36,935 bases of DNA. Origin: Sneathiella sp. (lineage in GTDB: Bacteria > Pseudomonadota > Alphaproteobacteria > Sneathiellales > Sneathiellaceae). How positions within the stretch are numbered: position 1 is the first letter of the stretch; each line of letters opens with the position of its first letter. Shown one piece after another: positions 1-36,935 of this stretch. The notes beneath the pieces were generated by a model that was given only the letters and a program-made list of their open reading frames with translations, had not been told where the DNA came from and searched no databases. Where the stretch lies: contig NZ_JARGOQ010000035.1 in assembly GCF_029233945.1 (NCBI RefSeq), forward strand, positions 3,865 to 40,799, read 5' to 3'. The position numbers were made by a program, and so were the translations under genes.

Positions 1-2
1 AA

Positions 3-78
3 TGGTGAGCCCGACAGGATTCGAACCTGTGACCCGCTGATTAAAAGTCAGCTGCTCTACCAACTGAGCTACGGGCCC
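3..78 (-). tRNA. tRNA-Lys (anticodon UUU)
   Basis: Read on the minus strand this folds as a complete tRNA. The acceptor stem GGGCCCG pairs with CGGGCUC, the D arm contains GCUCAGUUGGUAGAGC, the anticodon loop is CUUUUAA on a GCUGA/UCAGC stem, and the T arm is ACAGG-UUCGAAU-CCUGU. The anticodon UUU decodes lysine AAA/AAG. The 3' CCA appears to be encoded (TGG at 3-5 on the plus strand) after discriminator A. It is transcribed away from the cyclophilin gene. Confidence 0.97.
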
Positions 79-305
79 ACAATTTGCGATGTATATCACG
101 ACCTTGCCACCCGAAAAAGAGCCCGCAACGTCGCAATGCGGCTGCAACATAGGGTCGTCCCGCCGGATGGTCAAGCATCCATTTTGATTTTTTTGGAAGA
201 CCTTCCGAATTGCGGTTATTTGTCCCGGTTCAATTTTAAGGATGGACGGCCCGGCCGCCAGATGGCAGTAAATAAGGCCTGTCTTGTTAATGAATGAGGA
301 AACGG

Positions 306-869
306 ATGATTTCGAAATTTCTGTCGCGCGTGAGTGCGATTGTGATGCTGGCGGGCCTGCTCTCGCTGCCGGTTACTTTTGCGCAGGCTGCGGACCCGGA
401 AAACACCCTTTACCTTGACCTGCAATACGGGCGTGTCGTTATTGAATTGCGGCCCGACCTTGCCCCCAATCATGTCGCCCGGATTAAGGAGCTGACACGG
501 GAGGGTTTCTATGATGGCCTCAAGTTCCATCGGGTAATAACAGATTTCATGGCGCAGACCGGAGATCCCAAGGGGGACGGCACCGGCGGTTCGGGGCGCA
601 AGCTGCGCGCTGAATTCTCCAACACACCGCATGTGCGCGGCATCGTTTCCATGGCGCGGGCCAGCTCCCCCCACAGCGCCGATAGCCAGTTCTTTATTGT
701 CCTCGCTGACGCCCCCTGGCTTGATCGCAAATACACCGCCTTCGGACAGGTGACCGAGGGGATGGAATTCGTTGATCTGATCAAGAAGGGCGTCGGCAAG
801 AGCGGCATGGTACCGGGCCAGCCCGATATTATCGTGAAAATGCAGGTTGCGGCGGACGTTAAGGAATAA
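306..869 (+). CDS. Exported cyclophilin-type peptidyl-prolyl cis-trans isomerase
   Basis: This is a PpiA/PpiB-family cyclophilin of 187 residues that catalyses cis-trans isomerisation of Xaa-Pro bonds during protein folding. The signature block FHRVITDFMAQTGD contains the Arg, Phe, Met and Gln expected in the active site. It is followed by SADSQFFIVL and the KYTAFGQV block. The N-terminus is a typical Sec signal peptide (basic MISKFLSR, hydrophobic core, then FAQA before ADPEN), so the enzyme should act in the periplasm. An in-frame ATG lies 12 bp upstream, but the 306 start has AGGA at a good distance and gives a cleaner signal peptide. The gene ends 18 bp from a convergent SDR gene. Family assignment is secure; the choice between ppiA and ppiB naming is not. 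Confidence 0.93.
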   Translation: MISKFLSRVSAIVMLAGLLSLPVTFAQAADPENTLYLDLQYGRVVIELRPDLAPNHVARIKELTREGFYDGLKFHRVITDFMAQTGDPKGDGTGGSGRKLRAEFSNTPHVRGIVSMARASSPHSADSQFFIVLADAPWLDRKYTAFGQVTEGMEFVDLIKKGVGKSGMVPGQPDIIVKMQVAADVKE

Positions 870-887
870 CACCCGCCACGAACAAAC

Positions 888-1643
888 CTAGACGCAACGC
901 CCGCCGTCCACTTCCAGGGCGACACCGGTGATAAAGGACGCATCGTCAGAGGCCAACCACAGCGCCGCGTGGGCGAGATCGCGCGGCGTATTTTCCCGGC
1001 CCAGCGGAATTGTCGCGACGAACTTGTCTCGGATTTCCTGAGTATCAACCCCTCCCATGAACTCCACCGCCATCGGCGTATGGGCGAAGACCGGGCAAAG
1101 CGCATTCACCCGCACCTGTTTGGGCGCCAGCTCCACTGCCATGGATTTCGACATGGTAACAACCGCGCCCTTGCTCGCGTTGTACCAAGTAAGACCGGGA
1201 CGGGGGCTCAGTGCCGCAGTGGAGGCAATATTGACGATATTGCCGCCCTTTTCCAGCATATGCGGAATAATGCCTTTGCTGGTCAGGAAGATGCTTTTGA
1301 CGTTAACCTCAAAGATCTTGTCGAATGTCGCTTCATCCACATCGAACATAGACCCGTTACGCTGCGGCATCCCGGCGTTATTCACCAGAATATCGATCTT
1401 CTGAAAATTATCGAGGGTCTGCTGCGCCATCGCGGCGATATCATCGGCGCTTGTCACGTCGCATTCGCTGCTGATCGCGATGCCGCCCGCATCGATAATA
1501 TCCTTTGTGACAGCAGCCGCTGCAGCACCATTAATGTCGCTCACAACGACTTTCGCTCCTTCGGCCGCGAACAGCTTCGCCATGCCTTCCCCAAAACCGG
1601 AACCCGCGCCCGTCACAATGGCGACCTTATCTTTTAACCGCAT
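888..1643 (-). CDS. SDR-family NAD(P)-dependent oxidoreductase
   Basis: This is a 251-residue classical short-chain dehydrogenase/reductase. The cofactor motif TGAGSGFG is at residues 11-18, NNAG at 88-91, and the catalytic tetrad is N114, S141, Y154 and K158 (YNASK). Asp36 at the end of the second beta strand suggests a preference for NAD(H) over NADP(H); this is an inference from the family rule. It resembles enzymes annotated as 3-oxoacyl-ACP reductases or glucose/alcohol dehydrogenases, but the substrate cannot be read from sequence. The start is well supported by a strong AAGGAGG Shine-Dalgarno sequence. It stands alone, downstream of the histidine kinase on the same strand with about 100 bp between them. 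Confidence 0.93.
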   Translation of the reverse strand: MRLKDKVAIVTGAGSGFGEGMAKLFAAEGAKVVVSDINGAAAAAVTKDIIDAGGIAISSECDVTSADDIAAMAQQTLDNFQKIDILVNNAGMPQRNGSMFDVDEATFDKIFEVNVKSIFLTSKGIIPHMLEKGGNIVNIASTAALSPRPGLTWYNASKGAVVTMSKSMAVELAPKQVRVNALCPVFAHTPMAVEFMGGVDTQEIRDKFVATIPLGRENTPRDLAHAALWLASDDASFITGVALEVDGGRCV

Positions 1644-1710
1644 GAATATCCTCCTTTTAGTTGGCAGGATAGTTCACGCTTCCGGCCTGATTGGCAAGAG
1701 TGGCGATAAA

Positions 1711-1744
1711 AAAATTTCAAAAAATTTGCCCGGACGGGGAGGGC
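1711..1744 (-). terminator. Possible weak intrinsic terminator after the histidine kinase gene
   Basis: Just downstream of the histidine kinase stop, the minus strand reads GCCC-(9 nt)-GGGC followed by AAATTTTTT and a second T-run. The stem is only 4 bp, so this is a weak candidate, but the T-tracts are in the right place and the next gene on this strand begins about 70 bp further on. Confidence 0.3.
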
Positions 1745-1746
1745 GT

Positions 1747-3459
1747 TCAGGCCGCCTTGTGACAGATCCTGGTCGGCGGCAGATAGAGGGTAACGACGGT
1801 GCCTTCGCCATATTTGCTCAACAGTTCCAGCCGCCCTTCATGCATTTCCGCAAGATTCTTCGAGAGCGGCAAGCCAAGACCCGTCCCGTGGTACTTCCGG
1901 CTTTTCTCGCTATCCACCTGAACAAACGGCGTCAGCGCCCGCTCGATATCGCCTTCGCGAATACCGATGCCATTATCGCTCACGCTTATCTTCATGCCCT
2001 CATTCTCGAGCAGCTGGACGGAGGTGATGATGCGCCCACCGGTCGGCGTGAATTTAACGGCGTTGGACAGAAGATTGATCAGGATCTGCTTGATCATCCG
2101 GCGATCGGCAAATACCTGCGGCAGGAGGGGGTCAAACTCAAGCTTGATATTAATATCATTCTCGATCGCGCGTTGCTGGGTCAGGCGAATGCATTCATTG
2201 ACCAGCACATCGATCTCGACTTTTTCTTCGTTAATTTTCTGCTCGCCCGCCTCGATTTTTGAGAAATCCAGGATATCATTGATCAGTTCAAGAAGATGCA
2301 AGCCACTCGCGTTAATGTCATGGGCATATTCCAGATATTTACTGGACCCGAGCGGGCCGAATATCTGGCTGATGATCACCTCGGAAAATCCGATGACGGC
2401 ATTCAACGGCGTGCGCAGTTCATGGCTCATATTGGCGAGAAACTTGCCTTTGATCTGCGCGGCGTATTCCGCTTCGTCCTTGGCCTGTTTCAGAAAATCC
2501 TCAATCTGCATCTGGGCCGAGATATCGCGGATCACAAGCTGCAATACATTTCCTTCGCCATAAAGCAGGGCGGACGCTTCCATTTCAACGTCCGTCTGCC
2601 CGCCATCTTCGCGGATAACCTTCGATTTAAGGGGAGACAAACCCTTGATCGCCTCGACATTATCGGCGCTTCCGAAATAGGGCGCCAGCGCCTCACGATC
2701 CGAATAGGGGAAATAGCTGGAAATCTTCTGACCGATCAGATCATGCCGACCTCTCAGTTTGAACAGCGCCAACGCCGCCTCATTGACATAAATGATAAAT
2801 CCGCTCTGATGCGCGACAATCGCATCCGGTGACAGCTCCACCATGCTGCGATACCGATCTTCATTTTCCCGCAACGTCTGATCGGCAATCCGGGTCGCGG
2901 TCACGTCCGAAACGGTTACGATAAACGCGCCGTCCGGACATAAGTTGAAAGAAACCTCGATGATTTTGCCGCTCGCAAATTGGCGGTCTGCCTTTCCGGA
3001 AACGCGACCGTCCATATGCTCCAGTGTTTCGGCAATGAAGGCATCCCTGTCGTCGCCGACATTGACATAGCTATCGAAGTTCCAGGAGAGAATGTCCTGA
3101 AACGTCGTTTCAGGGGTAAAGCGGTTTTCGTCAATCTCCAGCAGTTTTGCATATCGGGCGTTCCATTTCAGCAAACGGTACTGTTCGTCAAATACACTGA
3201 TCCCGATCTCAATATTATCAAAGACAACGTCCAGTATTGATTCCCTCGCGAGCAGGGCATGATGTTCTTTTCGTGCATGCCGCCCTTGCAGGATGGTAAA
3301 CCCCGAACAGGCCAGCAAGCCGCCAGCAGCAATAAGACAATAAACAGAGCTGAAAAGGCTCTCGGTCAGGGCAGGCAGTATCAGGGCGGCACCGAGCGAC
3401 CCCGACAGCAAGGCAACACCATTGGTTTCCCATATATTTTTTAATTTTTTATAATTCAT
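1747..3459 (-). CDS. Membrane-bound PAS sensor histidine kinase (orphan)
   Basis: This is a 570-residue sensor kinase. Two hydrophobic segments at about 14-31 and 37-57 form an N-terminal membrane hairpin with almost no periplasmic loop. Two PAS-like domains follow (about 75-190, of the PAS_7 type, and 200-315), then a HisKA dimerisation domain with phospho-acceptor H346 in MSHELRTPLNAVIGF. The HATPase_c domain has its N box at 462-470 (NLLSNAVKF), DNGIGI at 495-500 and GTGLGL at 525-530, so all kinase motifs look intact. There is no receiver domain in the protein and no response regulator beside it, so its partner must be encoded elsewhere. The small extracytoplasmic part suggests that the signal is sensed by the cytoplasmic PAS domains or within the membrane. 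The Shine-Dalgarno sequence before the ATG is weak, so the start is slightly uncertain. Confidence 0.93.
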   Translation of the reverse strand: MNYKKLKNIWETNGVALLSGSLGAALILPALTESLFSSVYCLIAAGGLLACSGFTILQGRHARKEHHALLARESILDVVFDNIEIGISVFDEQYRLLKWNARYAKLLEIDENRFTPETTFQDILSWNFDSYVNVGDDRDAFIAETLEHMDGRVSGKADRQFASGKIIEVSFNLCPDGAFIVTVSDVTATRIADQTLRENEDRYRSMVELSPDAIVAHQSGFIIYVNEAALALFKLRGRHDLIGQKISSYFPYSDREALAPYFGSADNVEAIKGLSPLKSKVIREDGGQTDVEMEASALLYGEGNVLQLVIRDISAQMQIEDFLKQAKDEAEYAAQIKGKFLANMSHELRTPLNAVIGFSEVIISQIFGPLGSSKYLEYAHDINASGLHLLELINDILDFSKIEAGEQKINEEKVEIDVLVNECIRLTQQRAIENDINIKLEFDPLLPQVFADRRMIKQILINLLSNAVKFTPTGGRIITSVQLLENEGMKISVSDNGIGIREGDIERALTPFVQVDSEKSRKYHGTGLGLPLSKNLAEMHEGRLELLSKYGEGTVVTLYLPPTRICHKAA

Positions 3460-3677
3460 CGAGCGTCTTCTGGCCCTATCAAGGACAAGCTGCGGTTAAG
3501 GCAGCTCTGTAAACTGGCGTAATTGTACCGTGTTATTCTTAAGAGGAGGTTTACGCACCATTGCAGAATGGAAATTTCAAAAGACAGCTTCCGGGCTTCG
3601 TGATAAGGTGCTGCATCACTCAGGAAGTACCGGTAACTCTGTAAAATTTATGCTGTTTTAAAGCCAGTTAGCGAGAG

Positions 3678-4445
3678 ATGTTTAAAAAATCGACGGACCC
3701 CTCCGAAGACGACGACAGGAAACCGGTTCTTGTGGAGCCAGCCCCGAAGGCCAGTCCGTTTGCGCGCCTTCGCACCTATTTCCTGACCGGTATTGTCGTC
3801 ACTGCGCCGATCGCGATCACGATTTACCTGACCTATGTGTTTGTCTCCTTCGTTGATGCCAATATCACGCCGCTGATACCCGCACGCTATAACCCCGAAA
3901 CATATCTCCCGTTCAGTGTGCCGGGCCTTGGCGTGATTATTGCCGCCTTCGCCCTGATCATGATCGGCTTCCTGACGGCCAACTATCTTGGCCGCGCGTT
4001 TCTGACATTCGGAGAGCGCATTGTCGGCCGCATGCCCGTTGTCCGCTCTATCTATCACGCGCTCAAGCAGATAATGGAAACGGTTCTCGCGCAATCAAGC
4101 TCCTCCTTCCGGGATGTCGTGCTGGTGGAATACCCCCGCCCGGGAATCTGGGCGCTTGCTTTTGTTACCAGCACGGCGGAGGGGGAGGTAGACGGGCTTC
4201 AAGATGACGACATGATCAGCATCTTCCTGCCGACAACCCCGAACCCGACATCCGGCTTTCTCCTGTTCGTGCCCAAAAAGGACCTCAAATACCTCGATAT
4301 GACGGTGGAAGAGGGCGTCAAGCTGGTTATTTCCGCCGGTATGATCTGGCCGGAACCCCCGAAACCGGAAGAGAATGGCAAGGATGAAAAGAAAAAACTG
4401 CCGCCGCAGTCACCGGACAGCAAAACCACCCCTTCGTCAGCCTGA
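3678..4445 (+). CDS. DUF502 family membrane protein
   Basis: This 255-residue protein belongs to the DUF502 family, which has no firmly established function. Residues about 35-57 and 82-103 are strongly hydrophobic and should span the inner membrane. The conserved block PVVRSIYHALKQIMETV follows the second helix, and a soluble domain carries the family-typical stretch FLPTTPNPTSGFLLFVP. The C-terminal tail (about 228-255) is rich in Lys, Pro and Glu and probably disordered. It sits next to recG, sdhE and mfd, a neighbourhood I recall as common in alphaproteobacteria, though this does not reveal its role. Its last 9 bp overlap the end of the convergent recG gene. Confidence 0.88.
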   Translation: MFKKSTDPSEDDDRKPVLVEPAPKASPFARLRTYFLTGIVVTAPIAITIYLTYVFVSFVDANITPLIPARYNPETYLPFSVPGLGVIIAAFALIMIGFLTANYLGRAFLTFGERIVGRMPVVRSIYHALKQIMETVLAQSSSSFRDVVLVEYPRPGIWALAFVTSTAEGEVDGLQDDDMISIFLPTTPNPTSGFLLFVPKKDLKYLDMTVEEGVKLVISAGMIWPEPPKPEENGKDEKKKLPPQSPDSKTTPSSA

Positions 4446-6527
4446 CAGATATCGTATCGCACTATCCCGTTCGAACAGATAGAGCAGGGTTCTAAGCGCG
4501 TTTCCCCGCTCACTGCCAAGTTTTTGATCCTTTTCCAGGATCAGGCGCGCATCGTCCCTGGCAATGGTCAGCAGGCGGGAATGGGCATGCAGGTCAGCGA
4601 TTTTAAACTCCGGAAGGCCGCTTTGCCGGGTACCCAGTATCTCGCCGGCGCCGCGCAGGCGTAAATCCTCCTCCGCGATACGAAACCCGTCCTCTGTCTC
4701 GCGCAGGATGCCAAGACGCGCCTTCTGCGTCTCACTGAGTGGTGCGGCATAGAGCAGGAGGCAGGTGCCCTCCAGCCCGCCGCGGCCGACACGCCCGCGC
4801 AGCTGATGCAGCTGCGCAAGGCCGAAACGTTCCGCATGCTCGATGATCATCACGGTGGCTTCCGGCACATCAACGCCCACCTCAATCACCGTGGTGGCGA
4901 CAAGGATCTTAATCTCCCCGGCCATAAAGCGACGCATGCAGGCATCTTTCTCATCCGCCTTCAACCGACCATGGATCAGTCCGACCTGATCTCCGTAAAG
5001 GTTCTGAAGATAGGTAAAGCGTTCTTCCGCCGCCGCGACATCCAGAACCTGTGATTCCTCCACCAGCGGGCATACCCAGTATATCCGCTCCCCGGCGGCA
5101 AGCTTGCGCTCCAGCCCCACCGCAACGGCATCCAGCCGTTCCAGATCAATCGCGCGGGTATCAACCGGTTTCCGCCCCGGCGGTTTCTCGGCGATGATCG
5201 ACACATCCATATCCCCATAGGCGGTCAGCGCAAGAGTGCGCGGGATCGGCGTTGCCGTCATCACCAGCACATCAACGCCGCCCTTGCCATCACGCCCCTT
5301 GGCGCTCAAGGCGAGACGCTGATGCACGCCAAAACGGTGTTGTTCATCAATAATGGCAAGGCCGAGATCGTGGAATTTGACATCCTCCTGAAACAGGGCA
5401 TGGGTCCCGACGACCAGATCGACCGATCCGCTTTCGAGTTCTTCAAGTATCTCTGTACGTTTTTTGCCTTTAAGGCGACCTGTAATCAGCAAACATTTAA
5501 GGCCCGCCTCACGCGCCAGCGGCTCGATTGCATTAAAATGCTGATGCGCAAGAATTTCCGTCGGCGCCATAATGGTGGCCTGCGCCCCGGCCTCAACCGC
5601 CTGCGCCATGGCAAGCAGCGCGACGACCGTCTTCCCGCTGCCCACATCCCCCTGCAACAACCGCAGCATCCGGTGCGGCCCCGTCATGTCGTCTTCAACC
5701 TCCTTCAGCGCGCTATCCTGTGCGGTCGTCAGGGTGAAGGGCAGGGCGGCCCGAATTTTCTTTCGTATGTCACCGTTGCCGACCAGTGATCGGCCGGGTT
5801 TTCGTTTCATGCTCCGTCGCACCAATTCCAGGGCGAGTTGGTTCGCCAGCAATTCATCATAGGCAAGGCGGGAACGCGCCGGGGTTGAACGCTCGAAATC
5901 CGCCTCTGTTGTTGGGGCATGCGCCTCGATCAGGCTCTCCTTCCAGCTTTTCCAGTTTTCGCGCGCCATCAGGCTGGCATCATTCCATTCCGGCAGGTCG
6001 GGCAGCAGGACGAGAAACTGCCGCGCCGCCTTCAGGAAGGTCGCGTTCGTCACCCCCGCCGTCAGCGGATAAACGGGCTCGAATGTCGGGATCGTCTCCA
6101 CGGTCTCTTTCGTCGCGACATGATCGGGGTGCGTAATCTGGTAGGTCCCGCCATATTCCTCCAGCTTGCCGCTGACGATCCGTTCCTGCCCCTCGGGCAG
6201 TTGCTGACGCAGGTAATTTTCGCGTCCGTTAAAATAGGTGAGGGTGAGGGAGGAATCACCCGCCTGACATTGTATCCTGTAGGGCACCCGCCGATTGCGC
6301 GATGGCTGATGATGCTCCACTCGCAAGGTGACGATCACGTTCTGATCAATGAGATCCGGCGTTATTTCCGTCACCTTCTGCCGCGTGACAAGCCCTGACG
6401 GCAAATGCCAGGCCAGATCGATAATATTCGGCCCGGCCAGCTTCTCAATAAGCGCGGTGAGCCGGGGTCCGATGCCGGTCAGCTTGCTGATGGGTGAAAA
6501 AAGTTGATACAGGATCTCTGGACGCAC
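4437..6527 (-). CDS. recG: ATP-dependent DNA helicase RecG
   Basis: This is a full-length 696-residue RecG, the branched-DNA helicase that remodels stalled replication forks and Holliday junctions. The N-terminal wedge/OB-fold region is followed by the helicase core: Walker A GDVGSGKT at 293-300, the RecG-typical DEQHRFGVHQR box starting at about 394, TATPIPRTLALTAYGDMD, and the C-terminal motif VI region with QLRGRVGRG. The likely start is GTG at 6527, preceded by GAGGGAAG. The gene is divergent from sdhE and tail-to-tail with the DUF502 gene, with overlapping ends. I see no missing motif. Confidence 0.97.
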   Translation of the reverse strand: MRPEILYQLFSPISKLTGIGPRLTALIEKLAGPNIIDLAWHLPSGLVTRQKVTEITPDLIDQNVIVTLRVEHHQPSRNRRVPYRIQCQAGDSSLTLTYFNGRENYLRQQLPEGQERIVSGKLEEYGGTYQITHPDHVATKETVETIPTFEPVYPLTAGVTNATFLKAARQFLVLLPDLPEWNDASLMARENWKSWKESLIEAHAPTTEADFERSTPARSRLAYDELLANQLALELVRRSMKRKPGRSLVGNGDIRKKIRAALPFTLTTAQDSALKEVEDDMTGPHRMLRLLQGDVGSGKTVVALLAMAQAVEAGAQATIMAPTEILAHQHFNAIEPLAREAGLKCLLITGRLKGKKRTEILEELESGSVDLVVGTHALFQEDVKFHDLGLAIIDEQHRFGVHQRLALSAKGRDGKGGVDVLVMTATPIPRTLALTAYGDMDVSIIAEKPPGRKPVDTRAIDLERLDAVAVGLERKLAAGERIYWVCPLVEESQVLDVAAAEERFTYLQNLYGDQVGLIHGRLKADEKDACMRRFMAGEIKILVATTVIEVGVDVPEATVMIIEHAERFGLAQLHQLRGRVGRGGLEGTCLLLYAAPLSETQKARLGILRETEDGFRIAEEDLRLRGAGEILGTRQSGLPEFKIADLHAHSRLLTIARDDARLILEKDQKLGSERGNALRTLLYLFERDSAIRYLSG

Positions 6528-6683
6528 CGGCTTCCCTCATGGCTTGTTCGCGGCCATTGTGCTGCGGTATACCGCCCAAGGTCAATGCCGCATCCTCCTA
6601 TATCGCGGAACAATGTCACTTCCTGCTGACAGGGCGGACAAGACAGGCTATATCCATGCTCAACCCAAAAAGAGCACGTGACC

Positions 6684-6962
6684 ATGACAGAAGACATCAT
6701 CATCCGCCGCAAACGGCTTATCCATCGTTCCCTCTATACCGGCATGAAGGAGACGGACCTGCTGCTCGGTGGTTTTGCCCGCAAATACCTCGCGGATTTT
6801 TCCAGCGACGAGCTTGATATATACGAAACGTTGCTTGAAGCGGGGGATCCGAATATTTATGTCTGGGCTGTCGGGCGTGAAGAAGTCCCCGCGGAATATC
6901 AAACTAATGTCATGGCACTCCTTCAGGAGTTCACCCGGTTCGAGCAACGCAGCAAAGACTAA
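6684..6962 (+). CDS. sdhE: FAD assembly factor SdhE (succinate dehydrogenase flavinylation)
   Basis: This 92-residue protein matches the SdhE/Sdh5 family, small cytoplasmic factors that promote covalent FAD attachment to the SdhA flavoprotein. The fold signature is visible as RRKRLIHRS, GMKETDLLLGGFA, then a helical stretch and WAVGREEVP. The family RGxxE motif appears here as T-G-M-K-E at 19-23: the Gly and Glu are kept but Arg is replaced by Thr. A GTG two codons upstream (6678) is an alternative start. It lies 6 bp before mfd and is probably co-transcribed with it; no sdhCDAB genes are in the window. Confidence 0.9.
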   Translation: MTEDIIIRRKRLIHRSLYTGMKETDLLLGGFARKYLADFSSDELDIYETLLEAGDPNIYVWAVGREEVPAEYQTNVMALLQEFTRFEQRSKD

Positions 6963-6968
6963 AACTGC

Positions 6969-9900
6969 ATGAGCAATACAACAGCCCCGCGCCTGAGCCA
7001 CCGTATTTTGGAACTGACGCAAGGTGATCACGCCTTTCGGCTTGAATCAGTCCCGGAAGGATATGACGCCTATCTTCTGGGGGAGGTTGCGCGCGAAAGT
7101 GACCGCGATCTCCTGTTTGTGCTGCGTGATGATATCCGCATGGCGGCGAGTGAGGCGACACTGGCCTTTTTCCGTTCCGATATAGAGGTTATCAGCTTTC
7201 CCGCCTGGGATTGTCTGCCCTATGACCGGGTATCCCCACATGCCGAAATCGTTGCCCATCGGATGACCAGCCTTGGCCGGATGACGGAACAGTCGGACAA
7301 ACCCCGAATTTTCCTGACCACCCTCAATGCGGTGACCCAACGGGTCCCGCCGGTGGAGATGGTGAAGAACAGTCGGCTCGATATCCGCGTCGGGGACAAG
7401 GTGAACGGATCGGATCTCGCCGCCTATCTGGTCGCCAATGGCTTTTCGCGGATCGGCACGGTAATGGAACCGGGCGAATTCGCCGTCCGCGGTGGCCTGA
7501 TTGATATTTTTCCACCGGGCGCGGAAAACCCCGTCCGCCTTGATCTTTTCGGGGACCAGGTGGACGGCATTCGCGCGTTTGACGCGCTCTCGCAACGCTC
7601 AACCGGCAAGATCGACAAGCTCGAATTCACTGCCGCGTCGGAATTTCTGCTGAATGATACGTCCGTGCCGCTGTTCCGTTCCCGTTATCGGGAGGAATTC
7701 GGCGCCGTCACACAGGATGATCCGCTCTATGAGGCGGTGAGCGAAAAGCGCCGCCACGCCGGAATGGAGCATTGGCTGCCGCTCTTTCATGAGCAGATGG
7801 AAACGATTTTCGACTATCTGCCGGACGCGATCCTCTTCCTCGATCATATGCTGGAGGAGGCGCTGGACGCCCGTCACGACACGGTCATGGATTACTACCA
7901 GAGCCGGAAGGACGCACCCCGGTCTGGAAATGCCGATTACAAACCATTGCCGCCAGAGTATCTTTATCTCAATCCCGAAGAATGGCATCAGAATATCGCG
8001 AGCCGGGCCGCCGGACAATTTTCCCCCTTCAAGAGCGGCACCGAGGATGCCGCCACGCTGGATGCAGCGGGTAAGGCCGGGCGGGATTTCGCGCCGGAAC
8101 GCGCGCGGCATGAAGCAAATATCTACGATTATCTCAAATCCCATGTGGTCGCAGCGCTAGACGATAAAAAGCAAGTCATCCTCGCCTATTTCACCAATGG
8201 CTCCCGCGCGAGAAACAAGACGGTGCTTGCCGATCACAGGATCGAGCCGGTTCGCGAAATCGGTGATTTTCGCGATATTTCCGGCCCCAATATCCCGAAC
8301 CTCGCCATTCTGCCGCTCGACAAGGGGTTCGAGACGCCGGATTTCATTGTCATCGGAGAACAGGATGTCCTCGGCGACCGACTGGTGCGCCCACGCAAAT
8401 CTTCCAAACGGCATGAGAATTTTATCGCCGAAGCGTCCCAGCTTTCGCCCGGCGATTATGTCGTTCATGTGGATCACGGGATCGCCCAGTATGAAGGGCT
8501 GACAACGATTGAAATTTCTGCCGCACCGCATGACTGCGTAACGCTTCTCTATGCGGGCGGGGATAAAATTTATCTGCCTGTCGAAAATATCGAGATGCTC
8601 TCTCGCTACGGCGGGAGCGATATGGCAGCCGTGCTCGACAAGCTCGGTGGCTCCGGATGGCAGGCCCGGAAAGCAAAGCTTAAAAAGCGGGTGATGGAGA
8701 TGGCCGATCAGCTGATCGGGATCGCCGCCGCGCGCCAGCTTCGAAAAGCCGAACGACTCATACCGCCGGACGGGCTTTATGCCGAATTCTGTGCCGAATT
8801 CCCGTTTGAGGAAACGGAGGATCAGCTCAAGGCCATCGAAGATACGCTCACCGATATGGCAAGCGGCCGTCCAATGGATCGCCTGATCTGCGGTGATGTT
8901 GGTTTCGGCAAGACGGAGGTGGCGCTGCGCGCCGCCTTTACCGCCGCCATGGCGGGGCAGCAGGTGGCCATCGTCACCCCGACGACCTTGCTCGCGCGGC
9001 AGCATTTCAAGGGCTTCACCGCACGCTTTGCCGATTTGCCTGTGCGCATCGCCCAGCTTTCGCGCATGGTGACAACGAAGGAGGCAAACCAGACGAAAGC
9101 GGAGCTCACTAGCGGGCAGGTCGATATCGTCATCGGCACCCATGCCCTCCTTGCAAAGTCCATTAAATTCAACAACCTGGGGCTTGTTATTGTCGATGAG
9201 GAACAGCATTTCGGCGTCGGCCACAAGGAACGGTTGAAAGAGCTGCGGGCCGATGTGCATGTGCTGACCCTGACGGCAACGCCTATCCCGCGTACCTTGC
9301 AACAGGCCATGACGGGTATTCGCGATCTCTCAATTATCGCGACGCCGCCGGTGGATCGCCTTGCCATCCGCACCTTCGTCCTGCCGTTTGATCCAGTGGT
9401 CCTGCGCGAAGCGCTCCTCAGGGAGCATTACCGGGGCGGCCAGAGCTTCATTGTCTGTCCGCGCCTGAAAGACCTGCCGGAGATTGGCGAATTCCTTCGA
9501 GAGCATGTGCCGGAAGTGAAATATGTCACGGCCCATGGCCAGCTCCCCGCGAAAGAACTCGATAGCGTGATGAACGCCTTCTATGATGGCGCCTATGACG
9601 TTCTCGTGGCGACGAATATCGTTGAATCCGGTCTCGATATCCCGTCCGCCAATACGCTGATTACTTATCGCGCGGATATGTTCGGTCTCGCGCAGCTCTA
9701 CCAGATCAGGGGCAGGATCGGACGGTCGAAGACGCGGGCCTATGCGTATCTGACCCTGCCGCCGCGCAAACGGCTCTCTGATGCAGCGGAAAAACGCCTG
9801 CGTGTCCTGCAATCGCTCGATACGCTGGGGGCGGGCTTTACGCTGGCGAGCCATGATCTCGATATCCGCGGGGCAGGGAACCTTCTCGGCGATGAACAAT

Positions 9901-10466
9901 CGGGCCATATCAAGGAAGTCGGCTTCGAGTTGTATCAGGAAATGCTGGAAGAAGCGGTGGCGAATGCCCGTGAGACAGAGCTCGGCCACGCCAGCGAAGC
10001 GGAGGATAAATGGTCGCCGAGCATCAATATCGGCACATCGGTGCTGATACCTGAGCATTATGTCGCCGATCTCTCGCTCCGTATGGAACTCTACCGCCGG
10101 ATTGCGGCGCAGGAAACCGCCGAGGAAATCAACGCCTTCGCCATTGAGCTGGTGGATCGTTTCGGGCCGCTGCCTGATGAGGTATCCCATCTGATCGAGG
10201 TGATGACAATCAAGCATTTCTGCCGCACGGCGAATATAGAGAAGATCGAGGCCGGACCGAAAGGCGCTGTTCTGACGTTCCGCGAGAATAAATTCGATAA
10301 TCCGGGCGGGCTGGTGGAGTTTATCTCGCGCGCCCCCGGCTCAACAAAGCTGCGCGGCGATCACAAGCTGGTCCACAGCCGCAGCTGGCAGCATCCGGAA
10401 GATCGGTTAAAAGGGGTACTCTGGCTCGCGCAGAATCTCGCGAAGATCGCCAAGGCCGCCAACTAA
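6969..10466 (+). CDS. mfd: Transcription-repair coupling factor Mfd
   Basis: This is a complete 1165-residue Mfd, the ATP-driven translocase that removes RNA polymerase stalled at DNA lesions and recruits UvrA. The N-terminal UvrB-like region is followed by the CarD-like RNA polymerase interaction domain at about 490-560 (GDYVVHVDHGIAQYEGL). The RecG-like translocase motor has Walker A GDVGFGKT at 642-649, the DEEQHFGV box at 743, TATPIPRTLQQAM, and QIRGRIGRS. The C-terminal TRCF domain ends the protein. It begins 6 bp after sdhE. Its stop codon lies one base from the stop of the convergent thiol oxidoreductase gene, leaving no space for a separate terminator. Confidence 0.97.
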   Translation: MSNTTAPRLSHRILELTQGDHAFRLESVPEGYDAYLLGEVARESDRDLLFVLRDDIRMAASEATLAFFRSDIEVISFPAWDCLPYDRVSPHAEIVAHRMTSLGRMTEQSDKPRIFLTTLNAVTQRVPPVEMVKNSRLDIRVGDKVNGSDLAAYLVANGFSRIGTVMEPGEFAVRGGLIDIFPPGAENPVRLDLFGDQVDGIRAFDALSQRSTGKIDKLEFTAASEFLLNDTSVPLFRSRYREEFGAVTQDDPLYEAVSEKRRHAGMEHWLPLFHEQMETIFDYLPDAILFLDHMLEEALDARHDTVMDYYQSRKDAPRSGNADYKPLPPEYLYLNPEEWHQNIASRAAGQFSPFKSGTEDAATLDAAGKAGRDFAPERARHEANIYDYLKSHVVAALDDKKQVILAYFTNGSRARNKTVLADHRIEPVREIGDFRDISGPNIPNLAILPLDKGFETPDFIVIGEQDVLGDRLVRPRKSSKRHENFIAEASQLSPGDYVVHVDHGIAQYEGLTTIEISAAPHDCVTLLYAGGDKIYLPVENIEMLSRYGGSDMAAVLDKLGGSGWQARKAKLKKRVMEMADQLIGIAAARQLRKAERLIPPDGLYAEFCAEFPFEETEDQLKAIEDTLTDMASGRPMDRLICGDVGFGKTEVALRAAFTAAMAGQQVAIVTPTTLLARQHFKGFTARFADLPVRIAQLSRMVTTKEANQTKAELTSGQVDIVIGTHALLAKSIKFNNLGLVIVDEEQHFGVGHKERLKELRADVHVLTLTATPIPRTLQQAMTGIRDLSIIATPPVDRLAIRTFVLPFDPVVLREALLREHYRGGQSFIVCPRLKDLPEIGEFLREHVPEVKYVTAHGQLPAKELDSVMNAFYDGAYDVLVATNIVESGLDIPSANTLITYRADMFGLAQLYQIRGRIGRSKTRAYAYLTLPPRKRLSDAAEKRLRVLQSLDTLGAGFTLASHDLDIRGAGNLLGDEQSGHIKEVGFELYQEMLEEAVANARETELGHASEAEDKWSPSINIGTSVLIPEHYVADLSLRMELYRRIAAQETAEEINAFAIELVDRFGPLPDEVSHLIEVMTIKHFCRTANIEKIEAGPKGAVLTFRENKFDNPGGLVEFISRAPGSTKLRGDHKLVHSRSWQHPEDRLKGVLWLAQNLAKIAKAAN

Positions 10467-10467
10467 G

Positions 10468-11121
10468 TTATTCAGGCGTATCCGAAGGATTCGCGGCTTC
10501 ATCCGCGATTTTGTCAAAGGCCGCGAGAAAGGCCGCCGGGTCTTGTGCACCCGAGACGGCATATTTATCATTCAGGATAAAGAAGGGAACACCGGAAACA
10601 CCCATCTGGCGGGCGCGCATATCCTCTTCACTCACCAAGTCACGATCGGCGCCCTTTTCGAGCAGGTCCGCGACCAGCGTCTTGTCCATCCCGGCCTCTT
10701 CGGCGGCGGCAATCAAAACGGCATGATCCCCGATATCCTCCCCATCGATAAAGAAGCGGCGGAACAGGATTTCCACAAGTGCATCCTGACATCCGGCAGT
10801 ATTCGCCCAGCGGATCAGCCGATGGGAGTCGAGGGTATTGGGGCTCCGTTCAATTTTTGAGAAATTAAAAGGAATATCAACAGCCTGCCCCGCGACCTTG
10901 ATATTTTCATAGAGCTCTTTCGCGCGTTCGGGGCTGCCAAATTTACGGGCCGTGAATTCTTTCCGGTCCGCGCCCCCTTCGGGCATATCGGGATGGAGCT
11001 GAAAAGGATGCCAGTTAACCTCCACATCAAGATCGGGACGGGCGGCGAGGGCGGCTTCCAGTTTCCGTTTGCCGATGAAACACCAAGGGCACACGGTATC
11101 AGAGACAATATCTATTTTCAT
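10468..11121 (-). CDS. DsbA-family (FrnE-like) thiol oxidoreductase
   Basis: This 217-residue protein has a thioredoxin fold with CPWC at residues 11-14 directly after the first beta strand (IDIVSDTVCPWCFIGKRKLE), the long helical insertion typical of DsbA, and a cis-Pro loop in GVSGVPFFILNDKYAVSGAQ. The pattern matches the FrnE/2-hydroxychromene-2-carboxylate isomerase branch. No signal peptide is visible, so it is probably a cytoplasmic disulfide oxidoreductase or isomerase, as described for FrnE of Deinococcus. Two cysteines in the active motif favour a redox role over GST-like isomerase activity. The physiological partner is unknown. Confidence 0.9.
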   Translation of the reverse strand: MKIDIVSDTVCPWCFIGKRKLEAALAARPDLDVEVNWHPFQLHPDMPEGGADRKEFTARKFGSPERAKELYENIKVAGQAVDIPFNFSKIERSPNTLDSHRLIRWANTAGCQDALVEILFRRFFIDGEDIGDHAVLIAAAEEAGMDKTLVADLLEKGADRDLVSEEDMRARQMGVSGVPFFILNDKYAVSGAQDPAAFLAAFDKIADEAANPSDTPE

Positions 11122-11191
11122 ACCCTGACTATAGGGCGGCCCATGGGCCCATTCAAGGGGTAACTGGAACGATCAGTCTAAATAGCCGCCG

Positions 11192-12496
11192 TTACGCCGC
11201 CTTTTCTTCATCAAGACCCTGAGACATCCCCCGCTCAACGACATCTTCAATGCTGTCGTTCGGCATGACTTCCGCCAGGCCGACAAAGGTTTCCACGCGG
11301 ATCGGGTCAGAAAGCTGTGGAAGCGCAAATTCGGTCGCGCGGAGTACCCCTTCCACCCGCTTGAGCGCAGTGAGGGCTTCCACTTTACGGGTGCCGGGAA
11401 GCGCAATCAGGAAATGCCCGGGTTCGAGATGGCTGCAAAAATCCTCTCCGCGAACGAGGTTGGATAGCGCCGAGCCGATCTGGCGGAGCAGCTGATCGGC
11501 GGAAGGATATCCGTGCCTCTCCCGCACGCCCTCCAGATTAGCAATCTTGATGGTCGCCACGCTCAGGACTTTATGCTGCACCGCATGCTCCTTAAACATG
11601 ACCGGCAGATGCGCCCGCATGAACCCGGTGGAGTAGAGCCCCGTCGATCCATCCGCCACGGGATGCGGCTTGGCGACCCGGAACAGCTTCTGGATCGCAA
11701 AGCGATAGCGATATTGCTGAATTTGCAGGCCGACCCGGTTAATCAAAGCATCCATCTCGGCCTCATGAAGGATAACGTCCGACACACCGTGAACAAAGGC
11801 GGCGCGGCGATTCTCCGCATCCTCCAGAACCATCAGCACGGGAAGGTTATAAAGCCGCGTGTCTGCCCGGATATCATTGCAGAGCCGAAGGTTGCTGTCG
11901 CCATGACCGACACCGGAGAGGATAACCGCATCAAATTCCTGCGCCCGCAGGTCGTCAATCGCTATTTCCGGATTTTTACAGATATGGATATTGGTCCGCG
12001 TGTCGAGACGGAGAAGGATGTTGCCCAGTACCACCGTCTTGTTGCCGACGATCAGAATATTAGCCTCACCGATATCCGGCTCGGGGGAGGTGACGGTTGA
12101 TAGATCCACACCATAGGTTTCCGTTGTCGCACTCCGGCGCGCGAGTTCCTGCTCCATCGTTTCCAGCCGCACGAGCGAGGCAACACGGCGGATAAGTTCG
12201 AGATCGCAAAAGCCCGGGGAGATGGTCTGTATCCGGCATTTGAAGTCCGCCGGCCCGACCAGCAACGTCGGAAAGGCATTCTCTGCCGCCATCCTGGCAA
12301 TATCCTTCACATTCACGTGGGCGGCATTATTCTCGCCGTCGATCAGGATCAGATCAAACGACTGATCTCCAAACTCCTGCTCAAACATCTCCAGAAAAGA
12401 CAGGCGTGTGCAACGATACCCGGCCTCAACGAGGCAAGGCTCTATGTTATTGGCCGGGCTGTCCGAGACAACCAGAAGATTGGCGGCGTAACGCAT
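11192..12496 (-). CDS. PopA/PleD-like REC-REC-degenerate GGDEF protein, probable c-di-GMP effector
   Basis: This 434-residue protein has the PleD layout. The first receiver domain (about 4-115) keeps a candidate phospho-acceptor Asp53 in LILIDGEN. The second receiver (about 145-260) has Ser194 in place of Asp. A GGDEF domain covers about 285-425. The catalytic GG[DE]EF motif is replaced by EPGHF at 358-362, so cyclase activity is unlikely. The inhibitory-site motif RxxD is intact as R349-G-E-D352, exactly five residues before that position. This combination of lost active site and kept c-di-GMP site is what defines Caulobacter PopA, a c-di-GMP receptor controlling cell-cycle proteolysis and flagellar assembly. 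I infer an effector role but not the same targets. The start at 12496 (MRYAANLL) is chosen because GGAG lies 9 nt upstream and the receiver begins at once; in-frame ATGs at 12505 and 12535 are alternatives. It is divergent from the next SDR gene. Confidence 0.85.
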   Translation of the reverse strand: MRYAANLLVVSDSPANNIEPCLVEAGYRCTRLSFLEMFEQEFGDQSFDLILIDGENNAAHVNVKDIARMAAENAFPTLLVGPADFKCRIQTISPGFCDLELIRRVASLVRLETMEQELARRSATTETYGVDLSTVTSPEPDIGEANILIVGNKTVVLGNILLRLDTRTNIHICKNPEIAIDDLRAQEFDAVILSGVGHGDSNLRLCNDIRADTRLYNLPVLMVLEDAENRRAAFVHGVSDVILHEAEMDALINRVGLQIQQYRYRFAIQKLFRVAKPHPVADGSTGLYSTGFMRAHLPVMFKEHAVQHKVLSVATIKIANLEGVRERHGYPSADQLLRQIGSALSNLVRGEDFCSHLEPGHFLIALPGTRKVEALTALKRVEGVLRATEFALPQLSDPIRVETFVGLAEVMPNDSIEDVVERGMSQGLDEEKAA

Positions 12497-12694
12497 TCTT
12501 AGCATCTCCAAAATTACAAGCCGCCAGTTTGGCATGAAATTTCTTAAAATAATGTGAGTTTCCCCCAAATACTGCCAATCCCGCCTGAACGGCCTGAGTG
12601 ATTTATAAATGCAGCCTTGATTTTGCGCATGGGACGGGAAATCATACAGACAGAACGACAACAAAAATAACAAGACGCAGCTCAGGAGAAATTT

Positions 12695-13462
12695 ATGACA
12701 TTGCCACAAAACCTTGAAGGGAAGCATGCGTTGGTGACGGGCGCGTCGTCCGGACTTGGCCGGCAATTTGCGCTGACGCTCGCGCGGGCCGGAGCGAAGG
12801 TAACGCTCGCCGCCCGCCGGATAGAGAAGCTGGAGGAACTGGCGGCGGAAATTGCGGCCTTCGACGGGCGTGCCCTGCCGGTGCGGATGGATGTCACGGA
12901 TATCGCCAGCATTGAGGAGGCCATTCATGTTGCGGAAACGGAACTCGGGCCGGTCAATATCCTCGTCAATAACTCCGGTGTCAGCGCCCAGTGCCGGGCG
13001 GAAAACGTCACCGAAAAAGATTTCGATTATGTCATGGACACCAACGGGAAGGGCGCCTTTTTTGTCGCCCAGGCTGTCGGGCAAAGCATGATCCGCCATG
13101 GTCAGGGCGGCAAGATTATCAATATTGCCTCTGTCGCCGCATCGAGGGTGCTCAAGCAAAGCGTCACCTATTGCATGTCAAAGGCGGCGGTGGCCCATAT
13201 GACCCGCGCGCTTGCCGATGAATGGGGACGGTATAAGATCCAGGTCAACTGCCTGAACCCGGGTTATATCGTGACGGAGCTTAATCGCGACTATTGGGAG
13301 ACCGAGTCCGGCAAGCGGCTCACCTCCAAACTGCCGGGCCGCCGGGTAGGGGAACCGTCCGATCTTGACGGGGCGCTGTTACTGCTCTCCGGGACCGGTT
13401 CTGATTTCATGACGGGCTCGGTTATCGCGGTGGATGATGGCATGACCGCACAAGGGTTTTAG
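12695..13462 (+). CDS. SDR-family NADP-dependent oxidoreductase
   Basis: This is a 255-residue classical SDR. The cofactor loop TGASSGLG is at 15-22, and paired Arg41-Arg42 after the second strand point to NADP(H). The NNAG motif is varied to NNSG (92-95), and the catalytic residues are N117, S146, Y159 and K163 (YCMSK). The C-terminal part (SDLDGALLLLSGTGSDFMTG and VDDGMTAQGF) is typical of the 3-ketoacyl-ACP reductase-like group. AGGAG lies 8 nt before the ATG. The FAD monooxygenase gene starts 9 bp after its stop, so the two are very likely co-transcribed and may act on the same compound; the substrate is unknown. Confidence 0.93.
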   Translation: MTLPQNLEGKHALVTGASSGLGRQFALTLARAGAKVTLAARRIEKLEELAAEIAAFDGRALPVRMDVTDIASIEEAIHVAETELGPVNILVNNSGVSAQCRAENVTEKDFDYVMDTNGKGAFFVAQAVGQSMIRHGQGGKIINIASVAASRVLKQSVTYCMSKAAVAHMTRALADEWGRYKIQVNCLNPGYIVTELNRDYWETESGKRLTSKLPGRRVGEPSDLDGALLLLSGTGSDFMTGSVIAVDDGMTAQGF

Positions 13463-13471
13463 GGAGGCAGC

Positions 13472-14725
13472 GTGGCGGAATTCAGCGGAATAATTGCTGG
13501 TGGCGGCTTGGTCGGACTGACCCTCGCGCTTGCGCTTCACCAAAAGGGGATCAAGGCGAGCGTTTATGAGGCAGTTAAGAAAATCAAGCCTTTAGGGGTC
13601 GGGATTAATCTTCTCCCTCATTCCGTGCAAAATCTCGCAAAGCTCGGCCTACTAGAGGAGATTGAGAAGGTCGCCATTAAAACCTCCAGCCTCGCTTACT
13701 ATACCGAAGACGGCAAAGTGATCTGGCGGGAGCCGCGCGGGCTGGAAGCAGGTTACGACGTGCCGCAATTCTCCATTCACCGCGGCGATTTCCACATGAT
13801 CCTGCTGAACGCAGCACGGGAAAGGCTAGGGCCTGAGAATATCATCACCGGGCATCATTTCTCCAGTTTCGATCAGGATGCCGACGGTGTAACCGCTCAT
13901 TTCACCGATCGTCAGACAGCAGAACCCAAGGGCAGTGCGCGGGGGGATTTCCTGATTGGCGCCGACGGGATCAATTCGCAGCTTCGGCATATTTTCTATC
14001 CCAATGAAGGTCCGCCCAAATACTCCGGCCAGATGCTCTGGCGCGGGGTGACGGAGATGGAGCCCTTCCTTGATGGCCGGTCGATGTTTATGGCCGGGCA
14101 TAACGACCTGAAACTCGTTGCCTATCCAATCCGGGCGGAAAGCATGAGGCGCGGCAAATCCTATATCAACTGGATCGCGGAGCGGCGCATTCCCTCCGAT
14201 CTTGCGGCGCGGGCGGCGGACTGGAACGAAACGGGCCTGCTCACGGACTTCAAACCTTATTTTGAAAACTGGGATCTCGGCTGGCTGGATATCGGCAAGC
14301 TCTTCGATAAGGCCCTCTCTATCCATAAATTCCCGATGGTGGATCGCGACCCGTTACCGAAATGGTCCTTTGGCCGGGTGACATTGATGGGGGATGCGGC
14401 GCATGCCATGTATCCGAATGGGTCCAACGGTGTCTCGCAAGGGGTGCTGGATGCAATGACCTTTGCCGACCTGCTGGACGGCGCGACGGATATTGAGGCG
14501 ACGCTGACCGCCTATGAAGAGGCGCGAAGGGAGGCAACCGCAAAAATCTCCCTCGCCAACCGGCAAACGGGGCCGGAGCTTGTCATGCAGATGGTGAAGG
14601 ATCAATGCCCCGGCACCTGCGGGGAGGTCCATAGCTGCATTCCGCAAGCAACATTGGAGGAGGTGGCAACCGCCTATAAAAAGCTTGCGGGCTTTGACAA
14701 GCAGACCCTGAACGCCGTGAAATAA
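13472..14725 (+). CDS. FAD-dependent aromatic-type monooxygenase
   Basis: This 417-residue flavoprotein belongs to the class A monooxygenase group (p-hydroxybenzoate/salicylate hydroxylase-like). The dinucleotide-binding GGGLVG is at 10-15, the family DG motif appears as GADGINSQLR, and the second FAD motif GDAAHAMYPNGSNG begins at residue 307. These enzymes use NAD(P)H and oxygen to hydroxylate aromatic or conjugated substrates. The start is GTG at 13472, with GGGAGG six bases upstream. Its tight spacing after the SDR suggests a two-gene oxidative unit. The gene ends one base from the stop of the convergent FMN reductase gene. I cannot name the substrate. Confidence 0.9.
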   Translation: MAEFSGIIAGGGLVGLTLALALHQKGIKASVYEAVKKIKPLGVGINLLPHSVQNLAKLGLLEEIEKVAIKTSSLAYYTEDGKVIWREPRGLEAGYDVPQFSIHRGDFHMILLNAARERLGPENIITGHHFSSFDQDADGVTAHFTDRQTAEPKGSARGDFLIGADGINSQLRHIFYPNEGPPKYSGQMLWRGVTEMEPFLDGRSMFMAGHNDLKLVAYPIRAESMRRGKSYINWIAERRIPSDLAARAADWNETGLLTDFKPYFENWDLGWLDIGKLFDKALSIHKFPMVDRDPLPKWSFGRVTLMGDAAHAMYPNGSNGVSQGVLDAMTFADLLDGATDIEATLTAYEEARREATAKISLANRQTGPELVMQMVKDQCPGTCGEVHSCIPQATLEEVATAYKKLAGFDKQTLNAVK

Positions 14726-14726
14726 C

Positions 14727-15338
14727 CTACATCCCGTTTTTATACAGCATCAAATTCTGAACCTTTTCGCGAACCGGCTGCATCGCCTTTGCCGTCTCGA
14801 TCAGAAATTCCAGGCCGTAATTGAGGCGCGCGGTGAGGCGGGTATCGAGGGCTGTCTGCGGACTGCTGATAAACAGCTCCTCCACCTGACGGAGGATCAT
14901 GTGATCGGGCATCCACCAGAGAAAATTATTCTTGTAGCCACTCATGCGAAGCTCCGCGATGGGGTAGGCGCCGCCGGTACCGGAACTGACCGCGATCAAC
15001 TGCGCGGGCTTATGCGCCAACTCCCCGCCATCGCACATAAGGAGGAAATTCTTGAGGTGCGGCGGCGCCATACCCGACCATTCAGGACATATGACGACAA
15101 AGCCATGGCAGGATTTCAACCGCTCGGAGACAGGTTTCCAGAAGTTTTTAAGATCGCTATCGCTTTCCCATTTTTCCTCGTTCCAGAGCGGGACATTCAT
15201 ATCCCGAAGAGAGAAATAATCAACCTCCACCTTTAAATCAAAATTATCTATCAACATATTGATATATTGACCAATTCTGTCGGACTGGGATTTCCCTCGA
15301 ATACTGCCGACAATGATTCCGATTTTGACGTCCGACAT
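14727..15338 (-). CDS. NADPH-dependent FMN reductase family protein
   Basis: This 203-residue protein has the flavodoxin-like fold of the NADPH-dependent FMN reductase/quinone reductase family. The phosphate-binding loop is in GIIVGSIRGKSQSDRIG near the N-terminus, a FVVICPEWSGMAPPHLKNFL block corresponds to the conserved PEYN-type loop (here PEWS), and GTGGAYPIAELRM follows. Such proteins reduce FMN, quinones or azo dyes with NAD(P)H. It is convergent with the FAD monooxygenase, which carries its own flavin, so a functional link between them is possible but unproven. The residues from the MILRQVEELF block onward suggest a complete C-terminus. Confidence 0.88.
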   Translation of the reverse strand: MSDVKIGIIVGSIRGKSQSDRIGQYINMLIDNFDLKVEVDYFSLRDMNVPLWNEEKWESDSDLKNFWKPVSERLKSCHGFVVICPEWSGMAPPHLKNFLLMCDGGELAHKPAQLIAVSSGTGGAYPIAELRMSGYKNNFLWWMPDHMILRQVEELFISSPQTALDTRLTARLNYGLEFLIETAKAMQPVREKVQNLMLYKNGM

Positions 15339-15479
15339 AAATTTTTAGCCCCTTTGAGCAACCCTAGTATCTAAAGTTTATTCATAGCGATGGAACTCCT
15401 GAACGATCCGAACAGGAGGAAATTGTTATCCTTTCTCGCAGTTCGTCCCTATTGTGTAAATGCTACAGGATAAAAATTG

Positions 15480-15497
15480 TTGCCCGGGAAAGGGCAA
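15480..15497. other. Small hairpin in the spacer before the glycosyltransferase
   Basis: TTGCCC, a 6-nt loop and GGGCAA form a perfect 6-bp inverted repeat in the 266-bp divergent spacer between the FMN reductase and glycosyltransferase genes. On the plus strand it is not followed by a T-run, so it does not look like a terminator there. It lies about 30 bp upstream of the candidate promoter and could be a regulatory site. Confidence 0.3.
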
Positions 15498-15529
15498 AAA
15501 AGATTGAAAATCCGGCTTTTTATCAATAA

Positions 15530-15557
15530 GTGACTGCTATTAGTCGATTTTTATAAT
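15530..15557 (+). promoter_or_regulatory. Candidate sigma-70-type promoter for the glycosyltransferase gene
   Basis: A perfect TATAAT at 15552-15557 is preceded, after a 16-bp spacer, by GTGACT (4 of 6 matches to TTGACA). It lies about 48 bp upstream of the glycosyltransferase start. The surrounding region is AT-rich compared with the genes. This is the clearest -10 element I see in the window, but it has not been tested. Confidence 0.45.
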
Positions 15558-15604
15558 CCTAATAAGAAGAATTTGGTCAGTGTGGCTTCGGGAACGGGTA
15601 GTCA

Positions 15605-16705
15605 ATGAATATGGATGTGACAATCGGAATATCGATCCGGGAAACATTTTCCAGAACCATCCCGTCGCTTAAATCCGTTCTGGCGGCCACGCCAGACGAT
15701 GTTCCGATTATATTCGTCTCCAGCGGCCTTCCTGATGCTATTCTTTCCGAGATTCAGTCTCTCGCCAAAAACCGCCCTATCAAGGTCATCCATGAGGATT
15801 GCTACCTCAGCCCGAACCAGGCGCGCAACCTGATCATTCAGGAGGCCAAGACGAAATATATCGCTTTCATCGACAATGATGTGGAGATGGCGAAAAACTG
15901 GCTGGAATCGTTGGTCCGCTGCGCAGTGGAAGAGGAGGCCGATATCGTCTCCCCGCTTGTTTTTGAACGCTTTCCTCTTTGGAAGTTTATTCATATCGCC
16001 GGCGGAGAAGCGCAAATACAGGAGCCGGGCAACGGCGTCCGGGTTTGTCATGAGCTGCACCATTTTTCCAAACAGGATATTGATGCGTTGCCCGAAACGC
16101 TTGAGCGCGGTCCGACGGAGCTGTTTGAGTTCCACACCGTCCTGATTAGCCGTGAATTTTTACTGGATATCGGGATGCTGGACGAAGATCTCTTGTCCGT
16201 TTCCGAGCATTGGGACGTCAGCATTTTAGCGCAGGCGCGAGGCGCCAAGGTCTTTTTAGAGCCGACGTCCAAAGTAACTTATCTACCGCCTTTCAAACCG
16301 ACGGAGGATGATCTCCGCCTGTTTAACCTGCGCTGGTGCGATGCATGGGTGAACGGATCCATTCACCGGCTGGAGGAGAAACACGCGCTTACGCCGGATC
16401 AAGGGAACCTGAAAGCCGTCAAGAAATTCGTCAAGGCCCACCGCCTGCATAAATATGTAAAAACACGCCGATTGATCGCAAAAATTCTCGGCGCAAAAGC
16501 CGCCAGTGTGTTTATCAACAGGGTGATCATTCGTATCGATCCCTTCCTTGTTAATCGCGCAATCCGGGATGATCTGGCGAAATGGCAGGACTACACACAT
16601 AATCCGGAAAGACGAAAAGATTTTCAGTATATCCCGGGCAAACATGCCGCTAATCAGCCAATTGCCCGCGCTGAACGTGCCGAGGAGCGAGCGAGAAAAG
16701 CGTAA
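15605..16705 (+). CDS. Family 2 (GT-A fold) glycosyltransferase
   Basis: This 366-residue protein has an N-terminal GT-A nucleotide-sugar domain. The opening VTIGISIRETFSRTIPSLKSVL, the NQARNLIIQEAKTKYIAFID block and the metal-binding D-N-D at 90-92 are typical of GT2 enzymes. Further on, GMLDEDLLSVSEHWDVSILAQARG matches the catalytic-base region. The last 120 residues (about 245-366) are highly basic and helical and may hold an acceptor-binding or membrane-associated part; no transmembrane helix is evident. The gene stands alone with its own promoter, between unrelated genes, so the glycan it builds is unknown. The Shine-Dalgarno sequence is poor, and an ATG two codons later is an alternative start. 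Confidence 0.85.
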   Translation: MNMDVTIGISIRETFSRTIPSLKSVLAATPDDVPIIFVSSGLPDAILSEIQSLAKNRPIKVIHEDCYLSPNQARNLIIQEAKTKYIAFIDNDVEMAKNWLESLVRCAVEEEADIVSPLVFERFPLWKFIHIAGGEAQIQEPGNGVRVCHELHHFSKQDIDALPETLERGPTELFEFHTVLISREFLLDIGMLDEDLLSVSEHWDVSILAQARGAKVFLEPTSKVTYLPPFKPTEDDLRLFNLRWCDAWVNGSIHRLEEKHALTPDQGNLKAVKKFVKAHRLHKYVKTRRLIAKILGAKAASVFINRVIIRIDPFLVNRAIRDDLAKWQDYTHNPERRKDFQYIPGKHAANQPIARAERAEERARKA

Positions 16706-16739
16706 ATAAGGCTGGCGCTCTCGTCAGCGCGCGGCACTT

Positions 16740-17834
16740 CTAGTCCGAAGTGGAGAAAAACCCGCGCGTCCGGTTGGCGAAGGCAACAAGGGACAGCATC
16801 ACCGGCACTTCCACCAGAACGCCCACCACGGTCGCAAGCGCCGCGCCGGAATTAAGGCCAAAGAGGCTGATGGCGACAGCCACGGCCAGCTCAAAAAAGT
16901 TTGAGGTCCCGATAAGGGCGCAAGGCGCCGCCACCTTGTACGGAACCCGCCAGGCCCAGGCGGCACCATAGGCAAGGGCGAAAATCCCGTATGATTGCAA
17001 AATAAGCGGGACGGCGATTAAAAGGATAAGCAGAGGCCGTTCCAATATGACCTGCCCCTGAAAGCCGAACAGCAGAACGACCGTCGCCAACAAGCCGAGG
17101 ACGGAGAAGGGCTTCACCTTGGCCGTAAACTGATCAACACGACTCGCGGCCTTTGGCGACCGATCCGATCCGGTCAGCAGGTGACGGGTCATCGCCCCCG
17201 CAAGAAGCGGGATCACCACATAGAGCGCAACAGAAAGAATAAGCGTCTGCCAGGGAACGACGATATCGGTAATGCCCAGCAGGAAAGCGACAATCGGCGC
17301 GAAAGCGAAAATCATGATCACATCATTGACGGACACCTGCACCAGCGTATAGGTCGCATCCCCCTTCGTCATCTGCGACCAGACGAACACCATGGCCGTG
17401 CAGGGCGCCGCACCAAGCAGGATCAGCCCCGCAATATAGCTTTGCGCGTCCTCAGGCGCGATCAGGTCCGCGAAAAGGTATTCAAAAAACAACACCCCGA
17501 GCGCGGCCATCGTAAAGGGCTTGATCAACCAGTTGACGATAATTGTCAGGATCAACCCCTTCGGGCGGTCCCCGATATGCTTCAGGCTGGCGAAATCGAC
17601 CCCGACCATCATCGGATACACCATCGCCCAGATCAGGACGGCGACGACAAAATTAACTGACGCATATTCAAAAGAGGCAATGGTCTCGAACAGGGAAGGG
17701 AACAGATTGCCCAGAACCAGCCCCGCAACAATACAGAGCGCCACCCAGAGGGAGAGCCATTTTTCAAAAATGCCGATACCCGCCTGAACCGGCTTATCCA
17801 GTTCGAGGCGATCTTGCAGACGTTCTTCAGTCAA
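16740..17834 (-). CDS. acr3: Arsenite efflux transporter Acr3
   Basis: This 364-residue membrane protein belongs to the Acr3 family (BART superfamily), which exports arsenite, and in some members antimonite, using the proton motive force. About ten hydrophobic segments are visible. The conserved Acr3 block [19 protein letters not shown] contains C145, the transmembrane cysteine needed for transport, and [13 protein letters not shown] carries the conserved Glu. The start is probably TTG at 17834, with AGGA about 10 nt upstream, since no suitable ATG exists before the first helix. It is the last gene of the arsR-arsC-acr3 operon, 36 bp after arsC. Confidence 0.95.
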
Positions 17835-17870
17835 TTAATTTATTCCTAAATTTGAGGTTATGGAACTTAT

Positions 17871-18386
17871 TTAAGATTTCACTTTATCTTTCTGCAACCC
17901 GATATCATCGAGATGCTTCTGCAAGGATAAGCGATCCAACCTCGCAAGCGGCAGGCTACAAAAGATTGAAATTCTGTTATTCAGCATCCGGTAAGTGTCC
18001 ATATAGGCGAGATTAATCTCCGCCTCTGTTCCGGCCGCATTCGACGGATCGGGAACGCCCCAGTGGGCCGTCATCGGCTGCCCGGGCCAGATCGGGCACA
18101 CCTCACCTGCGGCATTGTCGCAAACCGTGAAGACGAAATCCAGCTCCGGCGCATCGGGGCCGGAAAATTCGCTCCAGGATTTCGATCGTGCAAAAGCCGT
18201 ATCGAAATTCAGGTTCTTCAACAGCTCGATTGCACGAGGATTTACCTGTCCCATTGGGGAAGATCCCGCCGAAACTGCCTTGAATTTTCCTTGCCCGATC
18301 CGATTCATAATGGCTTCCGCGATTATGGACCGTGTTGAATTGCCGGTGCAGAGAAACAGAACGTTATATACCGCTTCAGTCATCAT
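17871..18386 (-). CDS. arsC: Arsenate reductase ArsC, LMW protein-tyrosine-phosphatase type
   Basis: This 171-residue protein reduces arsenate to arsenite, which Acr3 then exports. The anion-binding loop CTGNSTRS is at 13-20, with the nucleophilic Cys13 and Arg19 of the LMW-PTPase fold. Two further cysteines in FTVCDNAAGEVCP match the thioredoxin-coupled redox cysteines of this class. The HWGVPDPS block supplies the general-acid Asp. It is longer than the usual 130-140 residues, with a tail of about 30 extra residues (RLDRLSLQKHLDDIGLQKDK) of unknown role. ATG at 18386 or 18383 is preferred because GGGTG lies just upstream; a GTG at 18392 is also in frame. The spacing after arsR is only 12 bp. 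Confidence 0.94.
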   Translation of the reverse strand: MMTEAVYNVLFLCTGNSTRSIIAEAIMNRIGQGKFKAVSAGSSPMGQVNPRAIELLKNLNFDTAFARSKSWSEFSGPDAPELDFVFTVCDNAAGEVCPIWPGQPMTAHWGVPDPSNAAGTEAEINLAYMDTYRMLNNRISIFCSLPLARLDRLSLQKHLDDIGLQKDKVKS

Positions 18387-18398
18387 AGTCACCCAAGT

Positions 18399-18728
18399 TT
18401 AAGGACAGTTGATTTCATCAAAAACGCCTTCGCAGATTTCCGGCCGCCCGTTACAGCAATCCTCCATCAGGAAGGAAAGCAACCCGCGCATGGCCTCATA
18501 GTCTGCGAAATATCGGACCGTTCTGCCCTGACGCTCATTCTTGATCAGCCCGGCATTCATCAGGATCGACAGGTTTGTCGACATGGTGTTCTGCCGGACA
18601 TTTAACCGCTCGCCGATCTCACCGGCCAGCATTCCGTCAAACCCCGCCTTGACGAGCAGGCGGAAGACATCAAGCCGTGTTTTCTGGCTCAGGGCGGCAA
18701 GGGCACGTAATGTTGTATTTTCATCCAT
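18399..18728 (-). CDS. arsR: ArsR-family metalloid-responsive repressor
   Basis: This 109-residue ArsR/SmtB protein has a winged helix-turn-helix centred on LNVRQNTMSTNLSILMNAGLI and the wing ERQGRTVRYFA. The repressor is expected to leave DNA when arsenite binds. It lacks the ELCVC-type site in the DNA-binding helix. Instead it has C91, C92 and C99 near the C-terminus, resembling the three-cysteine site described for Acidithiobacillus ArsR. It is the first gene of the ars operon, and a palindromic operator covers its start codon, indicating autorepression. The Shine-Dalgarno sequence is weak, so translation may begin with a very short leader. Confidence 0.93.
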   Translation of the reverse strand: MDENTTLRALAALSQKTRLDVFRLLVKAGFDGMLAGEIGERLNVRQNTMSTNLSILMNAGLIKNERQGRTVRYFADYEAMRGLLSFLMEDCCNGRPEICEGVFDEINCP

Positions 18729-18750
18729 ATATCTTGAATACTAGATATAT
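18727..18750. promoter_or_regulatory. Probable ArsR operator, perfect inverted repeat
   Basis: ATATATCT (18727-18734) and AGATATAT (18743-18750) form a perfect 8-bp inverted repeat with an 8-nt spacer. It overlaps the arsR start codon and the candidate minus-strand -10 element TAATAT (18747-18752). Size and placement fit a dimeric ArsR repressor blocking its own operon. The divergent permease gene starts over 100 bp away and is probably not controlled from here. Confidence 0.75.
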
Positions 18751-18856
18751 TATGCCTTTTCAAGGAAATAATTTCTTTTCACGGCCACTGGCATATCGCA
18801 AATGTTCCATGTAACGTTTAAGCCCTTATGATAACGACAAGAACCCGGGGGAGGGA

Positions 18857-20566
18857 ATGGCGAAACGTCCGCAGGGGCTGATCTATGCCGTCGATGAACG
18901 GCCGCCCTGGCCAACCTTGCTTCTGCTCGGTGGACAGTATGCGGGGCTGCTTGCCGCCTATCTTGTCCTGATCGTTATTGTGTTCAAGGCGGGCGGCGCC
19001 TCTCATGGGGATGCGGTCAATGCCATCTGTCTCGGAATGATCGCGGTGGCAATTGCCACGGTGCTGCAGGCGCTCCGAAAAGGACCGATTGGCTCGGGCT
19101 TCCTGGCGGCTCCCGTCTTCTCCGCAATTTATCTCGGCCCCTCTGTCCTTGCGGCCAAGACGGTCGGCCTCCCGGCGGTTTTCGGCATGACAATTCTCGC
19201 CGGGCTTCTGGAGATCATTATCGCGGGGAGCCTGCATCGCCTTCGCATATTCTTCCCGCCCGCGATCAGCGGCTTTATCGTGGCGATCATCGGCATACAG
19301 CTTGGCCTCGTCGCCATCGATCATGTTCTGGATATCGATCAGCGAAACCTGCCCGACTACAGCAATCATGTAATTGTCGCGGGGCTGACACTCGCCCTGA
19401 CCGTCGCGCTCAGTATATGGGCTTCCGGGCTGGCGCGGCTTATGTGTTCCATCCTCGGGCTCGGGATCGGCTTTGCTCTTGCCATTGCCTTCAACCTGAT
19501 CCCGCCCGAGCATTGGCAAATTCTTCTGGATGCCGATTTGATCGCGCTGCCCAATCCCGGTTTTATTTCCTACGATTTTGACGCCTCCTTGCTCCCGGCC
19601 TTTCTTATATCCGGGATTGCCGCCGCGCTTCGCACGGTGGGGGTGATCACCACCTGCCAGAAGATCAATGATGACGACTGGCGACGACCGGACCTCAAAT
19701 CCATCAAGGGCGGGATGTTCGCCGATGGCCTTGGCTGCATGCTCGCCGGCGCCCTCGGCACCATGGGAACCAACGCGGCGCCGAGCCTTGTCGGCGTCTC
19801 GAAAGCGACCGGTGCGACAAGCCGCTTGATCGGCTTTACCGCGGCCGCCATCCTGATCCTTTTCTCCGTTATGCCGGTCGTCGGGTCCTTTTTCCTGATC
19901 CTGCCCAATGCGGTGATCGGGGCAATCCTGATGTTCACGGCCTCCTTCATGATTTCCGGCGGCATCCAGATTATGATGTCGCGCAACATCGATAACCGCA
20001 TGACATATGTGATCGGCTTTTCCATGTTGCTGGGGCTTGGTCGGGACGTTTTCCAGAATTATTTCAAAAGCCTGCCGGGCTTTCTGCATCCCTTTACCAG
20101 CTCGATGATGCCGATTGCCGTGATCTCCGCGCTGGCGCTGCATCTGACCTTCCGTCTGGGTAGTCGCCGCAAGGCGAATGTCGGTTTCGAGAAGGTTGAG
20201 CATTCCGTTGAGGAATTTTCCGACATCCTTCAGAAGAAGGCGCGAGCCTGGGATATCGATAGTGCCACCGTCTCCCGTGCGGAGAGCACCGCAACGCAGG
20301 TTCTGGAGCATGTCCGGCGCGCCAATCTCGCAACCGGCCCCGTGGCGGTAGAGATCAGCTTTGATGATTTTAATTTCGTCATCAGTATCTCCTATCAGGG
20401 CATGTTGCTGTCCCTGCCGCATGTGGGGGTAAAACACGGCGTCTTTCTGGAGGAGGAGGCCTTTTCCTACGGCCTTGCCGATTTCCTGATCGGTGCCTAT
20501 CCGGACAAGATGGAATCCTTCGCCCGGGGTCAGGATATCCGCATCCAGCTACAGTTCAATGTGTGA
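18857..20566 (+). CDS. NCS2 (xanthine/uracil) family permease with extra C-terminal domain
   Basis: Residues 1 to about 430 form a polytopic NCS2 transporter: many hydrophobic segments, and blocks such as GPSVLAAKTVGLPAVFGMTILAGLLEII and GTMGTNAAPSLVGVSKATGATSRLIGF, which correspond to the substrate-binding helices. This family imports purines or pyrimidines with protons; which base is unclear, and the usual signature is diverged. Residues about 436-569 are a soluble extension absent from standard NCS2 carriers. Its alternating pattern and the end GLADFLIGAYPDKMESFARG followed by IRIQLQF resemble a degenerate GHKL/RsbW-type ATPase fold, but the Asn and Asp nucleotide residues are not obvious. 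The start has GGGGGAGGG immediately upstream. It may be monocistronic. Confidence 0.82.
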   Translation: MAKRPQGLIYAVDERPPWPTLLLLGGQYAGLLAAYLVLIVIVFKAGGASHGDAVNAICLGMIAVAIATVLQALRKGPIGSGFLAAPVFSAIYLGPSVLAAKTVGLPAVFGMTILAGLLEIIIAGSLHRLRIFFPPAISGFIVAIIGIQLGLVAIDHVLDIDQRNLPDYSNHVIVAGLTLALTVALSIWASGLARLMCSILGLGIGFALAIAFNLIPPEHWQILLDADLIALPNPGFISYDFDASLLPAFLISGIAAALRTVGVITTCQKINDDDWRRPDLKSIKGGMFADGLGCMLAGALGTMGTNAAPSLVGVSKATGATSRLIGFTAAAILILFSVMPVVGSFFLILPNAVIGAILMFTASFMISGGIQIMMSRNIDNRMTYVIGFSMLLGLGRDVFQNYFKSLPGFLHPFTSSMMPIAVISALALHLTFRLGSRRKANVGFEKVEHSVEEFSDILQKKARAWDIDSATVSRAESTATQVLEHVRRANLATGPVAVEISFDDFNFVISISYQGMLLSLPHVGVKHGVFLEEEAFSYGLADFLIGAYPDKMESFARGQDIRIQLQFNV

Positions 20567-20634
20567 CTACCCAAAGCTGCGGACGGTTCTATATTGAATT
20601 GAACGGGCGCGACTATCTGTGATAGGGAAAGGAC

Positions 20635-21315
20635 ATGGCGGATAACGACGATATCAAGACAGGCTTTGCATCGCCTCCCTGCTATGCGCATGAGCTCGAG
20701 CTTTATGACAATGGCTATATGGGCGTGGATGCGCAAGCCGCCCTTGATGTCGCGCGCTGGCGAAAAGCCAAGCGTGAAGAACTGATTGCTGCCCGGCTGA
20801 AATTTTCCGTGAAAGATCGCCGCGCGCTGGCCCAAGAAGTTACAGAGAAATTAGAGCGGATCATTATCCCGAAACCCGGCATGATCATCAGCCTTTATTG
20901 GCCGATGAAAGCGGAGCTGGATTTACGTGGCTGGATGAAAGACTTGGCGGGGCAGGGGGTCCGCATCGCCCTTCCCGTGGTAACGGAGAAAGCGCAGCCG
21001 ATGATTTTTCGTGCATGGACACCAGACGCCAATATGGAGCCCGGCATTTGGCAAATCCCGGTTCCGGTCAATACAGACGAGGTGACACCTCATGTTGCTA
21101 TTGCGCCGCTGGTGGGGTTCGATAGGGACTGTTACCGGCTCGGTTATGGCGGCGGATATTTCGACCGGACGCTGGCGGCGCTCAACCCGCGCCCGAAAGT
21201 CATCGGCATCGGCTATCCGGACAGCCGCCTTTCCAGCATATTTCCTCAAGTCTATGATATCCCGATGGACATGATCATCACCGGCCAAGGCGAAATTATT
21301 AACCGCGCAGGCTAG
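20635..21315 (+). CDS. 5-formyltetrahydrofolate cyclo-ligase
   Basis: This 226-residue enzyme converts 5-formyl-THF to 5,10-methenyl-THF with ATP, returning a storage folate to one-carbon metabolism. The hallmark GYGGGYFDR is at 170-178, the RKAKREELIAARL helix at about 43-55 carries basic ATP-binding residues, and YWPMKAELDLRGW supplies the substrate pocket. The first 40 residues (FASPPCYAHELE) are an N-terminal extension compared with the usual enzyme of about 190 residues. The stop TAG shares the palindrome CTAG with the stop of the convergent hydrolase gene. Confidence 0.92.
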   Translation: MADNDDIKTGFASPPCYAHELELYDNGYMGVDAQAALDVARWRKAKREELIAARLKFSVKDRRALAQEVTEKLERIIIPKPGMIISLYWPMKAELDLRGWMKDLAGQGVRIALPVVTEKAQPMIFRAWTPDANMEPGIWQIPVPVNTDEVTPHVAIAPLVGFDRDCYRLGYGGGYFDRTLAALNPRPKVIGIGYPDSRLSSIFPQVYDIPMDMIITGQGEIINRAG

Positions 21316-22355
21316 ACGCTATTCTCGCCCGGCCAGATGCCGGGCACCGACGTTGCCAGCCAGTGCGTAAGCGCCGCGTTAACCTCTGCCGGTTTTTCCT
21401 GCGCCATCCAATGGCCGGATTTCACATTCCTGATAGTGAGGTTCCGGCAATAATCCTTCATCGGGTCTGCCAGAGGGGAGCGGACGCATTCGCAAGTGTA
21501 ATCATATTCGGCGAGCAGGAAGAGCACCGGCAGATCAAGATAACCACCGTTCAGCGCCTTTGCCGCATAGTCCGCATTTGCCTGATTATTCATGTAATAT
21601 GAATCAGGGCCGAAAAATCCATTGCGAACAAGGCCTTCCGTATAGATCTTGAGCTCCTCCTCACTCACGATATCGCCGTCGCGCGGGATATCCGGTGCTT
21701 CGTCTGCACCGTTGTACCAGCCATTATGTTTACGAACAAAGGCGGTGGGGGAGGGTTTATCGGTATATCCCGCTTTGCCTTTTCGAAACAGCGCCTTCAC
21801 CGAGTTATAGGGATTGGCATCGAAGACAGAGCAGGCACGGGCGAAATTTTCCTCATAGAAGCGGATATATTCCCATTGCCCGGCCGGGAATTCCGCCTCC
21901 GGATAGAGCGCACGATCAACCAAGGGGAGGCAGGCGTCCCAACCCCGCTCAAGGACTCCATAGGGCACACAGAGATTGGCAACGGCATGGCATCTATCCG
22001 GATGATGGCTGGCGATATTCCAGACTGTCGGGCTTCCCCAGTCATGCCCGACCCAGATCGCCTTTTCACGCCCAAAGCTGTCCAGCAGCTCAATCATATC
22101 CTTGACGACCTCTTCCTGGGCATAGGCGCTATGCTCCCGGTAAGTGCCGGAGCGGCCATAGCCCCGCATATCCGGCGCAATTGCATGAAAGCCGAGGCTC
22201 GCCATAACAGGAAGCTGATGCCGCCAGCTTAAAGAGAGTTCCGGCCAGCCATGCACGAAGATGACGAGAGGCCCATCCTCCGGCCCGGCAGAGAGATAGA
22301 ATGTCCTATGCCGCGCGCTCTTGACGGTGTTTTCGGTAATCGTAGTGATAGTCAT
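21312..22355 (-). CDS. Alpha/beta hydrolase, epoxide hydrolase-like
   Basis: This 347-residue protein is an alpha/beta-hydrolase. HGWPE at 35-39 forms the oxyanion-hole motif typical of soluble epoxide hydrolases, and the nucleophile elbow GHDWG gives Asp105. Asp rather than Ser indicates epoxide hydrolase or haloalkane dehalogenase chemistry; HGWPE favours epoxide hydrolase. The catalytic His probably lies in SGHWMAQEKPAEVNAALTHWL near the C-terminus. Cap-domain tyrosines are present (YNSVKALF, DSYYMNN), but I cannot assign the two catalytic ones. The start at 22355 gives the usual N-terminus; an in-frame ATG upstream would overrun the carbonic anhydrase promoter region. The natural substrate is unknown. 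Confidence 0.9.
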   Translation of the reverse strand: MTITTITENTVKSARHRTFYLSAGPEDGPLVIFVHGWPELSLSWRHQLPVMASLGFHAIAPDMRGYGRSGTYREHSAYAQEEVVKDMIELLDSFGREKAIWVGHDWGSPTVWNIASHHPDRCHAVANLCVPYGVLERGWDACLPLVDRALYPEAEFPAGQWEYIRFYEENFARACSVFDANPYNSVKALFRKGKAGYTDKPSPTAFVRKHNGWYNGADEAPDIPRDGDIVSEEELKIYTEGLVRNGFFGPDSYYMNNQANADYAAKALNGGYLDLPVLFLLAEYDYTCECVRSPLADPMKDYCRNLTIRNVKSGHWMAQEKPAEVNAALTHWLATSVPGIWPGENSV

Positions 22356-22540
22356 GCAATTTCCCAACGGTTGGCCCGACGATAGATTTGATCCTAGCAC
22401 TCGCAAGACGGCATCTGTCAACGATCCTCTCCGCGATAAATCAAACCGATACGCTTTTCCCGCCTTGACCGTTTTTGGCCAATGTGAAAGGGTTTCCTGC
22501 ATATAAACAACAACGACAAACAGGCGAGGGATTTAGACAA

Positions 22541-23266
22541 ATGTGCGATTTACCGGAGAAATCTTTGCCTGCCGTTACCTTCTCGCGCCGTCATCTTTTG
22601 AAGGCAGCGGCCTTCACCGCCATAACCCCCTTTAGCCTGTCCAGCGCCTTCGCAGCGGAGACATCCCCTGCACCCAACGCCATTCCGCCCGGTCTCGCGC
22701 TATCTCGGCTGTTGGTGGGGAATGCCCGATATGCCGCAAATAATCCGAATGATCGTGATTTCACCGTCGGCAGGGCCGAAAGGGCACAATCCCAATTTCC
22801 GATTGCCGCCGTCCTGAGCTGCGCGGATTCGCGCGTCGCGCCGGAACTTCTCTTCGATCAAAATCCGGGCGATCTTTTTGTCATGCGCGTCGCCGGAAAT
22901 GTCATGAGCCCCGACTTGCTGGCCTCTCTTGAATATGGTGTCAAATTTCTGGGAACCCCGCTGGTCATGGTGCTCGGTCATTCCAACTGCGGCGCGGTCA
23001 GCGCGGCGATTAATGTCCTGAAAGACAATGCGAAACTTCCCGGCCATTTGCCCGACCTGATCGCCTCCATAAAACCGGCTGTCGCCGTTGCCAAAAAAAC
23101 GCATCCGGATGATTTGCTGGAAAGCTCGATTGCCGAGAATGTCCGGTTGCAGGTGGCGCAACTCAAAAAATCATCCCCCATTGTCGATAGATACTATGCT
23201 GATCGGAAAATCGATATTGTCGGCGCGGTATATGATTTGAAGACAGGGCGCATCGCCCTCGTGTAA
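22541..23266 (+). CDS. Tat-exported beta-class carbonic anhydrase
   Basis: This 241-residue protein converts CO2 to bicarbonate. Zinc ligands and the catalytic dyad are visible as C94-A-D96-S-R98 and H147-x2-C150 (GHSNCGA). The N-terminus contains a twin-arginine signal, SRRHLLK at 15-21, followed by a hydrophobic stretch and a likely cleavage site after AFA at about 38. The folded zinc enzyme is therefore probably exported to the periplasm. The start at 22541 is preferred because it yields a standard Tat leader; an in-frame ATG exists 66 bp upstream. It is divergent from the epoxide hydrolase gene. Confidence 0.92.
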   Translation: MCDLPEKSLPAVTFSRRHLLKAAAFTAITPFSLSSAFAAETSPAPNAIPPGLALSRLLVGNARYAANNPNDRDFTVGRAERAQSQFPIAAVLSCADSRVAPELLFDQNPGDLFVMRVAGNVMSPDLLASLEYGVKFLGTPLVMVLGHSNCGAVSAAINVLKDNAKLPGHLPDLIASIKPAVAVAKKTHPDDLLESSIAENVRLQVAQLKKSSPIVDRYYADRKIDIVGAVYDLKTGRIALV

Positions 23267-23341
23267 ATTTATTCGACGCAGAGCATCTATTCCGTCTCGA
23301 TATGATCATTGATAAAGTTAAAGACCTTCAGGAGAACCCCT

Positions 23342-23779
23342 ATGTCAATTCATGAAGTCTATATTTATCTCCGGGCCAAAAAAGCAGAAAAGGCCATCGC
23401 CTTCTATAAGGATGTTTTTGGTGCCACCGAGAAATTCCGGCTTGTCGGTCCCGGCGGGCGGATCGGCCATATCGAACTCTCCATCGGAGACACAGTGATC
23501 ATGCTGTCCGACGAGTTTCCCGAATTCGGGATCCATGCCCCAGACCCCGAAGTACCAAGTGGCATTTCAATTCATCTTCATGTCGATGATGCGGATGCCC
23601 TTATCACCAAATGCGCGGAAGCGGGCGCAACCATCGTCCGCGAGGCGGCGGACCAGTTCTATGGGGAGCGTTCCGGTACGATCCGCGATCCCTTCGGCTA
23701 TAGCTGGATTATCGGCCATTCCATTGAAGAGGTCGAACCCGAAGAAATGCAACACCGCTATGACGCGATGGGAAGTTAG
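23342..23779 (+). CDS. VOC superfamily (glyoxalase/PhnB-like) protein
   Basis: This 145-residue protein has the paired beta-alpha-beta-beta-beta modules of the vicinal oxygen chelate fold. The N-terminal half has VYIYLRAKKAEKAIAFYKDVFGA, and the C-terminal half has VDDADALITKCAEAGATIVR and GERSGTIRDPFGYSWII. It resembles PhnB-type proteins, most of which have no proven reaction; glyoxalase, dioxygenase or antibiotic-binding roles all occur in the fold. AGGAG lies 7 nt before the chosen ATG, which rules against the in-frame start 33 bp upstream. It is convergent with tonB, with 71 bp and an 8-T run between them. Confidence 0.87.
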   Translation: MSIHEVYIYLRAKKAEKAIAFYKDVFGATEKFRLVGPGGRIGHIELSIGDTVIMLSDEFPEFGIHAPDPEVPSGISIHLHVDDADALITKCAEAGATIVREAADQFYGERSGTIRDPFGYSWIIGHSIEEVEPEEMQHRYDAMGS

Positions 23780-23850
23780 CCGGAAAATAAATTTGCTCCC
23801 GCCTGTTGAGTTTTTTTTAAAAGACAATCCCCGGCCTATTACCCTTTCGG

Positions 23851-24720
23851 TTATTCGACCGTATAGGTAGCAGGAAAGCGAAAATCGAGGTGATCTGCCT
23901 TGATATCGGCTGGAAAGGCCACGAAAGGCATGGATATTTCCACCATCCGCAGTGCTGCCTTATCCAGCACGGCATGACCTGAGGAGTTGAGAACGCGAAG
24001 CGCCGTCACTCTTCCGTCCCGGTGAATGGTAAAGGCAAAGATAACATTGCCCTCCATTTGAAAACGTTTTGCCATCTTGGGATAGAATTTGTTTTTAAGC
24101 AGGACCTCCCGCACCTTGCCGCGATAGTTACTGGTTTCCGCATTTCCGCCCTGTGTAATCTTATTGCCGCTGCTGCCGGTGATCATGTTTTCCTGCCCCT
24201 GACTTGAGGCAACCACACCACCGCGAAGCTGGTCCAGATTGCTGACCGTGGGCGCGATTTTTTCCGCGACGACAGGTTTTTCGGGTGATTTTGCCTGGAC
24301 GACTTCTTTTCTCAAGGGTTTTGAAAGAGGTTTCTTCACTTTAACTGGCTTTGCCGGCGGTAGCGGCGTCACCTCTTTTTTCTTTAGCGGCGTCACCGGC
24401 GTCTTCTTTTTCACTTCTTTCGCGACAATAGCCTTTTTGGCGGTCACTTTCGGGGCAATTTCAGGGGGCAGGGGATCCTGCTCAACCAGTGTCGGCTTGG
24501 TCACTTTCTCCTGTTTAACCACCTCTGTTTCGATGGGCTCGATGGGAGAAACGGTCGACCGGCTGGAATGAATCAATGTCCCGATTTTCAGCGCCACACC
24601 GCCAATCGATCTCTCCATCTGGACCTCTGGTTCCTTAGGAGCCCAGATCGCTGCCAATGCCATATGAACGACAAGGGAAAGCAGGACAAAGACCCCAACC
24701 TGCGTGACGATCCTCATCAA
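23851..24720 (-). CDS. tonB: TonB energy-transducing protein
   Basis: This 289-residue protein links the ExbBD motor to the outer-membrane receptor. An N-terminal membrane anchor (about 5-26, with His at 19 in VVHMALAA, matching the conserved TonB transmembrane His) is followed by a long Lys/Pro/Glu/Val-rich linker (about 60-150). The C-terminal TonB_C domain (about 200-289) includes KNKFYPKMAKRFQMEGNVIFAFTIHRDG. It is the last gene of the ten-gene iron operon and overlaps exbD by 4 bp (ATGA). Being encoded with the receptor, it is probably dedicated to it. Confidence 0.93.
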   Translation of the reverse strand: MMRIVTQVGVFVLLSLVVHMALAAIWAPKEPEVQMERSIGGVALKIGTLIHSSRSTVSPIEPIETEVVKQEKVTKPTLVEQDPLPPEIAPKVTAKKAIVAKEVKKKTPVTPLKKKEVTPLPPAKPVKVKKPLSKPLRKEVVQAKSPEKPVVAEKIAPTVSNLDQLRGGVVASSQGQENMITGSSGNKITQGGNAETSNYRGKVREVLLKNKFYPKMAKRFQMEGNVIFAFTIHRDGRVTALRVLNSSGHAVLDKAALRMVEISMPFVAFPADIKADHLDFRFPATYTVE

Positions 24721-25115
24721 GGCGATCCCTTTACGGTAATCAGACGGATTTTCTGATGGCCGGCGGCGCGGAATTTTTCGAGAATTTCGACAAGACGAAC
24801 GGCGTTCAGGGTTTTATCGGCAATGACTTTGACTGGCTCGGACATTTCCGTTGCCGGAAACATCTCCAACACCTCATCCACGGACATCCGCTTGCCGAGA
24901 TACATGATCGCGCCGTCATTATGGATCTGCACCACATCGGTTTTCGCCGGAACAGTCGGCATTTCGCGGGTTTCTGCAGGCGTCAATTCCCGGGAGACCG
25001 GTGCTGCGATGGTACCGGCGATCAGAAAGAAGATCAGCATGAGAAACACCACGTTAATGAGCGGGATTGTATTCTCCGGATCACTGCGAAGCTTTTTGGG
25101 CGGGGTGAGTTTCAT
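24717..25115 (-). CDS. exbD: ExbD/TolR-family protein, second copy, membrane Asp replaced by Asn
   Basis: This 132-residue protein has the ExbD layout: a short cytoplasmic N-terminus, one membrane helix (about 17-37) and a periplasmic domain. The helix begins PLINVVFLMLIFF, with Asn21 (codon AAC) at the position where ExbD/TolR proteins carry the proton-carrying Asp (Asp25 in E. coli ExbD). The periplasmic part (VVQIHNDGAIMYLGKRMS and LVEILEKFRAAGHQKIRLIT) looks complete. It follows the other exbD by 3 bp. The intact helix suggests a specialised partner rather than a dead gene, probably forming mixed ExbD dimers in the ExbB pore; this is inference. Confidence 0.9.
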   Translation of the reverse strand: MKLTPPKKLRSDPENTIPLINVVFLMLIFFLIAGTIAAPVSRELTPAETREMPTVPAKTDVVQIHNDGAIMYLGKRMSVDEVLEMFPATEMSEPVKVIADKTLNAVRLVEILEKFRAAGHQKIRLITVKGSP

Positions 25116-25118
25116 GGC

Positions 25119-25505
25119 TTACCGGGCGAGGGAAACAGAGGTGAGGTTCGTGGATTGCAAGACTTCCAATGTCTCGACCAACGTCTGTACCGCCACCTCG
25201 CCGCGCGGGCGCAGGACGGCATGCTTCACGCCGCGCGACGTAAAGTCGGAGAGAGCATTATCCAGATCCTCAAGTTTGACAGGGCGACCATTCAGAGACA
25301 GCATGCCATCCGATTTCACATGCACCAGCAAAACAGATTTCGGCGAGGGCGCATCGCCACCCGCCGCTGCAACAGACAGATCAAACCCTGTGAAACGCAG
25401 GAAAGTCGATGTCAGCATGAAGAAGAGCAGCAAAAGAAAGATCACATCGATCAGCGATGTAAGGCCAATAATGGATTTCCTGCGCCGTGCGGAATGAAGT
25501 CGCAT
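25119..25505 (-). CDS. exbD: ExbD/TolR-family biopolymer transport protein, first copy
   Basis: This 128-residue ExbD keeps the essential membrane Asp as D20 in LTSLIDVIFLLLLFF. The periplasmic domain contains VLLVHVKSDGMLSLNGRPVKL and the C-terminal VQTLVETLEVLQSTNLTSVSLA. It should form the proton path of the ExbB-ExbD motor that powers TonB. The start at 25505, 7 bp after the exbB stop, gives a basic N-terminus (MRLHSARRRK) of normal length; an in-frame ATG further upstream would overlap exbB and is less likely. Confidence 0.92.
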   Translation of the reverse strand: MRLHSARRRKSIIGLTSLIDVIFLLLLFFMLTSTFLRFTGFDLSVAAAGGDAPSPKSVLLVHVKSDGMLSLNGRPVKLEDLDNALSDFTSRGVKHAVLRPRGEVAVQTLVETLEVLQSTNLTSVSLAR

Positions 25506-25512
25506 GATCCAC

Positions 25513-26199
25513 TTACCCCGCCGTTGTCGCCTTCGCATTCCAAAGCGCGGGTTTCTCCGACCCTGACGTAATTTCACCGGTCAGGACGGAGGTCACCATA
25601 TCCTCGATTGTCTGGGTTTCCCGCTCGATAAGGGAATCGAACCAGGCCGCCAGCAAAGAGGAGGGGATGGCGATTGCAAGACCCACCGCAGTCGTCAACA
25701 GCGCCACCCAGATACCACCGGCAAGAATGGACGGGTCAACCGTCGCACCGGCACTTTGCAGGGCCTGAAACGCATCGATCATCCCGAGCACTGTCCCGAA
25801 CAGACCGAGCAGTGGCGCGACCTGGCCCACTGTCTCCATAATACGGATACCGAACCGCGCACGCGCAATCTCACGGGAGGCAACCCGGTCGATATCTTCT
25901 CGTATCAGCGTGCCTTTATCCGGGTGATAAAGCATTCCCCGCATCGCATGGATAAGCGCCTGGGGAAGAGGCCCTCGCCGGTGTGACAGAATGCCGATCG
26001 GTTCCGGCCCCTGTTTGATGCGCCAGAGGGCAAGCGCCTGCCGGGCTGGCTCATGACGGCCAATACCGAGCCGGAGGAAAATCCATCCCTTGTAAAGCGC
26101 CGTTGCCAGAGAAATAACGGACAGGAAAAGCAGGATGGCGACAACCGGTCCGCCTTTTTCGAGCAGGGAAAGAATATAATCAAACATAGGATGATCCAT
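25513..26199 (-). CDS. exbB: ExbB/TolQ/MotA-family proton channel protein
   Basis: This protein of about 228 residues has the three-helix ExbB topology. The first helix is GGPVVAILLFLSVISLATALY, and the conserved cytoplasmic-to-membrane part is IRIMETVGQVAPLLGLFGTVLGMIDAFQAL. The last helix, GGIWVALLTTAVGLAIAIPSSLLAAWF, carries the family Thr residues that line the pore. Five copies are expected to surround an ExbD dimer. The start is uncertain: GTG 26208, ATG 26199 and ATG 26187 are all in frame with no strong Shine-Dalgarno sequence. It is followed directly by two exbD genes. Confidence 0.92.
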   Translation of the reverse strand: MDHPMFDYILSLLEKGGPVVAILLFLSVISLATALYKGWIFLRLGIGRHEPARQALALWRIKQGPEPIGILSHRRGPLPQALIHAMRGMLYHPDKGTLIREDIDRVASREIARARFGIRIMETVGQVAPLLGLFGTVLGMIDAFQALQSAGATVDPSILAGGIWVALLTTAVGLAIAIPSSLLAAWFDSLIERETQTIEDMVTSVLTGEITSGSEKPALWNAKATTAG

Positions 26200-26217
26200 C
26201 TGGGTCACAGGAGGTAC

Positions 26218-26655
26218 TTACAGGCCAAGTTCTATGGAAATACGGCTCGACGGACGGATCGCGTCCAAACATTGCGCCGCCGTCATGTCCGTCATCTGGC
26301 AATCCGAGACATCATTGATCAGGATTGTCCCGATATCCGAACAGGAAGTCTCCGCCAGATCATACTGCAAAATCCGGCGCTTTCCCTGGGTCAATCGCCC
26401 GGTGCTGATGAGCAGAAAATCCTTCGTCATCTGTTCCTTGTCGAGAATGGCAACTTCCATGCTGATATCCGATATTGTACCCGCGAGGGTATTGTGAAAT
26501 AGAAAGCTGACCCGGCAGGCACCTTCAACTTGCACGGCGTTGTTCAATTCCAGTGTCAGCTCTTTTTTCGACTCTTGGGCTGTTGCGCTGTGACAAACAG
26601 CAAAAAAAGCGAGGATTGGCAACATAAGTCGTAAACTGAGTTTTGGCTGTGTCAT
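26218..26655 (-). CDS. Uncharacterised exported protein of the iron-uptake operon
   Basis: I do not recognise this 145-residue protein. It begins with a clear Sec signal peptide (SLRLMLPILAFFAVCHSATAQ), so the mature part of about 120 residues should be periplasmic. The mature protein is predicted to be mostly beta, with phrases such as VSFLFHNTLAGTISDISMEVAIL and RILQYDLAETSCSDIG, and it holds four cysteines (in ACRVS, TSCSD, DCQM and QCLD) that could make two disulfides. It overlaps the ABC ATPase stop by 4 bp (ATGA) and lies 9-18 bp before exbB, so its production is tied to the uptake machinery. A role in the Ton complex or in handling the ligand is possible but only inferred. Confidence 0.82.
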   Translation of the reverse strand: MTQPKLSLRLMLPILAFFAVCHSATAQESKKELTLELNNAVQVEGACRVSFLFHNTLAGTISDISMEVAILDKEQMTKDFLLISTGRLTQGKRRILQYDLAETSCSDIGTILINDVSDCQMTDMTAAQCLDAIRPSSRISIELGL

Positions 26656-27494
26656 TGTTTCTCCATCATATTCATGTGTTCGACAACGGATTGGGAAGCG
26701 CCGGTTTCCACCGCCGTCAGCAAAACAACGGGATCCCCGTTGGAGCATAGCTCAATCCGGGCGTCCACTCCATAAACACGGCGGATAACTTCGCTGTCAA
26801 GCTCACGGCTTGCACAATCGGCGGCGATTTCACCATCGTTCAGCACAATGAGGCGATTGCATTGGCGAAGAGCGAGGTTGAGATCATGAATAGCGATCAG
26901 CGCCAGCGCATTGTGTTCCTGAAGATACCGGCGGGTGAGATTAAGTACCTCCACCTGCCAGCGCAGATCAAGCGCCGAGGTTGGCTCATCCAGCAGCAGG
27001 ACTTTCGGCTTTTTCAACAACACCATGGCGACAGCGACAAGCTGTCTCTTGCCGCCGGAAAGCTCCGATAACGGACGCATGGCATATTCGCCGAGATCCA
27101 GCTTGTTGAGAACCCCTGAGATTGTCGTCGCATCCTTTTCCGCTCCGTTCGACAGTCCCGCAATTTGAAGGCTCGCGAGCAGCAACTCATAGACGGTGAG
27201 GGAGGAGACTTGCGGTATTTGCTGCGGCAAATAGGCAATCTCACGAATACGCTGAGCCGGTGTCATGCGGGCAATATCCTGCATCTCCGCTCCCGCTCCG
27301 GCGTGCAATCGGGCAATGCCGGTATAGCGTTGCAGTCCGGCAAGGCTGCGCAGCAAGGTTGATTTCCCCGCCGCGTTGGGACCGATAACCCCGACAAGCT
27401 CTCCCGCAGCAAGAGAGGGGACGGAGATATCCTTCAGGATATGCCGCCCGGACAGATGCACATTCAGATTTTCCGTTTTCAACTGAAGAGTCAT
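26652..27494 (-). CDS. Iron-chelate ABC transporter ATP-binding protein (FecE/FhuC type)
   Basis: This 280-residue ATPase has Walker A GPNAAGKST at 38-46, the Q loop in YLPQQ at about 88-92, a signature motif LSGGKRQ at 145-151 and Walker B VLLLDEP at 165-171, followed by the D loop SALD and the H loop His in AIHD. It energises import of the ligand through the FecCD-like permease across the inner membrane. Its start overlaps the permease stop by 4 bp, and its stop overlaps the next gene, so all are translationally coupled. Siderophore, haem and B12 importers share this ATPase type; the neighbouring siderophore reductase favours ferric siderophores. Confidence 0.94.
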   Translation of the reverse strand: MTLQLKTENLNVHLSGRHILKDISVPSLAAGELVGVIGPNAAGKSTLLRSLAGLQRYTGIARLHAGAGAEMQDIARMTPAQRIREIAYLPQQIPQVSSLTVYELLLASLQIAGLSNGAEKDATTISGVLNKLDLGEYAMRPLSELSGGKRQLVAVAMVLLKKPKVLLLDEPTSALDLRWQVEVLNLTRRYLQEHNALALIAIHDLNLALRQCNRLIVLNDGEIAADCASRELDSEVIRRVYGVDARIELCSNGDPVVLLTAVETGASQSVVEHMNMMEKQ

Positions 27495-28561
27495 AGATGC
27501 GCCCTCTTTTGCGTGAGAACGAGAAGGAGGAAAATCGGCACGCCGATGAGGGAGGTCACGATCCCCACCGGGATAATTGCCCCCGGCAACAGGGATTTTG
27601 AGACAATGGAGGCGAGGGACAGTAGCAACGCCCCGGACAGGGCCGCGCCCGGAATAAGATACTTGTGATTTTCCCCGAGCAGCAGCCGAGCGATATGCGG
27701 CCCAACCAGTCCGACAAAGCTGATAGTGCCGACGAAGCAGACCGCGACTGCCGCCAGAAGGGATGTGCGTAGTATCACCTTAAGACGCAAACGCTTTACC
27801 GGCACGCCAAGGCTGCTCGCCTGCTCTTCCCCGCCTTTCAGAAGGGTAAGTTGCCACACATCGCGCAGGCAGAACGGCAGGACCAACAGAACAACCGCCG
27901 ACACAACCCCGACTTCCAGCCACCCGGCCCGCGTCAGATTGCCGATCGTCCAGAAGACAATCAATTGCGTGGCTTCCGCCGTAGCGACATACTGGATCGC
28001 CGCGGTGAGCGCCGTGGACAGGAAGACAATGGCAATCCCGAACAGGATGGCCGTGTTGATACTCCCGCCGAAAGCAGCCGTCATCAACAGAATGGCAAGG
28101 CCAGCCGACAGAGACCCTATAAAAGCGAAGAAGGGCAGGCTGATCCATTCCGCAACGCCCGGAATACTGATATCGAACACGATGGAGATGGCCGCGCCAA
28201 GAGCTGCGGAGGAGGAGAGGCCAAGCGTATAAGGGCTTGCAAGCGGGTTATTGAGGACCGTCTGCGTTTCCACACCAGCAAGGCCGAGCGCCGCCCCGAC
28301 GGCAAGCGCAATCAGGGCATCGGGCAGGCGTATCTGGTAGAGGATCACGGACTCGGCACGGCTCAGGCTGCTGCCATCGAAAATACCGGTTAGCAGATCA
28401 CCCGCTGAAAGCACGGCAGGACCAGTGACGATATCCCCAAGGAACGACAAAGAAATACTCGCCGCGATCAGGAACAGCAAAAAAGAGCGGCGCCAGTTCA
28501 GATGGCGATAGGCGCTGATATAGTCAGGCCCTGCCTTCATCGACATGTCTTCACTGCTCAT
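27491..28561 (-). CDS. FecCD-family iron-chelate ABC permease
   Basis: This 356-residue membrane protein belongs to the BtuC/FecCD/FhuB family with about ten transmembrane helices. Visible family blocks are IRLPDALIALAVGAALGLAGVETQTVLNNPLASPYTLGLSSSAALGAA near the start and GTISFVGLVGPHIARLLLGENHKYLIPGAALSGALLL near the end, the latter including the coupling helix that contacts the ATPase. The first of these matches the GxxxQ-x2-xxNPLAxP signature of the family. It should form a homodimer. It overlaps both neighbouring transporter genes by 4 bp. Confidence 0.94.
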   Translation of the reverse strand: MSSEDMSMKAGPDYISAYRHLNWRRSFLLFLIAASISLSFLGDIVTGPAVLSAGDLLTGIFDGSSLSRAESVILYQIRLPDALIALAVGAALGLAGVETQTVLNNPLASPYTLGLSSSAALGAAISIVFDISIPGVAEWISLPFFAFIGSLSAGLAILLMTAAFGGSINTAILFGIAIVFLSTALTAAIQYVATAEATQLIVFWTIGNLTRAGWLEVGVVSAVVLLVLPFCLRDVWQLTLLKGGEEQASSLGVPVKRLRLKVILRTSLLAAVAVCFVGTISFVGLVGPHIARLLLGENHKYLIPGAALSGALLLSLASIVSKSLLPGAIIPVGIVTSLIGVPIFLLLVLTQKRAHL

Positions 28562-29691
28562 TGCCCTTTCAATCCGATGCTAAAGAGACCGCCAGGCTGG
28601 AAGGGTAGGAATCTGTCCTGCATTTCCATCATAGTTTCCTGTAAATCGACATCCGAAAACAATTCCGGATGCTGCCATTTCGCGAAGGCGATAAGTGCAT
28701 ATATATTCCAGGCGGAGTTATAAAAATTGTGCCAGATTCCATAAACTTGCCCGTCCTGAACGGCGCTTAATGTATCAAAGCCCGGCCGCTCGGCAAGCGC
28801 TTTAAGGATGGCGCGCTCTTCTGCTTCATCCGCACCTATACCCAGGGACAGGGGCTTCTCCTTATCCGACTGCCCGCCGATGGAACCGCTTGCCGTCCCG
28901 ATCAGGATGTCGGGATCTTCGGTGATCAGGAATTCCAGCGTATGGCGACCGATAACGGCCGGTGTGACCTTCGCCGAGATATTGATCCCGCCTGCAAAAT
29001 CGATGAATGAACCAAGCATCCCGTTCGCCATGGAAATACAGCAATCGACCTTTCCGGCATGCACCTCGATAAAAACCGTCGGTTTTTCACTGTCCGGTAA
29101 ATTCTTGACCCGATCCGCAACCAGTGATTTCTTGCCTTCATAGAAATCAACAAACTCAGCAGCCCGCTTTTCCTGACCTATCACTTTGCCAATCAATTCA
29201 ATGCTCTTGGGTGTGTTGTTCAGAATATCGATGGAAAAATCGATAAAGATGACGGGAATACTGGCCGCCTCCAACTGCGCAATCATCTCCTTGTTCTCAA
29301 TCGTTGGTCCATGGCCGCGCAGGCCAAAAATCGCGACATCCGGATTAAGCGTAATCATTTTCTCCGCGGAGACACTATCGGCGCTGGTGTTGCCGATACG
29401 GGCGATCTCCTCGATCTTCGGAAACTGCTTTTTGAAAGCGGCATATCCGGCGGGATCGAATTTCTCGAATTCCCCCTGCATACCGACAATCATCTCATCG
29501 GGATTATCTATAAGCAGCGCGAGCGAGGTGAAAAAGCGACCTTCTCCGACAATTAGTCGCGTCGCGGGCGCGGGCAGGGTTACTTCCCGGCCAGCCAGAT
29601 CCTTCACGACAATCTCTGCGTTGGCGGCGGAAGAGCCAAATCCCGCCACCAACGCCGCCCCCATGAACACAAGGCTTAAAAACTTATGCAT
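28558..29691 (-). CDS. Periplasmic iron-chelate-binding protein (FecB/BtuF-type SBP)
   Basis: This 377-residue protein begins with a Sec signal peptide cleaved after about residue 25 (SSAANA before EIVVKDLAGREVTLP), so it is a soluble periplasmic protein, not a lipoprotein. The two-lobed class III fold is supported by VVKDLAGREVTLPAPATRLIVG, LNPDVAIFGLRG, the central SIELIGKVIGQEKRAAEFVDFYEGK helix, and the ITEDPDILIGTASG block. It should receive the ligand from the TonB-dependent receptor and deliver it to the permease. At 377 residues it is longer than the usual 300-330, mainly at the C-terminus. The start gives a standard leader. Confidence 0.93.
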   Translation of the reverse strand: MHKFLSLVFMGAALVAGFGSSAANAEIVVKDLAGREVTLPAPATRLIVGEGRFFTSLALLIDNPDEMIVGMQGEFEKFDPAGYAAFKKQFPKIEEIARIGNTSADSVSAEKMITLNPDVAIFGLRGHGPTIENKEMIAQLEAASIPVIFIDFSIDILNNTPKSIELIGKVIGQEKRAAEFVDFYEGKKSLVADRVKNLPDSEKPTVFIEVHAGKVDCCISMANGMLGSFIDFAGGINISAKVTPAVIGRHTLEFLITEDPDILIGTASGSIGGQSDKEKPLSLGIGADEAEERAILKALAERPGFDTLSAVQDGQVYGIWHNFYNSAWNIYALIAFAKWQHPELFSDVDLQETMMEMQDRFLPFQPGGLFSIGLKGQ

Positions 29692-29703
29692 AGACGCGTT
29701 CCT

Positions 29704-31662
29704 CTAGAAAGTGACATTCACCATAAACAGGAAAGACCGTCCCGGTTCGTCCAGCGGCACGATGTTGCTCAAGCCCTGACCTGCGGTTGTTCTGTCCACA
29801 TAGGTTGCATCGAGAACATTGTTGATTTCCCCGCGCAGGCTGAGGCCCGGATAGGTCGCGGGCGACCATTCGGTAAACAGGTTGAACACGGCATATCCCG
29901 GCAGGCTCTCTGTTCCGGCGGGTGTATCGTTGTATTTCGCGGCAATCTCGGAACTGAAGCCTGTGGTGAGCCCGAGCGATTCAAAGAAATATCCGCCCGT
30001 AATATCGATGATCTGGCCTATGGGCGTACCGAGATAGAAGGCCGTCGTGCCAAGATCGGCGCCATTATAATCCACATCCGCATATATGTAGCTCGCACTT
30101 ACAAAGGCATTGTTCCAGTCCGCCCGAACGGAGGCGTCGAAACCCTTCGTCGTAAAGTCACCGCTGTTCGTCCGAAGGGCGGTATCCGGCACGATGACAT
30201 CGCGAATCTTAGTATAGAAATAATTAGCACCGAGGGTAAAAATACCGGCGTTTGCCTTGGCCCCGACGGTATAGTTGCGCGAATACATGGGGTCGATATC
30301 CGGATCATACGCGACGGCATTGCTGGTAAAGAACACTTCGTTCATGTCGATACCGCGAAAGACGTCCGATGCCCCCGCGACCAGGCTGACATTATCCGTC
30401 ACCGCATATTCAGCGGAAATATTGGGGCTGACGCCGAAATTACTAAAGTCCTGACCGTTGGCAGCCTCAAACCACTGGCCGTCCAGACGGAACCCGGTTG
30501 AAATATTGAGCGCGTCAAGTGGATTAAGGCGTGCCTGCACATATCCGCCAAGGTTCCAGACTTTTTCAGAGAATTTTCCTTGCGGAAAGGAGGCGAAGAA
30601 CCGCTCGTTCGTTCCCTTGTCATAGTAAAAATCCGAACCAACCGTGAGAGATCCCGTATCAAGCTGAAACCTGTTCTGGGCCTTGCCGCCATAGCTGTCG
30701 ATCTTGCTGTGATAGCTTGCCGGCGTGCTTCCGGGCCGGTTCAGGTCATAGTTATTGTAGTAGAACTCAACCTCCGGATCGTAAAGGTCGGTAGGGTCCG
30801 TTGTTTCATATCCAACGGTAATGGTCGTCCGGGAGAGATCATTCTGCTGCGGGGGAAGATCTGCCGCTGCGCTGGCGCCAGCGAGGCCCGCGAAATTTGT
30901 CCGATAGGGACGATCCGCGTCATCCACCGAGTAATCAATGGAAGAATAAATCCTGTGGCCACTGCTGCTTTCCGCCCCGAGCTTGAGGAGGCCGGACCAG
31001 AAGTCTTCGCTGCTTGCCAGTTGCGTATCACCGCTGCCATTCTTGTAGTCGTCACCCTTGGCGCGGGTTATCGCCCCCAAATAATCAACACCACCGGTCT
31101 TACCATATCCCGAAGTCGTCACCTTGATTGTTTTGGAATTCGTATCGTAGGACGTATTGACGAACGCCCCGAGATTTTGCCCGGGTGCCAGTAAATCACC
31201 GGCGCTTTTCGTCTTAAATCGGATGGCGCCACCCGAGGCGCCCGGACCGGAATCCGCCGCCGCGACACCGGCTTCAACCTCAACGGATTGAAGAAGCGCG
31301 GGGTCGATCAGGATGCTGCCGTTATGATGGAAGATATTATTGACCTGACGCGCGCCGTCTATCTGGACATTCAGGTTATGATCTTCAACACCGCGCACAA
31401 ATATCTTGTTTGATGCATTTGTAGTGCCGCCAACAGAAACACTGGAATCTCCCTTGAACACATCCGAAAGTGACTGCGGCTGCAAAAAGTCAAGATCCTC
31501 CGACGTTACCTTGCCCGTCACGCTGAGGTCATCGGCTGGCACCTCGGTTGAGACATTGATCGGTTGTTCAAGCGGGGCTTCCTTTTCCTGGGCATGCAGC
31601 GGGGCCACAAACAATACAGTGAAAAGGCAGGTAGTGCCGGCGAGATAAGTTCTTAAATTCAT
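29704..31662 (-). CDS. TonB-dependent outer-membrane receptor for an iron chelate
   Basis: This 652-residue protein has a signal peptide (cleaved after about 24), a plug domain (about 45-160, with IFVRGVEDHNLNVQIDGARQ, NNIFHHNGS and AGVAAADSGPGASGGAIRF) and a 22-strand barrel ending in aromatic residue F652 (FLFMVNVTF). The plug resembles the haem/haemoglobin receptor branch, but the FRAP/NPNL signature is changed to VFRG and YDPDID, so a haem substrate is doubtful. The adjacent siderophore reductase favours a siderophore. It lies 24 bp after the reductase gene and 12 bp before the binding-protein gene. Confidence 0.93.
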   Translation of the reverse strand: MNLRTYLAGTTCLFTVLFVAPLHAQEKEAPLEQPINVSTEVPADDLSVTGKVTSEDLDFLQPQSLSDVFKGDSSVSVGGTTNASNKIFVRGVEDHNLNVQIDGARQVNNIFHHNGSILIDPALLQSVEVEAGVAAADSGPGASGGAIRFKTKSAGDLLAPGQNLGAFVNTSYDTNSKTIKVTTSGYGKTGGVDYLGAITRAKGDDYKNGSGDTQLASSEDFWSGLLKLGAESSSGHRIYSSIDYSVDDADRPYRTNFAGLAGASAAADLPPQQNDLSRTTITVGYETTDPTDLYDPEVEFYYNNYDLNRPGSTPASYHSKIDSYGGKAQNRFQLDTGSLTVGSDFYYDKGTNERFFASFPQGKFSEKVWNLGGYVQARLNPLDALNISTGFRLDGQWFEAANGQDFSNFGVSPNISAEYAVTDNVSLVAGASDVFRGIDMNEVFFTSNAVAYDPDIDPMYSRNYTVGAKANAGIFTLGANYFYTKIRDVIVPDTALRTNSGDFTTKGFDASVRADWNNAFVSASYIYADVDYNGADLGTTAFYLGTPIGQIIDITGGYFFESLGLTTGFSSEIAAKYNDTPAGTESLPGYAVFNLFTEWSPATYPGLSLRGEINNVLDATYVDRTTAGQGLSNIVPLDEPGRSFLFMVNVTF

Positions 31663-31686
31663 CGTTTATACTCTCTGTAGAAACTG

Positions 31687-32526
31687 TTAGTGCGTGTGGG
31701 AATGACCAGCCTTGGATGCGGAGTCATCTCCATAGTCGTTATCGGGGTAGTTTTCCGCCTGCTGTTTCCAGTAACCGCGGGTCAGCAGCCTGTCGGCCGG
31801 CACGTCAAATTCCTGTGCCAGGGAATGACGAATGCGGCGCATGATGCCGGATTCGCAGGCCACCCACCAATACGCATCAGGATATTCGCGAGCAGCACGG
31901 CGAACTTCCTCAACAAGCCGCTCACCGAATGCCTTGCCAATTCCCTCCGCGCGGTGCAGCCAGATCGGAGAGAAAGGCACATGCGGGCTAAGAGGACGTT
32001 CTTCCTCCAGGGTGTCAACTTCCAGGATCATTTCGGCAATGCGGGTTTCACCAGCCGCCTCAAGCACCATGGAGGCCGCCGGGATGGCCGTGTCATCCGC
32101 GACAATGATAAGCCTGTCAGCTGTTTCCGGCGGAACATACCCACCCCGCGGTCCAGCCAGAACGAGATGTTGCCCCGGCGTCGCCTGCCGTGCCCAACCG
32201 GAGGCAATTCCCTCTCCATGCAGCATGAAATCGATATCAATCTCTCCAATCTCGGGACGTACATTGCGCGGCGTATAGGTCCGGGAGGGAGGGAGCGGGC
32301 GAACCGGAGAATTATCCATCAATGACCAGTCAAAATCCCCAGGCACAAAAAACAGCTTTATGTGAGCGCCGGGGAGGGGAGGTTCGAAGCCGTCAAACTG
32401 ATCCGATATAAATGTCACTCGCCGCATACGCGGGCTCAAAACCGTGACTTCCTTCACCGTAATCTTGCGCGGTATCGGAAAATTCGGTTTTGACGCAGAC
32501 GCGGCTGTTGGTTCACCTGAAGTCAT
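31687..32526 (-). CDS. Siderophore-interacting FAD-binding ferric reductase
   Basis: This 279-residue protein belongs to the SIP family (ViuB/YqjH-like), cytoplasmic flavoenzymes that reduce Fe(III)-siderophores to release iron. The FAD-binding motif RTYTPRN and the pattern ASGWARQATPGQHLVLAGPRGGY, followed by an NAD(P)H-binding-like region ending YWWVACESGIMRRIRHSL, define the family, as does the RGYWKQ near the end. The C-terminal tail is His-rich (HSHTH), which may bind metal. AGGAG lies 9 nt before the ATG. It is the first gene of the operon and divergent from the AraC regulator. Confidence 0.94.
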   Translation of the reverse strand: MTSGEPTAASASKPNFPIPRKITVKEVTVLSPRMRRVTFISDQFDGFEPPLPGAHIKLFFVPGDFDWSLMDNSPVRPLPPSRTYTPRNVRPEIGEIDIDFMLHGEGIASGWARQATPGQHLVLAGPRGGYVPPETADRLIIVADDTAIPAASMVLEAAGETRIAEMILEVDTLEEERPLSPHVPFSPIWLHRAEGIGKAFGERLVEEVRRAAREYPDAYWWVACESGIMRRIRHSLAQEFDVPADRLLTRGYWKQQAENYPDNDYGDDSASKAGHSHTH

Positions 32527-32587
32527 ACTTCCAAGCTCCTAGTTGCAAATCATTCCTAATTTCAATATAATATGAGTCATACTCCAA
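32521..32587. promoter_or_regulatory. Direct repeat in the SIP/AraC divergent promoter, candidate regulator-binding sites
   Basis: AGTCATACTTCCAA at 32521-32534 and AGTCATACTCCAA at 32575-32587 are a direct repeat 54 bp apart, about five helical turns. The first copy covers the SIP start codon. AraC-family proteins typically bind direct repeats, and this is the spacer between an AraC gene and its likely target operon. A minus-strand AT-rich -10-like TATATT/TATTAT lies between the copies. A 14-nt hairpin, GGTCG-GTTG-CGACC, sits at 32590-32603. I found no convincing Fur box. Confidence 0.45.
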
Positions 32588-32679
32588 CTGGTCGGTTGCG
32601 ACCATGAAGGTCTTTTCTGCGGAAGCGACTTTCTTGTTTGTTAAAAATCGACCTCCCGGCATTTGTGAGGATTAAAAAG

Positions 32680-33672
32680 ATGATTGAGGAACAGCAGCTT
32701 ATAACGCCAACTGTTCGCGGATCCCGAAAGGACATGGTAAATTTCAATAACCGGAGCTATGACGAAAGGTGCCGCCCGGAAGAGCTGGTCGATGGAAAAA
32801 TCCTGTTTGAGCGGATCCATGACGGTTTCGGGGTCCATGCCTCGGACGCCGTGGAGCGGCAGGACGGTCGGTCCGCTTTTACCGAGATCCCGGGGCTGAG
32901 CATCATGGTCTTCCTGCGTGGCGATGTGAAAGCCGATCTCGGCACACAGTTCGTCCATTATGGCCATAGCCTGCGCCCGGACGGAAAAGAAGGGCCTTAC
33001 GCCAATATTCTCGCCAAGACCCAGAAAACGAAATTTGCGCGCTACTTTAAAAAGGGTGTTCATGTGCGCAAAGTCATTGTCGGCCTCAGCACGGATTGGC
33101 TCAATGACTATCTCAGGGAAGATACCCCGGAAACCCGTGCCATCGAGACGTTCCGGCAAACGCATCTGAACCTGATGGAATGGGTGCCGACGCCGCGTAT
33201 GGTCAATCTGGCCGAGGATATCCTGCTGTTTTCGGAACAACGCTCTCTGATGGAGAAGCTGTTCCTGGAACAACGGTCGATCGAGCTCGTGAGCGAGGCA
33301 TTCCGGATGCTGAATGAAGACAGGAAACCGGTCAATGATCCGCTGAACGAGCGGGAGCGCAAGATACTGAAGCTATCGCTCGATTATATCCATTCGCATT
33401 TCTATGAGACGCTTTCCATTGGAGCGCTCTCACGGGATGTCGGCATGGCAGCCAGCCAGATCCAGCGGCTGTTCAAGCAGGCCTTTGGCAAGACGGTGTT
33501 TGAATATATCCGCACCGAGCGGCTGTCTCTCGCCCATGATGGCCTTCGAAACAAGGGCATTGCCATCGCCGAGGCCGCCTATGTCGCCGGCTATTCCAAC
33601 ACCGCAAATTTCTCGACCGCCTTCAAGCGCCAGTTCGGCAAAACGCCCAAACAGGCGCGGCGGAACTTCTGA
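32680..33672 (+). CDS. AraC-family transcriptional regulator of the iron operon
   Basis: This 330-residue protein carries a C-terminal AraC DNA-binding domain of about 100 residues with two helix-turn-helix units (LSIGALSRDVGMAASQIQRLFKQAFG and GIAIAEAAYVAGYSNTANFSTAFKRQFGKTPKQARRNF). The N-terminal 230 residues are the ligand-sensing part and do not match a sugar-type cupin closely. The arrangement resembles siderophore-sensing activators such as PchR, YbtA and AlcR, which activate the uptake genes when the ferric siderophore is present; this is inferred from context. The start at 32680 has GTGAGG 10 nt upstream. An in-frame TTG 42 bp upstream is less likely. Confidence 0.92.
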   Translation: MIEEQQLITPTVRGSRKDMVNFNNRSYDERCRPEELVDGKILFERIHDGFGVHASDAVERQDGRSAFTEIPGLSIMVFLRGDVKADLGTQFVHYGHSLRPDGKEGPYANILAKTQKTKFARYFKKGVHVRKVIVGLSTDWLNDYLREDTPETRAIETFRQTHLNLMEWVPTPRMVNLAEDILLFSEQRSLMEKLFLEQRSIELVSEAFRMLNEDRKPVNDPLNERERKILKLSLDYIHSHFYETLSIGALSRDVGMAASQIQRLFKQAFGKTVFEYIRTERLSLAHDGLRNKGIAIAEAAYVAGYSNTANFSTAFKRQFGKTPKQARRNF

Positions 33673-33803
33673 AATAGCGCCAATATGTGTAAAAATCACC
33701 CAATCATGTTAACGAATAAAACAGTGGAAGGGCTGGAAGAATTATCGATTTTTAGGTCAGAAATTCACTGTTTCACTAATAGAACAATTAGCGCCCTTGA
33801 CTT

Positions 33804-33829
33804 ATGGAAATTGCTGCTGCAATTTCCAT
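33804..33829. repeat. Perfect 26-bp palindrome before the cobalamin riboswitch
   Basis: ATGGAAATTGC, TGCT, GCAATTTCCAT form a perfect 11-bp inverted repeat with a 4-nt loop. It starts two bases after a -35-like TTGACT (33797-33802) and ends four bases before the riboswitch P1 stem. No T-run follows, so it is not a standard terminator. It could be the operator of a dimeric repressor placed over the core promoter of the B12 uptake genes, or a hairpin in the 5' end of the transcript. Confidence 0.55.
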
Positions 33830-33833
33830 TTCA

Positions 33834-34014
33834 GCGATGGTTCCATTCATGGATGAAAAAGGGAACAAGGACTGAATAGACTGACTGAGTTCAGACTGTT
33901 TAACACCTTGGCTGCCCCCGCAACTGTGAACAGAGAGCGCACCCGATAAAGCCACTGGGGAACTGGGAAGGCCGGATTGCGTTAAGACCTGTGAGCCAGG
34001 AAACCTGCCGTCGC
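33834..34014 (+). ncRNA. Cobalamin (adenosylcobalamin-type) riboswitch aptamer
   Basis: The element contains the conserved core GCTGCCCCCGCAACTGTGA (33911-33929), GCCACTGG (33951-33958), GGGAAGGCCG (33965-33974) and the B12 box AGCCAGGAAACCTGCC (33994-34009). The closing stem P1 is visible: GCGATGG (33834-33840) pairs with CCGTCGC (34008-34014) through seven pairs including one G-U. It lies upstream of a BtuB-like receptor and should lower its expression when cobalamin is abundant. The layout matches the class I cobalamin aptamer seen before btuB genes. Confidence 0.95.
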
Positions 34015-34103
34015 AAGCGCTACTCGACCACTGTACGGGGTGTGCTCGTGGGACGGAAACCCGTTTGTGGTGGCGCGCAGAAATGCGTTGCTATCGGGGT
34101 TTT

Positions 34104-34176
34104 GGGCTTGAATTCTAATTTCCTCAACCATTGAAAGCCGTGAGTCCGCCTTATACGGGCTTGGAGCTTTTATTTG
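34104..34176 (+). promoter_or_regulatory. Candidate riboswitch expression platform with alternative hairpins
   Basis: GGGCTTG occurs at 34104-34110 and again at 34157-34163. Between them, AAGCC (34135-34139) can pair with the GGCTT of either copy, so the two stems exclude each other. The downstream pairing is followed within a few bases by TTTTATTT (34168-34175), as in a weak intrinsic terminator, so the upstream pairing could act as antiterminator. The stems are only 5 bp and the T-run is imperfect, so this is tentative. The rest of the 250-nt leader up to the start codon shows no gene. Confidence 0.35.
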
Positions 34177-34264
34177 ATCGCACCGTGTTTCTTCGTCGTC
34201 AGGCGCAAGCGGCAAGGTCGCTGTTTGCCCTTACTTGTCTTTTAAGAAACAAGAGGGATCAGCA

Positions 34265-36217
34265 ATGTTTGATTACTTACGAAAGAAGAAATCTGCCCCC
34301 GTTTATCTCGCCACCGGCATGCTTGTCGCCAGCATCATGACCGTCCCGGCCTTGGCGGAGGACACAACCCAGTTAATGCCCGAAATTGTGGTATCGGCGA
34401 GCCGGACTCCGTTGCCATCAAAGGAAATCGGCAGTGCCGTTACGGTCATCACGGCGGAGGAACTGGAGCAACGGCAGGTGCGCGTCGTTTCTGATGTTCT
34501 TCGGGATGTCCCCGGCGTCTCCGTTAATCGAGCCGGGCCGGTCGGCAGCCAGACGCAAATCCGCATTCGAGGGGCGGAGGGGAACCAGACGCTCGTCCTG
34601 ATTGATGGGATTGAGGTGAATAATCCAGCCTCCGGATCGGAGTTCAACTTTGCGAACATGCTGAACGCGGGGATTGAACGGATTGAAGTCTTGCGCGGAC
34701 CGCAAAGCGCGATTTACGGCAGCGATGCCATTGGCGGTGTCGTGGATATTATCACCCAGGACCCCGAACCCGGTTTTACCGTCTCCAGCCGTGGGGAGCT
34801 TGGATCTTTCTCCACGAAGGATGGGCAGATCGACATGGGCTATGGAAGTGACAGGGTCAATATTTCCGGCACGGTCGAGCGGTATATCACGCATGGTATT
34901 TCCGTCGCGGACGAGAACAATGGCAATACGGAGCGGGACGGTTATAACAATACGACCGGGCGCCTCAAAATCGGTATCAAGCCCCTTGAAAACCTCGACC
35001 TAAAAGCGGTGGGCATGATTGTGGATAGCGATCTGGAGGGTGATGCATCCGCCGTCGTCGTCAACGCGATCGATAGCGAAGATACCTCTCAATCCTTGCA
35101 AAGATATGGCCTTACCAGTGCCAAGCTGACCCTTGCTGACGGTGCGTGGGATCAGTTGATCAAGGCGAGCTATATGGACGACAAGACGGATTATCTGGAT
35201 GGATCCGGGGCGACCACCTACACATCGAAAGGCAAGCGGATCACCTATGGTTATCAGTCGGATTACTATTTCTCGACCCCGGATTTCGCAAATGCCGACC
35301 ATACCGTCACCTTTGCGGCCGAGCGTGATGAGGAAGAACAGTATACTAACAGTGGCTTCTCCGGACCTAATACCGTGAACATCGTGAATTACGGTTACTC
35401 GACGGAATACAGGGCCGGCTTATGGGATAATCTTTTCCTGTCTGGTGCCCTGCGGTATGACGACAATGACGATCTGTTCGAAAATCAGACCACCTATCGC
35501 AGCACGGCCGCCTACCTGTTTGACGAAACCGCTACCCGCCTGCATGGCAGCTTCGGCCGCGCGGTGAAGAACCCGACATTGTTCGAACTATTCGGCTCCA
35601 CTCCGGGCTTCACAGGCAACCCCAACCTGAAACCGGAGGAAGGCCTCGGATGGGACGCAGGCGTCGAGCAGGCATTTCTGGATGACAAGCTGATCCTTGA
35701 CATGACCTATTTCAACAATCGCATCAAAAATCTTATTCAGGGTGGGGGGAATACGGCGGTTAATTTGCCGGGAACGAGCCGGATACAGGGTGTCGAGTTC
35801 ACCGCCTCGACAGAGCCGTTCGAGAATATACGCTTCGATGCTTCCTATACCTACACAAATGGTAAGGACGCAACGGGGACAGCACTGGTCCGGCGGCCCA
35901 AGCATATCGCGAGCCTCGTCGGTAACTACAGTTTTGACGTTATGGAGAAACCTGCCAACGTCAATCTGAGCCTGCAATATAACGGCAAGCAGAATGATAT
36001 TGTTTATGACAGCTATTTCCCCGTGGCGACGCGAATGGTCGAGCTGGATAGCTATACTCTCGTCAATCTGGCGGCAAGCTATGAATTCGCAAAAGGGGCG
36101 GAGGTTTACCTGCGCGGGGAAAATCTTCTGAACGAAGACTATCAGGAAGTCTATGGGTATGGATCGCCGGGAATTTCGTTTTTCGCCGGTCTCCATATTA
36201 AATTCGGGCCCTTCTGA
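34265..36217 (+). CDS. btuB: BtuB-like TonB-dependent vitamin B12 receptor
   Basis: This 650-residue outer-membrane protein is expected to import cobalamins with TonB energy. A signal peptide ends at about residue 31 (VPALA before EDTTQ), and a TonB-box-like stretch PEIVVSASRTP follows. The plug has IRIRGAEGNQTLVLIDGIEVNNPA and GPQSAIYGSDAIGGVVDIIT, typical of BtuB. The barrel ends in a terminal Phe after FFAGLHIKFGPF. It is preceded by GAGGG at the right distance and by the cobalamin riboswitch, which together with the following BtuF-like gene supports the B12 substrate. The downstream gene starts within its stop codon. Confidence 0.93.
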   Translation: MFDYLRKKKSAPVYLATGMLVASIMTVPALAEDTTQLMPEIVVSASRTPLPSKEIGSAVTVITAEELEQRQVRVVSDVLRDVPGVSVNRAGPVGSQTQIRIRGAEGNQTLVLIDGIEVNNPASGSEFNFANMLNAGIERIEVLRGPQSAIYGSDAIGGVVDIITQDPEPGFTVSSRGELGSFSTKDGQIDMGYGSDRVNISGTVERYITHGISVADENNGNTERDGYNNTTGRLKIGIKPLENLDLKAVGMIVDSDLEGDASAVVVNAIDSEDTSQSLQRYGLTSAKLTLADGAWDQLIKASYMDDKTDYLDGSGATTYTSKGKRITYGYQSDYYFSTPDFANADHTVTFAAERDEEEQYTNSGFSGPNTVNIVNYGYSTEYRAGLWDNLFLSGALRYDDNDDLFENQTTYRSTAAYLFDETATRLHGSFGRAVKNPTLFELFGSTPGFTGNPNLKPEEGLGWDAGVEQAFLDDKLILDMTYFNNRIKNLIQGGGNTAVNLPGTSRIQGVEFTASTEPFENIRFDASYTYTNGKDATGTALVRRPKHIASLVGNYSFDVMEKPANVNLSLQYNGKQNDIVYDSYFPVATRMVELDSYTLVNLAASYEFAKGAEVYLRGENLLNEDYQEVYGYGSPGISFFAGLHIKFGPF

Positions 36218-36935
36218 TGATGTCAACAAGCAGCCAGCATTTATGGTTCTTGCGGGTATTGTTTGCCCTCTTCCTGGCGGTTTTTCTGCCGGGGAATGGT
36301 GCGGCCAAGCCCGCGCGCATAGTATCCATGAATGTTTGTGCGGACCAGCTTCTTCTGCTTCTGGCCGACCGCGATCAGATTGTATCGCTGAGCTACCTCG
36401 CCACGGATGAGGAAACTTCCACAATGGCGAAGCAAGCGGTGGGACTACCCATAAATCATGGTCTGTCTGAGGAGATTTTGCCGCTTGAGCCGGATCTTAT
36501 TCTCGCAGGCGAATATACAACCCGCCCGACCGTCTTCCTTTTGCGCAAACTGGGCTATCGGGTAATTGAGCTTCCCGCCGCGAACAATTTGTACGATATC
36601 AGGGCAAACATTCGAACCGTTGCCGATGCCGTGGGCGCGCCGGAGCGGGGTAGAGCCCTGATCACGGCATTCGATAAAAAACTGCCTTCCTCTGACATGC
36701 TGGCGGAAGAGGTTGGCGCGCCGATCGCAGCGCTCTATTGGGCAAACGGTTTCACATCGGGAGAAGGGACATTGGCAAATTCAGTCGTCAAGGCAGCAGG
36801 GTTTCGAAATCTTGGCAGTGAACTCGGCATCAGAGGGACCGGTCAGGTGCCACTAGAAACTCTGATAATATCAAAGCCGGATTTGCTGATTGTGGGCGAG
36901 CCGCGGGATAAACCCGCGATGGCGACAGAAATTTT
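36217..36935 (+). CDS. btuF: BtuF-like cobalamin-binding protein (partial, runs off the window)
   Basis: The frame opens with ATG overlapping the btuB stop (TGATG) and stays open to the window end, giving 239 residues of a longer protein. A signal peptide (WFLRVLFALFLAVFLPGNGAA) precedes ARIVSMNVCADQLLLLLAD, the standard BtuF/FecB opening in which the Cys in this position is common. LEPDLILAGEYTTRPTVFLLRKLGYRV and IRTVADAVGAPERGRALI match the periplasmic-binding-protein fold. It should deliver B12 to a BtuCD importer, whose genes are probably just beyond the window. The family call rests on context as well as sequence. Confidence 0.85.
   Translation, partial: MMSTSSQHLWFLRVLFALFLAVFLPGNGAAKPARIVSMNVCADQLLLLLADRDQIVSLSYLATDEETSTMAKQAVGLPINHGLSEEILPLEPDLILAGEYTTRPTVFLLRKLGYRVIELPAANNLYDIRANIRTVADAVGAPERGRALITAFDKKLPSSDMLAEEVGAPIAALYWANGFTSGEGTLANSVVKAAGFRNLGSELGIRGTGQVPLETLIISKPDLLIVGEPRDKPAMATEI

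Follow-up and report, generated by a model that had tools for sequence, protein, structure and literature searches.

A tandem ExbD pair with aspartate and asparagine at the proton-carrying position is widespread in Alphaproteobacteria and suggests a natural half-acid Ton motor

The window analysed here, a stretch of 36,935 nucleotides from a Sneathiella genome of 3.63 Mb in 114 contigs, carries on its minus strand an operon-like run of genes in the order TonB-dependent receptor, periplasmic binding protein, FecCD permease, ABC ATPase, a 145-aa protein, ExbB, a first ExbD (with Asp20; the D copy), a second ExbD (with Asn21; the N copy) and TonB. With exbB, two exbD genes and tonB together, the gene set of a canonical Ton motor is present at this locus. 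Ten proteins of the window were scanned against the Pfam and NCBIfam models, and the features referred to below are as follows.

31687..32526, minus strand: siderophore-interacting FAD-binding reductase (FAD_binding_9 and SIP), upstream of the operon-like run
29704..31662, minus strand: TonB-dependent receptor; nearest models are heme/hemoglobin receptors, below cut-off
28558..29691, minus strand: periplasmic binding protein (Peripla_BP_2)
27491..28561, minus strand: FecCD-family permease
26652..27494, minus strand: ABC transporter ATPase; best NCBIfam model is a heme ABC transporter ATPase, below cut-off
26218..26655, minus strand: 145-aa protein with four cysteines and, by eye, a signal-peptide-like start
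25513..26208, minus strand: exbB; Thr139 and Thr173 match E. coli Thr148 and Thr181
25705..25710, minus strand: codons of ExbB Trp167-Val168 (canonical Ala-Glu), with Val168 in place of Glu176
25119..25505, minus strand: first exbD (D copy), 128 aa; Asp20 corresponds to E. coli ExbD Asp25
25446..25448, minus strand: D-copy Asp20 codon GAT, within SLIDVIFLL, the proton-carrying position
25185..25187, minus strand: D-copy Gln107 codon, at the start of periplasmic helix 2
24717..25115, minus strand: second exbD (N copy), 132 aa, otherwise ExbD-like; Asn21 aligns with E. coli Asp25
25074..25076, minus strand: N-copy Glu14 codon, at -7 relative to Asn21, toward the cytoplasm
25053..25055, minus strand: N-copy Asn21 codon AAC, within PLINVVFLM
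24816..24818, minus strand: N-copy Asp100 codon, in the ADK loop before periplasmic helix 2; E. coli ExbD Asp107 by alignment
23851..24717, minus strand: tonB; its ATG at 24715-24717 shares a base with the stop codon of the N copy, and the mechanical start is a TTG at 24720

Seven bases separate the ExbB stop codon from the D-copy ATG and three separate the D-copy stop from the N-copy ATG, whilst the N copy and tonB overlap by one base (TGATG). The start of the D copy was taken as the ATG at 25505; the mechanical GTG start at 25577 would give a longer protein. The receptor scored 209 bits against the heme receptor model, for which the cut-off is 317, and the binding protein likewise resembles heme/siderophore families only below curated cut-offs. 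The 145-aa protein returned no match in the Pfam and NCBIfam scan; a protein of this type frequently sits before exbB in the related operons described below. Among the matches listed, the closest named relatives of the N copy originate from Sneathiella metagenome assemblies, at 74% and 64% identity. A search of the window's genome with PF02472 retrieved four ExbD-family genes, and the two located outside the window carry Asp at the pore position (L001, EINVTPFVD; L003, PDLTPMLD), such that the cell also encodes ordinary Asp-type ExbD/TolR proteins.

Both tandem copies exceed the cut-off of the Pfam ExbD model (PF02472, 25.4 bits), at 74.4 bits for the D copy and 54.1 bits for the N copy. Profile alignments to solved ExbD placed both Asp20 and Asn21 on E. 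coli Asp25; the pore Asp is therefore present in the D copy and replaced by Asn in the N copy. The initial annotation had described an adjacent ExbD pair with Asp20 in one member and Asn21 in the other, both equivalent to E. coli Asp25, and its coordinates, motifs, codons and residue equivalence were all borne out. The monomer model of the N copy (pLDDT 73, with a low pTM of 0.45) comprised a transmembrane helix at residues 16-35 and a mixed alpha/beta domain, and its five PDB matches at E <= 0.001 were all ExbD periplasmic domains; that of the D copy (pLDDT 83) had its transmembrane helix at residues 15-37 and a periplasmic helix at 106-118. These models support ExbD-like folds for both copies, and as models of monomers say nothing about pairing.

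To establish how often Asp in the first copy is combined with Asn in the second (hereafter D/N), genome contigs were scanned with seed peptides that excluded residue 21, a search hence unbiased toward Asn. The best 80 of 405 relatives were all tandem pairs with the D copy first and the N copy second (80/80 loci). When 385 genomes of the Alphaproteobacteria were searched with a profile of the N type and the loci then read, an N copy emerged in at least 60 genomes under 28 family codes, two of these genomes having an imperfect pair (G147, with a frameshift, and G251, at a contig edge). Among the matches weaker than E 1e-19, the 21 loci that were read contained 31 ExbD rows, all with Asp. Four further D/N genomes outside the Alphaproteobacteria (L205, L212, L213 and L217) came from a phylum-wide search of 398 genomes, these surveys being centred on the phylum of the window. 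Within the window's own genus the pair was present in at least 7 of 24 genomes, which marks it as an accessory system. Relatives are also carried on roseobacter plasmids: tblastn with the N copy matched 36 plasmid records, and the three plasmid loci that were read, from Phaeobacter (L231), Roseivivax (L232) and Tritonibacter (L233), were all D/N. A plasmid search with ExbB also listed a few records from other phyla.

Removal of identical pairs reduced 195 tandems to 172 distinct ones, comprising 158 D/N, 13 with Asp in both copies (D/D) and one with Ser in the second copy (D/S); as the loci were mostly found through likeness to the N copy, these proportions describe a clade and not prevalence. 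The orders N/D and N/N were absent from the 172 distinct tandems. Eleven of the 13 D/D pairs share the motif TPMLD and make up a class of their own, whereas the other two (L180 and L210) and the D/S pair (L178) group with the D/N set. This D/N-type set of 161 distinct pairs thus has Asp in 161/161 first copies, and Asn in 158, Asp in two and Ser in one of the second copies. Among 183 N rows, duplicates included, a single one (L161), close to the edge of its contig, stands without an adjacent D copy. Several apparent fusions were rejected: in L149 the C-terminus of the D copy continues in another frame, indicating a one-base frameshift in the contig rather than a natural D-N fusion, and the long stop-to-stop frames of L151, L175 and L183 look, by eye, like read-through of upstream out-of-frame sequence.

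The Asn is maintained amid extensive divergence. Pairwise identity of the second copies has a median of 31% (5th percentile, 21%), and the 158 Asn codons are divided between AAC (94) and AAT (64); the low identity and the use of both codons indicate that constraint at the protein level holds a residue that is one base change from Asp. Only three of the 113 scored columns are as conserved as the Asn or more so (Leu in 160, Ile in 159 and Phe in 158 of 161). Syntenic operons from many families share the Asn (158/161), and the refuting outcome named in the initial annotation, absence of Asn from orthologues as after a one-off mutation, did not occur.

A maximum-likelihood tree was inferred from 98 rows and 122 columns, with the D/N column removed. 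It took 35 of the 53 remaining selected D/N pairs (one of the two L163 pairs being absent) and all 14 other pairs, and left out L018, L208, L144 and L011. The second copies formed one clade (support 97/94) that included L180, L210 and L178, and the TPMLD D/D class formed its own (100/100). Residue states required four changes on this tree, most simply read as a single origin of Asn and three changes thereafter, in a count that cannot separate gain from loss. The first copies need two changes rather than one, so that a single clade was obtained for the second copies and the D/D class but not for the first copies. Three long branches were flagged, two of which meet, and the inner forks are weak owing to the small number of columns and the use of a subset of the pairs. 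An earlier, wider quick tree, in which the group of single ExbDs held near-copies of pair members, had 57/57 second copies of D/N pairs on one side and 53/57 first copies together; of the strays, the long L018 and L208 lay among the second copies, and L017 and L019 beside the D/D class.

The two copies also differ reciprocally at other positions. The comparison comprised 161 N copies, 161 D copies and 34 single ExbD/TolR rows, after removal of rows that duplicated parts of pair members and of the N rows L149 and L161; L149, L029 and L188, all three probably D copies from broken or truncated pairs, remain among the 34 and weaken the contrast. An acid at -8 to -6 before the pore residue was found in 145/161 N copies and 28/34 singles but in just 5/161 D copies, and Asp or Glu at exactly -7, the position of Glu14, in 138/161 N copies versus 0/161 D copies; in 16/161 N copies no acid occurs anywhere in the -8 to -6 interval. 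On the periplasmic side, the Asp of the ADK loop (Asp100) is present in 157/161 N copies and 32/34 singles, compared with 23/161 D copies. Conversely, Gln where periplasmic helix 2 begins (Gln107 of the window) is a signature of the D copies (157/161; invariant in alignment A4) and is not conserved in N copies, and position +13 is Gly in 146 N copies and Ser in 143 D copies. In the TPMLD D/D class the acid before the helix is kept in 22/22 copies and the periplasmic Asp in 10/11 second copies versus 4/11 first copies, hence loss of the latter residue is not unique to D/N pairs. Each copy thus has constrained features of its own, as would be expected of different partners in one complex; the features are also compatible with a pair of independent homodimers that serve different purposes. 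The E. coli ExbD loop that matches the ADK loop holds Asp107 and Thr109 (numbering from our alignment), and a Cys replacing E. coli ExbD Thr109 has been reported to crosslink to TonB (PMC11658791). We infer that the ADK loop may be equivalent to this crosslinking loop, from the order of elements in the models, where the loop comes after the fourth strand; the numbering in that paper does not match ours directly.

ExbB precedes 157 of the 158 D/N pairs and TonB was found downstream of 139, with 14 pairs lacking a detected TonB and five loci too short to judge. The ExbB motif corresponding to E. coli Ala-Glu176 could be scored in 153/157 D/N partners, and not in the remaining 4/157, in 11/13 D/D partners or in the D/S partner. 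Trp replaces the canonical Ala in 153/153 scored D/N partners, and Glu176 is kept in 35/153 and absent from 118/153. The 51 other ExbB/TolQ rows scored were 14 with Ala-Glu, 11 with Ser-Lys, Ser-Gln or Ser-Glu and 26 with Trp, the last including copies of D/N loci, which makes for a thin contrast. The polar Thr ring of ExbB is retained, both columns being Thr in 96% of D/N partners, as in the window. Glu176 has been described as essential, with a function that is unclear, and a Sphingobium ExbB that lacks this residue was considered probably non-functional (PMC8599685). In light of that verdict, the loss of Glu176 from 118/153 partners implies that the ExbB rings of D/N loci could handle protons differently or work poorly. 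Neither the reciprocal residue differences nor the ExbB change featured in the initial annotation.

A characterized relative of the operon is the heme cluster of Ruegeria sp. TM1040, of a kind also present in other roseobacters, whose ten genes include hmuR, a hypothetical gene, exbB, exbD1, exbD1a and tonB, with exbD1a described as a duplicate of exbD1 (PMC5225302). According to the same report, each of its divergent clusters is cotranscribed, iron limitation raised the expression of all genes approximately 41- to 201-fold, and disrupting the receptor gene bore out its role in heme uptake. The Phaeobacter plasmid locus L231 has similar gene content, with four divergent ABC/heme genes followed by a receptor, a hypothetical gene, exbB, two exbD genes and tonB, and its pair is D/N; for TM1040 this likeness concerns the described gene content. 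The window shares with these roseobacter-type operons a receptor, an ABC transporter, a small protein, exbB, two exbD genes and tonB in one cluster. The assignment to iron uptake in the initial annotation was accordingly right in kind, given that a related operon takes up heme (PMC5225302), but the window's own receptor and binding protein do not reach the curated thresholds. A two-exbD heme operon was thus already known, and no mention of Asn was found in the literature searched: the main text of the TM1040 paper contains none of the terms asparagine, aspart or Asn, and the listings and passages covered by the literature search contained no report of a D/N ExbD pair.

Two other systems invite comparison. 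The tandem D/D class, to which we assume the pair of Sphingobium SYK-6 belongs, shares the exbB-exbD-exbD arrangement in a TonB locus, but has Asp in both copies in 11/11 distinct TPMLD pairs, unlike the window with its Asn21, and occupies a separate clade; Asp25 is described as conserved in both ExbD1 and ExbD2 of SYK-6 (PMC8599685). In the AglR-AglQ-AglS machinery of Myxococcus, AglQ and AglS are both MotB homologues that accompany a single AglR, and whether the two pair as heterodimers was described as not known (PMC9389320); this machinery serves gliding rather than uptake.

In the canonical Ton motor (ExbB5-ExbD2-TonB) of E. coli and Serratia, the E. coli pore contains two ExbD helices (PMC6778125), and a single strand of the TonB D-box binds two ExbD protomers asymmetrically (PMC10907165). 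The D/N loci encode homologues of all three components and keep the ExbB Thr ring, so an axle of two ExbD helices is to be expected; they differ in having two distinct ExbD genes, only one with the pore Asp, an ExbB with Trp and usually without Glu176, and reciprocal residues on the periplasmic and cytoplasmic sides. Given these reciprocal features, the most economical reading is one D copy and one N copy per ring. We consider it probable, on sequence grounds, that an obligate Asp:Asn ExbD heterodimer forms the axle of a dedicated iron/heme Ton motor, seated within one ExbB pentamer and having only one Asp to carry the proton. The mixed dimer with an asymmetric proton path put forward in the initial annotation gains indirect support from the fixed gene order, co-inheritance, reciprocal losses and distinctive ExbB, with homodimers and a separate role for the N copy as the competing account. 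Our confidence takes into consideration the probably non-functional ExbB lacking Glu176 and the periplasmic Asp losses in D/D first copies. Also counted against the heterodimer were the description of E. coli ExbD(D25N) as inactive (PMC11658791), the departures from the ExbB motif and the four stray first copies of the wider tree. The Asp of L180 and L210 and the Ser of L178 indicate that Asn is not strictly required.

In such a motor, the D copy alone would take up and release the proton, and the Asn of the N copy, being permanently neutral, would act as a partner locked in an ‘already protonated’ state. The role of coupling subunit would fall to the N copy, which keeps the periplasmic loop before helix 2 that carries the TonB-crosslinking Thr109 in E. 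coli ExbD, and TonB would contact the D/N pair in one fixed orientation. With a D and an N copy in one ring, alternation between two acids would be impossible and one Asp would have to serve five sites in turn; if the motor is rotary, each ExbB subunit would engage this Asp once, so that a full turn would take five protons in steps of 72 degrees, in contrast to ten protons and 36-degree steps for two alternating Asp residues. On this fuller proposal, a widespread natural rotary motor on an obligate Asp:Asn axle, with one subunit for proton carriage, the other for gripping TonB, and a turn of five protons in 72-degree steps, our view is more tentative, and we place it a little short of an even chance.

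The main competitor, which we regard as unlikely, is that each copy forms its own homodimer, the D copy being the working motor and the N copy a non-conducting ExbD elsewhere, for instance in TonB or peptidoglycan docking or as an assembly chaperone. A conserved signature in each copy would suit separate roles, and in Xanthomonas the second tandem exbD was dispensable for iron uptake (PMC3551730). A D:D homodimer, however, would mostly be without the periplasmic Asp and the pre-helix acid found in most single ExbD/TolR proteins, and the two copies are adjacent in fixed order in 161/161 pairs. We think it improbable that D:D and D:N axles both form, with the share of N copy tuning the leak or power of the motor by dominant-negative mixing. 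The two copies do lie in one tightly packed operon, and a neutral Asn could serve as a brake, in keeping with the inactive D25N protein of E. coli; yet such tuning would require no reciprocal loss of residues from the D copy, the gene ratio is one to one, and the D-like rows seen without an N partner (L029 and L188) lie at contig ends.

It appears very improbable that proton handling has moved elsewhere, supplied by the acid at -7 of the N copy (Glu14) or by the changed ExbB ring, such that two protons per cycle are still used. The -7 acid is characteristic of N copies as opposed to D copies and the ExbB motif is altered, but the acid lies seven residues away toward the cytoplasm, some N copies have none at -8 to -6, and its occurrence alongside the pore Asp in 28/34 singles makes it more likely an ancestral feature. 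We give almost no credence to the second copy being a decayed duplicate, deprived of its Asp by drift and heading for loss, for although two Asp variants and one Ser variant exist, the Asn ranks among the four most conserved of 113 columns and is held despite a median identity of 31%, the periplasmic Asp persists in 157/161 N copies, and the N-copy model matches the ExbD periplasmic fold.

The Asp:Asn heterodimer, if correct, would bear on current models of these machines. According to structural work on these systems published in 2025, the proposed rotary models for Ton and Tol all alternate between two essential Asp residues, at 36 degrees per proton (PMC12215075). A motor family in which the Asp of the second ExbD has been lost in almost every member observed, and which occurs in at least 60 of 385 sampled alphaproteobacterial genomes, constitutes a natural experiment on this assumption; were the rotary Asp:Asn motor real, alternation between two acids would be unneeded in 5:2 motors. 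TM1040 is described as genetically tractable (PMC5225302), and as the two axle helices differ in sequence, a cryo-EM map might distinguish them.

Directly upstream of exbB in the window lies a gene for a protein of approximately 145 amino acids with four cysteines and a signal-like start, relatives of which were found on two plasmids:

window 26218-26655, the four-cysteine protein, directly upstream of exbB
L231 (Phaeobacter plasmid) 7544-7975, relative of this protein
L232 (Roseivivax plasmid) 5541-5975, relative of this protein

Searches of the window copy against Pfam and NCBIfam returned no match. With an iterated profile, the family was detected in 86 of the 119 D/N loci (tandem exbD genes, Asp in the first copy and Asn in the second, at the position of E. 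coli Asp25) that had room for it, and in none of 11 D/D loci (Asp in both copies) with room. In a published account of the Ruegeria TM1040 cluster, the ‘hyp’ gene of that cluster, a putative counterpart of this protein, is among the top three by expression (PMC5225302).

The scored ExbB partners of the D/N pairs all carried a tryptophan adjoining the position of E. coli Glu176 (153/153; in the window the two positions are encoded at 25705-25710, minus strand), and the glutamate itself was missing from 118 of these 153. Exceptions to Asn among the second copies of the clade were Asp in L210 and L180 and Ser in L178, natural variants that would be useful for probing the role of Asn.

A single open frame spans the D and N domains at L149 (2043-2924); a D-N fusion was rejected, and the frame was read as a one-base frameshift.

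Several genomes harboured two D/N pairs, including G033, G166 and G352; at L163 (G334:C34:1-11000) two pairs of a single genome lie in divergent orientation inside a stretch of approximately 6 kb.
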